Shown: positions 1 to 64,000 of the stretch, piece after piece
Numbering within the stretch: the first letter of the stretch is position 1
Layout of the letters: every line of letters starts with the position of its first letter
DNA from: Pedobacter psychrophilus
GTDB lineage: Bacteria > Bacteroidota > Bacteroidia > Sphingobacteriales > Sphingobacteriaceae
Assembly: GCF_001652725.1 (NCBI RefSeq)
Contig: NZ_LWHJ01000022.1
Coordinates: 1 to 64,000 of the forward strand
Direction of reading: 5' to 3'
Length of the DNA: 64,000 nucleotides
The notes under the pieces: generated by a model
Seen by the model: the letters and a program-made list of their open reading frames with translations, nothing else
Databases searched by the model: none
What the model was told of the DNA's origin: nothing
Position numbers and translations under genes: made by a program

Positions 1-242
1 AAATTTACGCAAAATAAGCTTGATTTTTGTTTCGTTATTTGTCTGCCTGCTACTTTGGTACTGGTCGGTAGGGTGACGCATAACGATTGGCGAATTTGTA
101 TTGTAATGGCATAGAAAGCAAAAACTTGTCTGCCCGTATAAACTTAGTTAATTGCGATGAAATAACGTAAAGCAGTTCAGCCATTATAATACAAATTTGT
201 GGTTAGCTGCTGGGCTTTTATATTCCATGTTAAATTTCTTCT
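1..242. other. Intergenic DNA with a long inverted repeat
   Basis: No convincing gene is seen. The stretch carries an inverted repeat: 92-110 is complementary to 180-198 at 17 of 19 positions, with about 70 bases between the arms. A 9-base motif GTTAGCTGC at 202-210 faces an inverted copy at 965-973 beyond the next gene. It may be the boundary of an exchangeable gene unit. It could also be the tail of a feature that begins outside the window. Confidence 0.5.
92..198. repeat. Imperfect inverted repeat (19-bp arms)
   Basis: Arms 92-110 and 180-198 differ at two of 19 bases when one is reverse-complemented. The arms flank about 70 bp with no coding potential. The structure lies just downstream of the 226-aa minus-strand gene and next to the GTTAGCTGC boundary motif. 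Confidence 0.6.
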
Positions 243-973
243 TTATAAGTTCCATTCTATATTGTCAGATTTCATTTTCTTTTGAATAAACTCATTGAAG
301 TCAAAATAAAAAGATGTCTTAGGATAATTATTGGATTTAAGACTTTCATTTTCCGTCCAAGTTAAATGAACGATTGCAAATTGATTTTCAATATCGTTCT
401 TTTTAATTTCAAAAAGTATATCGTCGTTAGTTCCATTTTTTGCAAATGCTGAAATTTCTGAATTTAATAATATGTGATGGTCTTTATTTTTAAAATTGAA
501 TACAGATTTAATTGGGGTAATTTCTTTTAAAAGTTCATCTTCATAAGCGAGTTTTTGTTCTAAAGTAATTGATTCCCAAGGTTCAAGAATTGTGTCATTT
601 TTGAAGTTTAGAGTTTCAATATTGATTCCCATAATATCAATTCTTATAGGTTCATCTGGTAAGTCAGAAATGTCATCAAAAGTATATCCACCATGTGGAA
701 ACAGAAAATATTCATTCTCTAGGCGAGCATTAAACCTCAAAGAATTCCATTTTCTATAGTCAAGATTCTTAGAATCCCAAAATTCCCAAATAAATTTTTG
801 GATGTCTTTGTAATAATTTTGGTTAGGTAAGAATTCACCATAAACACATCCCATACTCTCGTCACCGACCTGCAAGTCGACTGTTCCTATGATTGTCTTA
901 TGAGAATAAATGGTTGCTTTCATTACTTGATGACTTCTTTTAGTAGTACTGTCGTTTGAGCCTTGCAGCTAAC
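202..973. repeat. 9-bp inverted repeats bracketing the 226-aa gene
   Basis: GTTAGCTGC at 202-210 and its exact reverse complement GCAGCTAAC at 965-973 lie on either side of one gene. Both copies continue into a loosely similar GGCT-containing flank. A 9-bp match could arise by chance, but its symmetrical placement around an orphan gene makes a unit boundary plausible. Confidence 0.4.
243..923 (-). CDS. Hypothetical protein, 226 aa
   Basis: I do not recognise this family. The protein is acidic, without a signal peptide or membrane segment, so it is probably cytoplasmic. It is rich in aromatic residues and Asn/Asp, ends in an EWNL tail and has no catalytic motif I can name. It starts with an ATG at 923 and is a lone gene, with 109 bp of non-coding DNA before clpS. 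Inverted 9-bp copies of GTTAGCTGC (202-210 and 965-973) bracket the gene. That bracketing is common around orphan accessory genes in Bacteroidota and suggests an acquired unit. An immunity-type or contact-dependent accessory role is possible from context but is a guess. Confidence 0.6.
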   Translation of the reverse strand: MKATIYSHKTIIGTVDLQVGDESMGCVYGEFLPNQNYYKDIQKFIWEFWDSKNLDYRKWNSLRFNARLENEYFLFPHGGYTFDDISDLPDEPIRIDIMGINIETLNFKNDTILEPWESITLEQKLAYEDELLKEITPIKSVFNFKNKDHHILLNSEISAFAKNGTNDDILFEIKKNDIENQFAIVHLTWTENESLKSNNYPKTSFYFDFNEFIQKKMKSDNIEWNL

Positions 974-1032
974 ATATATATCGGGGGTTATTTGGTTTTC
1001 AACTTCTCACTTTCAACCCCTCTAAAAAAAAC

Positions 1033-1317
1033 CTAATCAACAGAAACGGTTAAACCTTCTTGCTGCAAAATTTTTCTGTAGACTTCCATTTCTGTAAAGG
1101 AGCCTTCTAAAATGGCGCATTTTCCATCGTTATGTACTGTCCAGGCTATTTTTTCTGATTGCGGTTGCGAGTAATCCAAATATTTCATTAAACAATGGAT
1201 CACGTGGTCAAAGCTATTAACCTCATCATTCCATAAAATTAAGCGATGTACTACTTTTAACGAGCTTAAAACTTCATCTAAAGTAAAAGTCTCTTCTTGT
1301 GTTTGGGTATCAGCCAT
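1033..1317 (-). CDS. clpS: ATP-dependent Clp protease adaptor ClpS
   Basis: Small adaptor that delivers N-degron substrates to the Clp AAA+ unfoldase in the cytoplasm. The core is clear: a LILWNDEVNSFDHVI segment early in the fold supplies the Asn-Asp pair that recognises destabilising N-terminal residues, followed by the AWTVHNDGKC and GSFTEMEVYRKIL helices typical of the family. The length (94 aa from this start) is normal. I chose the ATG at 1317, which gives MADTQTQEETF, because family members have a short acidic N-terminus. An in-frame ATG at 1341 would add eight residues. No Clp subunit lies nearby, so the gene is monocistronic here, and dacB is divergent. Confidence 0.9.
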   Translation of the reverse strand: MADTQTQEETFTLDEVLSSLKVVHRLILWNDEVNSFDHVIHCLMKYLDYSQPQSEKIAWTVHNDGKCAILEGSFTEMEVYRKILQQEGLTVSVD

Positions 1318-1449
1318 TTTGGTTGGCAAAGATTGTAGCATATTTAAAAGCTAAATTTAGTAAAAAATGGAAAAAGATTTTAAGATTTATTTAACGGGGT
1401 TTTATAAGTGCTAATTGAAATATAAATTCGTTTGTCAACCAACATCTTT

Positions 1450-1457
1450 TAATTTTG
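1450..1457 (+). promoter_or_regulatory. Candidate -7 element for dacB
   Basis: TAATTTTG fits the Bacteroidota TAnnTTTG consensus and lies directly upstream of the dacB ATG at 1464. The spacing would give an almost leaderless transcript, which lowers confidence. Confidence 0.35.
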
Positions 1458-1463
1458 CTATTA

Positions 1464-2858
1464 ATGAAAAAATCCATCTTCACTATTCTTGTTTTTTTAA
1501 TCATCATCGCATCGGCGAAAGCCCAAACCTTAGAAAATAAAATTACTCACGCATTTGAAAATTTCTCTAAAACCGAACAATTAAAATATGCCACTATATC
1601 TTTTTCAGTTTTAAATGCAGCGAATGGTGACCTCATTTTTGCAAATAATCAAAATGTTGGCGTCGCACCAGCATCAACATTAAAAACTGTAACCTCTGCT
1701 ACTGCATTGGCTTTATTAGGTGAAGATTATACTTTCAAAACAGAGATTGCTTATACAGGTGAGATTTTAAATGGAGTTTTAAACGGGAATATCATTATAA
1801 AAGGTGGTGGAGACCCCACATTAGGAAGCTCACGTTGGGATCAAACAAAAAAGCCTCAAATTTTAAATAAAATCTTATTCGCCTTACAACAAAAAGGAAT
1901 TAAAATTATAAATGGAAATGTGATTGCAGAAGTAAGTAATTGGGATACGCAATCTTTGCCGATTGGCTGGGTTTGGGAAGATATTGGCAATTATTACGGC
2001 GCAGGAACATCGCAATTATGCTGGGGAGAAAATCTTTTTGAGTTGAGTTTTACACCGGGTAAAGTAGTGGGTTCTGATGTGAAAATTAATAGCTTAAAGG
2101 AAGTTTATCCTTTTTTAAATATCACAAATGAATTAAAAACTGGAGAAAATGGTTCTGGAGATCACGTTTTTGCTTACTCGGCTCCTTACACCTCAGAAAT
2201 TTATTTAAGGGGAACTTATGGTAAAGATTTAAAAAAAGAAATTGGAGTTTCATTGCCAGACCCAGCTTTAGCAATGGCTTATGATGTTGCCGATTTTTTA
2301 GCTAAAAATGGTTTCCAAACAAAGCCAACGGCAGCAGCCAAAACGAAAGGAATTCAAAAAGATTTAAAACCATTAACAACAATTACTTCCCCTTCTTTAA
2401 AGGAAATAGTTTATTGGTTAAACAAGAAAAGCATCAACTTATTTGCAGAGCAATTGGTGAGAACAATAGGTTGGAAATTTGGTAAAAACGCCTCAATTAC
2501 TGAAGGAGTGACTGCAATTCAGAAATTTTGGAAAGACAAAGGAATTGATATTGCAAGTTTAAATATTGTAGATGGTAGCGGACTTTCGCCGCAAAATAGA
2601 ATAACTACTTTAACCATGACGAAGGTTTTATATCTGGCAAAAAAAGAAAACTGGTTTGATAGTTATTTTTTGAGTTTCCCAATCTATAATGATTTACATA
2701 TGAAAAGCGGCACTATTGCAGATGTTTTAGGATACTCGGGTTATGTGAATTCGGCTGGTAAAACACCTCTTTGCTTTTCGATCATCATCAATAATTATAA
2801 TGGAAGCTCATCGGCCATGAGGCAAAAAATGTTTGCTTTATTAGATTCGTTAAAATAA
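1464..2858 (+). CDS. dacB: D-alanyl-D-alanine carboxypeptidase/endopeptidase (PBP4, DacB-type)
   Basis: Periplasmic class C penicillin-binding protein (peptidase S13) that trims or cleaves cross-links in peptidoglycan. An N-terminal signal peptide ends near SAKAQ. The three active-site motifs are present: SxxK as STLK (about residues 71-74), SxN as SIN (about 327-329) and the KTG-equivalent KSGT near the C-terminus. A DGSGLS box is also present. The long stretch between the first two motifs matches the inserted domains of PBP4. Start: the frame opens at a TTG (1455), but the ATG at 1464 begins MKKSIFTILV, an ideal signal peptide, and is preferred. The carotenoid cluster follows 50 bp downstream on the same strand, so readthrough is possible. 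Confidence 0.9.
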   Translation: MKKSIFTILVFLIIIASAKAQTLENKITHAFENFSKTEQLKYATISFSVLNAANGDLIFANNQNVGVAPASTLKTVTSATALALLGEDYTFKTEIAYTGEILNGVLNGNIIIKGGGDPTLGSSRWDQTKKPQILNKILFALQQKGIKIINGNVIAEVSNWDTQSLPIGWVWEDIGNYYGAGTSQLCWGENLFELSFTPGKVVGSDVKINSLKEVYPFLNITNELKTGENGSGDHVFAYSAPYTSEIYLRGTYGKDLKKEIGVSLPDPALAMAYDVADFLAKNGFQTKPTAAAKTKGIQKDLKPLTTITSPSLKEIVYWLNKKSINLFAEQLVRTIGWKFGKNASITEGVTAIQKFWKDKGIDIASLNIVDGSGLSPQNRITTLTMTKVLYLAKKENWFDSYFLSFPIYNDLHMKSGTIADVLGYSGYVNSAGKTPLCFSIIINNYNGSSSAMRQKMFALLDSLK

Positions 2859-2908
2859 ATGCTTCCCTTTAAAACAGGATGTGATTTTATTTTGTATTCT
2901 TGAAGAAG

Positions 2909-4375
2909 ATGCCAAAAGCAATAATAATAGGAGCCGGAATTGCAGGGATAGCAACTGCTATAAGATTGGCAATTGATAATTACGAAGTTTCTGTATTTGA
3001 AGCAAATGATTATCCGGGCGGTAAATTATCTCAGTTTAATAAACAGGGTTATCGTTTTGATGCCGGACCAAGTTTGTTTACCATGCCGCAATACGTAGAT
3101 AAACTTTTTAATTTGGCAGGTAAAAAGCCCTCAGATTATTTTGAGTACGAAAAATTAGAAGAGGTTTGTCGGTATTTTTGGGATGATAAAACACATTTAA
3201 CAGCTTACGCCGATATTGATAAATTTGCAAAAGAAATAGAAAAAAACACCCAATCTACTCAACAAGAAATTAACACGTTTTTAAAGAAAAGCGAAACTAT
3301 TTATGATGTCACTCATGAAGTTTTTTTAGAAAAATCGCTTCATCTTTTAAATACTTACACAAACGTAAACACGGCAAAATCCTTTTTAAGATTTGGAGAA
3401 ATTGATGCTTTTAGAACGATGGCAAAAGCAAATCAATCTTTTTTTACCGATGCAAAAATGGTACAATATGCTAACAGGTTTGCTACTTATAATGGTTCAA
3501 ACCCTTATCAAGCTCCGGCAACTTTAAATGTTATCCCGCACTTAGAACAAAATTTTGGGGCATATTTCCCTAAAAATGGAATGTACGCTATAACCCAAAG
3601 CCTGGTAAAGTTAGCAGAAGATTTAGGCGTAAAATTTTATTATAAAAAAAAGGTTGATGAGATTTTAGTCGAAAATAAAAAGGTTAAGGGCATTAAAATA
3701 AATAGTGAAATTATTGAGGCGGATGTAGTTGCATCAAATATTGATGTTTATTTTACCTATAAAAAATTGCTAAAAGATGAAGCCCAACCGCAAAAAATAT
3801 TGAAACAAGAACGCTCTAGCTCTGCTTTGATTTTTTATTGGGGAATAAAGAAAGAATTCCCTCAATTGGGATTGCATAACATCTTTTTTAGTGATAATTA
3901 TAAAGATGAATTTAATCATCTCTTTAAAAGCAAAACCATTTTTAACGATCCAACAGTTTACATCAACATTAGCTCAAAATTTAAAAAAGACGATGCGCCA
4001 AGTGGTTGTGAAAACTGGTTTACCATGATTAATGTCCCTAACAACATTGGACAAAATTGGGAGGTTTTTAAAACCGAAGCAAGGGCAAACATCATAAAAA
4101 AGCTAAATAAAAATTTAGGAATTGATTTAGAAAGTTTAATTGAAACCGAGGAAGTTTTGGACCCTGTTTTAATTGAATCAAAAACTTCATCTTATCGAGG
4201 TTCGCTTTACGGAACAAGTTCTAACGGAAAGTTTGCCGCTTTTTTACGCCATGCTAATTTCACCAAAAAAATAAAAAATCTGTATTTTGTTGGTGGCAGC
4301 GTTCATCCCGGAGGTGGAATTCCGTTGGCTTTATTATCTGCAAAAATTGTTGCAGATATCATAAAAAACGAATGA
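2909..4375 (+). CDS. crtD: Phytoene desaturase-family oxidoreductase (CrtI/CrtD type)
   Basis: FAD-dependent carotenoid desaturase of the CrtI superfamily, 488 aa. The dinucleotide-binding motif GAGIAG is at residues 8-13, followed by a PGGK segment and the FDAGPSLFTMP region of the family. The C-terminal FVGGSVHPGGGIPLALLSAKI signature contacts FAD. Sequence alone does not separate CrtI from CrtD (1'-hydroxycarotenoid 3',4'-desaturase). I lean to CrtD because the gene sits with a CruF-type hydratase and a glycosyltransferase, and no phytoene synthase or cyclase is present. The ATG at 2909 is preferred over a TTG at 2900 because it places the FAD motif at the usual distance. It heads a tight run of plus-strand genes. 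Confidence 0.8.
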   Translation: MPKAIIIGAGIAGIATAIRLAIDNYEVSVFEANDYPGGKLSQFNKQGYRFDAGPSLFTMPQYVDKLFNLAGKKPSDYFEYEKLEEVCRYFWDDKTHLTAYADIDKFAKEIEKNTQSTQQEINTFLKKSETIYDVTHEVFLEKSLHLLNTYTNVNTAKSFLRFGEIDAFRTMAKANQSFFTDAKMVQYANRFATYNGSNPYQAPATLNVIPHLEQNFGAYFPKNGMYAITQSLVKLAEDLGVKFYYKKKVDEILVENKKVKGIKINSEIIEADVVASNIDVYFTYKKLLKDEAQPQKILKQERSSSALIFYWGIKKEFPQLGLHNIFFSDNYKDEFNHLFKSKTIFNDPTVYINISSKFKKDDAPSGCENWFTMINVPNNIGQNWEVFKTEARANIIKKLNKNLGIDLESLIETEEVLDPVLIESKTSSYRGSLYGTSSNGKFAAFLRHANFTKKIKNLYFVGGSVHPGGGIPLALLSAKIVADIIKNE

Positions 4376-4399
4376 TTAAATTAGCTGTTCAGTAAAAAC

Positions 4400-5023
4400 A
4401 TGATAGAACCTAAATCAAATAAATTAATTCACGGTTTCTTTTCCTGGTACATCAGCCATATCATTGGTTCTGATTTTGAAAAGTTTGAGTTTAATAAAGA
4501 AAAATTTGATGCAGATAAATCTATTTTGTTGTTATCCAATCATTTTAGTTGGTGGGACGGTTTTATCATCTTTCATCTTAATAAAATATATTTCAAAAAA
4601 CATTTTCATGTAATGGTTTTAGAAGATACACTTAAAGAAGTAAAATTTTTGCCATATATGGGATGTTTCAGCATTCAAAAAAATGCAAAAAGCTTAATCC
4701 AATCTCTAGATTACGCTGCAAAATTATTAGATAATCCAAAAAATCTGGTCTTAATTTTTCCTCAGGGTGAGTTGCATTCTTCTCATGTAAGTTCGGTCGC
4801 TTTTGAAAAAGGAGTAGGAAAAATCATCAGCTCGTCGCAAAAGAAATTTCAGTATATTTTTGCTGCTGTCCTAACTGATTATTTTAATTTCAGAAAACCG
4901 AGCATCAAAATATCGTTAGAAAACTGGGAAGCACAAGAATACAGCAGCTTACAAGTCATAAAAAGTGCTTATAACAAGCATTATGAAAAATCGTTAAAAG
5001 AGCAATCTGAAATTAAGGTTTAA
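4400..5023 (+). CDS. PlsC-like acyltransferase, candidate carotenoid glycoside acyltransferase
   Basis: Protein of the lysophospholipid acyltransferase (PlsC) superfamily, 207 aa. The catalytic HX4D motif is visible as NHFSWWD (His48, Asp53), and FPQGE at 120-124 corresponds to the third acyltransferase block. No signal peptide is seen; it is probably a peripheral inner-membrane enzyme. It lies 24 bp after the desaturase and 2 bp before the glycosyltransferase. That suggests it acylates the sugar of a glycosylated carotenoid, as CruD is reported to do in green sulfur bacteria. The function is inferred from context; a general phospholipid role is the alternative. Confidence 0.75.
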   Translation: MIEPKSNKLIHGFFSWYISHIIGSDFEKFEFNKEKFDADKSILLLSNHFSWWDGFIIFHLNKIYFKKHFHVMVLEDTLKEVKFLPYMGCFSIQKNAKSLIQSLDYAAKLLDNPKNLVLIFPQGELHSSHVSSVAFEKGVGKIISSSQKKFQYIFAAVLTDYFNFRKPSIKISLENWEAQEYSSLQVIKSAYNKHYEKSLKEQSEIKV

Positions 5024-5025
5024 GC

Positions 5026-6120
5026 ATGATTTACTTCTTTTACATTATATTTTTCTTTTTGATTTTGCGCTTTACGGTTACGCTTTTTAACTTTATTTCC
5101 AATCCAAAATTAACCCATTCTCCAAAAAATTATATGGATTTAGTTTCCATTTTAATTCCCGCCAGAAACGAAGAAGAGAATATTTTAATGCTTTTAAACT
5201 CTATTAAATCGCAAGATTATTATAACATAGAAGTAATTGTTTTAGATGATAATTCTGATGATGAAACTTATCAAATAGTAAATGAATTTTGCCAAACAGA
5301 CAATCGTTTTAAAATAATTAAAGGAGAACCTTTACCACAAGGCTGGTTAGGTAAAAATTATGCTTGTTATCAATTAGCGAAGCAAGCCAAGGGCGATTTT
5401 CTGTTATTTTTAGATGCTGATGAAATGGTAAAGGATGGCTTGATTAATAATTCTTTATACCGAATGCAAATTGGCAAACTCAGTTTATTGAGTTTGTTTA
5501 CCAACCAAATTACCAAAACTTTTGGCGAAAAAGCAGTAGTACCGTTAATGCATTATTTGTTATTGAATTTGTTGCCTTTAAGATTGGTAAAATTGTCAAA
5601 ATTGCCTTCTCTATCTGCTGCAAGTGGACAATTTATGCTATTTCGAGCTCAGGATTATCATCAAAACCAATGGCATAAACAAGTAAAAGCCAAAGTTGTA
5701 GAAGATATCGAGATTATGAAATTAGTTAAAGAGAACAAGCTAAATGGCGAAGCTTTATTGGCTAACGGTTATATTTATTGTAGGATGTATAAGAGCTATA
5801 AAGAAAGCATTGAAGGGTTCAGTAAAAATCTTTTATCGGGTTTTGGTAATAGCATTTTTGGCCTTTTAGTTTATCTTTTCTTGGTAGTTTTTGGACCAAT
5901 TTTCATCTTATTTTTTCTCAATTTTCAGCTATTTTATTTTGCAATAACTTTAATTATTTTTAGCCGATTGATGATTTCTTATTTATCGGGACAAAATGTT
6001 TTAATGAATATCATTTTTCACATTTTACAAATGATTAATTTATTGGTAATCGCAACCTTATCCATAAAAAAATCCTTAAGCAAAACCTTATACTGGAAAG
6101 GCAGAACGATACATACATGA
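5026..6120 (+). CDS. Family 2 glycosyltransferase, candidate carotenoid glycosyltransferase (CruC-like)
   Basis: Membrane-anchored GT-A glycosyltransferase of 364 aa. An N-terminal membrane segment is followed by SILIPARNEEEN, DDNSDD (74-79) and the metal-binding DAD (130-132). A VEDIE acceptor/catalytic block follows, then three or four C-terminal membrane helices. The C-terminus ends in WKGRTIHT, like the integral-membrane family 2 enzymes found with carotenoid genes. It starts 2 bp after the acyltransferase, and its stop overlaps the next start by 4 bp (ATGA), so the genes are translationally coupled. The likely role is transfer of a hexose to the tertiary 1'-hydroxyl made by the hydratase. 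The sugar donor cannot be told from sequence. Confidence 0.8.
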   Translation: MIYFFYIIFFFLILRFTVTLFNFISNPKLTHSPKNYMDLVSILIPARNEEENILMLLNSIKSQDYYNIEVIVLDDNSDDETYQIVNEFCQTDNRFKIIKGEPLPQGWLGKNYACYQLAKQAKGDFLLFLDADEMVKDGLINNSLYRMQIGKLSLLSLFTNQITKTFGEKAVVPLMHYLLLNLLPLRLVKLSKLPSLSAASGQFMLFRAQDYHQNQWHKQVKAKVVEDIEIMKLVKENKLNGEALLANGYIYCRMYKSYKESIEGFSKNLLSGFGNSIFGLLVYLFLVVFGPIFILFFLNFQLFYFAITLIIFSRLMISYLSGQNVLMNIIFHILQMINLLVIATLSIKKSLSKTLYWKGRTIHT

Positions 6121-6758
6121 AATATTTAGAAAAAACAGCCTTATCAAGAATTTTCATTATCATTTTCCATTTGGTAGGTTTTATTGGCTTTTCATTACCA
6201 CAATACCACGATTTTTTCTTGTCTTTTGTACCCTTTCATTTGCTTTTAATGGCTGGCATTTTATTGGCTAACCAAAAAGAGTTTAACAAAAATTTTTGGT
6301 CGGCATTGGTATTTGTTTACGTCGGCGGATTTTTAGTAGAAGTTGTTGGCGTTTCATCAGGAGCAGTTTTTGGAGTTTATCATTATGGTGAAACATTGGG
6401 AATAAAGTTAGCCAATGTCCCATTATTGATTGGCGTAAACTGGTTTATCATCGTTTTTTGTGTTGGTGCTGTTTTAAAGAAATATCTGAAACATCAAAGG
6501 ACTTTGAAAGCAGCAATTGGTGCGGTAATATTAGTTGTTTTAGATTTTTTAATTGAGCCAGTTGCAGTAAGGTTTGATTATTGGAGTTGGGAGAACAGCG
6601 AAATTCCATTACAAAATTTTATTGCATGGTTTTTTGTGGCCTTTGTTTTATTAAGAGTCTACTATGAGTTAGAATTTAGAAAGAGTAATCCTGTTGCACT
6701 AACTTTGATAATCTGTCAATTTCTATTTTTCTTAGGGCTTAATCTTACCGTTATCTGA
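6117..6758 (+). CDS. cruF: CruF-type carotenoid 1',2'-hydratase
   Basis: Integral membrane protein (213 aa, about six or seven helices) of the CruF family. It adds water across the 1',2' double bond of the open psi-end of gamma-carotene-type carotenoids. Diagnostic segments are EVVGVSSGAVFGVYHYG, LIGVNW, the acidic DFLIEPVAVRFDYWSW and IPLQNFIAWF, with the conserved Glu and Asp residues in place. The start ATG overlaps the glycosyltransferase stop by 4 bp. CruF makes the tertiary hydroxyl that is the natural acceptor for the neighbouring glycosyltransferase. This is the strongest evidence that the cluster makes a monocyclic, end-modified carotenoid. Confidence 0.88.
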   Translation: MKYLEKTALSRIFIIIFHLVGFIGFSLPQYHDFFLSFVPFHLLLMAGILLANQKEFNKNFWSALVFVYVGGFLVEVVGVSSGAVFGVYHYGETLGIKLANVPLLIGVNWFIIVFCVGAVLKKYLKHQRTLKAAIGAVILVVLDFLIEPVAVRFDYWSWENSEIPLQNFIAWFFVAFVLLRVYYELEFRKSNPVALTLIICQFLFFLGLNLTVI

Positions 6759-6770
6759 CTAAATTTTTTA

Positions 6771-6778
6771 TATTTTTG
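6771..6778 (+). promoter_or_regulatory. Candidate -7 element for ispH
   Basis: TATTTTTG matches TAnnTTTG and ends 17 bp before the ispH ATG. It could give ispH its own transcript within the carotenoid cluster. Confidence 0.4.
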
Positions 6779-6795
6779 TAGGTAATTATCATCAC

Positions 6796-7644
6796 ATGGA
6801 ATATAATTTAAAAGTTACCATAGATCAAGATTCCGGCTTCTGCTTTGGTGTTGTTTATGCCATAGATATGGCCGAAGAAATTTTGGAACAAGAAGGTTAT
6901 CTTTATTGCCTGGGCGATATTGTACATAATGATGAGGAAGTTATCCGCTTAAAAGCAAAAGGTTTAAAAATTATTGATAACGATGATTTAAAAACTTTAC
7001 ATAACGAAAAAGTACTGATTAGGGCGCATGGCGAAGCGCCAGAAACTTACAAAGTAGCTTTAGAAAATAATATTACGTTGATAGATGCTTCTTGTCCGGT
7101 AGTTTTAAAACTGCAAAATCGCATAAAAACTACTCATGATGCTAAAGAACCAGTCGTAATTTTTGGCAAACATGGCCATGCAGAAGTGATTGGTTTGCAA
7201 GGGCAAACTAATAATGAAGCCATCGTTTTTCAGGATATTGCAGAGCTAGATAATGTTGAGTTGCCTAAAACATTCACTTTGTATAGCCAAACCACTAAAT
7301 CTACTGAGAAGTTTTACGACATAAAAAATCAATTAATAGATCGTGGTTATGAGATTAAAGCAAACGATACAATTTGCCGTCAGGTTTCTAACAGAGATAA
7401 AGAATTGCCGAAATTTGTAAAGAACTTCGACAAAATAATTTTTGTGTCTGGCAAAAAATCATCCAACGGTAAAGTACTTTACGAAGTTTGCAGAAAGCAT
7501 AATCCAGCTACTTTTTTTATCAGCAAACCAAACGATTTAGAGAAAGCAATGTTTAATGAAGGGGATAAGATTGGGATTTGTGGCGCAACATCAACCCCAA
7601 TGTGGTTAATGGAACAAGTGAAAGAGCAACTTGAAATGTATTAA
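6796..7644 (+). CDS. ispH: 4-hydroxy-3-methylbut-2-enyl diphosphate reductase IspH
   Basis: Last enzyme of the MEP (non-mevalonate) pathway; it reduces HMBPP to IPP and DMAPP with an oxygen-sensitive [4Fe-4S] cluster in the cytoplasm. The three cluster cysteines are Cys16 (GFCFGV), Cys100 (DASCPVV) and Cys194 (TICRQV). The substrate-binding His and Glu segments (GDIVHN, RAHGEAP, FGKHGHAE) are intact. At 282 aa it is a normal short-form IspH. It lies 37 bp after cruF on the same strand, so supply of C5 units is genetically linked to carotenoid tailoring. A dispersed intergenic repeat follows. Confidence 0.95.
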   Translation: MEYNLKVTIDQDSGFCFGVVYAIDMAEEILEQEGYLYCLGDIVHNDEEVIRLKAKGLKIIDNDDLKTLHNEKVLIRAHGEAPETYKVALENNITLIDASCPVVLKLQNRIKTTHDAKEPVVIFGKHGHAEVIGLQGQTNNEAIVFQDIAELDNVELPKTFTLYSQTTKSTEKFYDIKNQLIDRGYEIKANDTICRQVSNRDKELPKFVKNFDKIIFVSGKKSSNGKVLYEVCRKHNPATFFISKPNDLEKAMFNEGDKIGICGATSTPMWLMEQVKEQLEMY

Positions 7645-7712
7645 ATTGATAATATCAATTCAATATTTATTTTTTAAAAATATAAAGGATTAATAAACGC
7701 TGTTAAAAATAT

Positions 7713-7830
7713 TTTTGGCGTTCCCAATCCGCTAGCTAGCGGATGGGTCGGGCTTTTCACTATATCTTTTTTGTTCCCCTTACACATTTTCCGAGGCACA
7801 AAAAAGGATGCCGTTCCAATCCCTAACGCA
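7713..7830 (+). repeat. Dispersed intergenic repeat, copy A
   Basis: First of four copies of a family that starts GGCG, has a central GGGCTTT-CACTATATCTTTT segment and ends with GGATGCCG, TTCCAATCCC and TAACGC. The other copies are at 25878, 33675 and 48786. This copy contains an extra perfect 18-bp palindrome, ATCCGCTAGCTAGCGGAT, at 7727-7744. It lies between ispH and crtW. Confidence 0.8.
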
Positions 7831-7865
7831 CCTATAAAACCTAAGAAAACTTTATAAAACATCAA

Positions 7866-8558
7866 TTGAAAAACTCAAAGGGAACATACATAGCAATAAT
7901 CATCATCACTTTGTGGATGGTTAGCATTGTAATATTGATGAAAACTAATTTGAGTTTTACAAATCCTTTATTATATATTTTCGTTTTAATTCAAATGCAT
8001 CTTTATACTGGACTTTTTATCACGGCTCATGATGCAATGCATGGTACAATTGCCCCAAAAAATCCAAAACTAAATATCGCCTTAGGGCAAATTTGTACAG
8101 CTTTATACGCATTGTTTCCCTTAAAAAATCTCCACTCCAAACACCATCAACATCATGATTTTGTACACACCAAAAATGATCCTGATTATCATGAAGGGAA
8201 TTTTTTTGTTTGGTATTTTAACTTTATTAAACAATACATTACTTGGTGGCAAATTTTAGCAATGGCAATTATTTATAATATTCTTAAAATTTATATTCCA
8301 GAAAAAAACCTAGTTCTCTTTTGGGTGTTACCCTCTTTGTTAAGCACATTACAGTTATTTTATTTTGGTACATATTTGCCGCATAAAGGCGAGCATCAAA
8401 ATAAATATCAATCTAAAACACAAGATAAAAACCATATTTGGGCATTTTTTAGCTGCTATTTTTTCGGCTATCATTATGAACATCATGATTCGCCTGGCAC
8501 ACCTTGGTGGCGTTTATGGCAAGTAAAAGAACAAAGCATCAATACAAAAAATGGGTAA
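7866..8558 (+). CDS. crtW: Beta-carotene ketolase, CrtW type
   Basis: Membrane di-iron oxygenase (230 aa) that introduces a 4-keto group on a beta-ionone ring. The histidine boxes of the fatty-acid-hydroxylase fold are present: HDAMHG near residue 55, HSKHHQHH near 90, and GYHYEHH near 203, followed by PWWRLW as in CrtW proteins. Four hydrophobic helices are visible. The start is a TTG at 7866, giving MKNSKGTYIAIIII, which fits family N-termini; the next ATG (codon 18) would cut the first helix. The 3' end overlaps hemH by 8 bp. CrtZ-type hydroxylation is less likely because of the length and the C-terminal box. Confidence 0.85.
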   Translation: MKNSKGTYIAIIIITLWMVSIVILMKTNLSFTNPLLYIFVLIQMHLYTGLFITAHDAMHGTIAPKNPKLNIALGQICTALYALFPLKNLHSKHHQHHDFVHTKNDPDYHEGNFFVWYFNFIKQYITWWQILAMAIIYNILKIYIPEKNLVLFWVLPSLLSTLQLFYFGTYLPHKGEHQNKYQSKTQDKNHIWAFFSCYFFGYHYEHHDSPGTPWWRLWQVKEQSINTKNG

Positions 8559-9567
8559 AAAAGGAATTCTATTGGTAAATCTGGGCACTCCAGATAGTCC
8601 ATCTACTGCTGATGTAAGAAAATATCTGGACGAATTTTTAATGGACGAACGTGTAATTGATATCAATGCAATTGGTCGTACATTATTGGTTAAAGGAATT
8701 ATCGTTCCGTTTCGTGGACCAAAATCTGCTAAAATTTATAAAGAAATCTGGACAGACGCAGGTTCGCCTTTGTTAATAAATGGAAACAAAGTACATGAAG
8801 AAATTACAAAAAAATTAGGAGATGATTACATGGTAGAATTGGCCATGCGCTACCAAACTCCATCCATTCCAGATGCTTTAGAAAGATTTAAACAAGCTAA
8901 AGTTGATAGCATAAAAGTAGTTCCTTTATTTCCTCAATATGCTTCTGCATCTACAGGTTCTGTACATCAATTGGTAATGGAAATTGTAAGCAAATGGCAG
9001 GCAATCCCTCCAATTAGTTTCGTAAATAGTTATTATGATCATCCTGGAATGATTAAGGTTTTTGCAGATAATGCTCGTAAACATCTAGATCAAAAATGGG
9101 ATCATATTTTATTCAGTTTCCACGGCATCCCACAAAGGCAAATGAGAAAAGCAGATGTTTCTGGCGAGCATTGCTTAAAAGTAGAAAACTGTTGCAGTGT
9201 GCTAACAGAAAATAATAAATACTGCTATTCGGCACAATGCCACCAAACCGCTAGATTAATTTCTGACGAATTAGGTTTAAAAAAGGAAGATTTTACCATT
9301 TGCTATCAATCCCGTTTAGGAAATGATCCCTGGATGAAACCTTATACCTCAGATATTTTAAAAGAATTAGCTGCAAAAGGAGCAAAGCGTTTACTGGTTT
9401 TATGTCCCGCTTTTGTGTCTGATTGTTTAGAAACTTTGTATGAAATTAGTTTTGAATACCAAGAAGAATTTGTGGAATTAGGAGGAGAAAAAATACAATT
9501 GGTAGAAAGCTTGAATGATAATCCAGCCTGGATTGATGCGTTAGAGGATATTATTTTGAATAAATAA
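8551..9567 (+). CDS. hemH: Ferrochelatase HemH
   Basis: Inserts Fe2+ into protoporphyrin IX to form protoheme; 338 aa. The N-terminal LLVNLGTPDSP signature and the catalytic His191 in FSFHGIPQR are present, as is the later SRLGNDPWMKP region. A cysteine-rich stretch (Cys208, 214, 215, 225, 230) lies just after the active-site His. Some ferrochelatases bind a [2Fe-2S] cluster, and this stretch may bind metal, but the ligands are not proven. The start codon lies inside the end of crtW (8-bp overlap), so translation is probably coupled. A strong hairpin follows the stop. Confidence 0.95.
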   Translation: MGKKGILLVNLGTPDSPSTADVRKYLDEFLMDERVIDINAIGRTLLVKGIIVPFRGPKSAKIYKEIWTDAGSPLLINGNKVHEEITKKLGDDYMVELAMRYQTPSIPDALERFKQAKVDSIKVVPLFPQYASASTGSVHQLVMEIVSKWQAIPPISFVNSYYDHPGMIKVFADNARKHLDQKWDHILFSFHGIPQRQMRKADVSGEHCLKVENCCSVLTENNKYCYSAQCHQTARLISDELGLKKEDFTICYQSRLGNDPWMKPYTSDILKELAAKGAKRLLVLCPAFVSDCLETLYEISFEYQEEFVELGGEKIQLVESLNDNPAWIDALEDIILNK

Positions 9568-9570
9568 TTA

Positions 9571-9609
9571 AAAGCCGTCCGAATCTTGATTTAAGATTCA
9601 GACGGCTTT
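9571..9609. terminator. Bidirectional terminator between hemH and the SDR gene
   Basis: AAAGCCGTC and GAATCTT (9571-9587) pair with AAGATTC and GACGGCTTT (9593-9609), with one mismatch and a 5-base loop. It ends the plus-strand carotenoid/heme cluster and the minus-strand reductase gene. Confidence 0.85.
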
Positions 9610-9631
9610 CTCTAAACTTAAATGAAGACGT

Positions 9632-10507
9632 TTAACTCCCCTTTGTTCCTCTTATCATTTTCTCCAATCCATCCCACATTTCATCGGTTACAACTTCTAA
9701 ACCATTTAATTGACCGGCACCTTGCAACCATTCGCCGCCATCAATGGTAATCACTTCTCCGTTTATATAACCAGAAAAATCCGACAATAAGTAAGAAGCT
9801 AAGTTGGCTAATTCTTGATGGTGTCCAACTCTTTTAAGTGGGACACGATTTTTAAAATCAAATTTTTCAGCTAAATCTCCTGGCAATAACCTATCCCAGG
9901 CACCTTTTGTAGGGAAAGGTCCGGGTGCAATTGCATTACACCGTATTTGATAATGTCCCCATTCAGCGGCTAACGACCTTGTCATCGCTAATACGCCTCC
10001 TTTTGCACAAGCAGATGGCACAACATAGCCTGAACCAGTAAAAGCATAAGTGGTAACTATATTTAAAATGCTTGCAGGTTGTTTTTCTTTAATCCAATGT
10101 TTACCAAAAGCCAAAGTACAATTAACTGTTCCTTTTAAAACGATATCTATAATGGTGCTGAAAGCATTTGCCGAAAGGCGTTCTGTTGGCGAAATGAAAT
10201 TTCCTGCCGCATTATTTAACAAACCATCTACACTTTTAAATCTTGCTAAAGTTTCCTTTAAAACGTTATCTACTTGGTCGGCATCACGTACATCGCAGGC
10301 AACTGCTAAAACCTTTCCACCCGTTTTTTCTTCTAATTCAGCAGCGGTTTTTTGCAAAACATCCAATTTACGCGAGGTAATGACAACGTTTGCCCCTAAC
10401 TCTAATAAATAAGTGCTCATTGCTTTTCCCAAGCCAGTTCCGCCGCCAGTAACTACGTAAGTTTTATCTTTTAAGGCATTATCCCTTAACATTGGTTGGT
10501 TATACAT
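9632..10507 (-). CDS. SDR-family 2,4-dienoyl-CoA reductase-like protein (DECR type)
   Basis: Short-chain dehydrogenase/reductase of 291 aa. The NADP(H) motif TGGGTGLG is at residues 20-27, and NNAAGNF and an APGPF segment are present. The classical YxxxK motif is absent: the site reads VVPSACAKGG, with Ser in the Tyr position. This is the hallmark of mammalian mitochondrial and peroxisomal 2,4-dienoyl-CoA reductases, as are AAEWGHY and the following PGP. It probably reduces 2,4-dienoyl-CoA during oxidation of unsaturated fatty acids in the cytoplasm. It is monocistronic; the ATG at 10507 is used, with a second Met at codon 6 as an alternative. Confidence 0.82.
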   Translation of the reverse strand: MYNQPMLRDNALKDKTYVVTGGGTGLGKAMSTYLLELGANVVITSRKLDVLQKTAAELEEKTGGKVLAVACDVRDADQVDNVLKETLARFKSVDGLLNNAAGNFISPTERLSANAFSTIIDIVLKGTVNCTLAFGKHWIKEKQPASILNIVTTYAFTGSGYVVPSACAKGGVLAMTRSLAAEWGHYQIRCNAIAPGPFPTKGAWDRLLPGDLAEKFDFKNRVPLKRVGHHQELANLASYLLSDFSGYINGEVITIDGGEWLQGAGQLNGLEVVTDEMWDGLEKMIRGTKGS

Positions 10508-10674
10508 GATGTTTATTTTATGATTAATAATTGGTTTCTGGTATTGAAATCAGATTGAAAATATACGAATAATAATATTGTTTATTGATTTGTGATCATG
10601 AAAAACAAGAAAAGATTTCTGGATAATTTAATTGTTTTTAACCAGTGTAAAGCCCTAATGCAAAAAAACTATAT

Positions 10675-10702
10675 GACTTACGTTTTTTAAAAATCGTAAG
10701 TC
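10675..10702. repeat. GACTTACG hairpin, copy 1
   Basis: GACTTACG (10675-10682) pairs with CGTAAGTC (10695-10702) around a 12-base AT-rich loop. A longer relative is at 10866-10898. Confidence 0.7.
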
Positions 10703-10727
10703 TTAAAGTATTAAATTCTCTGCTTTC

Positions 10728-10830
10728 CGTCATGTCGAGGAAACGAGACATCTCATTAGCAAGGTTGCCATTCTACCTAATTCTTATTTGTGAGAGGTTC
10801 TCTCCGCTAGCTAGCGGATCGACATGATGG
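10728..10830. repeat. About 103-bp imperfect palindromic repeat
   Basis: The ends CCGTCATGTCGA (10728-10739) and TCGACATGATGG (10819-10830) are inverted copies with one mismatch. Internal GAGACATCTC and GAGAGGTTCTCTC segments add secondary structure. Elements with these GTCATxTCGA ends are common between genes in Bacteroidota. The 16-bp palindrome TCCGCTAGCTAGCGGA sits at 10803-10818, just inside one end. Confidence 0.7.
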
Positions 10831-10865
10831 TTTTTTTATCCTGAAACCTTGGTTAAAATAGGAAC

Positions 10866-10898
10866 AGACTTACGAAGTTTTTAAAACTTCGTAAGTCT
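10866..10898. repeat. GACTTACG hairpin, copy 2
   Basis: A perfect 15-bp stem (10866-10880 with 10884-10898) around a 3-base loop, lying 13 bp beyond the glucosidase stop codon. It may act as a transcript end. No T-run follows on the minus strand, so it is listed as a repeat. Confidence 0.75.
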
Positions 10899-10911
10899 TA
10901 ACATGTATAAA

Positions 10912-13506
10912 TTAAATCAATAAAGCAACCAAACCTGTCCATCCGGTTTGATGGCTCGCACCTAAACCTTTGCCATTATCACCATTAAAATATTCGTGAA
11001 AAACAATATAATCTTTAAAATGTGGGTCTTCCTGCAATTTTTTGTTATCACCAAAAACAGCCCTATTTCCATTTTTATCTTTTAGGAATATAGAAGTTAA
11101 TCGTTTAGCTACCTGGTTTGCAGCATCTTCAATAGTAGCGTAATTACCAGAGTTGGTAGGCATCTCAATTTTAAAATCATCTCCATAGTAATCGTGAAAA
11201 CGATGCATGGATTCTATTAATAAATAGTTTACAGGCATCCAGATAGGGCCACGCCAATTACTATTACCGCCAAACATACCTGTATCGCTTTCTGCAGGAG
11301 TATATTTTACATTAAAAGTCTCGTTTTCAATCTCAATCTCGAATGGGTTTTCTTCATAAATTTTAGAGATAGAACGAATTCCGAAATCTGATAAAAACTC
11401 ATTTTCATCCAACATGCGTCGCAATAGGCATTTCATTCTATGCCCACGTAACAAACTCAATAATTGCATGTTACTGTTTCCATCTTGCCCAACCCATTTA
11501 CTAACTAATGACGCTAAATCTGGTCTTTTTTGTGTAAACCATTCAATATGAGATACTAAGCCGGGAAGTTTCTCCCAATTATTTTCCTCTATTACTTCTA
11601 CAGCGATAAGAGGCAATAAACCCACTAAAGTTCTTAATCTTAATCGTTTCCAATTGCCATCATCGGTGTGCAACATATCATAATAAAAACCATCTTCCTC
11701 GTCCCAAAGTCCAGCACCTTCTGTATTATTCATATTAGCCATTGCACCCGCTATATAAAAGAAATGTTCAGAAAACTTGACGGCCATATCTTCATAAACG
11801 GGGTGATGATAAGAAATTTCCATCGCTATGCGCATCATGCTAAGTGCATACATAGCCATCCAACTTGTGCCATCAGATTGCTCTAAAACTCCGCCACCCG
11901 GCATTGGTTTACTTCGGTCAAAAACCCCTATATTATCTAAACCTAAAAAACCGCCCTCAAAAATATTGTTGCCTTCTGTATCTTTTCTATTTACCCACCA
12001 ATTAAAATTTAGGATCAGTTTATGAAAAACCTTTTGTAAAAATTCTATATCTCCTTTGCCTGTTTGCTCTTTTTCCATCTGATAAATTTTCCAGGCGGCA
12101 AGGGAATGTACAGGTGGGTTTACATCGCTAAAATTCCATTCATAAGCAGGCATCTGTCCGTTTGGATGCATGTAGCGCTCCATAATAAATAACAATACTT
12201 GGTCCTTTGCAAAGCCAACATCTATACTTGCCAATGGGATACAGTGGAAGGCTAAATCCCATGCTGCAAACCAAGGATATTCCCAATTATCGGGCATAGA
12301 TATAATATCAGCTGCCATTACATGCTTCCAATCAAAGTTTCTCCCATGTTGGTGACTTTCTGAAGGTGTGGGTTCGCCTTTGTCTCCTTCTAACCAGTTT
12401 TTAACATAGTAATAATAAAACTGCTTACTCCATAGCATCCCTGCCCAGGCTTGGCGTTGCACCAATTTTTCGTCCTCACTTTTTTCGCCATGTTTCTCGT
12501 TGTAGAATTCATCGGCGAAAGCCAATTGTTGCTTATAGATTTTATCGAAATCTTTAAAAGGAGCTTCTGTTTTTTTATCGGTTAAGCGTAGTCTAATAGT
12601 CACGCTATTTTTCCCCAAGATTTCTTTTTGATAATATATTGCTGCTTTTGAACCGCTTTGCTGCGGACTTACTGCTTTTTTATTCCCATTAACCACAAAC
12701 TCATGTATGCCATCTTTAACATAGGAAACTTGATTATCTATTCCGTATAATCTCTTATCATTGCTTTCATTTTCTGTAAATAAAAATGTTGCTTCTTCTT
12801 CCAAATAACAATAATAATTTTCCAATTTTTTGCTTTGGAGTAATAGAACATTGCTGTCCATTGTAGAAATAGTTGGCTTGTCTGCTTCGCTCCATTCTAA
12901 TGTATTTCTAAACCAAAGGGTGGGTAAAAAATGTAAATTAGCTTTTTTGCTTCCTCTATTATGTATGGTATATTGTATTAAAATATCGTTCTCACTATTT
13001 TTAACATATTCTGTAAAAACGTCAAAATATTTATCCTCATCAAAAATGCCTGTATCAATTAGTTCATATTCTGGATCTTGTTTTCCTCTTTTTTGGTTTT
13101 CTTTTAATAGTTTTTCATAAGGAAATTTTGTTTGTGGATATTTGTACAAAAACTTCATATAGCTATGTGAAGGCACATTATCCAAATAATAATACATTTC
13201 CTTAACGTCCTCGCCATGGTTTCCTTCGTTATTGGTTAATCCAAAAAGACGTTCTTTTAAAATATCGTCTTCGCCATTCCAGTAAGAGGTAGCTAAACAT
13301 AAAAACTGATTATCGTCGCTTAAACCTCCAATTCCATCTTCGCCCCAGCGGTAAGTTTTACTTCTCGCCATGTCATGAGTGATATAATCCCAAGCATCAC
13401 CATTTTCGCTATAATCTTCACGAACTGTTCCCCATTGCCTTTCTGATAAATAAGGGCCCCATTTACGCCAAGTTTGAGGATTTTTAAGCTTTTCAGTTTC
13501 TTTCAT
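10912..13506 (-). CDS. GH63-type glucosidase (MGH1-like)
   Basis: Large cytoplasmic glycosidase of 864 aa without a signal peptide. It resembles the bacterial branch of the mannosyl-oligosaccharide glucosidase family (GH63, (alpha/alpha)6 barrel). Supporting segments are the N-terminal RQWGTVREDYS and WGEDGI, then YPWFAAWDLAFHCIPLA at the centre, which carries the probable general acid Asp. Further on are EQSDGTSWMAMYAL and RGPIWMPVNYL, typical of the barrel. It probably removes glucose from alpha-glucosides, but the substrate is unknown. It stands alone, with a hairpin 13 bp past the stop and a divergent symporter operon upstream. Confidence 0.85.
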   Translation of the reverse strand: MKETEKLKNPQTWRKWGPYLSERQWGTVREDYSENGDAWDYITHDMARSKTYRWGEDGIGGLSDDNQFLCLATSYWNGEDDILKERLFGLTNNEGNHGEDVKEMYYYLDNVPSHSYMKFLYKYPQTKFPYEKLLKENQKRGKQDPEYELIDTGIFDEDKYFDVFTEYVKNSENDILIQYTIHNRGSKKANLHFLPTLWFRNTLEWSEADKPTISTMDSNVLLLQSKKLENYYCYLEEEATFLFTENESNDKRLYGIDNQVSYVKDGIHEFVVNGNKKAVSPQQSGSKAAIYYQKEILGKNSVTIRLRLTDKKTEAPFKDFDKIYKQQLAFADEFYNEKHGEKSEDEKLVQRQAWAGMLWSKQFYYYYVKNWLEGDKGEPTPSESHQHGRNFDWKHVMAADIISMPDNWEYPWFAAWDLAFHCIPLASIDVGFAKDQVLLFIMERYMHPNGQMPAYEWNFSDVNPPVHSLAAWKIYQMEKEQTGKGDIEFLQKVFHKLILNFNWWVNRKDTEGNNIFEGGFLGLDNIGVFDRSKPMPGGGVLEQSDGTSWMAMYALSMMRIAMEISYHHPVYEDMAVKFSEHFFYIAGAMANMNNTEGAGLWDEEDGFYYDMLHTDDGNWKRLRLRTLVGLLPLIAVEVIEENNWEKLPGLVSHIEWFTQKRPDLASLVSKWVGQDGNSNMQLLSLLRGHRMKCLLRRMLDENEFLSDFGIRSISKIYEENPFEIEIENETFNVKYTPAESDTGMFGGNSNWRGPIWMPVNYLLIESMHRFHDYYGDDFKIEMPTNSGNYATIEDAANQVAKRLTSIFLKDKNGNRAVFGDNKKLQEDPHFKDYIVFHEYFNGDNGKGLGASHQTGWTGLVALLI

Positions 13507-13655
13507 GAGGTAAATTTTGAATAGTAATTAATTTTGAATTAGTGAATGATAGAAGGATTGAATGTTATTAAATTTCGAATTAATGAATGATAGGATGATT
13601 GAATTTATGTGAAGTTTTAGTGTTTGATATTTGAATCATTCATCTTTAAAGATAT

Positions 13656-13724
13656 TTATTCAATCCTTCAAAATTCATTCCTTCAGTAATTATTTTATTC
13701 AATCCTTCAAAATTCATTCCTTCA
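13656..13724. repeat. 30-bp direct repeat, two copies
   Basis: The same 30 bases occur at 13656-13685 and 13695-13724. The motif, which alternates ATTCAATCC and TTCAAAATTC, is echoed in degenerate or inverted form at about 13535-13600 and 28095-28150. It lies in the 272-bp divergent gap between the glucosidase and the symporter operon. Confidence 0.75.
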
Positions 13725-13751
13725 ATCATTAAACAGAATAAATATTTTGAT

Positions 13752-13759
13752 TAAATTTG
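13752..13759 (+). promoter_or_regulatory. Candidate -7 element for the symporter operon
   Basis: TAAATTTG followed by CAC is a full match to TAnnTTTG. It ends 19 bp before the ATG at 13779, good spacing for a Bacteroidota promoter serving the three-gene operon. Confidence 0.5.
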
Positions 13760-13778
13760 CACAAAAGGATAAAACACT

Positions 13779-13955
13779 ATGGAAGATAAAATAGATTTTC
13801 AAGACTACAATTGGGTATATTATGTTATTGGTTTAGTTTGTGGTGCTTTAACGGGTTTGGCAGTTGGCCAAGTGATTATTGGGGCAATATTAGGCTTGTT
13901 AACTGGCGGACTTTTCCAGTATTTGATTAATAAAAGCCGTGAAGGAGTTCAGTAA
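13779..13955 (+). CDS. Small membrane protein, 58 aa
   Basis: An open frame from ATG 13779 to TAA 13955 encodes MEDKIDFQDYNWVYYVIG followed by a Gly/Ala/Leu-rich stretch with two short hydrophobic segments, ending in NKSREGVQ. The GxxxG-like glycine spacing (GALTGLAVG, GAILGLLTGG) resembles a helical hairpin in the membrane. It has a good -7 element upstream, and its end overlaps the next small gene by 17 bp, so it is probably the first gene of the symporter operon. I do not recognise the family. The role is unknown, but conservation of membrane topology next to a transporter would fit an accessory protein. Confidence 0.6.
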   Translation: MEDKIDFQDYNWVYYVIGLVCGALTGLAVGQVIIGAILGLLTGGLFQYLINKSREGVQ

Positions 13956-14067
13956 GCAAGAACTTCCACCGTTTATAAAGAGTTGGAACCAATTTTACTT
14001 GATTGTTTTATGTTGGTTAGTTGTACTCATCTTAATTTTTAGCTTAATTACTTACCGTTTTTCATGA
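13939..14067 (+). CDS. Small single-pass membrane protein coupled to symporter, 42 aa
   Basis: The frame runs from GTG 13939 to TGA 14067. The product has a polar N-terminus (KEFSKQELPPFIKSWNQFY), one strong transmembrane helix and a short TYRFS tail. Its stop overlaps the symporter start as ATGA, and its 5' end overlaps the 58-aa gene, so all three genes appear translationally coupled. Small companions of this shape precede some sodium/solute symporters, as the small subunits of other sodium symporters do. I infer an assembly or accessory role. The GTG start is the only plausible initiator in frame. Confidence 0.6.
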   Translation: MKEFSKQELPPFIKSWNQFYLIVLCWLVVLILIFSLITYRFS

Positions 14068-15758
14068 GTTGGATAGACTGGATTGTACTTTCTTGTACCA
14101 TTTTGTTTATCGTGATTTATGGAATTTATAAAAGTCGGGGTCAAAAAAATATAGACGGTTATTTACTTGGCGACCGTTCTATGCCTTGGTATAGCGTGGG
14201 TTTATCTGTTATGGCAACCCAGGCAAGTGCCATCACTTTCCTTTCTGCTCCGGGTTTGGCTTATGCCGATGGAATGCGATTTGTGCAGTTTTACTTTGGG
14301 CTGCCGCTTGCCATGATTATCCTCTGCATCACCTTTGTCCCTATTTACCATAAACTTAAAGTTTATACCGCTTACGAGTTTTTAGAACAACGGTTCGATT
14401 TAAAAACCAGGGCGTTAACAGCTTTTTTGTTTTTAATTCAACGCGGACTTTCTACAGGGATTACAATTTATGCACCTTCCATTATTTTATCAACCATCTT
14501 AAACATCGATACCACTTATACCACCTTATTTATAGGCAGCGTAGTAGTTTTATATACGGTTTATGGAGGCACAAAAGCAGTTTCTTATACCCAAATGCTG
14601 CAAATGAGCATTATATTTTCAGGGTTATTTTTTGCCGGGTTTGTAGTGGTTAGTATATTGCCACAAAATGTTTTTTTTGTAAAAGCTTTAGATATTGCCG
14701 GCAAAATGGACAAAATGAACGTAATAGACTGGACCTTTGATTTAGATAATAAATACACCGTTTGGACAGGAATTATTGGAGGTTTGTTTTTACAATTATC
14801 TTATTTCGGTACCGATCAATCTCAGGTTGGGCGTTACTTAACAGGGAGTTCTGTTGGGCAAAGTAGAATAGGTTTATTGATGAACGCCATGTTAAAAATA
14901 CCCATGCAGTTTTTAATTTTATTAATTGGGATATTGGTTTTCGCGTTTTATCAATATGAAAAACCACCTGTTTTTTTTAATAGCGTAGAGTTAAATAAGA
15001 TTGAAAATTCTAGCTATAAAGCAGAGTTTAAAGAAAAGCAAAAAAGTTTTGATCTGGCTTTCACCGATAAAAAGACAAAAGTAATCGCTTTAGAATATGC
15101 GCTTAGCAACAAAAAAAATGTTGCAGATGCGAGTGCTGAGGTTAAAGAAGCTAATAACAACCTTCAGCTAAAAAGGGCCGAAGCTTTGGCTGTGATGAAA
15201 AAGAATGACAAAGATGCCGATTTAGACGATACCAATTATGTTTTTCTTTCTTTCGTTACCAAATATCTTCCTAAAGGATTAGTTGGGTTATTGATAGCTA
15301 TTGTTTGCATGGCTTCTATGGGTTCTACTGCGAGCGCATTAAATTCTCTGGCTTCTACAACTTCCGTAGATATTTATAAAAGACTCATTAATAAAACAGG
15401 AAGCGACTCAAAATACTTGAACATCAGTAAACTCACCACATTGTTTTGGGGAATCGTTAGCATTACCATGGCTCTTTTTGCCAGTAAATTAGGAAATTTA
15501 TTAGAGGCCGTGAATATATTAGGTTCTTTATTTTATGGTACTATCTTAGGTGTTTTCTTAGTTGCTTTTTACGTAAAATTTGTTGGAGGGAAAGCTGTTT
15601 TTTATGCTGCCTTATTAACAGAAGTCTTTGTTTTTATAGCCTATAAATTTGATTGGATGGCTTATTTGTGGTTAAATTTATTTGGGTGTGTTTTGGTGAT
15701 TGGATTTGGGTTGGTTTTGGAAAGGGTTTTGGGGAAATTTGATACTGATAAAGCTTAA
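14064..15758 (+). CDS. Sodium:solute symporter family protein
   Basis: SSS-family (LeuT-fold) transporter of 564 aa with about 13 hydrophobic helices; it uses the sodium gradient to import an organic solute across the inner membrane. Family signatures include GYLLGDRSMPWYSVGLSVMATQ near the N-terminus, the VYGGTKAVSYTQMLQM region, and SMGSTASALNSLASTTSVD in the second half. A long charged loop (roughly residues 305-390, rich in Lys, Glu and Asp) is inserted between helices and is longer than in typical members. The substrate cannot be told from sequence. It starts at an ATGA overlap with the 42-aa gene. A repeat array lies downstream. Confidence 0.88.
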   Translation: MSWIDWIVLSCTILFIVIYGIYKSRGQKNIDGYLLGDRSMPWYSVGLSVMATQASAITFLSAPGLAYADGMRFVQFYFGLPLAMIILCITFVPIYHKLKVYTAYEFLEQRFDLKTRALTAFLFLIQRGLSTGITIYAPSIILSTILNIDTTYTTLFIGSVVVLYTVYGGTKAVSYTQMLQMSIIFSGLFFAGFVVVSILPQNVFFVKALDIAGKMDKMNVIDWTFDLDNKYTVWTGIIGGLFLQLSYFGTDQSQVGRYLTGSSVGQSRIGLLMNAMLKIPMQFLILLIGILVFAFYQYEKPPVFFNSVELNKIENSSYKAEFKEKQKSFDLAFTDKKTKVIALEYALSNKKNVADASAEVKEANNNLQLKRAEALAVMKKNDKDADLDDTNYVFLSFVTKYLPKGLVGLLIAIVCMASMGSTASALNSLASTTSVDIYKRLINKTGSDSKYLNISKLTTLFWGIVSITMALFASKLGNLLEAVNILGSLFYGTILGVFLVAFYVKFVGGKAVFYAALLTEVFVFIAYKFDWMAYLWLNLFGCVLVIGFGLVLERVLGKFDTDKA

Positions 15759-15845
15759 CATTGAAAAATTGAGCAAAATTTTATAATATAGACTAAAAGA
15801 ATTATTTTTTATTAACACAAAGTCTCTATAACCTCTTTCCACCTC

Positions 15846-16215
15846 GGTCTGTGTCCTCACAGACAGAATTTAACTGATATATCCATGAGCTTAGAGAGTT
15901 GCTTTAATATCATGTTTATATATTCTTAACCAAACAAAAATTAAGTAACCTTTAGTTACGAATTTCGGTCTGTGAGGACACAGACGAGGATAAAAAACTT
16001 GAAGATTTGTTTCTAAATCATGTTTATATATTCTTAACCAAACAAAAATTAAGTATCCTTTAGTTAAGAATTTCGGTCTGTGAGGACACAGACCGAGGAC
16101 AAAAAACTTGAAAATTTTTTCTAAATATCATGTTTATACATTCTTAACCAAACAAAAATTAAATAGTCAAATAGTTTGGAATTTCATTCTGTGAGGACAC
16201 AGACCGAGGATAAAA
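15846..16215. repeat. Tandem array of 108-110 bp hairpin units
   Basis: Units begin at ATCATG 15909, 16017 and 16127. Each has a shared AT-rich half (TTCTTAACCAAACAAAAATT) and a hairpin. The best hairpin is TCGGTCTGTG-AGGA-CACAGACCGA at 16073-16096, a perfect 10-bp stem. The hairpin is repeated at about 15968-15985 and 16188-16205, and once in inverted orientation at 15846-15864. The array sits between two convergent genes. The units are too long and too few for a CRISPR array. Confidence 0.85.
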
Positions 16216-16252
16216 TATTGAAATTCGCAATTAAAAAAATTATTAAAACAAA

Positions 16253-16283
16253 AAAGCCCTAGATTCTTAGAATCTAGGGCTTT
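16253..16283. terminator. Bidirectional terminator
   Basis: AAAGCCCTAGATTC (16253-16266) pairs perfectly with GAATCTAGGGCTTT (16270-16283) around TTA. It serves the plus-strand symporter and the minus-strand FKBP genes, whose stop is at 16307. Confidence 0.9.
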
Positions 16284-16306
16284 CATGAAAATTAATCAAA
16301 AAATTA

Positions 16307-17164
16307 TTAATTGGTTACCTCAACCAATTCAATATCAAAATCTAAAATAGAATTTGCTGGAATACTATTTTGTGCCGAAGAACCATAAGCTAACCTTGAA
16401 GGAATAAATAATCTAATTTTTCCTCCAGATTTAATAAATGGTAATCCAATTTGCCAACCCTGAATAACACTACTTAAAGCAATGGTTAAAGGGTTTGCGC
16501 TTGTTGCCTGATCAAATATTGCACCTGTTAACAATCTACCTGTATAAACTGCTTTAATAGTTGAAGTTGATAAAACAGCATTTCCAGTTCCAGGTGTGAT
16601 AATTTGATAATATAAACCACTCGCAGCGTCTTTTGTAGCTGTGATTTTATTTGTGGCTAAAAAATCTTTAATTAAATTATCTTCATAAGCTGGTCTGTCT
16701 GCATCATTAGCAACTGTAATTTTAGTATCTAATATCGCATTTCCTGGAATACTACTTCCAGAACCATCTTTACCAAAAGCTAAATAAGATGGAGTTAAGA
16801 TTCTTAAAACAGCACCCTTATTAACCCTTATCATAGTTTGACGCCATGAGATTGGAGTGATATAACCCACATAATTACCAATAGGTGTATAGATTGAGTT
16901 TTCAAAATTTACGCTTTCATTAATAGAAGTGGTTTTTTGAGAAAAAATTACCGAAGTAGAATATTTAATCTGTTCACCAGTACCAGGACTTAATACTTGA
17001 TAGTAAAAGCCTGATGTATCTTTGCTAAATCCTGTAAGGTTATTATTCTTAATAAAGGCTTGAATCTCTTGATCTTCTATTGTTTTTAAATCCCTAGTCT
17101 CTTTTTCGCAAGAGTTTAGTAAAACTAAAGCCAAAAGCATAATGCCTAAATATTTTTTTATCAT
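16307..17164 (-). CDS. Two-domain FKBP-type peptidyl-prolyl isomerase, lipoprotein
   Basis: Exported lipoprotein of 285 aa with lipobox LNSC, Cys at about residue 19. Two FKBP-like domains follow. The second (about residues 160-283) has the canonical GLYYQIITPGTG, VYTGRLLTGAIFD, VIQGWQIGLP and IPSRLAYG elements of an active prolyl isomerase. The first (about 35-150) keeps GFYYQVLSPGTG and the LAFG strand but lacks the VIxGW core and the tyrosine-glycine loop, so it is probably a degenerate, non-catalytic copy. It likely assists folding of exported proteins in the periplasm or at the outer membrane. It begins 2 bp after the stop of the single-domain paralogue, so the two form an operon. Confidence 0.88.
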   Translation of the reverse strand: MIKKYLGIMLLALVLLNSCEKETRDLKTIEDQEIQAFIKNNNLTGFSKDTSGFYYQVLSPGTGEQIKYSTSVIFSQKTTSINESVNFENSIYTPIGNYVGYITPISWRQTMIRVNKGAVLRILTPSYLAFGKDGSGSSIPGNAILDTKITVANDADRPAYEDNLIKDFLATNKITATKDAASGLYYQIITPGTGNAVLSTSTIKAVYTGRLLTGAIFDQATSANPLTIALSSVIQGWQIGLPFIKSGGKIRLFIPSRLAYGSSAQNSIPANSILDFDIELVEVTN

Positions 17165-17166
17165 TT

Positions 17167-17649
17167 TTATTGAACGTTAATTAATTCTATGTCGAAATCT
17201 AATATAGAGTTTGCCCCTATAGAACCATTAGCAGATGGTCCATAAGCATATCCACTTGGTATTATTAATCTTATTTTACCACCTTTTTGTATTAGAGGAA
17301 CACCAATTTGCCAGCCTGTTATAACGCCTCCTAAAGCTGTTTTAAAATTAGGTTTACCTACAGAACTATCAAAAGTTGCCCCATTTAATAATCTACCAGT
17401 GTAAATAGTTTCGATTTGAGTGTTAATGGTATAAGTAGTGTTACCAGAACCTGGCTGTATAATTTGATAAAACAAACCAGAGGCATCTTTAATTGCTGGG
17501 ATTTTATTATCTGTTATAAATTTCCTGATGATAACAGTGTCTTTTGCTAATTGTGCTTTTGCTTCTGCAAAGGGGTCGGTATTATCTCCTTTGATACAAG
17601 AACCTAAACCTAAAACAGCAATAAATAATATGATAATGTAATTCTTCAT
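17167..17649 (-). CDS. FKBP-type peptidyl-prolyl isomerase, lipoprotein
   Basis: Single-domain FKBP lipoprotein of 160 aa. The lipobox LGSC follows a short hydrophobic signal. The catalytic domain shows GLFYQIIQPGSG, IYTGRLLNGATFD, VITGWQIGVPLIQKGG and IPSGYAYG, so the Trp and aromatic pocket residues are present. It resembles the second domain of the downstream protein, which points to a local duplication. The ATG at 17649 is preferred over a TTG six codons upstream because it leads straight into a signal peptide and lies 15 bp from a TAAATTTG promoter element. It is likely periplasmic. Confidence 0.88.
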   Translation of the reverse strand: MKNYIIILFIAVLGLGSCIKGDNTDPFAEAKAQLAKDTVIIRKFITDNKIPAIKDASGLFYQIIQPGSGNTTYTINTQIETIYTGRLLNGATFDSSVGKPNFKTALGGVITGWQIGVPLIQKGGKIRLIIPSGYAYGPSANGSIGANSILDFDIELINVQ

Positions 17650-17664
17650 TTTTTTAATAATTTG

Positions 17665-17672
17665 CAAATTTA
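17665..17672 (-). promoter_or_regulatory. Candidate -7 element for the FKBP operon
   Basis: On the minus strand this reads TAAATTTG, a full match to TAnnTTTG, 15 bp before the ATG at 17649. Confidence 0.5.
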
Positions 17673-17835
17673 TCTTTCTTTTTAGTAAAACCTAAACATT
17701 AACGTTTTTTAACGAAAAAGTATAAGTTTTATGTTAAAGGTTACGATGATTTACATTAAAGCGATACGCTTTTTGATAAATTACATATTGATGTTACAAT
17801 GCAGAGTATTAAAATTCAGTTGAGCTAAATCCCTT

Positions 17836-18531
17836 TTATTGCAGACTTTTAATTTGTTTTACTAAATCGTTTACCCAAAGCTGGTACATTTTTGCAGATG
17901 GATGTAAACCATCATCAGCGATAAGAGAATTATCAGTTTTTGCAAGTCGAGAGATTGGTGTAATATCTAAATAATTAGCATTAAAGCTTTTGGTAATTTC
18001 TTGTGCAATTTGATTGTATTGATCTATTTCGTTTCCAATTTTTTCGCTATCGCTGTTTTGTGCAAATGGCGTAACTCCATAATCAGGTATGGAAACCACA
18101 AAAACCTTTTGAGGATTATTTTCTGCTTTATTAATTGCAATCTCTATTAATTGCTTAAATTCTAATCTATATTCTTCAATATCGTAACCTCTATATTGAT
18201 TATTTACACCAATTAAAAGCGTCACAAAATCATATTTATTCTTTAATTCTGTTGATTTAATTGCAGAAATCAATTCGTCGGTTGTCCAACCTGTTTTAGC
18301 TACAATTTTAGGTTGTTCAATTAAAGTGCTATCATTTTTTAATGAAGCAGCTAATTGATTAGGAAAATTTTTATCCAAATCTACTGATTCGCCAATGGTA
18401 TATGAATCGCCTAAAGCTAAATATGTGTAGGTTTTCAAGTTTTTATTTTCAGCGTAATCTATTTGGTTCGATTTTACTTTACAAGCATTTATTACAGTAA
18501 AAAGGGCAATTGCAAAAATGGTAAATTTCAT
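17836..18531 (-). CDS. SGNH/GDSL hydrolase family lipoprotein
   Basis: Exported esterase/lipase-like protein of 231 aa with a probable lipobox (INAC, Cys17). SGNH blocks are clear: LALGDSYTIG with nucleophile Ser43, the Gly/Asn block as LLIGVNNQYRG, and the catalytic Asp-His pair in DGLHPSAKMY near the C-terminus. It most resembles the acyl-thioesterase/lysophospholipase or carbohydrate-esterase-like members; the substrate cannot be predicted. It lies 6 bp after lipB on the same strand, so it is probably the last gene of a PPTase-lipB-SGNH operon. Confidence 0.85.
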   Translation of the reverse strand: MKFTIFAIALFTVINACKVKSNQIDYAENKNLKTYTYLALGDSYTIGESVDLDKNFPNQLAASLKNDSTLIEQPKIVAKTGWTTDELISAIKSTELKNKYDFVTLLIGVNNQYRGYDIEEYRLEFKQLIEIAINKAENNPQKVFVVSIPDYGVTPFAQNSDSEKIGNEIDQYNQIAQEITKSFNANYLDITPISRLAKTDNSLIADDGLHPSAKMYQLWVNDLVKQIKSLQ

Positions 18532-18537
18532 GTTCTT

Positions 18538-19248
18538 TTATTTGGTGATATTCATACCAAAAAGAACGGAAATATGGTTTTTTAAGTTTTCTTTAACTTC
18601 CTCTATATTCACTATTTTGCCCAATTCTCTCTGCAAGGAAGTGACATCTTTATCATCAATACCACAAGGCACAATATTTTTAAAATAATCTAAATCTGTG
18701 TTTACATTAAATGCAAAACCATGCATAGTAACCCAACGACTACATCTTACACCCATTGCACAAATTTTACGAGCTTTTTCGTTATCAGCATCTATCCAAA
18801 CGCCGGTATAACCTGCATATCTTCCGGCTTCAATCCCATAATCTTTTAAAGTCAAGATAACGGCTTCTTCTAATGTGCGCAGATACAGATGGATATCAGT
18901 AAAAAAATGGTCTAAATCTAAGATGGGATAACCAACAATTTGCCCAGGACCATGATAGGTAATATCACCACCTCGGTTTATTTTATAATAAGTAGCATCT
19001 TTATCTTTTAATTGATGATCGTTTAATAACAGATTTTCTGGTTTGCCGCTTTTCCCTGAAGTATAAACGTGAGGATGCTCCACAAAAATCAGAAAGTTTT
19101 CAGTTTGGATTTGGTTTTCTGGCTCATTACGGTTTTTGGTTTTAATGGCTACTGTTGATGAAAAAATCTCCTCCTGCTTATCCCAAGCTTGTTGATAATC
19201 CACCAAACCCCAATCCTGATATTTAACTGTTGTGTTTTTCATCTTCAT
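18538..19248 (-). CDS. lipB: Octanoyltransferase LipB
   Basis: Transfers octanoate from octanoyl-ACP to the lipoyl domains of 2-oxoacid dehydrogenases and related proteins, the first step of lipoate synthesis. The family signature GGDITYHGPGQIVGYPI is present, as are the catalytic Lys in the RKICAMGV segment and the Cys in VPCGI. Residues around TMHGFAFN complete the acyl pocket. At 236 aa it is of normal length. The ATG at 19248 overlaps the upstream phosphopantetheinyl transferase stop (ATGA), which supports this start and translational coupling. lipA is not in the window. Confidence 0.94.
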   Translation of the reverse strand: MKMKNTTVKYQDWGLVDYQQAWDKQEEIFSSTVAIKTKNRNEPENQIQTENFLIFVEHPHVYTSGKSGKPENLLLNDHQLKDKDATYYKINRGGDITYHGPGQIVGYPILDLDHFFTDIHLYLRTLEEAVILTLKDYGIEAGRYAGYTGVWIDADNEKARKICAMGVRCSRWVTMHGFAFNVNTDLDYFKNIVPCGIDDKDVTSLQRELGKIVNIEEVKENLKNHISVLFGMNITK

Positions 19249-19883
19249 TTACAAACATAACCCAACATATAATTATCTACTTTCTTATAATTAACGGTAT
19301 AAGTATCTATAGAATTATCTTTTTCAATAGTTGCGCTCAAATCGCCGTAAGGCAAATAATTAAAAGGTTTTATATGGATATGATCTTTAAAAGAAGTTTC
19401 TTTTTTACCGTTTAATTTATATAATGCTTCTTTTGCACACCAATAAATGTATAATTTTTCAATTCTATCTTTATTATCAATAGCGTCGAGTTCTTTTAAA
19501 TTCAAAAACTTGTTTTGTACCCGTTCAATTTTATTTTTGATAATTTCTATATCTATACCTACCTTTTTTGTTTTGCTAATCATTACAGCAGCATAATCAT
19601 AAGAATGGCTTAAAGAGATGTGATAAGGATGGTTTATTAGTATAGGCTTGCCATTTTCATCCGCCCTGCAATCTATATATTCGTTGGTGTTTAGCATTTT
19701 TCTTAACAAAACCCTGGTTGCCAACCAATGCAAATTTCTTTTTCCTTTACTTAAAGAATTTAAATGTGATAATTCATGTGTTTTAAGTTGTAATCTTGAT
19801 TCTAAATCAATACTAGATTCTGTAATTTGCCACAGACCTATTGAAGTGTCCTGATCAATATTATCATGAAACGAAACGGGCAT
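19245..19883 (-). CDS. 4'-phosphopantetheinyl transferase superfamily protein
   Basis: Sfp-type enzyme of 212 aa that attaches the phosphopantetheine arm of CoA to carrier proteins. Magnesium and CoA binding motifs are visible: KKVGIDIEII and WCAKEALYKLNGK, plus the central HISLSHSYDYAAVMIS strand. The short monomeric form is typical of Bacteroidota, where it may also serve acyl carrier protein. The stop overlaps the lipB start by 4 bp. The pair makes biochemical sense because LipB uses acyl-ACP. A TAATTTTG promoter element lies 22 bp upstream of the ATG. Confidence 0.9.
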   Translation of the reverse strand: MPVSFHDNIDQDTSIGLWQITESSIDLESRLQLKTHELSHLNSLSKGKRNLHWLATRVLLRKMLNTNEYIDCRADENGKPILINHPYHISLSHSYDYAAVMISKTKKVGIDIEIIKNKIERVQNKFLNLKELDAIDNKDRIEKLYIYWCAKEALYKLNGKKETSFKDHIHIKPFNYLPYGDLSATIEKDNSIDTYTVNYKKVDNYMLGYVCK

Positions 19884-19905
19884 TTTTAAATATATAAATT
19901 CTCTG

Positions 19906-19913
19906 CAAAATTA
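19906..19913 (-). promoter_or_regulatory. Candidate -7 element for the PPTase-lipB operon
   Basis: Minus-strand TAATTTTG matches TAnnTTTG and ends 22 bp before the PPTase ATG at 19883. Confidence 0.5.
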
Positions 19914-19955
19914 TTTTAAATAAATCATAATTTAGACAAAACCAAAAATTTAACA

Positions 19956-20492
19956 ATGATATTATCAGATCAACTCATTTTAAAGGAAATAGATGCAGGA
20001 ACAATTGTAATAGAACCATTTAAAAGAGAATGTCTAGGAACAAATTCTTATGATGTGCACCTAGGAAAGCATTTAGCCTGTTATAAAAGCAGGGAACTAG
20101 ATGCGAAAAAACATAATGAAATTGATCATTTTGAAATACCAAAAGATGGATTTGTGCTGCAGCCCAACACTTTATATTTAGGCGTAACGTTAGAATATAC
20201 CGAAACGCATAAACATGTTCCCTTTTTAGAAGGAAAATCTAGTACTGGGCGTTTGGGTATTGATATACATGCAACAGCTGGCAAAGGTGATGTTGGCTTT
20301 TGTAACACCTGGACATTAGAGATTTCTGCTACACAACCAGTTAAAATTTATGCGGGGATGCCAATTGGACAATTGATTTATTTTGTTGTAGAGGGCGATG
20401 TAGAAACTATGTACAACACCAAATCAGATGCAAAATATAATAACAAAACCACAAAACCTGTAGAAAGTATGATGTGGAAAAATCAATTTTAA
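19956..20492 (+). CDS. dcd: dCTP deaminase
   Basis: Converts dCTP to dUTP for thymidylate synthesis; 178 aa, normal length. The motif GKSSTGRLGIDIHATAG contains the conserved Ser and Arg residues of the trimeric dUTPase-like fold, and the catalytic Glu lies in NTWTLEIS. The N-terminal MILSDQLI and the SYDVHLG segment are typical. The loop after HATAG reads KGDVGF instead of the usual FIDPGF-like form, so some divergence around the nucleobase pocket is possible. It is monocistronic and ends at a hairpin immediately after the stop. Confidence 0.92.
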   Translation: MILSDQLILKEIDAGTIVIEPFKRECLGTNSYDVHLGKHLACYKSRELDAKKHNEIDHFEIPKDGFVLQPNTLYLGVTLEYTETHKHVPFLEGKSSTGRLGIDIHATAGKGDVGFCNTWTLEISATQPVKIYAGMPIGQLIYFVVEGDVETMYNTKSDAKYNNKTTKPVESMMWKNQF

Positions 20493-20495
20493 AAA

Positions 20496-20528
20496 AATAA
20501 ACCTCAAACTTTTTGGGGGTTTATTTTT
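20496..20528 (+). terminator. Terminator after dcd
   Basis: AATAAACC (20496-20503) pairs with GGTTTATT (20518-20525) around a short loop and runs into TTTTT. It follows the dcd stop by 3 bp. Confidence 0.75.
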
Positions 20529-20570
20529 TATGATATTAATCCTTTTTAACGTTTGTCTATCTAAGAATTT

Positions 20571-23267
20571 ATGAAAAACAGAAAAATAATATTTTCAACT
20601 TTAGCTATTGCTTTTATTGGTTTTGTTGGCTTTATAGCCGATGATGATTTACTTAAAAAAGCGCTAGAAAGTTTTCAAAAATACCAAGAAACAAACATCC
20701 AGGAAAAGGTTTATATCCATACAGATAAACCATATTATGCCATAGGCGATGAAATTTGGTTTAAAGCTTACGTGGTTGATGCCCAAACATTAACACCAAC
20801 TTCTCAAAGTAATATTTTATATGTTGATTTGATTAACGGACGTGATTCTGTTAAGAAAACGCTTAGAATCCCGTTGGTTGCAGGTTTTGGTAACGGTAAT
20901 TTCGAATTAAAAGATTCATTGCAAGAAGGTAATTATAGAATAAGAGCCTATACCAATTGGATGAGAAACTTTGGAGATACTTTTTATTTTGATAGAACTG
21001 TTAAAATTGGGAATGCCTGGACAAACCAATTGATTACTAAAACAGATTATACTTATACCAAAGAAGGAAATAACGAAAAAGTAGCTGCAAAAATAAATTT
21101 TAGTAATATAGATGGTTTCCCTTATGCCAATAAAGAAGTAAGCTACCAAGTAGAGATTGATTTCAGGAATATTGCAAAAGGTAAGGCGATTACTGATGCA
21201 GATGGAAACATTAATATTCAATTTACCAATGATAAACCTTTTTTAGCGAAAGATGGCAGGATTTCCACCTCGTTAAAAATCGCCGAAAATACGATAGTAA
21301 ATAAATACATTCCGATAATTAGTACCAGTAACCAAGTTGATGTTCAGTTTTTTCCTGAAGGGGGAGACATGATAAATAATGTGAGGGGAAGAGTTGCTTT
21401 TAAAGCTTTAGGTGCCGATGGTTTGGGACAAAAAATATCAGGATATATTGCTGATAGTAATGGAGAAAAATTAGCAAATTTTGAAAGTAGGAATGTTGGG
21501 ATGGGTTATTTTAGTATAACACCTATAGAAGGCAAAACCTATTATGCTATGGTCAAATTTGAAGATGGTTCAGAAAAAAAAATCAATTTACCATTAAACA
21601 AAGCAGAAGGAATTTCTTTGGGTTTGGTAAATAACATAGCAGATAGTTTAATAGTTAAAGTAGCGGCTAACCAAAATTTTGCTTCAAAAAATCAAGGTAA
21701 AAGCTTTACTGTTATTGCACAAAATTCTGGTAAGGTTATTTATACAGCCAAAACAAACCTTAATGGAGTAGCATTTGCGGCAAAATTAGCAAAAGATAGA
21801 TTTCCGTCTGGGATTACCCAGTTTACATTGTTTGATGAAAATATGCTCCCTATTTCAGAGAGATTATCATTTATGCTACCTAAAAATGTTTTGTCGTTAA
21901 CAGTTAAGCCAGATAAAGAAACCTATACGAAAAGAGAAAAAACCAATTTGAATATTAAAGCTTTAGACCCATATGGTAAACCAATTATTGGCTCTTTTTC
22001 TATGGCCATAACTGACGAATCAAAAGTGCCAGTAACAGAAGACGAAGAACACACTATTTTCACCGATTTATTGCTGACATCAGATATTAAAGGATATGTA
22101 GAAAATCCAAATTATTATTTTCATGATGTAACCGAACAAAAAATAATTGATTTAGATATTTTAATGATGACGCAAGGTTGGAGGCGTTTCAACTGGACAA
22201 ATATCATCAATAATGTTAGCCCATCTTTATCATTTAAGCCAGAAAAAACGCTGTTTGTTAGTGGGAAAGTAACTCAAGGTAAAAAACCGGTAGTTGGTGG
22301 TACTGTAACTTTATTCTCATCATCAGGAACTTCATTTTTGATACAACAGAAAACCGATGCTAATGGAGAATTCAAAATAGACAGTCTTTATTTTCCTGAC
22401 AGTACAAAATTTGTAATTCAGGCTAGAAATGAAAAAGGGAAGAAAGGCGTTGATATTGAGCTTTATAATAATGCCCCACAAATTGTTACTAAAAACGCAA
22501 ACCTTCCAGATTTAACCATAAACATTAACGGTTCAATGGAGGCTTATCTTAAAAACAGTAAAAACCAATACGAAGAATGGTTAAAGAATGGAATTGTGAA
22601 TAGATCAATTTTATTGGGTGAAGTAAAAGTAGTAGATACAAAACCATTGGTAGAAAAATCTGATAATTTAAACGGGGCAGGGAATGCAGATCGGGTTTTA
22701 ACAGAGAGAGATTTTCAAAATGCTTTTTCTGTAGAACAAGCATTGCAGGGAAGGGTAGCTGGTTTGCAAATTATTAATGGAATTGCTTATATAAGAAACC
22801 AACCAGCTCAAATCATTTTAGATGGCATATACGTAGAACCAGATTTTTTAAACACGATTGTTGTACAAGATATAAAAACTATAGAAATACTTAAAAGTAT
22901 TGGCTACACAGCAATTTATGGAAGCAGAGGCGGTGGCGGAGTAATCATTATTACCACAAAAAGAGGCGAACCAGGTTATGTAAGCAATACCTACGCACCT
23001 GGAATAGTAACTTATTCGCCAATTGGCATCTTTCAACCAAAGCAATTTTATTCTCCAAACTACGCAGATCCTAAAATAAATGCTGCTGTCGCTGATTTAA
23101 GAACGACTATTTATTGGAATCCAAGAGTAATAACAGATTCAACCGGAACGGCAAATGTTAATTTCTATAATGCGGATGGTACAGGGAATTATAAAATAAT
23201 TTTAGAAGGGATGGATTTAAATGGACATATTGGTAGGAATGTAAGCCGTTATAAAGTAAATCCATAA
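20571..23267 (+). CDS. MG2-like surface protein with C-terminal TonB plug domain
   Basis: Large exported protein of 898 aa with an N-terminal signal segment. The N-terminal half is macroglobulin-like, with EKVYIHTDKPYYAIGDEIWFKAYVVD near residues 45-70 marking an MG2-type beta-sandwich; further Ig-like repeats follow, including a CarboxypepD-regulatory-like segment near 560-640. At about residues 690-790 there is a TonB-receptor plug signature (ALQGRVAGLQI, IILDGIY, IEILKSIGYTAIYGSRGGGGVIIITTK). No beta-barrel follows: the protein ends about 100 residues later. It may present a plug domain at the outer membrane or interact with TonB-linked receptors. The ligand is unknown. Confidence 0.8.
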   Translation: MKNRKIIFSTLAIAFIGFVGFIADDDLLKKALESFQKYQETNIQEKVYIHTDKPYYAIGDEIWFKAYVVDAQTLTPTSQSNILYVDLINGRDSVKKTLRIPLVAGFGNGNFELKDSLQEGNYRIRAYTNWMRNFGDTFYFDRTVKIGNAWTNQLITKTDYTYTKEGNNEKVAAKINFSNIDGFPYANKEVSYQVEIDFRNIAKGKAITDADGNINIQFTNDKPFLAKDGRISTSLKIAENTIVNKYIPIISTSNQVDVQFFPEGGDMINNVRGRVAFKALGADGLGQKISGYIADSNGEKLANFESRNVGMGYFSITPIEGKTYYAMVKFEDGSEKKINLPLNKAEGISLGLVNNIADSLIVKVAANQNFASKNQGKSFTVIAQNSGKVIYTAKTNLNGVAFAAKLAKDRFPSGITQFTLFDENMLPISERLSFMLPKNVLSLTVKPDKETYTKREKTNLNIKALDPYGKPIIGSFSMAITDESKVPVTEDEEHTIFTDLLLTSDIKGYVENPNYYFHDVTEQKIIDLDILMMTQGWRRFNWTNIINNVSPSLSFKPEKTLFVSGKVTQGKKPVVGGTVTLFSSSGTSFLIQQKTDANGEFKIDSLYFPDSTKFVIQARNEKGKKGVDIELYNNAPQIVTKNANLPDLTININGSMEAYLKNSKNQYEEWLKNGIVNRSILLGEVKVVDTKPLVEKSDNLNGAGNADRVLTERDFQNAFSVEQALQGRVAGLQIINGIAYIRNQPAQIILDGIYVEPDFLNTIVVQDIKTIEILKSIGYTAIYGSRGGGGVIIITTKRGEPGYVSNTYAPGIVTYSPIGIFQPKQFYSPNYADPKINAAVADLRTTIYWNPRVITDSTGTANVNFYNADGTGNYKIILEGMDLNGHIGRNVSRYKVNP

Positions 23268-23276
23268 TATATCTTA

Positions 23277-24041
23277 ATGAATACGCTACAAATAACCACT
23301 CAAGATCGTGTTGCTATTATTGCTTTAAATAATGGTAGTTCTAATACTATTAATGCAGAAATGCTCTCCGAATTAAAAAAAATTATAAAGAGTATTGAAA
23401 GCGATGATAATATAAAAGGTGTTATTTTAACAGGCAAAAAAGGTTTTTTTAGTGCTGGGTTAGATTTAATTGAACTTTACGATTATGATGAAAATCAAAT
23501 CAAGCAATTTTGGATAGACTTTCTTGATCTAGTTGCAATACTTACCAAATTTAAAAAACCAATGGTAGCTGCAATAAGTGGGCATAGCCCTGCTGGTGGC
23601 TGTGTGTTAAGCATTTGCTGCGATTATAGGGTAATGGCAGAGGGAAAATATATTATAGGTTTAAACGAGGTGCCTGTTGGTATCATAGTACCAGATAGTA
23701 TTTTTGAACTGTATGCTTTTTGGATTGGTAAAGCCAATGCTTATCGCAATTTATTAGAAGGAAAACTAATGGGTTTTGAAGAAGCTAGAAATATTGGTTT
23801 AATAGATGAAAGCGCTCCAATAGAATCTTTAATGACTATTGCTCAAAAGAAAATGAACACTTACATTCAGTTTGATGCTACTACGTGGCAAGAAAGCAAA
23901 ATGAATATGAGAAGGGATTTAATCGCTAAAGTTTCTCAAGACCAAACTGCTACGCTAGAAAAAATGCTTAATCAATGGTGGTCGCCAAGTACAAGATCAA
24001 TTTTAAAAACAATCATAGGAAATTTACAAGCTAAGAAATAA
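23277..24041 (+). CDS. Enoyl-CoA hydratase/isomerase family protein
   Basis: Crotonase-fold protein of 254 aa that stabilises acyl-CoA enolates. The two oxyanion-hole segments are visible: GFFSAGLDLIEL (first) and SGHSPAGGCVLSICCDYR (second). Usual acid/base glutamates are not evident at both standard positions, so isomerase rather than hydratase activity is possible, and the reaction is uncertain. It begins 9 bp after the MG2/TonB-plug gene and may be cotranscribed, although the functions look unrelated. Its last codons form the left arm of a terminator hairpin. Confidence 0.82.
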   Translation: MNTLQITTQDRVAIIALNNGSSNTINAEMLSELKKIIKSIESDDNIKGVILTGKKGFFSAGLDLIELYDYDENQIKQFWIDFLDLVAILTKFKKPMVAAISGHSPAGGCVLSICCDYRVMAEGKYIIGLNEVPVGIIVPDSIFELYAFWIGKANAYRNLLEGKLMGFEEARNIGLIDESAPIESLMTIAQKKMNTYIQFDATTWQESKMNMRRDLIAKVSQDQTATLEKMLNQWWSPSTRSILKTIIGNLQAKK

Positions 24042-24058
24042 ATTTAGCTTGTAAATTT
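24020..24058. terminator. Bidirectional terminator overlapping the crotonase stop codon
   Basis: A perfect 15-bp stem (24020-24034 with 24044-24058) encloses a 9-base loop that includes part of the stop codon. The last codons of the crotonase gene form the left arm. The convergent cytochrome c gene ends at 24064. Confidence 0.8.
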
Positions 24059-24063
24059 TAAAT

Positions 24064-24477
24064 CTATTTCTTAGCCCTAACCGCCTTTACTTCTGCTGCA
24101 GAAACAGCGCTTGCTTTATTCCCAAAGCTATTGCGTACATAAGTTAAAACATCTGAAATCTGTTGGTCTGATAAATGGCTAACAGCAGGCATTGGGTTGG
24201 TATATTTATCCCCATCTATCACAATAGGTTTATTTAATCCTTTTAATAAAATATTTATCAATTGAGTTTTATCTCCTAAAACATAAGTTGTTTCAATTAA
24301 AGGAGGATTCATATTCATTACTCCGCCGCCATCTGCTTGATGGCAAGGCAAGCAATATTGCGTATATACCGCTTTACCTTTTAATAAAGAAGGGGAAGAA
24401 GGACTGCCTTTTTTAAATTGAGCATTAGTACTGCCAACATATAATAAAAATCCCAGGATAAAAATTAATTTCTTCAT
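24064..24477 (-). CDS. Class I c-type cytochrome
   Basis: Small periplasmic electron carrier of 137 aa. A signal peptide ends near STNAQ, followed by the heme-binding CLPCH (Cys42, Cys45, His46) and a probable axial Met96 in NPMPAVSHL. The fold is that of the cytochrome c that often accompanies sugar or alcohol dehydrogenases. It starts 24 bp after the PQQ-type dehydrogenase, so the two form an operon in which the cytochrome probably accepts the electrons. A Lys/Ala-rich tail ends the protein. Confidence 0.9.
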   Translation of the reverse strand: MKKLIFILGFLLYVGSTNAQFKKGSPSSPSLLKGKAVYTQYCLPCHQADGGGVMNMNPPLIETTYVLGDKTQLINILLKGLNKPIVIDGDKYTNPMPAVSHLSDQQISDVLTYVRNSFGNKASAVSAAEVKAVRAKK

Positions 24478-24501
24478 TTATTTTAATTAATGAGTTCAGT
24501 T

Positions 24502-25767
24502 TTATTGATTGTAGCTTATCTTATATACGCTGCCTTTTACATCATCAGTAACAAATAATGAGCCATCAGGTCCTTGGGCTAAACCACAAGGACGATGTTG
24601 AGCTTGTCTTGTAGAATTTATCACTTCAACTCCAGCAAAACCTTTTGCAAAAACTTCCCAATCGCCAGAAGGTTTCCCATCTTTAAAAGGAACAAATGCC
24701 ACATAATATCCTTCTTGAGGTAATGGAGAGCGATTCCAAGAGCCATGAAATGCTATAAATGCCCCATTTTTATATTTTTCTGGAAATTGATTTCCTGTGT
24801 AAAATAATAATCCGTTTGGCGCCATGTGACCCGGAAAAGCAACTGTGGGATTTATAAATTTACTGTCTGCTTCTTTTTTGCCATCACCACCATATTCTGG
24901 AGCTAATATTTTCTTTTTCTGGATTTGGTCATAATACATATATGGCCATCCAGCATTGTCGCCTTTTTTAATTTGATATAAACATTCGGCAGGTAAATCT
25001 GCAGATTGTTTTTCTGTATAAAGTTTTGGCCAGGAAGAATTTAAATTATCTCTTCCATGCTGCATCACAAAAAGACTATTAGTGGCATTATTCCAATCTA
25101 AGCCCACCACATTTCTTAATCCGGTAGCATAATGTTCGCCATTATTGTAAGATTGGTTTAGTTTGTCTGCTTTAAATTTCCATATTCCACCTGCCGAATC
25201 TAAAATTGGGCAACCAACCATTCCTGGAGATTCTAAACTTCTATCTTTTACCTGACAAGAATTTGAGTATGCACCTATGTTAACGTAAACATTATCTTGA
25301 TTATCAACGACTAAAGATTTTGTTTCATGTTGATTTTTAGCAATTAAACCAGTTATAATTTTCTCTGGATTATTTGGGTCTATAACCCTTTCCTCCTTGT
25401 CTAATTTAAACCTAAAAACTTCTTCATTAGACGATGCATATAAATATCCATTTTTAATATAAATTCCTGTCCCAGAAAAATCACCAAAGCTAAATTTCAC
25501 TTCAAATTTACCGTCCTTATCATCATCAGTTAAAAATAAAGTTCCCTTTCCATCAACTAGTTTGGCTAATCTTACATAAACCTCCCCATTTTTATTAATG
25601 GCAATATGTCTAGCTCTTCCAATGTTTTCAGAAATTGTAGCTGCAGAAAACCCAGCTGGTAAGGTCAAACCGGCGTTTTCAATATCATCTTTTCTATCTG
25701 TAAAAGAATAAGACATCAATATAACCGCTGCTATTAATGAGAAAATTTTATAATTAGGTTTTTTCAT
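24502..25767 (-). CDS. PQQ-dependent glucose/sorbosone dehydrogenase-like beta-propeller protein
   Basis: Exported protein of 421 aa resembling the sorbosone/glucose dehydrogenase family, a six-bladed beta-propeller that uses PQQ to oxidise sugars in the periplasm. Visible segments include the N-terminal GLTLPAGFSAATISENIGRAR, an HYATGLRNVVGLDW blade, FVMQHGRDNL, GDNAGWPYMYYD and GSWNRSPLPQEGY, ending with LFVTDDVKGSVYKI. The ATG at 25767 is chosen because MKKPNYKIFSLIAAV is a signal peptide; the frame is open upstream to 25851. It is cotranscribed with the cytochrome c gene. The substrate is unknown. Confidence 0.82.
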   Translation of the reverse strand: MKKPNYKIFSLIAAVILMSYSFTDRKDDIENAGLTLPAGFSAATISENIGRARHIAINKNGEVYVRLAKLVDGKGTLFLTDDDKDGKFEVKFSFGDFSGTGIYIKNGYLYASSNEEVFRFKLDKEERVIDPNNPEKIITGLIAKNQHETKSLVVDNQDNVYVNIGAYSNSCQVKDRSLESPGMVGCPILDSAGGIWKFKADKLNQSYNNGEHYATGLRNVVGLDWNNATNSLFVMQHGRDNLNSSWPKLYTEKQSADLPAECLYQIKKGDNAGWPYMYYDQIQKKKILAPEYGGDGKKEADSKFINPTVAFPGHMAPNGLLFYTGNQFPEKYKNGAFIAFHGSWNRSPLPQEGYYVAFVPFKDGKPSGDWEVFAKGFAGVEVINSTRQAQHRPCGLAQGPDGSLFVTDDVKGSVYKISYNQ

Positions 25768-25877
25768 TTCAAATAAGTTTAAATCTAAATGTACATATAG
25801 AGGTTTAAAAACGGAAGTAAATTTTTTGATATAAAGCAAGTCAAATATCATTAAAATGATAGAAAGATAAATGATTT

Positions 25878-25959
25878 GGGCGTTTTGACGGGCTTTACAC
25901 TGTATCTTTTCTTCGCCAAAAAAGGCGAAAAAAAGGATGCCGTTTCAATCCCTAACGCA
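25878..25959 (+). repeat. Dispersed intergenic repeat, copy B
   Basis: Same family as the element at 7713, sharing GGGCG, GGGCTTTACACTGTATCTTTT, GGATGCCG and CAATCCCTAACGC. The variable centre is a CGCC-AAAAAA-GGCG hairpin, and the nested palindrome of copies A and C is absent. It lies between divergent genes. Confidence 0.8.
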
Positions 25960-26140
25960 CATATAAATCTTGAAAAAGAATCTGAATCCCGATTTACAGG
26001 ATTTAAAGATTTACATAATTAAAACACAAATGAATTTACATTTAATTCTGTGATTCATCTAACCGACTATTTTTTAACTACTGTTCAACATCTTCGTTTC
26101 CTATGTTTTTATAATACCTGTTCAACAATCTCAAAAAGTT

Positions 26141-26148
26141 TATATTTG
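26141..26148 (+). promoter_or_regulatory. Candidate -7 element for argH
   Basis: TATATTTG followed by CAC is a full TAnnTTTG match, 18 bp before the preferred argH ATG at 26167. It supports that start over upstream in-frame starts. Confidence 0.55.
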
Positions 26149-26166
26149 CACAAAACCACCATCAGC

Positions 26167-27498
26167 ATGAAACTTTGGCAAAAAGAAACTTCTACTAATA
26201 AACAAGTTGAAACTTTTACAGTTGGACAAGACCGTGAAATGGATCTTTTTTTAGCCGAATTTGATGTATTGGGTTCTTTAGCGCATACACAAATGTTAGA
26301 AAGCATTGGTTTATTGGACAAAATCGATTTAACTGCTATTCAAAAAGAGCTTAAAAATATTTATCAAGAAATACAAGAGGGTAAGTTTACAATTGAAGAT
26401 GGGATAGAAGATGTCCACTCACAAGTAGAAATGCTATTGACCCAAAGAATTGGCGAGGCAGGAAAGAAAATCCATAGTGGTCGTTCTCGTAACGATCAAG
26501 TTTTAGTGGATCTAAAGCTTTTTTTTAGGAGTCAAATCCAAGAAATGGTAATTTCTGTAGATGAACTTTTTACATTATTGTTTCAACTCGCCGAAGAACA
26601 TAAAAACAAATTAATGCCTGGTTATACACATTTGCAAATTGCTATGCCATCCTCTTTTGGATTATGGTTTGGTGCTTACGCAGAAAGTTTAATTGATGAT
26701 TTAGAACTTTTATTAGCGAGTTATAAGATCTGTAATAAAAACCCATTAGGTTCTGCTGCTGGCTATGGTTCTTCCTTTCCTTTAAACCGCACCATGACAA
26801 CCAATTTATTAGGTTTTGATAATTTAAATTATAATGTGGTTTATGCCCAAATGGGTCGTGGAAAAACCGAGCGGATTTTATCCCAAGCCATGTCTTCTGT
26901 TGCAGCAACATTAAATAAAATGGCTATGGACGCTTGTTTATTCATGAACCAAAATTTCGGATTTATTTCTTTTCCTGATGAATTGACAACAGGCAGCAGC
27001 ATCATGCCACACAAAAAAAATCCAGATGTTTGGGAACTCATTCGAGGTAGAACAAATCAATTACAGGCTTTGCCAAATCAAATTATGATGTTAACCACCA
27101 ATTTACCTTCTGGTTATCATCGTGATATGCAGTTGCAAAAAGAGACTTTATTTCCAGCTTTTCAAAGTTTAATGGCTTGTTTGGATATGACTATACTGAT
27201 GTTAAAAAACATCAAAATAAAAGACAAAATCCTTGACGATCCAAAATACAAACACCTTTTTTCTGTAGAAGAAGTAAATAAATTGGTTTTAGCCGGAACA
27301 CCTTTTAGAGAAGCTTACAAAAAAGTGGGGATGGATATTGAAGCAGGTAATTTTGATGGAAATTATGAAATCAATCACACCCACGAAGGCAGTATCGGAA
27401 ATCTAAATTTAAAAGAAGTCAATAAAATGATGGAAGTAATAATAGGTCAATTTAATTTTGAAAAGGTAGAGAAGGCTTTAAGGAATTTAGTTGAATAA
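26167..27498 (+). CDS. argH: Argininosuccinate lyase
   Basis: Splits argininosuccinate into arginine and fumarate, the last step of arginine synthesis; 443 aa from this start. The fumarase-superfamily signature GSSIMPHKKNPDVWELIRGR is present, with HSGRSRNDQV and TPFREAYKKVG. The frame is open back to 26050, but the preceding 39 codons look non-coding and contain the -7 element TATATTTG, so the ATG at 26167 (MKLWQKETS) is chosen. No other arg gene is in the window. Confidence 0.94.
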   Translation: MKLWQKETSTNKQVETFTVGQDREMDLFLAEFDVLGSLAHTQMLESIGLLDKIDLTAIQKELKNIYQEIQEGKFTIEDGIEDVHSQVEMLLTQRIGEAGKKIHSGRSRNDQVLVDLKLFFRSQIQEMVISVDELFTLLFQLAEEHKNKLMPGYTHLQIAMPSSFGLWFGAYAESLIDDLELLLASYKICNKNPLGSAAGYGSSFPLNRTMTTNLLGFDNLNYNVVYAQMGRGKTERILSQAMSSVAATLNKMAMDACLFMNQNFGFISFPDELTTGSSIMPHKKNPDVWELIRGRTNQLQALPNQIMMLTTNLPSGYHRDMQLQKETLFPAFQSLMACLDMTILMLKNIKIKDKILDDPKYKHLFSVEEVNKLVLAGTPFREAYKKVGMDIEAGNFDGNYEINHTHEGSIGNLNLKEVNKMMEVIIGQFNFEKVEKALRNLVE

Positions 27499-27650
27499 TT
27501 ATTCTTAAAATGTATTATCCTTTAAACCTTAATTTTTCTTAATGCCTTAATAGTAGTAGAATAAAACATGAAGAAATTAAGATTCATTAAGTGTGTCAAA
27601 TCGACGTATTTCTTCTGCTAAATCAGCGAAATCTGCGGGAGATAAAACTT

Positions 27651-28091
27651 CTAACTTAAAACCTCACTCAAATTCTTCTCCTTAGAAATCAAGTCGGCAA
27701 TGGTAGTCTCTGTCAGGATTTTTAAAGTAGCATCTCTCACACTTCTGAAAGTATCACGAATGCCACAAGTTTCTTCATCCCTACATTCCTCACATTTCTG
27801 ATAGAAATTTAAACTTACACAAGGCAATTGTGCAATTGGTCCACCTGTTAAACGCATCACTTGCACTAAATTAATTTCTTGTGGATCTTTCAATAAAGAA
27901 TAACCTCCTCCAGCACCTTTTTTACTGAACAAAAAACCAGCATTGCGCATTTCCAAAAGAATTTGTTCCAAAAATTTTTTCGGGATGTTTTCTTTTTGTG
28001 AGATGGAAAGAATGTTCATGGCTTCGCCACCAAAGTTTTCTCCCAATGCAATCAATGCCCTAATGGCGTATTTTGTCTTTTTAGATAACAA
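27651..28091 (-). CDS. Rrf2-family transcriptional regulator with four cysteines
   Basis: Winged-helix regulator of 146 aa of the Rrf2 family (IscR, CymR, NsrR). The N-terminal KKTKYAIRALIAL and the recognition region (KKFLEQIL, GAGGGYSL) are typical. Cys91, Cys100, Cys103 and Cys109 are arranged like the Fe-S ligands of IscR-type sensors, so a cluster is plausible. The start codon is TTG at 28091, giving MLSKKTKYA, the usual N-terminus; no ATG lies nearby upstream. It sits downstream of an OsmC-like gene and metZ on the same strand, which suggests control of sulfur assimilation as with CymR. Confidence 0.85.
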   Translation of the reverse strand: MLSKKTKYAIRALIALGENFGGEAMNILSISQKENIPKKFLEQILLEMRNAGFLFSKKGAGGGYSLLKDPQEINLVQVMRLTGGPIAQLPCVSLNFYQKCEECRDEETCGIRDTFRSVRDATLKILTETTIADLISKEKNLSEVLS

Positions 28092-28203
28092 GTTTTTTAA
28101 TATTGAATGAAAGAATTTTGAATGATTGAATAAATGATAATATTGAAGAATGAATTTGAATTATAGATTATTTCACAAATTTTTAAAACCTAAAACCTAA
28201 AAC

Positions 28204-28617
28204 CTAACCAATTTCCAAAGTATAACTCACTTCTACTCCGCCGCCAACCAACATATCATGAACTGAGCAGTATTTTTTAACGGCTAACTCTGCTGCTTTT
28301 TCTGCTTTGTCTTTATCAATGTTTCCCTTTAACCGGAATAAGATATGAATTTTTGTAAAAATAGTTGGAATTTCTTCTCTTCTTTCTCCATCAACTTCCA
28401 CAAAAAAGTCAGTGATTTCTTGACGTTGTTTCTTTAGGATGGTAATTAAATCCAAAGAACTGCAAGAACCCAAAGCCATCAAAACCAATTCCATTGGGCG
28501 TACGCCTAAACCCTGGCCGCCAATTGCTTCAGAACCATCGATAAGAACTTTCACATTTCCGCTGCCTTTAGCTTCAAAATGTACAGCGTCGTTTAATCTA
28601 TTTAGTTCTATTTTCAT
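28204..28617 (-). CDS. OsmC-like peroxiredoxin family protein
   Basis: OsmC/Ohr-type protein of 137 aa that reduces organic or fatty-acid hydroperoxides in the cytoplasm. Both redox cysteines are present: one in ALGSCSSLDL and one in KKYCSVHDML. The ATG at 28617 gives MKIELNRLNDAVHFEA, the normal family N-terminus; the frame is open upstream to 28668 but through low-complexity DNA. It lies between metZ and the Rrf2 gene, about 150 bp and 110 bp away. Such OsmC-like proteins are often found with cysteine and methionine genes. Confidence 0.88.
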   Translation of the reverse strand: MKIELNRLNDAVHFEAKGSGNVKVLIDGSEAIGGQGLGVRPMELVLMALGSCSSLDLITILKKQRQEITDFFVEVDGERREEIPTIFTKIHILFRLKGNIDKDKAEKAAELAVKKYCSVHDMLVGGGVEVSYTLEIG

Positions 28618-28769
28618 TTTTTTAGATTTGAGTATTGAGATGTGAGATATGAGAATCTGCAAGCTCAAATATTATTGTATTCTTATTACTTATTAAACGC
28701 ACTATAAATAAATTTTCATTGTTCAGATTCAATAAGCCTAACAACCTAACCAACCAACAACCTAACTAT

Positions 28770-29939
28770 CTATCTTGATTTCTCTAAAGCCCCAACAACA
28801 TCTTGAATAATATCGTCTAAATTTTCTAATCCAATAGAAAGCCTGATAGAACCAGGAAAAATCCCAATTTTTGCTCTTTCTTCTTCGGTTAATTTAGAAT
28901 GTGTAGTTGATGCAGGATGCGTTGCGATACTTCTGCTGTCTCCTAAGTTGGAAGTTATTAAAAGCATTTCTAAAGCATCCAAAAATCTTTTTGCTCTTTC
29001 AAAACCACCTTTAATGATGAAGGTTACAATTCCGCCACCTTGCTTCATTTGCTTTTTTGCCAATTCATATTGAGGATGAGATTTCAAATGCGGGTAACGC
29101 ACTACTTCAACTTCCTCATGTTGCTCTAAAATCTCGGCAACAGCCAAAGCGCTAGAACAATGTCTATCCATACGAATTGGCAATGTTTCTAAACTCTTAC
29201 TCAATAACCAAGCATTAAAAGCCGACATTGCCGGCCCTGTATGACGGATGAAAAACATCAATTCTTTCATTAAATCAGCCCTTCCACAAACCAATCCTCC
29301 CAAAACACGACCTTGCCCATCCATATATTTTGTCGCCGAATGGCTGACGATATCAACACCATAAGCAATTGGCTTTTGCAGATAAGGAGTTGCAAAACAG
29401 TTGTCTACATTGATAATGATTTGAGGATATTTCTCTTTGATTTTACACAACCATTGCAAATCAACCAATTCTAAACCAGGATTTGAAGGCGTTTCCAAGA
29501 AAATCATTTTGGTATTTGGCAAAATCGCTTTCTCTAAACTATCAGGATCGGCAGCATCCACGTAAGTATGATTAATACCCCAGCGAGGAAATAAAGTCGT
29601 CAATAATTGATGCGTAGATCCAAAAATAGAACGGAAAGCCACAATGTGGTCTCCAGATTTTAGCAAACCTGCAAAAGAAGCAAAAACCGCCGCCATACCG
29701 CTAGCAAATGCTAAACCAGCATCAGCGCCTTCCATTTCACAAACTTTATCAATAAACTCAGTCGTGTTTGGGTTAGAATATCTGCTATAAATTATACCTT
29801 CTTCTTCATCAGCAAAAACAGCCCTGCCTTGCTCCGCATCATCAAAAATGAAACTTGAAGTAAGATATAGCGGAACAGAATGTTCCCTATTTTGAGTTCG
29901 ATTTGCTTGTATACGTATAAGTTTAGATTCCTCTTTCAT
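28770..29939 (-). CDS. metZ: O-succinylhomoserine sulfhydrylase (Cys/Met metabolism PLP enzyme)
   Basis: PLP-dependent trans-sulfuration enzyme of 389 aa. The PLP Lys204 lies in SHSATKYMDGQGRVLGG; this DGQGR motif is typical of MetZ-type sulfhydrylases, which make homocysteine from O-succinyl- or O-acetylhomoserine and sulfide. Other expected segments are YSRYSNPNT, ASGMAAVFA and ITSNLGDSRSIATHPASTTHS. Cystathionine gamma-synthase or lyase activity cannot be excluded. It heads the metZ-osmC-rrf2 group on the minus strand. Short repeats of the GTTCAAC/GTTGAAC type lie just upstream. Confidence 0.88.
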   Translation of the reverse strand: MKEESKLIRIQANRTQNREHSVPLYLTSSFIFDDAEQGRAVFADEEEGIIYSRYSNPNTTEFIDKVCEMEGADAGLAFASGMAAVFASFAGLLKSGDHIVAFRSIFGSTHQLLTTLFPRWGINHTYVDAADPDSLEKAILPNTKMIFLETPSNPGLELVDLQWLCKIKEKYPQIIINVDNCFATPYLQKPIAYGVDIVSHSATKYMDGQGRVLGGLVCGRADLMKELMFFIRHTGPAMSAFNAWLLSKSLETLPIRMDRHCSSALAVAEILEQHEEVEVVRYPHLKSHPQYELAKKQMKQGGGIVTFIIKGGFERAKRFLDALEMLLITSNLGDSRSIATHPASTTHSKLTEEERAKIGIFPGSIRLSIGLENLDDIIQDVVGALEKSR

Positions 29940-30081
29940 TTTTTTAGTTCATTTAGTTCAATAGTTGAACTAGTTTCATTAAGTACCTGCATAATAATTA
30001 AAAAGTTCGTTAGGTATTCGTCATTAGTGTTTTCACGATGGCAATCAAGTTCATCAAACAGAATCCTATTTTGATAATTGT

Positions 30082-30459
30082 CTAAATTTCTTGTTTCTTT
30101 TTACCTATGTAACTGATATAAGCATTTAACATTTTATGTATTTGGTCAATTTCGTTTATCAATTGGTCTGCTTTTTCTCTATTTATCAACTCTCTGTTTT
30201 TACATTTATGGATAAATCCTTTTGTTTCAAGCAAAGAACCTCGACTGTAATAACAAAAGTTTTTATTTTCTTTATAATGAAAACGTCCATAACCTTCGGC
30301 AATGTTTGCATCTATTGAATCAGCTGCCCTAACTAATTGTTTCCCGATGGTGTCTCTAACAAAAAAATCTTTCCAAAGCCCAACTTCTTTCCAAACTTCA
30401 TCAGATAAAGCAAAAGCTCTTTTATAAACTTCTAAATCTTCAAGACTATTAAAGCTCAT
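30082..30459 (-). CDS. Four-helix bundle protein (23S rRNA-IVP family)
   Basis: Small cytoplasmic protein of 125 aa, predicted all-helical. It matches the four-helix-bundle family first seen encoded in intervening sequences of 23S rRNA: LEDLEVYKRAFALSDEVW at the N-terminus, then IGKQLVRAADSIDANIAEGYGR and YYSRGSLLETKGFIHKC. No catalytic site is known for the family. It stands alone between metZ and uvrA, not within an rRNA gene. The flanks are AT-rich with short repeated ACTAATTCAACTAC motifs. Chromosomal copies of this type are common in Bacteroidota. Confidence 0.88.
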   Translation of the reverse strand: MSFNSLEDLEVYKRAFALSDEVWKEVGLWKDFFVRDTIGKQLVRAADSIDANIAEGYGRFHYKENKNFCYYSRGSLLETKGFIHKCKNRELINREKADQLINEIDQIHKMLNAYISYIGKKKQEI

Positions 30460-30712
30460 AATTTTAATTGAAATAATTCATTAGTCATTATTATTCGTCT
30501 ATTATATAGTTAATTTATTAGGCATTAGTATAATAAGTTCTTCAAACATATTGAATTTGATAAAAATAGGAAAATATCGTTTAATTAAATTTGGCTTTAT
30601 TTATAGTAAAAAAACCTTATCGAACTTTTTTAAATAATATAAGCCTAATGACTAATTCAACTACTTGAAACTATATAATCCTAATGAACCAATGCCTTAT
30701 TAACTAATTCAA

Positions 30713-33514
30713 CTACCTAAATCTCTCCTTCAAATAATCACCAGTAAAACTCCCTTTAAACTTTATCAATTCTTCAGGCGTTCCTTCAAAAACTAAATTA
30801 CCGCCTTCATCTCCACCACCAGGACCAATATCAATCACCCAATCAGCGCATTTTACCACATCCATATTATGCTCAATTACAATAATGGTATTTCCCTGCT
30901 CAATTAAAGCATCAAAAGATTTCAACAACTTTTTAATATCATGGAAATGCAGACCAGTAGTTGGTTCATCAAAAATGAATAATGTGTTATGGCTATTATT
31001 CCCTTTAATTAAAAACGAAGCTAATTTAATACGCTGCGCTTCACCTCCGGATAATGTATTAGAAGACTGACCTAAATGCACATAACCTAAACCAACATCA
31101 ACTAAAGGTTGTAATTTATTGGTGATCTTATGTTCTTTAGTAAAGAATTCCAAAGCCTCATCAATGGTCATTTCTAAAACTTCAGAAACATTTTTATCCT
31201 GATAGGTAACATCTAAAACATGTTGTTTAAAACGTTTGCCTTCGCAAGATTCGCAAGGCAAATAAATGTCTGCCATAAATTGCATTTCAATTTTTACTTC
31301 TCCCTCGCCTTGGCAAACATCACAACGACCGCCTTCTACATTAAAAGAAAAAGCCGAAGGTTTTAAACCTGCAGCTTTCGCCGATGGTTGTGAAGAAAAT
31401 AGAGCCCTAATTTCATCCCAAGCTTTAACATAAGTAACTGGGTTAGAACGAGACGAACGCCCAATTGGATTTTGGTCAACTAATTCTACAGAGTGAATTT
31501 CTGAAGTTGCACCTTCAATACCATCATAAGAACCAGTTTGCTCGCCAGAATAATTTCCGATTATTTTTTGCAGCGCAGGATACAAAATCCTTTTTACCAA
31601 AGATGTTTTCCCCGAACCAGAAACTCCGGTAACGGCAGTTAACACATTTAAAGGAAACTTTACATCTATATTTTGAAGATTATTTTCCCTTGCGCCTTTT
31701 ATTTCGATGAAATCTGTAGGTTTTCTCCTTTTTTTAGGGATTTCAATTTTTACCTCACCGCTCAAATACTTTCCGGTAAGGCTGTTTTTATCTTTTAAAA
31801 TATCATCGTATTTCCCTGCAAAAATTAATTCACCACCTAAAGTACCTGCTTCAGGTCCAATATCAATTAAATAATCGGCAGCCTGCATCATTTCTTCTTC
31901 ATGCTCAACCACTAAAACAGTGTTTCCAACATCTCTTAAAGATTTTAAAACTCCAATTAATCTATTCGTATCTTTTGGATGCAAACCAATACTCGGTTCA
32001 TCCAAAACATAAACAGAACCTACTAAAGAACTTCCTAAAGAGGTCGCCAAATTAATTCTTTGAGATTCCCCGCCAGATAAAGTATTAGACAAACGGTTTA
32101 AAGTTAAATAGCCTAAACCCACCTCATTTAAAAATAAAATCCTGCTTCTAATTTCAAGAATTAATCTTTTTGAAATTTGCTTTTGCTGCTCATCTAGTTT
32201 TAAAGCATCAAAAAATGGCAAAGCTTTTTTCAATGGCATTAATACAATTTCGGTAATAGAATGGCCATCAATCTTTACATAATTTGCATCAGGACGCAAT
32301 CTGCTACCTAAACAATCAGGGCAATCCGTTTTTCCACGGTATCGTGAAAGCATGACGCGATATTGAATCTTATAAGTTTGTTCTTCTAAAAATCTAAAAA
32401 ATTCATCTAAACCTTTAAAATATTTATTTCCTGTCCATAAAAGTTTGCGTTCAGCTTTAGTTAACTGACTAACAGAGCGATGAATAGGAAAATCAAATTT
32501 TATAGAAGATTTTATCAGGGCATCTGCCCATTCTTTCATTTTCTCACCACGCCAAGGCGCAATAGCACCATCATAAACCGATTTAGACTTGTCAGGAATC
32601 ACCAAATCTTCATCAATTCCAATCACTTTCCCGAAACCTTCACATTTTGGGCAAGCCCCATAAGGATTGTTAAAACTGAAAAAGTTTGGCGTAGGTTCTT
32701 CAAACCTCATCCCATCCAATTCAAACCTATCAGAGAAATGTTTGCGTTCTCCATCATAATCAACATAGCAATCACCTTTACCTTCAAAAAAAGCAGTCTG
32801 AACAGAATCGCCCATACGGCTAATCGTCTCATCTTCTTGGTTGGTAACAATCCGATCTATTAAAATCAGGATTTCATGCTCATCCGTAATCTCTTTATTT
32901 TCAATTGTTTCATCTTCTAAAACTTCTTCAACTTTCTTAATTTCATTCCCAATAACAACTCTAGAAAAGCCTTTTTGAAGCAAAACTGCTAACTCCTCTT
33001 TTAAAGTTCTTTCATTGTGTGGGTAAAGCGGACAAAGTATAGTAACTGTACTTTCTTCTGGCAAAGCCGATAAATAATTGACTACATCAGTAACAGAATC
33101 CTTTTGTACTTGCTTACCGGAAATAGGCGAAATCGTTTTTCCAATCCTACTAAAAAGCAATTTTAAATAATCATAAATCTCTGTTGAAGTACCAACCGTA
33201 GAACGCGGATTAGAAGTAATCACCTTTTGCTCAATGGCAATTGCAGGCGCAATACCTTTGATATAATCTACATCAGGTTTATTCATGCGGCCCATAAATT
33301 GGCGGGCATAAGAAGAAAGACTTTCTACATATCTCCTTTGTCCTTCGGCGTAAAGCGTATCAAAAGCAAGGGAAGATTTTCCAGAGCCTGACATTCCAGT
33401 AATTACCACCAATTGATTTTTAGGGATAGCAACATCAATATTTTTTAAATTATGTACCCTCGCACCTTTAATCAAAATATTTTTCTGCGGGTCTAAATCT
33501 TCTAATTTTATCAT
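30713..33514 (-). CDS. uvrA: Excinuclease ABC subunit UvrA
   Basis: DNA-damage recognition ATPase of nucleotide excision repair; 933 aa, full length. Two ABC modules are present: Walker A GMSGSGKSSL and GVSGSGKTSL, ABC signatures LSGGESQRI and LSGGEAQRI, and Walker B segments followed by DEPSIGLH and DEPTTGLH. Zinc-finger cysteines occur as CPKCEGFGK, CPDC and CDVCQGEGE with CESCEGKRF. It contains the YVESLSSYARQF region of the UvrB-binding part. Its promoter candidate TATTTTTG lies 51 bp upstream. It is monocistronic. Confidence 0.97.
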   Translation of the reverse strand: MIKLEDLDPQKNILIKGARVHNLKNIDVAIPKNQLVVITGMSGSGKSSLAFDTLYAEGQRRYVESLSSYARQFMGRMNKPDVDYIKGIAPAIAIEQKVITSNPRSTVGTSTEIYDYLKLLFSRIGKTISPISGKQVQKDSVTDVVNYLSALPEESTVTILCPLYPHNERTLKEELAVLLQKGFSRVVIGNEIKKVEEVLEDETIENKEITDEHEILILIDRIVTNQEDETISRMGDSVQTAFFEGKGDCYVDYDGERKHFSDRFELDGMRFEEPTPNFFSFNNPYGACPKCEGFGKVIGIDEDLVIPDKSKSVYDGAIAPWRGEKMKEWADALIKSSIKFDFPIHRSVSQLTKAERKLLWTGNKYFKGLDEFFRFLEEQTYKIQYRVMLSRYRGKTDCPDCLGSRLRPDANYVKIDGHSITEIVLMPLKKALPFFDALKLDEQQKQISKRLILEIRSRILFLNEVGLGYLTLNRLSNTLSGGESQRINLATSLGSSLVGSVYVLDEPSIGLHPKDTNRLIGVLKSLRDVGNTVLVVEHEEEMMQAADYLIDIGPEAGTLGGELIFAGKYDDILKDKNSLTGKYLSGEVKIEIPKKRRKPTDFIEIKGARENNLQNIDVKFPLNVLTAVTGVSGSGKTSLVKRILYPALQKIIGNYSGEQTGSYDGIEGATSEIHSVELVDQNPIGRSSRSNPVTYVKAWDEIRALFSSQPSAKAAGLKPSAFSFNVEGGRCDVCQGEGEVKIEMQFMADIYLPCESCEGKRFKQHVLDVTYQDKNVSEVLEMTIDEALEFFTKEHKITNKLQPLVDVGLGYVHLGQSSNTLSGGEAQRIKLASFLIKGNNSHNTLFIFDEPTTGLHFHDIKKLLKSFDALIEQGNTIIVIEHNMDVVKCADWVIDIGPGGGDEGGNLVFEGTPEELIKFKGSFTGDYLKERFR

Positions 33515-33565
33515 TTGCTCTTTCTACCTGTTAAATCAATAAATGCGATTACTGATTTCAGCCTG

Positions 33566-33573
33566 CAAAAATA
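33566..33573 (-). promoter_or_regulatory. Candidate -7 element for uvrA
   Basis: Minus-strand TATTTTTG followed by CAGG is a full TAnnTTTG match, 51 bp upstream of the uvrA ATG. Confidence 0.45.
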
Positions 33574-33674
33574 AGGCTATTAATCCATAATAATAAACGA
33601 GTTGGAGAAATGCAGACCATATAAATAGGAGTATTCAAAAAAAATGAGATTCATATTAATTTGAAGAATTATTT

Positions 33675-33760
33675 GGGCGATTTCCGCCAGCTGGCGGATC
33701 GGGCTTTCCGCTATAGTTTTTTGTGAAAAACAAAAAAGCTGCCGCTGCAATCCCTAACGC
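33675..33760 (+). repeat. Dispersed intergenic repeat, copy C
   Basis: Shares GGGCG, CGGGCTTTCCGCTATA, GCTGCCG and CAATCCCTAACGC with copies A, B and D. It carries a nested 16-bp palindrome, TCCGCCAGCTGGCGGA, at 33683-33698, at the same place as the related palindrome in copy A. Confidence 0.8.
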
Positions 33761-34246
33761 AAACCTATCCAAATCTTAATATTCACGAATAAAGATTTTT
33801 TAAGGTTTCTTGCATGATGGTAATTTTTCAATTAATCAAGTTAATCCTAAAATCAAATTAATCAAGATTCAGATAAGAATGTGATAAATAGTGAAATTCT
33901 TGGAAAAGAATCTTTGCAAACCCTGTGTTATACTGCGCCTCTGTGGTTAAATCCCATTTTTATAATTATTTTGTCATAAATAGTAAATTTTGTAGCATTA
34001 AGATGCAATATTTCGTAATTACTATAAATCAGTTTAATTATAAAATTTAGTATTCGTATTTTAAACCAAATGCAAAATTAAATGTCATATTATGAGTTTT
34101 AAGCAATTTAATATTTTGTTTTTAAAATAATTATTATTTCATTTGATTAAATCATATACATTAGCAAACTTAACATAGGAGATTCCATATAGAAAAAACC
34201 ATTACTCAAAGATTTATCATTAACAAGAATTTAATTAGGAGTAATT

Positions 34247-34834
34247 ATGGACTTTCAAAATAAAACAGACCAAGAACTGGTGCACCTTTATCTAAAGGGT
34301 AAGGAAGCTGCACTCTCGCAATTAATCACTAAACACAAATCACGTATTTACACTTCTATTTACCTTTTAGTAAAAGATGAATACTTAGCGGAAGATATTT
34401 TTCAGGATACTTTTATAAAAGTTATAAAAACATTAAGAGCTGGGAAATATAACGAAGAAGGTAAGTTTCTGCCATGGGTTTTAAGAATTGGCCATAATTT
34501 GGTTATCGATCACTTTAGACGTGAGAAAAGAAACCCTACTATTACCAATAGCGATGGCTTTGATATATTTGATGTTTTAGGAATCCATGATGATAGTATG
34601 GAAGAAAAAATGATTAAGGAGCAAACCCATAAAGATTTAAAATACTTAATTCATTTATTACCATCAGAACAGAAAGAGGTTTTGATTATGAGACATTACG
34701 GAGAACTAAGTTTTAAAGAAATTGCAGATTTAACGGATGTAAGTATAAACACAGCGTTAGGAAGAATGCGATACGCTTTAAACAATCTTAGAAAAATGAT
34801 GGTAAGTAAAGAACTTACTCTTAAAATTGGTTAA
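34247..34834 (+). CDS. ECF-type RNA polymerase sigma factor
   Basis: Group 4 sigma-70 factor of 195 aa. Region 2 includes YLLVKDEYLAEDIFQDTFIKVIKTL and FLPWVLRIGHNLVIDHFRR; region 4 has LPSEQKEVLIMRHYGELSFKEIADLTDVSINTALGRMRYALNNLR. No anti-sigma factor with a membrane helix is nearby; the only companion is a 66-aa soluble protein 72 bp downstream. This sigma type is widespread in Bacteroidota, sometimes highly expressed. The target genes are unknown; no repeated promoter motif was recognised in the window. Confidence 0.93.
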   Translation: MDFQNKTDQELVHLYLKGKEAALSQLITKHKSRIYTSIYLLVKDEYLAEDIFQDTFIKVIKTLRAGKYNEEGKFLPWVLRIGHNLVIDHFRREKRNPTITNSDGFDIFDVLGIHDDSMEEKMIKEQTHKDLKYLIHLLPSEQKEVLIMRHYGELSFKEIADLTDVSINTALGRMRYALNNLRKMMVSKELTLKIG

Positions 34835-34906
34835 TAATTATTTGGACTTAATTTAAAATATTATGTAAATAGATGCGTTTTTATCTTAAACATTTAAAAA
34901 ATTGAT

Positions 34907-35107
34907 ATGATAGAAACCTCTACTACTCCTAATTTAAATTTTAACTCTATTAGCAATTTAGAAGAATCAGAAATGACAGAATTTTCTGAAGCTGATATTG
35001 ATAAGTTTTATGATGCTTTAAAACCATCATTAAATAAATTAATTAAGCAGCCAACAGATAAAGCCATAAAAAATATCTTAAACTTTTCTAGGTCTAGCTC
35101 TAACTAA
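34907..35107 (+). CDS. Small acidic protein downstream of ECF sigma, 66 aa
   Basis: Soluble, helix-rich protein of 66 aa with an acidic N-terminal half (SNLEESEMTEFSEADIDKFYDAL), a lysine-containing centre and a Ser-rich tail. No membrane segment or zinc motif is seen, so it does not look like a classical anti-sigma factor. It lies 72 bp after the ECF gene and directly before a perfect 18-bp-stem terminator. It is therefore probably the last gene of that transcript and may be a partner or modulator of the sigma factor. The family was not recognised. Confidence 0.6.
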   Translation: MIETSTTPNLNFNSISNLEESEMTEFSEADIDKFYDALKPSLNKLIKQPTDKAIKNILNFSRSSSN

Positions 35108-35120
35108 TAGGAATAAAATT

Positions 35121-35161
35121 AAAACAGAAAAAGCCATCTATTTGATGGCTTTTTCTGTTTT
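35121..35161. terminator. Very strong terminator after the sigma operon
   Basis: An 18-bp perfect stem (35121-35138 with 35144-35161) around TATTT, with A- and T-rich arms. It can act in both directions between the sigma operon and the minus-strand beta-barrel gene that ends at 35200. Confidence 0.9.
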
Positions 35162-35199
35162 ATGGTATAAAAATCAATAAAATAATACTGCTGAGTTGA

Positions 35200-36090
35200 T
35201 TATAATTGTCTGTATTTAAAGTTATAAGTTAAACCTGCTGATCCATAATAAGATTTACCAACATTTCTTCCATCAACTAAACCACCTCCACTAAAGCTTA
35301 AGCCTAAGTTTCCATCAATTGGCGTATATATTGTTCCTCCAACTTTAGTATAGTTAACCTTTGTTGCAGGAAATAAACCTGTAAAGCCGGGTCTTAAAAT
35401 ATCAACACCTCCTGTAGATGTTTGATTTCCTACTTGGGCCGCAATATAAAATCTATTAGCAGCATAGCCTATTTTCAATTCACTTAAAACCGCATCCGGA
35501 ACTTCAGTAGATCTTAAACTATATCCTGCTTGTCCAGTTATAAAAAAACCTCTATCATCTTTAAAGTGACCAATTAAAATAGCATTATAAGTAGTGGCTC
35601 TATTTCCTATGGCGATAATTGATTGTAACCCTTGATCAACTTTATAATCGCTCACTGGCGTAGTAACACCTAAACCACCTTGCAGAGATACATTACCTTT
35701 TTTCAAAAGTTCATATTTTAAAAAAGCTGTTAAATCTTGAGCTCCAGAGGTTTCATTAGTATAGCCGAGTCTTTGTAATACTATAGGGTCTCCATCTCCT
35801 GTTGATTGTATAAAAGGAAGATTAAAAACAACATCTAATTTATCTGATATGCCATAATTCCCATAAATGTTAAAACTGTTTCTGGTAACCGCACCAAAAA
35901 TTGGAGTTTCATCAATTTCTTGAGGATATAGATAAACAGATTTATAATGTTCGTGGTTAATGGAAAAAGTGATGTTACCACCTTTTTTTCCTTGCATAAA
36001 CCCATCTAACGGAGTTTGTGCAAAAGAAGCAAAAGAAGAACCTAATAGTAAAGCGGAACTAAAAATTGCTGATTTTGTAAATATTCTCAT
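35200..36090 (-). CDS. Predicted outer-membrane beta-barrel protein
   Basis: Exported protein of 296 aa with a signal peptide ending near SFAQ. The body alternates short amphipathic strands with turns and resembles the MetA-pathway/transporter-type outer-membrane barrels (GNYGISDKLDVVFNLPF, LQGGLGVTTPVSDY). No catalytic motif is seen. It stands alone, and the substrate is unknown. Confidence 0.65.
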   Translation of the reverse strand: MRIFTKSAIFSSALLLGSSFASFAQTPLDGFMQGKKGGNITFSINHEHYKSVYLYPQEIDETPIFGAVTRNSFNIYGNYGISDKLDVVFNLPFIQSTGDGDPIVLQRLGYTNETSGAQDLTAFLKYELLKKGNVSLQGGLGVTTPVSDYKVDQGLQSIIAIGNRATTYNAILIGHFKDDRGFFITGQAGYSLRSTEVPDAVLSELKIGYAANRFYIAAQVGNQTSTGGVDILRPGFTGLFPATKVNYTKVGGTIYTPIDGNLGLSFSGGGLVDGRNVGKSYYGSAGLTYNFKYRQL

Positions 36091-36332
36091 GTTTTATTTA
36101 TTTAAAATTAATATTGTAAAGTTGTTATTAAAACTGCTTATCGGATTTTTAGTTTTAAAACGTTTTCGATATCAAATCACAATCGTTTTGCAGAAGTACG
36201 AAAAAAAATAATCATATGGATTTATAAATTATCACAATTTGAAAAAATATAAAACCAATAGAAATGTTTAAACGTATATATTGCTAAATGGTTGCTTATC
36301 GGAAATAATTAATCATTAATTAAAAAATCAAA

Positions 36333-37343
36333 ATGAAAAAATTTAGACTCATCAAAACGACAAATTTATTAACCTTATCGGTTTTTATATTATCAATAAT
36401 ATTTACATCATGCAAAAAAAACAATGATGATGTAGATCAAACAATTTCTCAGATTGCTGTCAGCATGAAGGGATTTAGTCAATTAGAGGCAGCTGCAATT
36501 CAAGGTGGCGTTGCCGTTACTTTATCAAACAAAAATCCAGCAGCTGGCAGTAATGGTGATTTTACCGTATTTGCTCCTACAAATGAAGCTTTTGCAAAAA
36601 TTGGATTAGTAAATCCATCAGATTTAATTGCATTACAAAGTTCATTCTTAACAAACGTCCTTTTATACCATGTTAATAATGGAAGTACTTTAGAAAGTTC
36701 ATTTACTTCTGGCGCTGTTTTGCCATCTCTATTAAATCCTACAAAAAGAATAGTTTTTAGAGGTTCTGATAAGTATGTTAATGGTTCTAAAATTATTGCA
36801 ACTAATGTAGAAGCAGATAATGGAATTGTACATGCAATTGATCGTGTTCTTTTAGCTTCTGGAGATAATATTGCAAATACTACCATTTTCTTTGCTCAAG
36901 GAAAAGGTTTCGTAAAACCAGAGCTTACATTTTTATTAGAGGCGGTATTATATGCGGGTTTAGCTCCAGCTTTATCAGATGCTTCTACTAAGTATACAGT
37001 ATTTGCTCCAACTAATCAAGCATTTATGGATTTAGGTAAAATATTGGGTGTCCCGATTAATCAACCATCTGATATTAGAAAATTGCCAATGGCAACAGTA
37101 CAATCAGTTTTGTTATCGCATGTATTTAACTTAGGTGGAGTAGGTGCTGGTAGTTTTACTTCAGAACTTTATCCAGGTACAATAACAGCTTTAAATGGAA
37201 AATCGGTAACATTAGGTGCATACACAAATGGTTATCTAACTATAAAAAGCAGTGGAAACTCAGTGCCTGTTAACATGGTAATACCAGATGTTCAAACTAC
37301 TAATGGTGTTGTACATGTTGTTGATAGAGTGATCTTAAATTAA
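36333..37343 (+). CDS. Two-domain fasciclin (FAS1) lipoprotein
   Basis: Surface or periplasmic adhesion-type lipoprotein of 336 aa. The lipobox TSC has Cys27. Two FAS1 domains follow, each with the H1 box (FTVFAPTNEAF, YTVFAPTNQAF), the central YH/SH pair (LLYHVNNG, LLSHVFN) and the C-terminal NGIVHAIDRVLL or NGVVHVVDRVIL strand. FAS1 proteins mediate cell-surface and matrix contacts. It ends at a strong hairpin and lies 205 bp upstream of the giant SprB-repeat gene, so both may act at the cell surface, but they are separate transcripts. Confidence 0.92.
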   Translation: MKKFRLIKTTNLLTLSVFILSIIFTSCKKNNDDVDQTISQIAVSMKGFSQLEAAAIQGGVAVTLSNKNPAAGSNGDFTVFAPTNEAFAKIGLVNPSDLIALQSSFLTNVLLYHVNNGSTLESSFTSGAVLPSLLNPTKRIVFRGSDKYVNGSKIIATNVEADNGIVHAIDRVLLASGDNIANTTIFFAQGKGFVKPELTFLLEAVLYAGLAPALSDASTKYTVFAPTNQAFMDLGKILGVPINQPSDIRKLPMATVQSVLLSHVFNLGGVGAGSFTSELYPGTITALNGKSVTLGAYTNGYLTIKSSGNSVPVNMVIPDVQTTNGVVHVVDRVILN

Positions 37344-37361
37344 AATTAAAATGAATAGTAT

Positions 37362-37390
37362 AAAAGCCCAGTATTAGCTGGGCTTTTTTT
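37362..37390 (+). terminator. Terminator after the FAS1 gene
   Basis: AAAAGCCCAG (37362-37371) pairs with CTGGGCTTTT (37378-37387) and runs into a T-rich tract, separating the FAS1 gene from the giant gene. Confidence 0.88.
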
Positions 37391-37548
37391 GTTTTTAACA
37401 TTTTGTAACTTAGCCATAGTATTCCCGTAAAAAAATAGAATTAAGCTCATTCAAAAACACCTTATTCAATTTATAAATGATTGTTTTTACAAGAAAGATT
37501 AATGCTCTTGAAAGTGAAAAAAAATCATTATTTAAGTCATTAAATAAA

Positions 37549-40500
37549 ATGAAAGACTTAATTAAAGTCTTGTTGTTTTTAAGTTTTATATTTTTAAATT
37601 CAGCTTCATTTTCTCAAATCTGTGGTACTTCGGGATTAGATGGTCCTCAGAATGCAGTTCCGCCAGTTAATACATATTTCCCATTATCAACAACAGCCAC
37701 ATTAATTGCAGGAAGTAAAACAATTGTATTAAATGCAGTTCCTCCAAATGATCCCAATTATAATTTGAGTTATGGAATAACACCTATTAAATCTGGAGAT
37801 TTAATTTTGATTATTCAAATGCAAGATGCCTCATTTAATTACCTAAATAGCAATTTATATGGCAGTGGATTAGCAAATAGTGGTCCTGATAATTTAGGAG
37901 GAACTGGTTTTACCAGCCTAAATAATTCTGGAAAATTTGAATATGTAGTAGCAACCAGCGATGTGCCAATTACTGGTGGCATACTAAATTTTAGAGGAGA
38001 TGGAACTGGTAAGGGATGTGTAAATACTTATACAAATTCTAATGCCTCACCAACGGCAGGACAAAAGAGATTTCAAGTCATTAGAGTTCCGCAATACTCT
38101 AATTTAGTTTTAACAGCAAATATTACTACACCACCTTATAACGGTTCAGTAGGTGGTTTAATTGCTTTCGATGTTGCGGGAACTATGCAATTTAATGGGT
38201 TTATTGTTGATGCTTCAGCAAGAGGTTTTAGAGGTGGTTATGGCCCAAAAGCAGCATCTAACGCTAATAACAGTACATTTTATGTAGGCCCTTCTTCATC
38301 TACAACATCTGTAGGCAAAGGTGAAGGAATTGGTGGTACCCCTCGATACATGTGGGATGGATTTAATCAGGTTGATAATGGATCGGACGGGCTGCCATCT
38401 GGATCATATGGAAGAGGTGCGCCGGCAAACGGAGGTGGAGCTGGGAATGATCACAATGCTGGCGGTGGCGGTGGTGGTAATGGAGGATATGGAGGTTTAG
38501 GAGGAATGGGGTGGCAGGGTGCTAATGGGGATGTAAGTCCAAAGACTGGCGGTGGACGTCCAGGAAGTTTCCTCCCAATAGATTATTCTAGATTAATTAT
38601 GGGCGGCGGCGGAGGAGGAGGAGATGCAAATGATGCACTTTCAGGCGTAACAGGAGGAGTAGGAGGAGGGATTGTATTAATTAATGTCGAGAAAATTGTT
38701 GGAGTTGGAGTTATTAAATCAAATGGAGGAAATGGAGCACCTGGTGTATATGGTACTGCACCAGATGGAGCTGGTGGAGGAGGAGCCGGGGGATCAATTT
38801 TTGTACGTTCTTTAGCAGCCAGCCCAACAGCAAATTTATCATTAGAAGCTAAAGGAGGAAGAGGAGGAAATACTTTAAAGGATAACAATAACGAACACGG
38901 TCCTGGAGGAGGAGGAGGAGGAGGTTTTATCTACACTCAGATTCCATCTGCTACAATTGTTAGAGATGTTTCAAAAGGTATATCGGGAAAAGCAAATAAT
39001 GGCGCTGGTATTTCACATGGTGCCATAGATGGTACTGATGGACAAACAAGTTCTTTTATTACATCAGATTTACCTCTTCATTTACAAGGTGGTGGGTCAA
39101 TTTGCTATCCCATTCTTACTACCATCCTTACAGAATTACATCCCGGAGCCCCCGGTGCAAGAAGTGCAGGAACTACGGCTACTTACACTTTAACTATCCA
39201 AAATGAACCCACAAATGGGAACGCGGGAAATGTAGAAGCTTGGTTTAATCTTCCATCTAGCTTTAAAGTAAGTAGCATTTCTTACGCTTTAACAGGTGAT
39301 GCTGCCGGAACGCTAAATGCTACACCTCATATTGGTGCTACTGGGATAATGAGTTTTGGAAATTTTAATATTTCTCCAGGCGATAAGGTTGTTATCACTA
39401 TCGTTGTAAATATTGCTGCAAATGCACCAACAGGTGTTTATCATGCAAGCGCTCAAGCTACTTATCTAGATCCAACTAGAACCAAAATTAATCCTTTTAG
39501 GAAAATCACAGGATCGACAGATGAATTCGTTGGATTCAATTCTAGTTATGAAACGGGTGGAGTTACGGATGTTGTTGGGACAAATTATAATGGAGATCTA
39601 GTAACATCAACCGCTGAAGATGTTTATATTAATGCAGTTGCGATAACGGGTTTATGTGATGCTGTTACAGGAGGTGGATTTGAGACTTACACCTCTGGAG
39701 AGTATCCTACTTTAGATAAATGGTTACCTACAGTTTCGGGTGATTTAATTAAAATTGTGAATCAAACCGGAATAAAGGGAGCAATTATTAAGAACAAGAC
39801 AGGTGAAAAATTCTCTCTTCAACAAACTATCATTTCAATAGAACCATTAACAGCTTACACTTTAACTTTTAATTATAGAAATTGGGATGCTTGTGGGAGT
39901 CCTTCAGCCTCAAAATCTTTTATTGAAATTTTAGATGCCAATACAAATGCGGTTATTGTACCACAAGCAGAATTTATAGCTAGTAACTCTCCGGCGATAG
40001 GCAATATTCCTTTTAATACACTTTCTGGTACAACCTCAATAATTATAAAGATAACTGATGCAGGTTCGCCAAACCCATCTTGTGGAACTTTTATAGATGG
40101 TATTTCAATAACTTCCAACTTAAATATTTCCTATCCCACAACAAATGTTACCTGCAACGGTGCAAATAATGGTACTGTAAAAATTACGTTATTATCAGGT
40201 GCTGCCGCTCCCTATCAGGTTTCTTATTCTTTTAATGAGGGAAGCTTCAATACAGCTACTCCTATAAATCCAATTAATATAACCGGTACACCATTAGTTT
40301 ATAATAACCTGACAGCTGGGAATTATAGATTAAAAATTGTTGATGCTAACGGATGTGATAACATTAAAAATTTCGATATCACCCAACCTCCAATTCTGTC
40401 CCTTTCAGAAACTCATATTGATAACTCTTGTAATGATAATTCTATAGGTGCAATAGACTTAACAGTTAGTGGTGGAACTTCTCCCTATACATATAATTGG

Positions 40501-43500
40501 GTTAAAGATGGGACAAGTTATGCTGTGGTAGAAGACATTAGTAGTTTACCTCCAGGACATTACACTGTTACAGTTACAGATGATAATAGTTGCCAAAAAC
40601 AACTTTCTGTAGATATTTTACCATTAACTCCATTTACATTAAATGGGAATCAGATTAATAACATTTGCAATGGATCTTCTTTAGGTTCAATCACTTTAAT
40701 TTCTACGGGAGGGAAAGCGCCTTATAGCTATACCTGGAGTAATGGTTCACATGATCAAAATCAGACAAACTTACCAGCTGGAATTTATAATGTAATAGGT
40801 AAAGATGGATTAGGTTGCGAAGTTTCTTTAGATTTTATAATTATTGAACCAACGGCATTAAATCTTACAGAAAGCCATAATATCATCATTTGTAATGGTG
40901 GGACATCAACGGTAACCTTAACAGCCACAGGTGGAACAGGAATTTATCAGTATTCTAAAGATGGAATCGCTTTTCAAACATCAAATATTTTCTCAGGATT
41001 AATTGCAGGTGATTATACCTTCACAGTAAAGGATGCGAACGATTGTACTTATTCAACACCAGGTCAGATCACAATTTCAGAACCAACTCAATTAGGTTTA
41101 TCAACAACAAAAACCGATATTCTTTGCAATGGCGGAACATCAACAGTAACCTTAACAGCCACAGGTGGAACAGGAATTTATCAGTATTCTAAAGATGGAA
41201 TCGCTTTTCAAGCTTCGAATATTTTCAATAATCTGACAGCTGGAGATTACACATTCACCGTAAAAGATGCGTACGATTGCTCATTCTCCACGCCAAGTCA
41301 AATTATTATAAACGAGCCTACAAAACTAGATTTATCAACATCTAAAACCGATATCATTTGCAATGGCGGAACATCAACAGTAACTTTAACGGCAACGGGT
41401 GGAACAGGAATTTATCAATATTCCAAAGATGGAATCGCTTTTCAAGCTTCGAATATTTTCAATAACCTAACTGCTGGAGATTATACCTTCACGGTAAAAG
41501 ATGCAAACGGTTGTACTTTTTCTACATCAAGTCAGATCACAATTTCAGAGCCTACAAAACTAGATTTAACATCATCAAAAACGGATATTCTTTGCAATGG
41601 CGGAACATCAACTGTAACCTTATCTGCAACCGGCGGAACTGGAATTTATCAATACAGCAAGAATGGGATTGCTTTCCAAGGTTCAAATATTTTCTCAGGA
41701 TTGTCTGCTGGCAATTACACATTTACCGTAAAAGATGCGAACGATTGCTCATTCTCCACGCCAAGTCAAATTATTATAGACGAGCCTACAAAACTAGGTT
41801 TATCAACAACAAAAACAGATATAATTTGCAATGGCGGAACATCAATAGTAACATTAACGGCAACAGGTGGAACAGGAATTTATCAGTATTCTAAAGATGG
41901 AATCGCTTTTCAAACATCAAATATTTTCTCAGGATTAGTTGCCGGTAATTATACTTTTACAGTAAAAGATGCGAATGGTTGTACTTTTTCTACACCAAGT
42001 CAAATCACAATTTCAGAACCCACTGTATTAACATTATCAGCAAGTAAAACGGATATCCTTTGCAATGGTGGAACATCAACAGTAACTTTAACTGCCACAG
42101 GTGGAACTGGGATTTATCAATATAGCAAAGATGGAATATCATTTCAAGGTTCAAATATTTTCTCAGGATTAATTGCAGGTGATTATACATTCACAATAAA
42201 GGATGCGAACGGTTGTACTTATTCCACACCAAGTCAAATCACAATTTCAGAGCCAACAGCATTAACATTATCAGCAAGTAAAACGGATATTCTTTGTAAT
42301 GGAGAAACATCAACAGTAACCTTAACGGCAACGGGTGGAACAGGAATTTATCAATATTCCAAAGATGGAATCGCTTTTCAGGCCTCAAATATTTTCTCAG
42401 GATTAATTGCAGGCAATTATACATTCTCGGTTAAAGATGCTAACAATTGTACATTCTCTACACCAAGTCAGATCATAATTTCAGAGCCTACAAAACTAGA
42501 TTTATCAATATCAAAAACAGATATTCTCTGCAACGGAGGCACCTCAACGGTAATCTTAACAGCAACAGGTGGAACAGGAGTTTATCAGTATTCCAAAGAT
42601 GGAATCGCTTTTCAAACATCAAATATTTTCTCAGGATTAATTGCAGGTGATTATACCTTCACAGTAAAGGATGCGAACGATTGTACTTATTCAACATCAG
42701 GTCAGATCATGATAATAGAACCAACAAAACTGGATCTATCAACAAGTAAGACAGATATCCTCTGCAATGGCGGAACATCGACTGTAACCTTAACTGCCAC
42801 AGGTGGAACTGGAGTTTATCAATATAGTAAAGACGGAATAGCATTTCAGACATCAAATATTTTCTCAGGATTAATTGCCGGCAACTACACTTTCGCTGTA
42901 AAAGATGAGAACGGTTGTACATTCACTACACCAAGTCAAGTTACAATTGCAGAGCCTACAAAACTAGATTTATTAACAAGCAAAACCGATATTCTTTGCA
43001 ATGGAGGAACATCGAATGTAACATTAACGGCGACAGGCGGAACAGGAATTTATCAGTATTCAAAAGATGGAATCGCTTTTCAGGCATCAAATATTTTCTC
43101 AGGATTAATTTCTGGAAATTACACTTTTACCGTTAAGGATGCGAACGGTTGTACATTCTCGACGCCAAGTCAACTCAATATAACAGAGCCAACACAACTA
43201 GATTTATCCTCAACAAAAACGGATATTCTTTGCAATGGCGAAACATCAACAGTAACCTTAACGGCAACGGGTGGAACAGGAATTTATCAATATAGCAAGG
43301 ACGGAATCGCTTTTCAGGCCTCAAATATTTTCTCGGGATTAAGTGCAGGAAATTACACTTTCACGGTAAAAGATGCAAACGGTTGTACCTTCTCGACACC
43401 AAGTCAAATCACAATTTCAGAACCCAATGTATTAACATTATCAATAAGTAAAACGGATATTCTTTGCAATGGCGAAACATCAACAGTAACCTTAACGGCA

Positions 43501-46500
43501 ACGGGGGGAACAGGAATTTATCAATATAGCAAGGACGGAATCACTTTTCAAGGTTCGAATATTTTCTCAGGATTGTCTGCTGGCAATTATACATTCTCGG
43601 TTAAAGATGCTAACAATTGTACATTTTCTACACCAAATCAGATTATTGTTTCGGAACCAACAGCATTAACTTTATCATCTACTAAAACCGATATTCTTTG
43701 CAATGGCGGAACATCAACGGTAACCTTAACTGCCACAGGTGGAACAGGAATTTATCAATATAGCAAGGACGGAATCGCTTTTCAGACCTCAAATATTTTC
43801 TCAGGATTAATTGCTGGCAATTATACGTTTACCGTAAAAGATGCGAACGGTTGTACATTCTCTACACCAAGTCAGATTATTATTTTAGAACCAACAGCAT
43901 TAACTTTATCATCCACTAAAACCGATATAATTTGCAATGGCGGAACATCAACTCTAACCTTGACGGCGACAGGCGGAACGGGAATTTATCAGTATTCAAA
44001 AGATGGAATCGCTTTTCAAGCTTCGAATATTTTCAATAATCTGGCTGCTGGAAACTACAGCTTCACGGTAAAAGATGCGAACGGTTGTACTTTTTCTACA
44101 CCAAGTCAGATTATTATTTCAGAACCAACAAAACTAGATTTATCAACATCAAAAACGGATATCCTTTGTAATGGTGGAACATCTACAGTAACACTAACGG
44201 CAACCGGCGGAACTGGAGTTTATCAATACAGCAAAGATGGAATCGCTTTTCAAGCCTCAAATATTTTCTCAGCATTAATTGCAGGCAACTACACTTTCAC
44301 GGTGAAAGATGCGAACGGTTGTACTTATTCCACACCAAGTCAAATCACAATTTCAGAGCCAACAGCATTAATATTATCAGCAAGTAAAACGGATATTCTT
44401 TGCAATGGCGGAACATCGACTGTAACTTTGATGGCAAGTGGTGGAACTGGAGTTTATCAATATAGTAAAGATGGAATCGCTTTTCAGACATCTAATATTT
44501 TCTCAGGATTAATTGCCGGCAACTACAGCTTCACGGTAAAAGATGCAAACGGTTGTACTTTTTCTACACCAAGTCAAATCACAATTTCAGAGCCAACAGC
44601 ATTAACATTATCAGCAAGTAAAACGGATATTCTTTGCAATGGCGGAACATCGACTGTAACTTTAACTGGCACAGGTGGAACTGGGATTTATCAATATAGC
44701 AAAGATGGAATAGTATTTCAAGGTTCAAATATTTTCTCAGGATTAATTGCGGGCAACTACACTTTCACGGTAAAAGATGCTAACAATTGTACATTTTCTA
44801 CACCAAGTCAGATTATTATTTCAGAGCCAACTCAATTAGGATTATCATTAACAAAAACTGATATTCTTTGCAATGGCGGAACATCAACAGTAACTTTAAC
44901 TGGCACAGGTGGAACTGGAGTTTATCAATATAGTAAAGATGGAATCGCTTTTCAAGCTTCAAACATTTTTAACAATCTGACAGCGGGCAATTACAACTTC
45001 ACGGTAAAAGACGCGAATGGTTGTACATTCACTACACCAAGTCAGATTATTATTTCAGAACCAACAAAACTAGATTTATCAACATCAAAAACAGATATCC
45101 TTTGCAATGGCGGGACATCGATTGTAACTTTAACAGCAACAGGAGGAACAGGAATTTATCAATATTCCAAAGATGGAATATCATTTCAAGGTTCAAATAT
45201 TTTCTCAGAATTAATTGCCGGCAATTATATCTTCACGGTAAAAGATGCTAATAATTGTACTTTCTCAACTCCAAGTCAAGTTACAATTGCAGAACCAACA
45301 AAACTAGATCTATCATCAAGTAAAACCGATATTCTTTGCAATGGCGGAACATCAACAGTAACCTCAACGGCAACGGGAGGAATAGGAATTTATCAATATT
45401 CCAAAGATGGAATCGCTTTTCAGGTCTCAAATATTTTTTCGGGATTAAGTGCAGGAAATTATACTTTCACGGTAAAAGATGCGAACGGATGTACATTCTC
45501 TACACCAAGTCAGATCATTATTTCAGAGCCAACACAACTAGATTTATCCTCAACAAAAACGGATATTCTTTGCAATGGCGGAACATCAACAGTAACCTTA
45601 ACGGCAACGGGAGGAATAGGAATTTATCAATATTCCAAAGATGGAATCGCTTTTCAAGCTTCGAATATTTTCTCAGGATTGTCTGCTGGCAACTACACTT
45701 TAACAGTAAAAGATGCGAACGGATGTGTTTTTTCCACACCAAGTCAGATTATTATTTCAGAGCCAACAGCATTACCATTATCAGCAAGTAAAACTGATAT
45801 TCTTTGTAATGGAGGAACATCAACGGTAACATTAATTGCAACAGGTGGAAGTGGAGTTTATCAGTACAGCAAGGATGGAATCACTTTTCAAGCTTCAAAT
45901 ATTTTTAATAATCTGACAGCTGGCAACTACACTTTCACAGTAAAAGATGTGAATGGTTGTACTTTCTCTACACTAAGTCAGATTATTATTTCAGAGCCAA
46001 CAGCATTAACATTATCATCCACTAAAACGGATATCCTTTGCAATGGCGGAACATCAAAAGTAACCTTGACAGCAACGGGTGGAACAGGAGTTTATCTATA
46101 TTCCAAAGATGGAATCACTTTTCAAGCTTCAAATATTTTTAATAATTTGACAGCTGGCAACTACACTTTCACAGTAAAAGATGTGAACGGTTGTACTTTC
46201 TCTATGCCAAACCAGATCAACATAACCGAGCCAACAAAACTTTCCATATCAGAAATTCATCAAGATATAAATTGCTTTGGAAGTGAAACTGGGTCAATTA
46301 ATATTAGCATTAGCGGAGGAAAACTTCCATATACTTTTAATTGGAGCAACGGCGCTACAACTGAAGATTTATCAAATTTAAAAAAGGGAGATTACTCTGT
46401 AATAGTTACTGATGCAAATGGATGTAATATTTCTAAAACAATTAAATTATCAGAACCTATTTCTCCTTTAATAATTACAGAAAATCATCAAAATAATATT

Positions 46501-48717
46501 TGTTTTGGAGAAAAAAACGGAAAGATTAATGTTCAGGTTTCTGGTGGCACCGCTCCTTATCAATATAAATGGAACACAGGCGAAACCATCCCAAATTTAA
46601 ATAACATAGAATCGGGAACTTATGAACTTACAGTTATTGATAAAAACGGTTGTAGTCAATCTATTGAAGTAAATATTACTCCATTAAAACTATTTAAGGT
46701 TATAGAAAGTATCACTAAAATTCTTTGTTATGGCGAAAAAGGTAATATAAAACTAAGTTTAGAAGGTGGTCAGTCTCCTTATCAAATCAGTTGGTCTAAC
46801 GGGAAAACAGGTGATTATATAGATAATTTGATTGCCGGAAATTACACTTATACCGCTAAAGATATTTATGGTTGTAGTATTTCTAAGACCGTAATTATTG
46901 TACAGCCCCAGCCAATTGCCGCCAAAATAAACGTTAAAAATACTACTTGTAAATATTCTCCGGATGGAGCTGTTTTGTTAGAGGTAGATGGTGGTACAAA
47001 ACCGTATCAGTTTATTTGGAACGGTAAAAATAGAGGAGAAAATAATACTTTAATTAATGTTAATGCAGGGAAATATTCTGTAAATATTATTGATGCTAAT
47101 AATTGTTCTTTACAAATAGTTGCAGAAGTTTTACCTGGAAATTGTGCCCCAAATGCCGATAATGATTTTTACAAAACGAAAGAGGATACTCCAATAACTA
47201 TTATAACACCCGGAATAATTGTTAATGATGCTGACCCGGATGATGACTTTATTAAAATATCCTTATCATCAGCAAAAGACCCTGTAATGCAGGATGGAAC
47301 TGTTTTAAATGCAAAAACCACTTTTAACACTGTAAACGGAATTGTTAATTTAAATGATAATGGTTCTTTCACATACACTCCAAAAAAGAATTTTTACGGA
47401 ACCGAAAATTTTGTTTACAAAGCAACCGATGGGGATTTAAGCTCAAACTTGGCCATTGTAACCATTGTAGTTGAAGCTGTTAATGATCCTCCAAAAGCTA
47501 ACAATGATTTTTATCTTACCAACGAAGATATTCCCGTTACTGCATCAGTTGCTCCAAATGATAGTGATCCTGAAAACGAAAAGTTGACCTTTACTTTGGT
47601 TACGCCTCCCATAAATGGTAAACTAACATTTAATGCAGATGGTACTTTTAATTACGTTCCGGAATTAAATTTCAATGGTGTTATAACTTTTAATTATCAG
47701 GTTTGCGACCCTGAAGGTTTATGTGACCAAGCGGTAGCAACAATTACGATTTCACCTGTTAACGACCCACCAATTGCGTTAGATGATAAATTTTACTTAG
47801 AAAAAAACAAGCAAATTTCTCAAACTGTTATTAATAACGATAGTGATCCGGATGGTGATGTACTGGTTTTCACAGCTATTTCACAACCTAAAAACGGAAC
47901 TTTAACTTTTAACACAAACGGTACTTTTGTTTATCAACCAAATGTAGGGTTTAAAGGGATAGATACTTTCAATTATAGAACTTGTGATCCATTTAATTTA
48001 TGCGACGATGCTTTGGTAACTTTAATTATACAACCAATTGTTACTGTAAACCTTACACCAGCAACTGGTATAATTAAAGAAGGTGAAAATATTGATATTA
48101 CAGCTGTTTTAACAGAATCTCTATTAGAGGATGTAAATGTTTCGTTAAGCTTTAATGGAACTGCAACCTTAAATTCTGATTATAAATTAACTGGAGATTA
48201 TAATACAATCAATATCCCGGCTGGTAAAACTACCACTACCCAAAAATTTAAAATCAGTGCTATTTTAGATGATGTTAAAGATGATAACGAATCTGTAAAC
48301 GCGATAATTAGCAATACAGACCAATCTAGTTATGTACTTATAGGAAACGGTTCTGTAGTAGCTATTACGGATATATATCCAGAAATTAAACCTTTAGGTC
48401 CAGAAGAAAATCCAGATATTAATCCAGATCCATTGGTTTCGCCAAATGGAGATGGCAACGGAAACGAGACTTTTATCATATATAATATTTCTAAATACCC
48501 AAATAATGAGGTCATTATATTTAATAGATGGGGAAATGAAGTCTATCGTACAAAAGGATATGATAACAAAGGAAATTCTTTTAGAGGTGTTGCAAACGTA
48601 GGTATTTTAACAAATTCTAATAAAGAATTGGTAGACGGGGTTTATTATTATATCATTTATACTGATGAAAATAATAAGAGAAAATTGAATAAAGGATATT
48701 TGATTTTGAAAAGGTAA
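37549..48717 (+). CDS. Giant SprB-repeat surface protein with T9SS type B sorting domain
   Basis: Cell-surface protein of 3722 aa, likely an adhesin. Order from the ATG at 37549 (MKDLIKVLLFLSF signal; a frame extension to 37477 lacks one): a glycine-rich region (about 284-461), a DUF11-like beta domain (524-700), a jellyroll-like domain (702-859), three diverged SprB repeats (860-1103), then 23 near-identical 78-residue SprB-type repeats (1104-2897). Four diverged SprB repeats (2898-3199), three Ig/cadherin-like domains (3200-3499), a Calx-beta-like segment (about 3500-3610) and a gliding-motility/T9SS C-terminal domain (VSPNGDGNGNETFII, RWGNEVY) follow. The last domain routes the protein through type IX secretion. 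SprB is the gliding adhesin of Flavobacterium; a gliding role here is not shown. Confidence 0.93.
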   Translation: MKDLIKVLLFLSFIFLNSASFSQICGTSGLDGPQNAVPPVNTYFPLSTTATLIAGSKTIVLNAVPPNDPNYNLSYGITPIKSGDLILIIQMQDASFNYLNSNLYGSGLANSGPDNLGGTGFTSLNNSGKFEYVVATSDVPITGGILNFRGDGTGKGCVNTYTNSNASPTAGQKRFQVIRVPQYSNLVLTANITTPPYNGSVGGLIAFDVAGTMQFNGFIVDASARGFRGGYGPKAASNANNSTFYVGPSSSTTSVGKGEGIGGTPRYMWDGFNQVDNGSDGLPSGSYGRGAPANGGGAGNDHNAGGGGGGNGGYGGLGGMGWQGANGDVSPKTGGGRPGSFLPIDYSRLIMGGGGGGGDANDALSGVTGGVGGGIVLINVEKIVGVGVIKSNGGNGAPGVYGTAPDGAGGGGAGGSIFVRSLAASPTANLSLEAKGGRGGNTLKDNNNEHGPGGGGGGGFIYTQIPSATIVRDVSKGISGKANNGAGISHGAIDGTDGQTSSFITSDLPLHLQGGGSICYPILTTILTELHPGAPGARSAGTTATYTLTIQNEPTNGNAGNVEAWFNLPSSFKVSSISYALTGDAAGTLNATPHIGATGIMSFGNFNISPGDKVVITIVVNIAANAPTGVYHASAQATYLDPTRTKINPFRKITGSTDEFVGFNSSYETGGVTDVVGTNYNGDLVTSTAEDVYINAVAITGLCDAVTGGGFETYTSGEYPTLDKWLPTVSGDLIKIVNQTGIKGAIIKNKTGEKFSLQQTIISIEPLTAYTLTFNYRNWDACGSPSASKSFIEILDANTNAVIVPQAEFIASNSPAIGNIPFNTLSGTTSIIIKITDAGSPNPSCGTFIDGISITSNLNISYPTTNVTCNGANNGTVKITLLSGAAAPYQVSYSFNEGSFNTATPINPINITGTPLVYNNLTAGNYRLKIVDANGCDNIKNFDITQPPILSLSETHIDNSCNDNSIGAIDLTVSGGTSPYTYNWVKDGTSYAVVEDISSLPPGHYTVTVTDDNSCQKQLSVDILPLTPFTLNGNQINNICNGSSLGSITLISTGGKAPYSYTWSNGSHDQNQTNLPAGIYNVIGKDGLGCEVSLDFIIIEPTALNLTESHNIIICNGGTSTVTLTATGGTGIYQYSKDGIAFQTSNIFSGLIAGDYTFTVKDANDCTYSTPGQITISEPTQLGLSTTKTDILCNGGTSTVTLTATGGTGIYQYSKDGIAFQASNIFNNLTAGDYTFTVKDAYDCSFSTPSQIIINEPTKLDLSTSKTDIICNGGTSTVTLTATGGTGIYQYSKDGIAFQASNIFNNLTAGDYTFTVKDANGCTFSTSSQITISEPTKLDLTSSKTDILCNGGTSTVTLSATGGTGIYQYSKNGIAFQGSNIFSGLSAGNYTFTVKDANDCSFSTPSQIIIDEPTKLGLSTTKTDIICNGGTSIVTLTATGGTGIYQYSKDGIAFQTSNIFSGLVAGNYTFTVKDANGCTFSTPSQITISEPTVLTLSASKTDILCNGGTSTVTLTATGGTGIYQYSKDGISFQGSNIFSGLIAGDYTFTIKDANGCTYSTPSQITISEPTALTLSASKTDILCNGETSTVTLTATGGTGIYQYSKDGIAFQASNIFSGLIAGNYTFSVKDANNCTFSTPSQIIISEPTKLDLSISKTDILCNGGTSTVILTATGGTGVYQYSKDGIAFQTSNIFSGLIAGDYTFTVKDANDCTYSTSGQIMIIEPTKLDLSTSKTDILCNGGTSTVTLTATGGTGVYQYSKDGIAFQTSNIFSGLIAGNYTFAVKDENGCTFTTPSQVTIAEPTKLDLLTSKTDILCNGGTSNVTLTATGGTGIYQYSKDGIAFQASNIFSGLISGNYTFTVKDANGCTFSTPSQLNITEPTQLDLSSTKTDILCNGETSTVTLTATGGTGIYQYSKDGIAFQASNIFSGLSAGNYTFTVKDANGCTFSTPSQITISEPNVLTLSISKTDILCNGETSTVTLTATGGTGIYQYSKDGITFQGSNIFSGLSAGNYTFSVKDANNCTFSTPNQIIVSEPTALTLSSTKTDILCNGGTSTVTLTATGGTGIYQYSKDGIAFQTSNIFSGLIAGNYTFTVKDANGCTFSTPSQIIILEPTALTLSSTKTDIICNGGTSTLTLTATGGTGIYQYSKDGIAFQASNIFNNLAAGNYSFTVKDANGCTFSTPSQIIISEPTKLDLSTSKTDILCNGGTSTVTLTATGGTGVYQYSKDGIAFQASNIFSALIAGNYTFTVKDANGCTYSTPSQITISEPTALILSASKTDILCNGGTSTVTLMASGGTGVYQYSKDGIAFQTSNIFSGLIAGNYSFTVKDANGCTFSTPSQITISEPTALTLSASKTDILCNGGTSTVTLTGTGGTGIYQYSKDGIVFQGSNIFSGLIAGNYTFTVKDANNCTFSTPSQIIISEPTQLGLSLTKTDILCNGGTSTVTLTGTGGTGVYQYSKDGIAFQASNIFNNLTAGNYNFTVKDANGCTFTTPSQIIISEPTKLDLSTSKTDILCNGGTSIVTLTATGGTGIYQYSKDGISFQGSNIFSELIAGNYIFTVKDANNCTFSTPSQVTIAEPTKLDLSSSKTDILCNGGTSTVTSTATGGIGIYQYSKDGIAFQVSNIFSGLSAGNYTFTVKDANGCTFSTPSQIIISEPTQLDLSSTKTDILCNGGTSTVTLTATGGIGIYQYSKDGIAFQASNIFSGLSAGNYTLTVKDANGCVFSTPSQIIISEPTALPLSASKTDILCNGGTSTVTLIATGGSGVYQYSKDGITFQASNIFNNLTAGNYTFTVKDVNGCTFSTLSQIIISEPTALTLSSTKTDILCNGGTSKVTLTATGGTGVYLYSKDGITFQASNIFNNLTAGNYTFTVKDVNGCTFSMPNQINITEPTKLSISEIHQDINCFGSETGSINISISGGKLPYTFNWSNGATTEDLSNLKKGDYSVIVTDANGCNISKTIKLSEPISPLIITENHQNNICFGEKNGKINVQVSGGTAPYQYKWNTGETIPNLNNIESGTYELTVIDKNGCSQSIEVNITPLKLFKVIESITKILCYGEKGNIKLSLEGGQSPYQISWSNGKTGDYIDNLIAGNYTYTAKDIYGCSISKTVIIVQPQPIAAKINVKNTTCKYSPDGAVLLEVDGGTKPYQFIWNGKNRGENNTLINVNAGKYSVNIIDANNCSLQIVAEVLPGNCAPNADNDFYKTKEDTPITIITPGIIVNDADPDDDFIKISLSSAKDPVMQDGTVLNAKTTFNTVNGIVNLNDNGSFTYTPKKNFYGTENFVYKATDGDLSSNLAIVTIVVEAVNDPPKANNDFYLTNEDIPVTASVAPNDSDPENEKLTFTLVTPPINGKLTFNADGTFNYVPELNFNGVITFNYQVCDPEGLCDQAVATITISPVNDPPIALDDKFYLEKNKQISQTVINNDSDPDGDVLVFTAISQPKNGTLTFNTNGTFVYQPNVGFKGIDTFNYRTCDPFNLCDDALVTLIIQPIVTVNLTPATGIIKEGENIDITAVLTESLLEDVNVSLSFNGTATLNSDYKLTGDYNTINIPAGKTTTTQKFKISAILDDVKDDNESVNAIISNTDQSSYVLIGNGSVVAITDIYPEIKPLGPEENPDINPDPLVSPNGDGNGNETFIIYNISKYPNNEVIIFNRWGNEVYRTKGYDNKGNSFRGVANVGILTNSNKELVDGVYYYIIYTDENNKRKLNKGYLILKR
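40858..46239 (+). repeat. 23 tandem 234-bp SprB-type coding repeats
   Basis: The array is exactly 5382 bp, 23 times 234, with no insertion or deletion between units. Each 78-aa unit reads L-x-LSxxKTDI(L/I)CNG-G/E-TST, then VTLTATGGTG-(I/V)-YQYSKDGI, FQxSNIF, (S/N)GL or NNL plus xAGNYTFTVKDANGC and (S/T)xPSQ(I/V)xIxEP. Amino-acid changes are few and recur in blocks. Synonymous changes are frequent. Confidence 0.97.
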
Positions 48718-48785
48718 ATAGTTTTATTTTCCTTTATCATAGTTAATGTAAAGTTGTGTTAATTATTAGATTATTAATATTATAA

Positions 48786-48858
48786 GGGCGTTTTACACGC
48801 TTTACACTATATCTTTTTTCAGGAAAAGAAAAAAGGATGCCGCTTCAATCGTTAACGC
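48786..48858 (+). repeat. Dispersed intergenic repeat, copy D
   Basis: The shortest copy: GGGCG, CTTTACACTATATCTTTTTT, GGATGCCG, then CAATCGTTAACGC with one change from the usual ending. It lacks the nested palindrome. It lies between the giant gene and the ABC ATPase, which are convergent. Confidence 0.78.
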
Positions 48859-48902
48859 AAAAGCCAATCCCAATAATTTAGTTAACAACTTCAAAATTAT
48901 TC

Positions 48903-49883
48903 TTAATCAGCTAATTCTTGAAAATTATCCACATCAAAATAAACAATATCCCCAGTTCTTAAATTCAAAAATTGATGGTCGTGAACTAAAATTACTTTAC
49001 TTTCTATTACCAATTCTACTTCTTGGTAAGCACCACTAAAATGAATTGATTTTACAGCGCCTTCTGCTACACCTTGGTAAGGATTTAATTTTATTTGATG
49101 AGGATAAACAGCATAAGTAATGTTCTGTTGAGGTAAAAAACTTAGGTTTTTTAGCAAATTTGCTCTTCCTAAAATTTTGGCTACATATGCAAATTGAGGA
49201 TCAAAATATAAATCTTGGGGTTTACCTTGCCTTAATATTTTACCATCTTTTACAATCAATAATTGGTCTGAAAGTGCTAAACCATCAGTTGGATCATGGG
49301 AAACCATGATGATTGTAATCTTTAAAAATTTAGATAAACGCTCAATATCATCTCGTAATTGTTTTTTTAGAACGCTATCTATTTGGCTAAATGGCTCATC
49401 TAATAATAGAACTTTTGGTTCTGTTATCACCGCTTTTGCAATTGCTACCCTTTGTTGTTCGCCACCACTTAATTCTACAATTTTTTTCTCGGCCAAATGG
49501 TCAATCCTAAGAAATTCCATGGTTTGCAAGGTTAGCTGACTTTTGGCCTGTAAATCTGTATTAGATAATTGGGAAGCAATATTATCGAAAACTTTGGCAT
49601 AAAGATTTAAGGTAAGTTCTTGGGTTACCATTTTCATCTCATCATGCCCCGGAATCAATTTTTCTGTCGGCCCTTTAATTTTTATTCCGTTATAAAGTAC
49701 CTCTCCTTTTTGAGGAATAAGATAGCCGTAAATCAGTTTTAATAGTGTGGTTTTTCCACTTCCGCTTTCGCCGATGATGGTTACAATTTCGCCAGTTTCA
49801 ATATTTAGATTAATACCCGAAACACCAGAAGGTATTCCTTCTTGAAAATTTCTACTTACATTATTTAATTGTAATAAGGGCAT
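48903..49883 (-). CDS. ABC transporter ATP-binding protein (PotA/FbpC-like)
   Basis: ATPase subunit of 326 aa, cytoplasmic face of the inner membrane. Walker A GESGSGKT (38-45), signature LSGGEQQRVAIAKA, Walker B VLLLDEP and the switch His in SHDPTDG are intact. A C-terminal TOBE-like domain (about 240-326) resembles polyamine, iron or sulfate importers. No permease or binding protein lies nearby, so the partner must be elsewhere or the protein acts alone. The substrate is unknown. Confidence 0.88.
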   Translation of the reverse strand: MPLLQLNNVSRNFQEGIPSGVSGINLNIETGEIVTIIGESGSGKTTLLKLIYGYLIPQKGEVLYNGIKIKGPTEKLIPGHDEMKMVTQELTLNLYAKVFDNIASQLSNTDLQAKSQLTLQTMEFLRIDHLAEKKIVELSGGEQQRVAIAKAVITEPKVLLLDEPFSQIDSVLKKQLRDDIERLSKFLKITIIMVSHDPTDGLALSDQLLIVKDGKILRQGKPQDLYFDPQFAYVAKILGRANLLKNLSFLPQQNITYAVYPHQIKLNPYQGVAEGAVKSIHFSGAYQEVELVIESKVILVHDHQFLNLRTGDIVYFDVDNFQELAD

Positions 49884-50042
49884 TCTTCTAATTTTTTAGC
49901 GGGGCGTAAAGATAAAAAAATTAAGATGGAGTTGATAATTGTTTAAGAGAGGATGAAATGATTTGTTATAAGATTTAATCCCAAAATGAATTGTGATCCT
50001 CACATCTGGAAAAGAAATTAAGCTTTCGATAATGATCACAAA

Positions 50043-50076
50043 AAAACCCTCGCTTAATTAAAAACGAGGGTTTTAT
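50043..50076. terminator. Terminator between ABC ATPase and outer-membrane protein genes
   Basis: AAAACCCTCG pairs with CGAGGGTTTT around a 12-base loop. It lies 20 bp beyond the stop of the outer-membrane protein gene at 50096. Confidence 0.85.
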
Positions 50077-50095
50077 GAGTAATTTATTATTAATG

Positions 50096-50905
50096 TTAGA
50101 ATCCAAATGTTAATCCAAAATTAAGGTTTTTATAATCTGCAGGACCTTGGTTTTTAGCAAAAACATCGTTCATATAATATTTAAAGAATAATCCGGCTCC
50201 GCCATAACCCACTCTTATGTTAGCTCCGTAACGGAAAGGTTCAAAATTGTAATCATCTTTAAATTTTTCTTTTCCATTTTCGCTACTTTTTTGTTTCACT
50301 TTACCATTTAATAAAAATCCAACTTCTGGACCGCCAACTATAGAAAATCTTTTTCCTTTTTCACCTTGTGGCGTACGATATTCAAAATATAAGGGTATTC
50401 TCAAATATTGGTTAGAAAACCTGTTTTTATCATAATTGATTGCATCATTAGTAGCCGTTAGTGTAGGTTGGTTAGGTTGGATAGTTACATTTTGAACTAA
50501 TCTAATCAAGTTCCAATCTAATCCAGCTTCTAACATCAGTTTAAAATTTGGGTTAAATCTTACTCCAAATTGTAATAAATCAAAACCAACATTTAAAGTT
50601 TTCCATGCTCTGTTTTCTAAAAATGGATAGCCTGCTGGAGCAGAAAAATCAGATCCTGTATGATATTTTCCTAATCCTATATCAAAATGCTCAAACGTTA
50701 AACCAAATGTAGCATGAGGATATTTAATCACCTTTTTCACTTTTTTAACTGAATCGGCTTTGCCAACAGTAATGCTTACACCATTAGAATCAATAATCAT
50801 GGAGGTTTTAGTTCCTTTTTTTAATATTTTGATGGTGTCTTGTTCTTGAGCCTGAGTAGTGCCTACAATTAGTAGTGCAATTACAAATAAGTATATTTTT
50901 TTCAT
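50096..50905 (-). CDS. Predicted outer-membrane beta-barrel protein of a sigma operon
   Basis: Exported barrel protein of 269 aa with signal peptide ending TTQAQ and C-terminal Phe, the usual last residue of Bacteroidota outer-membrane barrels (FGLTFGF). It resembles the PorT-like/outer-membrane beta-barrel group. It is the third gene of the sigma/anti-sigma operon (20 bp after the anti-sigma gene), so it may be a target or sensor of envelope stress. No enzymatic motif is visible. Confidence 0.72.
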   Translation of the reverse strand: MKKIYLFVIALLIVGTTQAQEQDTIKILKKGTKTSMIIDSNGVSITVGKADSVKKVKKVIKYPHATFGLTFEHFDIGLGKYHTGSDFSAPAGYPFLENRAWKTLNVGFDLLQFGVRFNPNFKLMLEAGLDWNLIRLVQNVTIQPNQPTLTATNDAINYDKNRFSNQYLRIPLYFEYRTPQGEKGKRFSIVGGPEVGFLLNGKVKQKSSENGKEKFKDDYNFEPFRYGANIRVGYGGAGLFFKYYMNDVFAKNQGPADYKNLNFGLTFGF

Positions 50906-50925
50906 CTTTCTTTTAATTTTAATGT

Positions 50926-51708
50926 TTAATCTATTTTTCTAAATCGGAACAAGCCCAGGTTAATTCCAGTAATCTCATTATCACTTTCATCTGTCTTGCT
51001 CACTTTTATTATTTTTTCTTCTCGCTTGTCAACTTTAGCTACCACAAAGTTGACCAAATCTCCCACTGATTTTATTTTTTGTCTCCTGTTAGATTGGTAT
51101 CCATCTTCCTCCAGGTTTTCATCAATGGTGTTTTGTGCTAAAAGAGTTTGAGTTTTAATCTTAGAATCATCTAAATTTTTAGAGGCCTCTTCTTCTAAAA
51201 TTCGCTCTGTTACTGTTTTTGTCCTTATCGGCTTTGTTGCAACTATTCGCGACAGTTCATTTTCAGTATCTTTTGTTAATGAGACGTTGCTAGTATTGCT
51301 AATGGTTGCATGGGTCTCTAAATTATTTTTATTTATTTTTTTAGTAGATTGATTATTAGCTAATAAACTATTGTTTTTAGTGTTATTATCAGTTTCGCTT
51401 TTTGTGTTTTCTACATCAACATTTTCTACATCATTATTTTGTTCTTTAGCGGCTTGGCTTAAAACTTCCTCGGTATTTCCTCGTAGCTTAATTACTTCCG
51501 TAGGTTTGGTATATAATCCAATTCCAATACCTAAAACAACTACCACACTTGCGGCTGCCATCCAAAATATTCCAAAATTTTTGCGCTTTGGTTTTCTATC
51601 TAAACCATCAGTTATTTTATCCCAGCTATTTGCCGCTGGTTGCACTTCAAAATCCTCAAAAGAAGATTTGAATAATTGATCAAAATCTTTATCCAACATT
51701 GGCTTCAT
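50926..51708 (-). CDS. Putative membrane anti-sigma factor
   Basis: Protein of 260 aa with a cytoplasmic N-terminal segment (about residues 1-45), one transmembrane helix (WMAAASVVVVLGIGIGLY, about 49-66) and a long Asn/Thr/Lys-rich periplasmic tail. This topology and the gene order (sigma, this gene, outer-membrane protein) are those of Bacteroidota ECF anti-sigma factors. No HCC zinc motif is seen, so it is not of the zinc-binding type. The start overlaps the sigma gene by 20 bp; an ATG at codon 4 (51699) is also possible. The overlap implies translational coupling. Confidence 0.72.
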   Translation of the reverse strand: MKPMLDKDFDQLFKSSFEDFEVQPAANSWDKITDGLDRKPKRKNFGIFWMAAASVVVVLGIGIGLYTKPTEVIKLRGNTEEVLSQAAKEQNNDVENVDVENTKSETDNNTKNNSLLANNQSTKKINKNNLETHATISNTSNVSLTKDTENELSRIVATKPIRTKTVTERILEEEASKNLDDSKIKTQTLLAQNTIDENLEEDGYQSNRRQKIKSVGDLVNFVVAKVDKREEKIIKVSKTDESDNEITGINLGLFRFRKID

Positions 51709-52261
51709 TTTTATATCCTTCCAATTTTAAAACTTGTTCCCTTAATATCGCTCTGGCCCTAGATAATTGCGATTTACTTGCTCCTTCTGTAATGCCCAAT
51801 TGCTCTCCAATTTCTTTATGCGAGTAACCTTCTATTGCATACATATTAAATACCATTCTATAACCTGTGCTTAAATTCTGTATCAAACGCATTAAATCCT
51901 TTACATTCAAACTGCTCATGTCAAAATTAGAAGAAGCAGCTTGTTCATGTGTTTCATCGATATTTACAACGTTTAAACTGCGTAAATTTTTACGATAAAA
52001 CTCTATAGAAGTATGCACCATAATCCTCCTCATCCATCCTTCAAAAGATCCCTCGCCACGATAATCATTAATTTTTTTAAATACTTTTATAAAACCGGTC
52101 TGCATCATATCCTCAGCTTCAAAATTATCTTTGGCATAACGCATGCATATTCCCAGCATTTTGCTGGAACTGGTATTGTAAAGCATTTCCTGAAACTTCC
52201 GTTCTCCAGCTTGGCATCCTTTAACAATATCTTCTAAAGCGTATTTGTGTTTCAAATTCAT
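51689..52261 (-). CDS. ECF-type RNA polymerase sigma factor
   Basis: Sigma-70 family factor of 190 aa. Region 2 (ERKFQEMLY to FKKINDYRGEGSFEGWMRRIMVHTSIEFYRK) and region 4 (LSTGYRMVFNMYAIEGYSHKEIGEQLGITEGASKSQLSRARAILREQ) are clear. The ATG at 52261 (MNLKHKYALEDIV) is chosen as the family N-terminus; a frame extension to 52279 starts at an ATG six codons earlier. It is the first gene of the three-gene sigma/anti-sigma/barrel operon, probably governing envelope functions. The regulon is unknown. Confidence 0.9.
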   Translation of the reverse strand: MNLKHKYALEDIVKGCQAGERKFQEMLYNTSSSKMLGICMRYAKDNFEAEDMMQTGFIKVFKKINDYRGEGSFEGWMRRIMVHTSIEFYRKNLRSLNVVNIDETHEQAASSNFDMSSLNVKDLMRLIQNLSTGYRMVFNMYAIEGYSHKEIGEQLGITEGASKSQLSRARAILREQVLKLEGYKNEANVG

Positions 52262-52505
52262 ATAAGGTTCTGTATGCAAGATGATGATTTTACATAAAAG
52301 GTTGCATCAGAAATAATTTTTTTAATGATGCAAATATATGTGATGGCAAACTGATTGAAAAACTATAGTAAAATTGAAATATAATGGAGTTTAAACCTGC
52401 AAATCAAACTTATTATCCATTTAAGAATATATATCATATTTATTATGATGATTATCATTTTTCTAGCCCATCCTTTTTCGGATTTTAGTAAAAATCATTA
52501 GGGCA

Positions 52506-53402
52506 ATGAAAACAATCATCTTGTTAACAGATTTTTCTTTACAGGCAAATAACGCAGCATCTTATGCCTATCAGTTTGGACAAAAAATTAAGGCTAATAT
52601 TCATTTATTTAATGCGTTTGGAATACCTGAGAAAAACGCTATTGCCTCACAAATTCCCTGGTCTTCAGATTTTGTTAATCTTGAAGATGAAAGTTCAAAT
52701 TTGCTTAAAGCACTTTCTTTAGAACTTAAATCTAAGTATAATACCAATAATATTGATGATTTTAATCCAGAAATAAGTTATAGTAATTGCTTTGGCGCTG
52801 TAGCAGATTTGGTTAGTGAAATGGTAGTTCAAAAAGCCATAAGTTTAGTGGTAATGAGTGGTCCCAAATCTGGAAAAGTGAGTCGTTTGTTTTTTGGCAG
52901 TGATACCCATGATTTATTAGATAAAGTAATTTGCCCAGTTTTGATTATTCCTGATGGTTTAGAATTTAAATCAGTAAAAAAAATAACTTATGCTACGGAT
53001 TTAAGATCAATTGATACTGCTGTTGTAAAATCAATAAGTATGTTGGCTACAATTTTTATTTCAGAGTTAACCATAGCCCATGTTTCTTCCTATACTGTTA
53101 AAGAAAAGGAGCTTAATAATGAGGTTTTTGAGGATGTGGAACTTTACAATAATATCAACTTTAAAAATATTAAAGGTAAAAGCATAGTACAATCCTTATG
53201 TGACGAGAATATTAATCAAAATACCGACGTGATGGTTCTTGTTCATAAAAAATATCATTTCCCCGAAAGTATTTTTCATAACAGTGTAAGCAAGCAAATG
53301 GCTAATTATTCCCAAATTCCATTGTTGATTTATCCTTACACCTATACAGAATATCTATCTCAAACTAAACATCAAACACCGAGCAATAATAGACAAGCTT
53401 AA
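52506..53402 (+). CDS. Universal stress protein (UspA) family, two-domain
   Basis: Cytoplasmic protein of 298 aa with two UspA-like domains. The first has the ATP-binding tail MSGPKSGKVSRLFFGSDTHDLL, a G-x2-G-x(9)-GS-like motif, and a following VICPVLIIP strand. The second domain (about 155-285) keeps the alternating alpha/beta pattern but has a poorer ATP site. Such proteins help survival in starvation or redox stress; the exact role is unknown. It heads a three-gene operon, 11 bp before a coiled-coil protein. Confidence 0.88.
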   Translation: MKTIILLTDFSLQANNAASYAYQFGQKIKANIHLFNAFGIPEKNAIASQIPWSSDFVNLEDESSNLLKALSLELKSKYNTNNIDDFNPEISYSNCFGAVADLVSEMVVQKAISLVVMSGPKSGKVSRLFFGSDTHDLLDKVICPVLIIPDGLEFKSVKKITYATDLRSIDTAVVKSISMLATIFISELTIAHVSSYTVKEKELNNEVFEDVELYNNINFKNIKGKSIVQSLCDENINQNTDVMVLVHKKYHFPESIFHNSVSKQMANYSQIPLLIYPYTYTEYLSQTKHQTPSNNRQA

Positions 53403-53413
53403 TCTAAATTTAA

Positions 53414-53839
53414 ATGAATATTAAAGAAGAATTTCCATCAGAAACTGAGCTAGAAAAGCTTTACAAACTAAACAAACGCCACATTACAGAATTGATTTTT
53501 TTTGATGATGAAGTAAGGTTTTTAAAAGGTTTGATTAATAAATATTTTATGCATGAATTAAAGCATGAGCATATTAATAAAAGTCAAATGATTCATGACA
53601 GATTATCCCAATTAGCATTGATAAAATCTAACGTTTCTCGTGATGCATTGCTACATCAGGAAAATTTGCATGTAAAAATTAAAGACATCAATAATCACGA
53701 TTTTTATTTTTTTAAGCTGGAAAGCAATAGGATAGTTGAAGAAATGAAAGATTTAAACCGAAATTTTAAACATATCAAAAAAGAAATTTTTCATATCTCA
53801 AAAGAAATAATAGGGTTTGAAAGTGATGTTTCTAAATAA
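53414..53839 (+). CDS. Helical hypothetical protein, 141 aa
   Basis: I do not recognise the family. The protein is highly charged, without a signal or membrane segment, and almost entirely helical; heptad-like patterns at about 45-75 and 100-135 suggest coiled coils. It is 11 bp after the UspA gene, so probably cotranscribed and perhaps a UspA partner. Many His residues (HELKHEHINK and others) are noteworthy but no metal motif is defined. Confidence 0.6.
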   Translation: MNIKEEFPSETELEKLYKLNKRHITELIFFDDEVRFLKGLINKYFMHELKHEHINKSQMIHDRLSQLALIKSNVSRDALLHQENLHVKIKDINNHDFYFFKLESNRIVEEMKDLNRNFKHIKKEIFHISKEIIGFESDVSK

Positions 53840-53873
53840 AACTGAATATCTAAGCATTTAAAAATTAATAAAA

Positions 53874-54281
53874 ATGAAAAAAATATTACTATCCGGACTT
53901 GCAGTAGGTTCTTTATTGTTTGTTTTAGGATATGGTTCTTTATTTATGGCTATCCGGTTCTTTCCGGATTTTTTCACATCCTACAGTAATCCCTTATTCA
54001 ATTCTGATGGGAGCAGGGATATATTATTCTATTTACATGCTTTTGTTTTGAGTTTGGCTTTAGCTTGGTTTTGGGAACGTTTTAAAGGGATGTTTAAAGG
54101 TAATTTCATTGTCCGTGGTTTAGAATTTGGCTTTGTATACGCCATAGTATCTTTAATACCTGTAATGTGGATTACTTTTTCTGCATTAGACGTAACTGTA
54201 ACAATGGTTTTAAGTTGGTTGGTATATGGTTTTTTTCAGGCTGTAGTTGCAGGTATTTTATTTGCAAAATTGAATCCTTAA
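53874..54281 (+). CDS. Predicted inner-membrane protein, four helices, 135 aa
   Basis: Polytopic membrane protein of 135 aa with four hydrophobic stretches. N-terminal helix LLSGLAVGSLLFVLGYGSLFM is followed by FPDFFTSYSNPLFNSDGSRD, then helices near 55, 85 and 110. The family is not recognised. It begins 34 bp after the 141-aa gene and could be the third gene of the UspA operon. Confidence 0.55.
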   Translation: MKKILLSGLAVGSLLFVLGYGSLFMAIRFFPDFFTSYSNPLFNSDGSRDILFYLHAFVLSLALAWFWERFKGMFKGNFIVRGLEFGFVYAIVSLIPVMWITFSALDVTVTMVLSWLVYGFFQAVVAGILFAKLNP

Positions 54282-54767
54282 ACTGCATCAATCCCCATTA
54301 AAACACTCTTGATTTAATCTGAAATAGGTTTAATTATCATTATTTAGGAGATGAAAAACGCTTCATTAAAACTTTGTGCAATAACTATTTTTTCGCTTAT
54401 TATTGCTATAATAACTAAATACATTTAATGATTAGACCTATTAAATCGCTAATTATATATTAGATGATAGTAATAGAGTATATCTAATTTATCCTTATAA
54501 GCCAGTTGGTATTTAAAAATTGCTAAATGATTATTCTGATTCTAATATTGGGGATTAGATATTCCTAATATTCTAAATCTTTATCGTCATTACAATTGGA
54601 TAAATGAGTATGGTTATAACTCAGAAGAAATGCTTGGAAATTTTGTAAATATTATAATATCAAGTTCTTGTATTGAGACCAAATTCTACATCAGTTTTAA
54701 AGAATCGTAAGTTAATCAGGCTGTTTAGGGAAGCTTAAGGATTTGACTAATCAAATAATATCGGACG
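54282..54767. other. 486-bp intergenic region with a possible small ORF
   Basis: No gene is well supported. An open frame of 25 codons (54351-54428) would encode a single hydrophobic helix. A second open stretch of 54 codons (54546-54710) has no start codon and reads like a protein fragment. Either could be remnants of a lost gene. Confidence 0.5.
54351..54428 (+). CDS. Possible 25-aa membrane microprotein
   Basis: ATG 54351 to TAA 54428 gives MKNASLKLCAITIFSLIIAI followed by ITKYI, a single hydrophobic helix with two Lys at the N-terminus. TAGGAG touches the start codon, closer than a normal ribosome site. Support is weak. Confidence 0.2.
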   Translation: MKNASLKLCAITIFSLIIAIITKYI

Positions 54768-55376
54768 TTAGATTTCCTTAAACTGCAATTGAAACTCGAT
54801 TCCTAATTGGTCATCTGTTTTAATCATTCCGCCTAATTTGGTTGGAGGCGTAAGTTTAAAATCCGAAAAATTTACATTGTGGGTTCCTGTTAAATGAATA
54901 TAATTTTGTTCATCCTGGGAAATTTGATAATCAATGTCACAACGTTTTGTTACATTGGCCAAAACAATTTCAACGCATCCTTTTACACGTTTTCTTTGTC
55001 CATTTAAATCTGGCAATTCATTTAAGCTAATAAATCGAATTTTAATATTAGGATATTGCGCAGCTTTTAAAGTTTTACGGAGTTGTGCAGTCATCATTAC
55101 ATTGTGGCAATCAAAAGCGTTTACACTCAAAGAAATTTCTCCTCTCAACTTTATAAAACTCTTATTATTTAAAAGGATAATGGTATCAGGACGGTTGTAA
55201 TTTGGTATTACACAAGTAAAAGTATTTATAGTTGTAGTGCCCTTAACCTGTAAATAGCCACTTTTATTGATAACCCATTTAGTAGAATTTGAAACTTGAC
55301 TTTTAAAAGAGAGAAACAAAACTCCTATCATTGAACTAAATAACAGGAGTGAACAAAAAAGGCTTTTAGTTTTCAT
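54768..55376 (-). CDS. YceI-like domain protein
   Basis: Exported protein of 202 aa with a signal peptide. The lipocalin-like YceI fold is suggested by GYLQVKGTTTINTFTCVIP, the QYPNIKIRFISLNELPD strand, and the late LTGTHNVNFSDFKLTPPTKLGG segment. YceI-like proteins bind isoprenoid or other amphiphilic ligands in the periplasm. It lies downstream of the porin gene but after a terminator, so it may be expressed separately or by readthrough. Confidence 0.78.
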   Translation of the reverse strand: MKTKSLFCSLLLFSSMIGVLFLSFKSQVSNSTKWVINKSGYLQVKGTTTINTFTCVIPNYNRPDTIILLNNKSFIKLRGEISLSVNAFDCHNVMMTAQLRKTLKAAQYPNIKIRFISLNELPDLNGQRKRVKGCVEIVLANVTKRCDIDYQISQDEQNYIHLTGTHNVNFSDFKLTPPTKLGGMIKTDDQLGIEFQLQFKEI

Positions 55377-55400
55377 GATGTAAATGATGAAGAATTAAAA

Positions 55401-55429
55401 AAGTCAGGTTGAATTGCTCAACCTGACTT
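55401..55429 (-). terminator. Terminator between porin and YceI genes
   Basis: A perfect 12-bp stem (55401-55412 with 55418-55429) followed on the minus strand by TTTTTTAA. It closes the YceI-porin transcript. Confidence 0.88.
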
Positions 55430-55447
55430 AAAATAAAACTGAAAAAT

Positions 55448-56779
55448 TTAAAATCCTACAACAGCTTGAACCACATATCCATGGAATTTACCATTATTTC
55501 TATAATCACTAGCTAAGAAATCGTTATAGTTTTGATCTGTATATTCTGCTTTTAATAAAACATTACGAGTTAAAAACCAACCTGCAGAGAAAGAAGTTCT
55601 ATCTACAGAAACGTCAGTAGTCATTCCGGTTAATCTTGCATCAACTTTATTATATCTTGCGCCTACAAATAATTTTTCTTTGGCTCCAAAACGATAAACA
55701 CCTTCTATTGCATATTGGTTAGCATCTCTGTTATCTGTTTCTGTTTTACTTCTGCCATTAGAAAATTCATAAGTTCCGAATAATTCAAAACCAGATGCTT
55801 TTACAAATGCATTTAATTGTGCAGCATGAATTTCTTTAGAGAAACCAGGGTTAAAACGTCCTGAAAAAGCATTCGCATCAGTAGTGGCTCCAATTTTTTC
55901 CATTGCTAAAAAGTAATTAGATCCTGTACGGTCTCCGCCAAATAAGGTATTTCCTCCAGAGCTGTTATTTGTATAATAAGATGCAGCTAACCTTAATCTT
56001 AAATCGTCACCCAATTTTTTATCAAATGCGCCTTTAAAATAAAATGAAGGAGATTTATGGATGTTTGCGTCTTGTGTAGTTGGTACAAGTTCAGCTATGT
56101 TTCCTTTGATCATTCCGTTAGAAACTCCAATCATACCAGTTAAACTGTTTAATCTCACATATACCTCTCCACCAATTTCTGTAGCAAACTGATCCATAAT
56201 GTAATTTTCAACAAATGGATTATAAATAGTTCCACCACCATCAGAACGTCTGAAATGTTGATCACCATAGTTAATTTCCATATGTCCGATTTTAACAGTG
56301 GTAAAACTCATAATCATATCCCATATATCTCCTTTAAAAGGAAGTTTATCAAACTGGATATAACCACCTTTTACCCAAGTTTCATTATGGTGACGAGAAG
56401 ATAAATAACTGGTTAAGTTTAAACGGATACCATCAGCAAGCTGCACATCCATATATAAATTGGCATTGGCTGTATTAAAACCAGGAGTCATTTTATACAA
56501 TTCATTTGCTGGAATTGTAAATGTGTTCTCGTGTTTAAGATTTTGGAAAGATTGTGTAAAACCTGCTCCAAATCTTACCTTTAAACCATCAAAAGGAGCA
56601 TTCATTTCTTTTGGTGCTTCAAATACATTTATTCCTGATTGATCGTAAGGACGTAGATTAGAAATCCTTGTTTTAACGCCATCTTCTACTCTGGTGGTAT
56701 CTTGACCAAGAGACAGCATTGGGCTAATTAAAAGGGCAACTGCTGTTGCTGTTCTAATAAAGTTAGTAATTGTTTTCAT
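55448..56779 (-). CDS. Predicted outer-membrane porin
   Basis: Exported protein of 443 aa with signal peptide ending LSLGQ and a C-terminal GF. The body has many alternating strands, some with aromatic girdle residues, and resembles the phosphate-selective/P-O-type porin group. No ligand motif is seen. It lies 33 bp after a YceI gene, which suggests joint export or ligand handling. Confidence 0.75.
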   Translation of the reverse strand: MKTITNFIRTATAVALLISPMLSLGQDTTRVEDGVKTRISNLRPYDQSGINVFEAPKEMNAPFDGLKVRFGAGFTQSFQNLKHENTFTIPANELYKMTPGFNTANANLYMDVQLADGIRLNLTSYLSSRHHNETWVKGGYIQFDKLPFKGDIWDMIMSFTTVKIGHMEINYGDQHFRRSDGGGTIYNPFVENYIMDQFATEIGGEVYVRLNSLTGMIGVSNGMIKGNIAELVPTTQDANIHKSPSFYFKGAFDKKLGDDLRLRLAASYYTNNSSGGNTLFGGDRTGSNYFLAMEKIGATTDANAFSGRFNPGFSKEIHAAQLNAFVKASGFELFGTYEFSNGRSKTETDNRDANQYAIEGVYRFGAKEKLFVGARYNKVDARLTGMTTDVSVDRTSFSAGWFLTRNVLLKAEYTDQNYNDFLASDYRNNGKFHGYVVQAVVGF

Positions 56780-56812
56780 GATGTTTATTATTATATTGAT
56801 AAGGTTTAAGAT

Positions 56813-57433
56813 TTAATTTTTAAATTTTAAGTTGTAATTGATGGTTACTTCATCTGTTACTTTTAAAGCACCCAACATAAACGTAGGAGGTTTCACGCCA
56901 TACTCGCTCATTTTTAGTTTTTCAGATCCATTACAGCTGATTGTTTTATCACTGTTTTGTATCGCATCTGCATAAAGGACAACATCTTTAGTAGCCCCAG
57001 AGATTTGTAATTTTCCGATAGCTTTAATAGTAAAGTGTCCATTTGCTAAAGGAGTAACCGTGGCAGAAGTCAGCTTGAAATTAATAGTACTATATTTTTC
57101 AGTGTTTAAGGCTTTATAAGCTCTACTGTTTAGCAAATCTTCGTCGCTTTTTAAGTTAACTACCTTGGTAGAAAAGCTAAGAGCAGTCATGTCGCTTAAT
57201 TTTCCATCCTTAAAAATAAAGGCTGATGCGGCAGTTAAAACCTCATCTTTCATTGTCCAGTCATGTAAATTAGAGGAACCAGATACCTTAATAGATGAAT
57301 TTGCAGGAATTGACTGATAGCTAGTTTGTGCACTTAAATTAAATGCAGTAAAAGCCAATATGAAAAAGAAAGCTACAGCTATTTCCTTTTTGATATTTAA
57401 CGTTGTTTTAATAGGATTTAATAAAGATTTCAT
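56813..57433 (-). CDS. YceI family protein
   Basis: Exported protein of 206 aa. After a signal peptide (residues about 18-36) the YceI fold is marked by SIKVSGSSNLHDWTMKDE, LNTEKYSTINFKLTSATV and KLQISGATKDVVLYA. Family members bind polyprenoid-like lipids in a barrel. It is the first gene of the YceI-porin pair, with a TACATTTG promoter element 35 bp upstream. The ligand is unknown. Confidence 0.85.
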   Translation of the reverse strand: MKSLLNPIKTTLNIKKEIAVAFFFILAFTAFNLSAQTSYQSIPANSSIKVSGSSNLHDWTMKDEVLTAASAFIFKDGKLSDMTALSFSTKVVNLKSDEDLLNSRAYKALNTEKYSTINFKLTSATVTPLANGHFTIKAIGKLQISGATKDVVLYADAIQNSDKTISCNGSEKLKMSEYGVKPPTFMLGALKVTDEVTINYNLKFKN

Positions 57434-57468
57434 TTTTTATTTTTTAATACTATGTTTAAATGATGAGT

Positions 57469-57476
57469 CAAATGTA
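57469..57476 (-). promoter_or_regulatory. Candidate -7 element for the YceI-porin operon
   Basis: Minus-strand TACATTTG matches TAnnTTTG, 35 bp before the ATG at 57433. Confidence 0.5.
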
Positions 57477-57803
57477 TGGGTGGCTGTTTGAATAGGAAGT
57501 GATGTATAACAGTTAAAAAAGTGATGTTTTGCATTAAATTATTCCTGTAATTTTGAAACGCATAGTTAGAATCCATAATTAATTAATAATCATGGTGATA
57601 GCTGACGTAAAATTATTTACAGGAAAGTTCTATTTGAAATAGATACCTATATGGAAGTGTTAATTGTTTTAAAAATTGAACTAAAACTAATTATGTTATA
57701 GGCTATTTGATGTAAAACATTAGGTTTATCAGCAGTAGATTTAATAGGAGATAGCAGTTAATAACTTCAATCTAATTGAATATTAGAATGAAGTTCCAAT
57801 AAA

Positions 57804-57836
57804 AAAAGCCTTCAAATGATATCATTGAAGGCTTTT
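57804..57836 (-). terminator. Terminator of the carbohydrate operon
   Basis: AAAAGCCTTC (57804-57813) pairs with GAAGGCTTTT (57827-57836), and the inner ATGAT/ATCAT also pairs, with one bulged A. It lies just beyond the Gfo/Idh stop at 57865. Confidence 0.82.
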
Positions 57837-57864
57837 GTAAAAATTTTGGAAAAAGTATTATAAA

Positions 57865-59220
57865 CTAATATTCAAATACTTTACCGTTTACCATAACCTC
57901 TTGCGTAGCTTCATTAAAAGTAGCTTTGTATCCAGTCCTAACAGACGCATTTGTCATAATATTTGCTATAGAATGATAATATCCAGCCTCTACAGGAGCA
58001 TGTGTTTGTTCCCTGCTTCTTATGCACTCCATCCAATTTCGCATATGGTTACTTACTAAATCATCTGCACCAGCATTTGCAGCAGCATCTACTTTTACTA
58101 ATTCTGCAAGTTTTATATTGGGAAGTAGGTTGGCTTTCATTTGCATTGCAGCGGCATGTTTTTCTGATAATCCGCCATTTGGAGATACTGTATTTGTGAT
58201 AAGATTAAGTTCTCCTCCATTAGAGTAATAGATTTCAGCTGGTTTTTCATCACCGTTATGCATTCTAGAAGTAAATACAACCTGAAATCCTTTTTCTTGA
58301 TTGTCCTGTGGCCCGTAATCAAAAACAGCGGTAGTGGTATCCCAATTTCTTCTGCCATCTCGCCATTGGTAAATTCCGCCATTTGCTGCCACACTGCGAG
58401 GATGTTTTAATCCGGTAAACCAATGTACGGTGTCTATTTGATGGCTCATCCATTGGCCTGGCATTCCTGATGAGTAAGGCCAAAACAATCTATATTCCAG
58501 GTATTTTCTTGGGTCCCATTCTTCAAAAGGGCGGTTCAGTAAAAATCGTTTCCAATCTGTGTCTTGTTCTTTAATTTTTGCCACCAAGTCTGGTCTTCTC
58601 CAACGCCCCGGCTGGTTAACATTCCAGCTCAATTCTACCATTGTGATATCACCAAATTTACCTTGTTGGATAAAATCTGCCGCAGCTTGATAGTTTTTCC
58701 CACTTCTTCTTTGAGAACCTATTTGCACTATTTGTTTTGATGCTTTTACTGCTTTTAATGCCGCCCGATTATCTGCCATTGTTTCTGCAAAAGGTTTTTC
58801 ACAATATACATCGCAACCAGCATTTACTGCCTCAATAGTGTGTAATGCATGTTGAAAATCGGCAGTACTCACAATTACAGCGTCCAAATCTTTCATTGCA
58901 TATAGCTCATCATTATTTCTACAAGCTTTTATATCATGTCCAATTAATCCTTTAATATGATTAACACCTAAATCTCTGCGGTAACTCCATAAATCAGAAA
59001 CGCCAACAATATCAAAATTTAATTCTTTGTTGCTTTTTAAAAAACTTGGCATCAAAGCATCTTTAAACCTATCTGAAAAACCAACTACACCAACCCTTAC
59101 TCTATCATTTGCTCCAATTATATTTCCATAGCTTTTAGCACTCATACCCACTGTGCCCAAATAGGTTCCAGCGGCTGCTATTGCCGAATTTTTTATAAAT
59201 TTTCTGCGTGATTTATCCAT
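57865..59220 (-). CDS. Gfo/Idh/MocA family oxidoreductase, Tat-exported
   Basis: NAD(P)-dependent sugar oxidoreductase of 451 aa. A twin-arginine signal SRRKFIKNSAIAAAG is at residues 4-18, so it is exported folded with its cofactor. The Rossmann motif GVVGFSD starts at 44, and the family EKP motif is at 141-143 (CEKPFAETM). The QRRSGKNYQAAADFI and GMPGQWMSHQIDTVHWF segments are typical of exported members that act on C3 of sugars. In this operon, with a DUF1080-TIM fusion, it is a candidate for 3-keto-glycoside formation. Its start is 138 bp after the preceding gene. Confidence 0.85.
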   Translation of the reverse strand: MDKSRRKFIKNSAIAAAGTYLGTVGMSAKSYGNIIGANDRVRVGVVGFSDRFKDALMPSFLKSNKELNFDIVGVSDLWSYRRDLGVNHIKGLIGHDIKACRNNDELYAMKDLDAVIVSTADFQHALHTIEAVNAGCDVYCEKPFAETMADNRAALKAVKASKQIVQIGSQRRSGKNYQAAADFIQQGKFGDITMVELSWNVNQPGRWRRPDLVAKIKEQDTDWKRFLLNRPFEEWDPRKYLEYRLFWPYSSGMPGQWMSHQIDTVHWFTGLKHPRSVAANGGIYQWRDGRRNWDTTTAVFDYGPQDNQEKGFQVVFTSRMHNGDEKPAEIYYSNGGELNLITNTVSPNGGLSEKHAAAMQMKANLLPNIKLAELVKVDAAANAGADDLVSNHMRNWMECIRSREQTHAPVEAGYYHSIANIMTNASVRTGYKATFNEATQEVMVNGKVFEY

Positions 59221-59358
59221 AATTTTTTAGATTATTTGGGTTAAATTTTTTATAAGCTTATAAATATATGAGAAATCTTCATAGCAATTCTATTTTCAAA
59301 TCAATCTCAAAAAAGGTTAAAAACATTCTATTTGTTAATTTCATTTAAAACAAAGCAC

Positions 59359-60906
59359 TTAAAGTTTTTTCAAAAATGCCAAGCTAACGGGCACTTGTAG
59401 ATTTACAGCTTTGCTCTCATCTTCTATGTAAAAATATTTTATCCCAATATTTTGAGCTTCTTTAATCACGGCGGGAATGTTTATTTGTCCAGAGCCAACT
59501 GCAACATCATTTTCTACGGGAGTTGCTCCTGTCAAATTTCCAACTATTCCGTTCCTTAAATCTTTTACATGCATCAGCTTAAAGCGAGAACCATATTTTT
59601 TCATTAATGCTACGGGATCACTTCCCGCATGAAATGCCCATAATATATCTAGTTCAAAACTTACATATTCAGGATTTGTGTTTGTCATGATATAATCAAA
59701 GAAGGTTTGATTATTATAAGTTTGCATATCAAATCCATGATTATGGTAGCAAAATATTAAACCGTATTTTTCTTTTAGAATTTTACCAGCAGCGTTAAAA
59801 TCAATAACTGCTTGTTTAGTAATATCTATTGTCAAGTTAGTTTTATCATGAGGAATCCACGCTACCCTTACAAAACTTGCTCCTAATGTTTTAGCGTTTT
59901 TACCAACGGCATCAATGTTTTTTACGATATCGTCATAACTAACACCGAAAGAAGTGCATTCCATTCCTCTTTCATCTAACATTTTTCTGATGATATCCGC
60001 TTTTTGTTTAAATAAATTTGAGAACTCTATATTGGTAATTCCCAGATTTTTAATGGTATCTAATGTTGCTTCAAAATTTTTCTCAAAACTATGTCGATAA
60101 GTAAATGAAACCACTGCTGGCATTTCTTTTAATAGTTTACCAGTTTTATTATAGGCGTTTAGCTTTGTTTCTTTTATCTTGATATTTTTATAATATACCT
60201 TAAAGCCATGTTCTTGCAATAAAATTTTCCCCTTATCACCTAATCCAAAATTTGGAATGTCTTTGTATTTACTATCAGCAACTAAAGATTTAAAATTTTC
60301 GCTTCCTCTTTCGTAAGTTAAAACCATAATGCCGTTTAGCCAATGTTCAACATGTATTCCGTTCGAAACTATTTTTAAGGTATTCCATTCGCCAATTGGC
60401 TTAACCGGTTTGTTATCAATAGCAGGGATTAAATCATATAAAGAAGAAATGGTTCTGTTTCCACTTTTACCCAATTTAGCATCAGGATGTACCGCATCAT
60501 CTAATAACTGAAATTCTAATCCATAAGCAGATCTTGGACTAGAAGGCGTTGCTTGTTGTGGCGATACAAAATATTTAACGCCACTATTTGCTCCTTTCGT
60601 CAATTTAAAATCAATTTTTAATTCGAAATTATCATATTCTTTAACCGTTACTATATCTCCACCATCAGCTGATTCTGCACCGCCACTTGCATCAACTTCT
60701 AAAACGCCATCTTTAATTTTCCAAACTTTTAATGGGAAGTTATCTGTAAAAGCACCTTTCCAACCGGTTGAGGTTTTTCCATCAAATAAAAGTTTCCACC
60801 CTTCTTGCTTTTCACTTTTAGTGAGAGAATTGTCTTGAGCAAGTGAAATACTTGAAGTAAATGCTAGAATAAATAGGAGTAAAAAATAAGTTTTTAATAA
60901 GTGCAT
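59359..60906 (-). CDS. Fusion of DUF1080 (3-keto-disaccharide hydrolase) and TIM-barrel isomerase domains
   Basis: Exported protein of 515 aa joining two catalytic-type domains. After the signal peptide, residues about 35-255 are a DUF1080 jellyroll (GWKLLFDGKTSTGWKG, GEWNTLKIVSNGIHVEHWLNG), the family of 3-keto-disaccharide hydrolases/lyases. Residues about 265-515 are a xylose-isomerase-like TIM barrel (YCYHNHGFDMQ, SFELDILWAFHAG, MHVKDLRNG) with the usual metal-binding Glu/Asp/His residues. The fusion implies sequential action on one substrate. It lies 49 bp after the GH5 gene. Confidence 0.88.
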   Translation of the reverse strand: MHLLKTYFLLLFILAFTSSISLAQDNSLTKSEKQEGWKLLFDGKTSTGWKGAFTDNFPLKVWKIKDGVLEVDASGGAESADGGDIVTVKEYDNFELKIDFKLTKGANSGVKYFVSPQQATPSSPRSAYGLEFQLLDDAVHPDAKLGKSGNRTISSLYDLIPAIDNKPVKPIGEWNTLKIVSNGIHVEHWLNGIMVLTYERGSENFKSLVADSKYKDIPNFGLGDKGKILLQEHGFKVYYKNIKIKETKLNAYNKTGKLLKEMPAVVSFTYRHSFEKNFEATLDTIKNLGITNIEFSNLFKQKADIIRKMLDERGMECTSFGVSYDDIVKNIDAVGKNAKTLGASFVRVAWIPHDKTNLTIDITKQAVIDFNAAGKILKEKYGLIFCYHNHGFDMQTYNNQTFFDYIMTNTNPEYVSFELDILWAFHAGSDPVALMKKYGSRFKLMHVKDLRNGIVGNLTGATPVENDVAVGSGQINIPAVIKEAQNIGIKYFYIEDESKAVNLQVPVSLAFLKKL

Positions 60907-60955
60907 AATTTTGGTTTTATTTAAATCAGATCCTAAGATCTGAAAAATTCAATTA

Positions 60956-61969
60956 TTATTTTTTAGAAGGTATTAAAGCATCTTTAATTGGTTTTACCCA
61001 TTCATCTTTAGCCATATCATAAGCTATAAAATCAGAGTCAAATTGCCAATAACTCCAACTCCAATTTCTGGCTTCCGCTTGTCGGGCAATATAATTTGTC
61101 CAGGTTATTCTTGATGCCATATCGGCTTTTTCATAAGCACCAAATTCTCCTAAAGTAAGTGGTCTGTTATGTTGTTTTGACCAATCTTGGGCATTGTCAA
61201 AATCTTTTTGAACTGCTTTTTTCTGATCTTCTGTAGCCGTCCAAGTAATGCCACTTAAATCTTTGTTTTTAAAAGACCATGGTGCACCTTGATGTGTAAA
61301 CTGAATAGGGCTGTAATAATGAACTGCAACAATAATATTTCTATCAGCTTCTGGTAAAACCAAATCTTTTAAGTAACTCAATTGGTTTCCGTATACAGTA
61401 CCTATCAATAAAGTTCTTTTTGGGTTAGATTTTCTGATGATATCATAAGCTTCTTTATGGATTTGATTCCACAACTCCGGCTTCATGTTAGGTTCATTAG
61501 CTATTTCAAAAACTACATCTTGTGGATAATTTTTACAATGCTCAGCAATTTGTTTCCACATGGCTAAAAGCAGAGGTTTAGTACCCAACGGATCTTTTTC
61601 CATGGCGCCATGTTCATGAAAATCTACAATTGCCATCAGTTTATTTTTTAGCGATTGCTTAATAATCCAATCTAACGTGGTAAAAAACTTTGAATTGATG
61701 GTATAAGCTGAATCTTTTAAGGAAAACCGAAAAGGACTTATTTTTATCCTTACGTTATTAAAACCGGCTTCTTTGATCAACTTAAAATGTTTTTCCTGCA
61801 TTCGGGCTTTAGAAAAATCATTCCAAATTGGGTCGTAACCAATAATATTTAAACCTCTGCCCATTTTGGCATTCTGCTTAAAAGCGTAGTTTTTACTATT
61901 TGTTTTTTGAGCATAAATACTGCTACTTATAAAAATAAGTAGCAGCAAAATGTATGGCGTATTTTTCAT
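60956..61969 (-). CDS. Glycoside hydrolase family 5 (cellulase-like)
   Basis: Exported hydrolase of 337 aa. The GH5 clan-A catalytic residues are visible: acid/base Glu159 in EIANEPN and nucleophile Glu275 in LTLGEFGAY, plus RIKISP, DFHEHGAM and the active-site His217-Tyr218. It hydrolyses a beta-glucan or mannan-type chain; the exact linkage is unknown. It lies 24 bp after the isomerase gene, in the same operon. Its oligosaccharide products could feed the oxidative steps encoded next to it. Confidence 0.9.
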   Translation of the reverse strand: MKNTPYILLLLIFISSSIYAQKTNSKNYAFKQNAKMGRGLNIIGYDPIWNDFSKARMQEKHFKLIKEAGFNNVRIKISPFRFSLKDSAYTINSKFFTTLDWIIKQSLKNKLMAIVDFHEHGAMEKDPLGTKPLLLAMWKQIAEHCKNYPQDVVFEIANEPNMKPELWNQIHKEAYDIIRKSNPKRTLLIGTVYGNQLSYLKDLVLPEADRNIIVAVHYYSPIQFTHQGAPWSFKNKDLSGITWTATEDQKKAVQKDFDNAQDWSKQHNRPLTLGEFGAYEKADMASRITWTNYIARQAEARNWSWSYWQFDSDFIAYDMAKDEWVKPIKDALIPSKK

Positions 61970-61993
61970 TTTTTTGTCGCTATAGTTTTGTAG

Positions 61994-62944
61994 TTATTGA
62001 TATGCTTTTTCTATAGCTTTTTGGATATTACCCAACATTTGAGGAACCAGTGCAAATGGATCATAAGGTTTATCACGCAACAACAATGTTTCTACTGGTA
62101 AAAAACCTTTATAACCACCGTCTTTTATTATTTTGATAAGCTTATCGTAATCTGTTTTAACAGGATTTCCAATCTCGTAAGGGCTTTCTTTAATTTGCCA
62201 GTTTATGGCATAAGGAATTACCTCTGCAATGTCTTTATAAGGGTCGGCAGTTTTGAAGTTACCAGTGTCAACAATTAAACCTGCCCATTTAGAGTTTACC
62301 CCATTAATTACATATTTACATTGTTCGGCAGTTTGTAGCATATCGCCATGGTTTTGGATTCCAATTTTAACCTCATATTGTGCTCCGTAAGCAGCACATT
62401 CTTTATAGCTTTCTATCATCCAATTTGCTACTTCTTTCCACTTATTTTCATAACCTTTTGGTATTTCTCCTGAGAATAAACGAACTATGGGAATTCCCAT
62501 TTTATGAGCTGCAACAATCCAATCTTTAGCTAATGCTACTCCAGCGGCTCTTACTTTTGGATCTGGAGATGCAAAATCATTTCTAATTCCAGTTCCTGTT
62601 AAAATAATTCCTAATTCAGCCGCCCTGTCTTTAAATTTTTTAAGATACTCATCAGAAGGAACTGCAGGATAGGTAGGAAAAAAATAAGCAGTAGGATCTA
62701 ACCCTTTAATCTGGTTTGCTTTGCACCAATCTAATAAATTAAAGAGCGTATAAACCTGTTGTTTATCTCTAGCATCTTTAGCCATCATCAAATCATTAAA
62801 AGAATAAGCATTTAATGAAGGAATTAAAGGGTAAGTTTTCGGTTTTTTTTGCGCTACCGCCGAGGTAGAAAGAAAAGCTACTGCAAATGCACCAATAGCA
62901 AATCTTTTTAAAACGACTGCTATTTTATTTTTTGACTGAAACAT
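61994..62944 (-). CDS. Sugar phosphate isomerase/epimerase family protein, exported
   Basis: TIM-barrel protein of 316 aa of the xylose-isomerase-like family. A signal peptide (to about 32, STSAVAQ) exports it, so it does not act on phosphorylated sugars in the cytoplasm. Metal-binding-type residues lie in IGIQNHGDM, GLIVDTGNFK and WQIKESP, with Glu in VETLLL. It lies 23 bp after the TolB-like gene. In this operon it may convert or hydrate a 3-keto-sugar; the family name is not proof of isomerase activity. Confidence 0.82.
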   Translation of the reverse strand: MFQSKNKIAVVLKRFAIGAFAVAFLSTSAVAQKKPKTYPLIPSLNAYSFNDLMMAKDARDKQQVYTLFNLLDWCKANQIKGLDPTAYFFPTYPAVPSDEYLKKFKDRAAELGIILTGTGIRNDFASPDPKVRAAGVALAKDWIVAAHKMGIPIVRLFSGEIPKGYENKWKEVANWMIESYKECAAYGAQYEVKIGIQNHGDMLQTAEQCKYVINGVNSKWAGLIVDTGNFKTADPYKDIAEVIPYAINWQIKESPYEIGNPVKTDYDKLIKIIKDGGYKGFLPVETLLLRDKPYDPFALVPQMLGNIQKAIEKAYQ

Positions 62945-62967
62945 ATTTTTTAATTTAGGATTATCTG

Positions 62968-64000
62968 TTAAAAATTTCCATTACTTACAAAGGCTATTTT
63001 TTTGCCATCTGGAGACCAACTTGGAACATTCATAGTTCCTTGCCCGCCGTATAAATATGAAATTACTTTAGGTTCACCGCCTGCTACAGGCATCAATCTT
63101 ATATAAACTCTTTCGTAAAATGGATGCTTATCCGCTGGTACATTTTTAGAGAAAGAGATAAAAACCAACCATTTTCCATCTGGAGATATGTGCGGAAACC
63201 AATTGTTGAATTCATCAAAAGTTAGCTGAGTTTGATTTTTACCATTTGCATCCATTTTCCAAACTTGCATTAATCCGGTTCTGGTAGAACAGAAATATAT
63301 GGTTTTTCCATCTGGCGAATATTCAGAACCATCATCCAATCCTTTAGCAGTAGTTAAACGAATTTCTTTTCCTCCATTTGCCGCTATTTTGTAAATGTCA
63401 AATTCACCATCACGCTCTCCGGTGTAAATTAAAGACAAATTATCTGGCGACCAGCCATGAAAATAAGAAGGACTTTTATCGGTGATTCTTTTAGGTACGC
63501 CACCGGTAATGGGTAAAGTATAAACAACTGATTTTCCTTTATCCTCCGTATGGCTACTAATTCCTATTTGTTTACCATCAAAAGAAAGCACATGATCGTT
63601 ATTGTTTTTAATGGCAAAATCGGTATTTATGACAGTAGCGGTTTTACTATTAATATCAAAGTTGTAAAGTTTACCTTCTTGGTTATAAATTAATGAGCGT
63701 CCATCTGGTGTCCAGTTTGGTGCTTGAAAAGAGCCTTTGTAATTAGCTACAACTTCTCTATGACCGGTATTCACATCCATTATTTCTAAAGCGCTGCCTA
63801 AATAATCTTTGTATTGCACCAATGTGGCTGGCGCAGGATTAAAAATTCTGGTATTGCTAAATTCAACTTCTTCAACAAACTTATTGGTATGCGGACAAAC
63901 AAAAAGACCAGCAATCACATTTTCCCCTAAATCAATATCATTTAGTATTTCTGTTTGATAAATTTCTCCAAAATGAGCTACAGACATGATGAAAGTATTT
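62968..64000 (-). CDS. TolB-like beta-propeller protein, 5' end beyond the window
   Basis: C-terminal part of a protein. The first ATG in the window is at 63987, but the frame stays open to the window edge (codons N-T-F-I precede it). The first visible residues (GENVIAGLFVCPHTNKFVEEVEFSNTRI) look like the end of a concanavalin-like domain, so the true start lies outside. The rest is a TolB-type propeller with repeated PDGK and SPDG motifs (NWTPDGRS, YSPDGKTIYF, ISPDGKWLVF, WSPDGKKIAF). It is probably periplasmic and carbohydrate-related by context, as the first visible gene of the operon. Confidence 0.82.
   Translation of the reverse strand, partial: NTFIMSVAHFGEIYQTEILNDIDLGENVIAGLFVCPHTNKFVEEVEFSNTRIFNPAPATLVQYKDYLGSALEIMDVNTGHREVVANYKGSFQAPNWTPDGRSLIYNQEGKLYNFDINSKTATVINTDFAIKNNNDHVLSFDGKQIGISSHTEDKGKSVVYTLPITGGVPKRITDKSPSYFHGWSPDNLSLIYTGERDGEFDIYKIAANGGKEIRLTTAKGLDDGSEYSPDGKTIYFCSTRTGLMQVWKMDANGKNQTQLTFDEFNNWFPHISPDGKWLVFISFSKNVPADKHPFYERVYIRLMPVAGGEPKVISYLYGGQGTMNVPSWSPDGKKIAFVSNGNF

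Follow-up and report, generated by a model that had tools for sequence, protein, structure and literature searches.

A seven-gene block at positions 2909 to 9567 of the window, which is the whole 64,000-nucleotide stretch of Pedobacter psychrophilus DNA analysed here, probably serves to finish a monocyclic carotenoid at its open (psi) end, where a glycosyltransferase (GT) and an acyltransferase (AT) would add a sugar and a fatty acid. Judged from the genes, the product is most likely flexixanthin (3-hydroxy-4-keto) in the form of an acylated glycoside, and the pathway is most likely one of a known kind, here predicted in P. psychrophilus. All seven open reading frames are intact, lie on the plus strand and fall into the following families:

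2909–4375, plus strand: crtD, 1-hydroxycarotenoid 3,4-desaturase (NF042421, 654 bits, cut-off 500)
4400–5023, plus strand: AT, CruD-type acyltransferase, predicted to acylate a carotenoid-bound sugar (PF01553, 36.7 bits, cut-off 23)
5026–6120, plus strand: GT, CruC-type family 2 glycosyltransferase, predicted to glycosylate the 1′-OH (PF00535, 92.7 bits, cut-off 23.3)
6117–6758, plus strand: cruF, carotenoid 1′,2′-hydratase (PF04240, 101 bits, cut-off 25)
6796–7644, plus strand: ispH, isoprenoid precursor enzyme (NF002187, 357 bits, cut-off 276)
7866–8558, plus strand: crtW, 4-ketolase with a TTG start (NF045690, 260 bits, below the cut-off of 350)
8551–9567, plus strand: hemH, ferrochelatase (TIGR00109, 271 bits, cut-off 124.6)

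The coordinates agree with the sequence-only reading of this DNA, which described a crtD–AT–GT–cruF run with gaps of 24 bp and 2 bp and then a 4-bp overlap, followed by ispH, crtW and hemH. Spacing is looser downstream of cruF, with 37 bp before ispH and 221 bp between ispH and crtW, and crtW overlaps hemH by 8 bp. The start of crtD is the ATG at 2909, with an in-frame TTG at 2900. Despite its sub-cut-off score, NF045690 is the best CrtW match by a wide margin; CruF scores under the NCBIfam CruF cut-offs and the GT under all NCBIfam cut-offs. Promoter-like sites (33, against a shuffle mean of 32.3) and terminator-like sites (4 against 4.4) mark no operon boundary. We reject a pathway role for ispH and hemH: both mostly still adjoin the GT gene in loci where cruF and the other carotenoid genes are gone and are therefore weak evidence for the pathway, and ispH is probably a conserved neighbour that is not pathway-specific.

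The remaining steps can be assigned elsewhere in the genome. As had been expected, phytoene synthase and a cyclase lie outside the block: crtI, crtB and a fused crtYcd cyclase are found on another contig (C11), and a crtZ-like hydroxylase gene is on contig C31. One genome thus holds a full salinixanthin-type set of phytoene synthase, desaturase, cyclase, 4-ketolase, 1′-hydratase, CrtD, GT and AT. From these genes we infer in which order the steps run, that CrtYcd forms the single ring, and what the acceptor, sugar, acyl chain and final product are. CrtB, CrtI and CrtYcd would yield a monocyclic precursor whose psi end is hydrated by CruF to a 1′-OH, while CrtD would introduce the 3′,4′ double bond, and CrtW and CrtZ would add the 4-keto and 3-OH groups of the ring to give flexixanthin; the CruC-type GT would then place a sugar on the 1′-OH and the CruD-type AT would esterify that sugar with a fatty acid. 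An acylated, glycosylated monocyclic 4-keto-carotenoid, as proposed earlier, is still the best explanation of the gene set, but the salinixanthin-like core proposed with it gives way to flexixanthin as the more likely core because of the CrtZ-like hydroxylase. A hexose and a C15 acyl chain on flexixanthin would correspond to C61H92O10 with a neutral mass of 984.67 (arithmetic from an assumed structure). If this is right, one would expect acylated flexixanthin glycosides to be widespread as membrane pigments in Pedobacter, Mucilaginibacter and their relatives, for which the results of our literature search hold no report of such a compound.

The GT carries the catalytic motifs PARNEE, DAD, ED and WKGR, and has one N-terminal and three C-terminal hydrophobic stretches, with a weaker one at 170; a count of invariant columns over 70 GTs left out two short ones (L062, L066). 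Each of the 12 FMO-positive genomes searched with it contains a match (E 1.1e-50 to 3.4e-65), and relatives of the AT occur in 92 of 95 such genomes at E 1e-8 or better. We therefore predict a CruC-type GT that transfers sugar to a carotenoid hydroxyl and a CruD-type AT that acylates the sugar, both types being assigned through FMO-positive green sulfur bacterial genomes and not through sequences named CruC or CruD. Phylogeny, the approach suggested for comparing it with CruC, assigns the GT to a clade of Bacteroidota (99/92), next to which stand the Thermus and Deinococcus GTs (93/91). The active-site motifs of the AT are NHFSWWDGF and FPQG, the first of which follows the NHxxWWDG pattern (HX4D acyltransferase) common to this AT and those of green sulfur bacteria.

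The arrangement is widespread. The placement of AT and GT between crtD and cruF had been called distinctive, a description that we drop, since 62 of the 80 related loci examined (the best 80 of at least 561 confirmed, a set that leans to near relatives) contain all three of AT, GT and cruF; recurrence on this scale also argues that the run is not due to chance. Four genomes of another family each hold one cluster of crtB, an unknown protein, crtYcd, crtD, AT, GT, cruF and crtW (L042, L044, L046 and L047), and the carotenoid clusters of Thermus, Deinococcus, Bacillota and Alphaproteobacteria also bring AT and GT genes together. Among 251 genomes of the family, 130 have both CruF and a strong GT, 6 have CruF only, 15 the GT only and 100 neither, where strong GTs are those of 145 of the 157 matching genomes (12 were set aside, with identity of at most 44% where listed, and two partial matches, G551 and G555, were retained). 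A strict rule that the GT is kept only with CruF fails, as 15 of the 145 strong-GT genomes are without CruF; nine of these also lack phytoene synthase, although one of the nine is only 60% complete.

Loci that have lost cruF are informative in both directions. Nine Pedobacter loci lack crtD, cruF and crtW but retain the AT, together with a GT that has no catalytic motifs; CruF is absent genome-wide from all eight of the corresponding genomes searched (two of which also lack phytoene synthase) and present in all 11 comparison genomes. Among named species, P. segetis and P. cryophilus have cruF, whereas P. caeni has lost it. That catalytic residues of the GT disappear along with cruF is evidence, even with no mutant at hand, for a GT that serves the product of CruF. 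The nine loci may represent one loss event, and four of their ATs, the ones included in the tree, group as a single clade; similarly damaged GTs occur in three more CruF-less genomes outside the nine loci (L150–L152). The motif-less GT is disfavoured as a pseudogene, as its frame is open in nine species (299–321 aa) and its dN/dS of 0.082–0.111 resembles the 0.071–0.105 of intact GTs, in a simple Nei–Gojobori count of five chosen, non-independent motif-less pairs, four with dS near or above 1, against six low-dS pairs. AT dN/dS is 0.027–0.049 beside motif-less GTs and 0.060–0.082 beside intact ones. Both AT and motif-less GT are thus under purifying selection, while the former catalytic part of the GT is mildly relaxed (pN/pS 0.14–0.23 in three motif-less pairs vs 0.10–0.13 in three intact pairs). 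A lineage effect may underlie the lower AT values, because the motif-less clade shows a similar drop in the control genes ispH (0.018–0.026 vs up to 0.095 in some intact pairs) and hemH (0.007–0.030 vs up to 0.066).

Retention of the AT and a dead GT after loss of the tailoring genes hints at a second job and offers a concrete case of possible enzyme repurposing. A tentative explanation, which we hold to be less likely than not, is that AT and GT form a membrane pair in which the AT, otherwise devoid of helices, is anchored through the N-terminal helix of the GT. In the Pedobacter clade without crtD, cruF and crtW, the dead GT would persist as that anchor and the pair would be kept for another acylation, so that a pair for carotenoid tailoring would have given rise to one that modifies lipids and has so far escaped recognition, its GT half matching nothing in Pfam.

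GT and AT could instead make a non-carotenoid glycolipid or acylate some other lipid, their position next to crtD and cruF being purely historical, as the persistence of both under purifying selection in the nine Pedobacter loci and the largely intact GT motifs of six genomes without CruF and phytoene synthase might suggest. We consider this unlikely in view of the strong co-occurrence of GT and CruF, the decay of GT motifs where Pedobacter lost CruF and the carotenoid-linked AT and GT genes of other phyla; of 14 GT loci inspected from the CruF-less exceptions, moreover, 12 show no AT next to the GT. It is rather improbable that the carotenoid receives only a sugar and the AT serves another lipid: the nine loci keep the AT where the GT is motif-less, and the AT resembles PlsC-type proteins enough for a profile to link them, but AT and GT are neighbours in carotenoid clusters across several phyla, and the acyl group is lost on deletion of the Methylobacterium AT, according to the available text of that study (PMC10448405).

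That the AT is the organism's own phospholipid enzyme PlsC and sits here by chance would fit its membership of the PF01553 superfamily, yet we regard it as very improbable and reject it. The AT scores 24.2 bits against the PlsC model TIGR00530 (cut-off 102.95), and a search of its own genome at E 1e-8 returns only itself and one paralog. Beside a CruD-like paralog, four other PF01553 genes exceed the cut-off, two of whose proteins carry NHQSMYD and NHSSNLD in place of NHFSWWD while the other two have no motif of that form. Grouping with phospholipid PlsC enzymes, named beforehand as the refuting outcome, was not seen in the tree, where the AT joins the genome's PlsC-type proteins in no well-supported group, the deep forks being weak. 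Even so, the AT profile hits a PlsC-like protein encoded in the genome at E 7.9e-8, close to the E 3.6e-8 obtained for the Thermus AT, so sequence does not establish kinship with the latter.

The predicted carotenoid pathway is thus supported by CrtD, CruF, CrtW, AT and GT in one run together with crtI, crtB, crtYcd and a crtZ-like gene in the genome, by GT–CruF co-occurrence, by GT motif loss with CruF loss in Pedobacter and by the carotenoid clusters of other phyla that hold AT and GT genes. It is weakened by the 15 strong-GT genomes without CruF and by the AT kept with motif-less GTs, and in view of retention without CruF, partly without phytoene synthase, the role of the two genes may not be exclusively carotenoid.

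A second cyclase gene, crtY, lies elsewhere in the genome, so bicyclic carotenoids may be made too. Beside this crtY and blh is a rhodopsin gene (contig C33) whose product best matches the proteorhodopsins 9jov and 9jou (212 bits; 90 bits for 3ddl). It has Gly at a position, putatively that of the fenestration, where 4jq6 has Trp and green proteorhodopsin has Phe (in alignments to those two proteins); the accessible part of one report gives Gly156 of SrXR as the fenestration residue of xanthorhodopsin (PMC13093654). Because this rhodopsin comes with a crtY and a blh of its own, the question of a carotenoid antenna can be addressed in the same organism.

Several known systems follow a related plan. 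In genome G106, which we take to be Chlorobaculum tepidum, the AT and GT genes lie about 0.97 Mb apart, whereas they are adjacent in P. psychrophilus. Homologs of the window GT (12/12) and AT (92/95) in FMO-positive genomes match the plan of green sulfur bacteria, in which, in the portion of the source consulted, CruC and CruD produce a 1′-hydroxylated, glycosylated and acylated monocyclic carotenoid (chlorobactene glucoside laurate), with CrtC as the hydratase there and CruF here (PMC6166724). The salinixanthin pathway of Salinibacter and Rhodothermus likewise yields a monocyclic 4-keto-carotenoid with an acylated sugar; the available excerpts name CruC and CruD in R. marinus and CruF and CruD in Salinibacter, and describe a CrtO ketolase, an unlinked cruC and no CruF in R. 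marinus (PMC5822342, PMC2615216), in contrast to the CrtW, linked cruF and CrtZ-like gene here, the last predicting an extra 3-OH. In Methylobacterium extorquens, an adjacent GT and lysophospholipid-type AT (META1p3663/META1p3664) glucosylate and acylate a carotenoid, and their deletion removed its sugar and acyl group, as far as the available text relates; the acceptor is a C30 dicarboxylic carotenoid, and the likeness drawn here is one of gene arrangement and function (PMC10448405). The pTT27 cluster of Thermus thermophilus (thermozeaxanthins) pairs adjacent AT and GT genes with crtB, a cyclase-domain gene and crtI, and its GT is 35% identical to ours over 232 residues, but the acceptor is zeaxanthin and the AT is only 21% identical over 95 residues; CruC and CruD are the names used in a model of strain HB27, in the part of that paper available (PMC4021367). 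The flexixanthin pathway of Algoriphagus shares crtB, crtI, crtYcd, crtD, crtW, crtZ and cruF, although its eight listed genes include no GT or AT and its reported pigments are free carotenoids; together with a crtE, the genes found in P. psychrophilus would make up the whole flexixanthin set given for Algoriphagus (PMC10784355).

The seven genes crtD, AT (a CruD-type, PlsC-like acyltransferase), GT (a CruC-type family 2 glycosyltransferase), cruF, ispH, crtW and hemH are all intact open reading frames in the order described by the sequence-only reading, and family searches bear out its operon as real and sensible. CrtD scores over its curated cut-off, AT falls in the PlsC acyltransferase superfamily, GT in glycosyltransferase family 2, CruF is assigned by Pfam, and IspH and HemH are likewise assigned by family searches; the match of the CrtW-type ketolase lies under its NCBIfam cut-off. 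The window covers contig C22 from its start to 64 kb, in a 4.0 Mb genome of 33 contigs, and its AT shares 89% identity with the Pedobacter segetis AT.

Both tailoring enzymes belong to families found in FMO-positive genomes, our stand-in for green sulfur bacteria: GT matches occur in all 12 genomes tried (E 1.1e-50 to 3.4e-65) and AT matches at E 1e-8 or better in 92/95. In one of these genomes (G106, a 2154946-base contig), which we take to be Chlorobaculum tepidum, AT lies at 0.91 Mb and GT at 1.89 Mb. Carotenoid clusters in plasmid records hold AT and GT side by side in Cytobacillus (together with crtI and a gene annotated as a carotenoid biosynthesis protein), Thermus thermophilus, Palleronia and Azospirillum, and separated by one gene in Deinococcus deserti. 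They are also neighbours on a Niallia plasmid, as read from unannotated ORFs; a direct AT search of plasmids returned matches in Cytobacillus and Niallia only. In the GT tree the green sulfur enzymes form a single clade and the window GT sits within a Bacteroidota clade (99/92). In the AT tree, where deep forks have weak support and PlsC branches are long, the window AT shares no well-supported group with PlsC rows, in keeping with the sequence-only reading. Most carotenoid-linked ATs carry NHxxWWD; Thermus, with NHHGFFD, and a single Mucilaginibacter AT (L041), with NHFSFWD, depart from it. In the P. psychrophilus genome itself, two PlsC-type proteins read NHQSMYD and NHSSNLD, and two others have no motif of this form. 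A sharp separation of AT from PlsC is nevertheless weakened by comparable matches of the AT profile to a PlsC-like protein of the same genome (E 7.9e-8) and to the Thermus AT (E 3.6e-8).

The AT-GT-cruF block is widespread. Of 18 AT regions taken by place (L036-L053), 13 have GT directly next to AT and 12 have cruF within the same cluster; four of the 18 (L042, L044, L046 and L047), all from one other family, gather crtB, an unknown protein, crtYcd, crtD, AT, GT, cruF and crtW into one cluster, in which cruF and crtW are 0.3-2.9 kb apart. In the best 80 of 561 confirmed loci, AT, GT and cruF occur together in 62; in 21 of these the nearest upstream query gene, in the same orientation, is crtD, and in 15 of the 21 no more than 75 bases separate it from the AT match. 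The 18 loci without cruF comprise nine from Pedobacter with a motif-less GT and nine that are mostly short or cut stretches. For two of the latter nine, L130 and L132, CruF is encoded elsewhere in the genome. Mucilaginibacter-type loci (L038-L041 and others) carry two ATs in tandem; the three second copies placed in the tree fall (99/99) with ATs from gene clusters of fatty-acid type, apart from the first AT. Contig C11 of the P. psychrophilus genome (L035 2925-7977) holds a run of ketosynthase, reductase, PPTase-like, hydrolase and CruD-like AT paralog genes, with two genes in its middle whose translations resemble a RES-Xre toxin-antitoxin pair.

Across 251 Sphingobacteriaceae genomes, CruF occurs in 136 and a strong GT match in 145, after 12 weak matches were set aside: both are present in 130, CruF without a strong GT in 6, a strong GT without CruF in 15, and neither in 100 (Fisher p 2e-45, kinship ignored). 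A phytoene synthase match is absent from nine of the 15 CruF-less genomes, one of them 60% complete. Six of the nine keep largely intact GT motifs; they deviate at 3-7 of the 91 columns, compared with at most 4 for cruF-positive GTs in a leave-out test. These six could reflect recent pigment loss or a second substrate. In fourteen family genomes with a strong GT and no CruF whose loci were read (L134-L147), GT mostly adjoins ispH and hemH, AT stands beside it in only two (L143 and L146), and the ED motif of GT is lost in L135-L137.

Unexpectedly, Pedobacter without the carotenoid-tailoring genes keep AT with a catalytically dead GT, at nine loci from which crtD, cruF and crtW are all absent:

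L087 10618-11580: motif-less GT open reading frame, beside an intact AT
L081, L099, L100, L103, L104, L105, L109 and L111: the same arrangement

The frame is open in all nine, yet PARNEE, LDD, GWLGKN, DAD, SGQ, ED and WKGR are all missing, 46-59 of the 91 near-invariant columns are altered, and none of three proteins scanned has a Pfam match. CruF was not found genome-wide in the eight genomes searched (all but that of L100), nor phytoene synthase in two of those eight; CruF is present in 11/11 comparison genomes, namely that of L130 and ten whose locus has an intact GT. AT keeps its active-site motifs at all nine loci. Its dN/dS is 0.027-0.049 in five motif-less-clade pairs versus 0.060-0.082 in six intact-clade pairs, and that of GT is 0.082-0.111 versus 0.071-0.105. 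Both genes of the nine-locus clade are under purifying selection; since the control genes ispH and hemH shift alike in the motif-less lineage, we claim constraint and not the difference. The N-terminal GT helix is 79% identical between motif-less and intact Pedobacter GTs (distant intact GTs 58%), as against 40% (63%) in the former catalytic part and 42% (51%) in the C-terminal membrane part. Hydropathy of AT peaks at 1.05 and gives no membrane-like segment. On this and the conserved helix we base the hypothesis that the former GT may serve as an anchor for AT.

Contig C33 holds a rhodopsin gene with two neighbours:

L034 4501-7467, all on one strand: rhodopsin (PF01036), then crtY (PF05834), then blh (PF15461; TIGR03753 over cut-off)

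The helix C pump positions of this rhodopsin presumably read D, T and E in proteorhodopsin numbering. In alignments it shares with 9jov and 9jou a Gly at a position taken by Trp in 4jq6 and by Phe in green proteorhodopsin. The xanthorhodopsin Gly156 is described as part of the salinixanthin fenestration (PMC13093654). The C33 rhodopsin may have a carotenoid antenna, of this or another pigment.

For the rest of the pathway, contig C11 carries crtI, which scores over its NF058655 cut-off, followed in this list by crtB, a gene whose protein has no match in Pfam, and crtYcd, in which two stretches match PF18916. The intervening 175-residue protein (L002 11029-11556) has a signal-peptide-like start and recurs at 31-38% identity in the carotenoid clusters of L042, L044, L046, L047 and L052. 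Contig C31 encodes a 145-residue hydroxylase (PF04116; zero matching NCBIfam models), which we read as CrtZ on the strength of its histidine motifs and its size. The flexixanthin gene set listed for Algoriphagus (PMC10784355) consists of crtI, crtB, crtYcd, crtZ, CruF, CrtD, CrtW and crtE; crtE aside, the present genome has the same genes and adds GT and AT, so the predicted product is a flexixanthin glycoside ester. The monocyclic keto-carotenoid with an acylated sugar proposed by the sequence-only reading agrees in pathway type with the product predicted here, and its core differs by one hydroxyl, given the CrtZ-like gene. Among the matches listed for openly accessible papers, we found no report of an acylated flexixanthin glycoside or of this Pedobacter block.

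The pathway is a further case of a known type, predicted to lead to an acylated, glycosylated carotenoid. Earlier papers name CruF and CruD for Salinibacter and CruC for Thermomicrobium (PMC2615216), CruC and CruD for Rhodothermus (PMC5822342) and for C. tepidum (PMC6166724), and describe a Planococcus cluster in which a proven carotenoid GT neighbours a putative AT and a gene with weak similarity to CruF (PMC8502411). The Thermus product is given as zeaxanthin glucoside esters, and the HB27 metabolic model calls the two genes CruC and CruD (PMC4021367). By analogy, the pair of Methylobacterium extorquens is a functional precedent: deletion of GT is reported to yield the aglycone, and deletion of AT to abolish the acylated product (PMC10448405).
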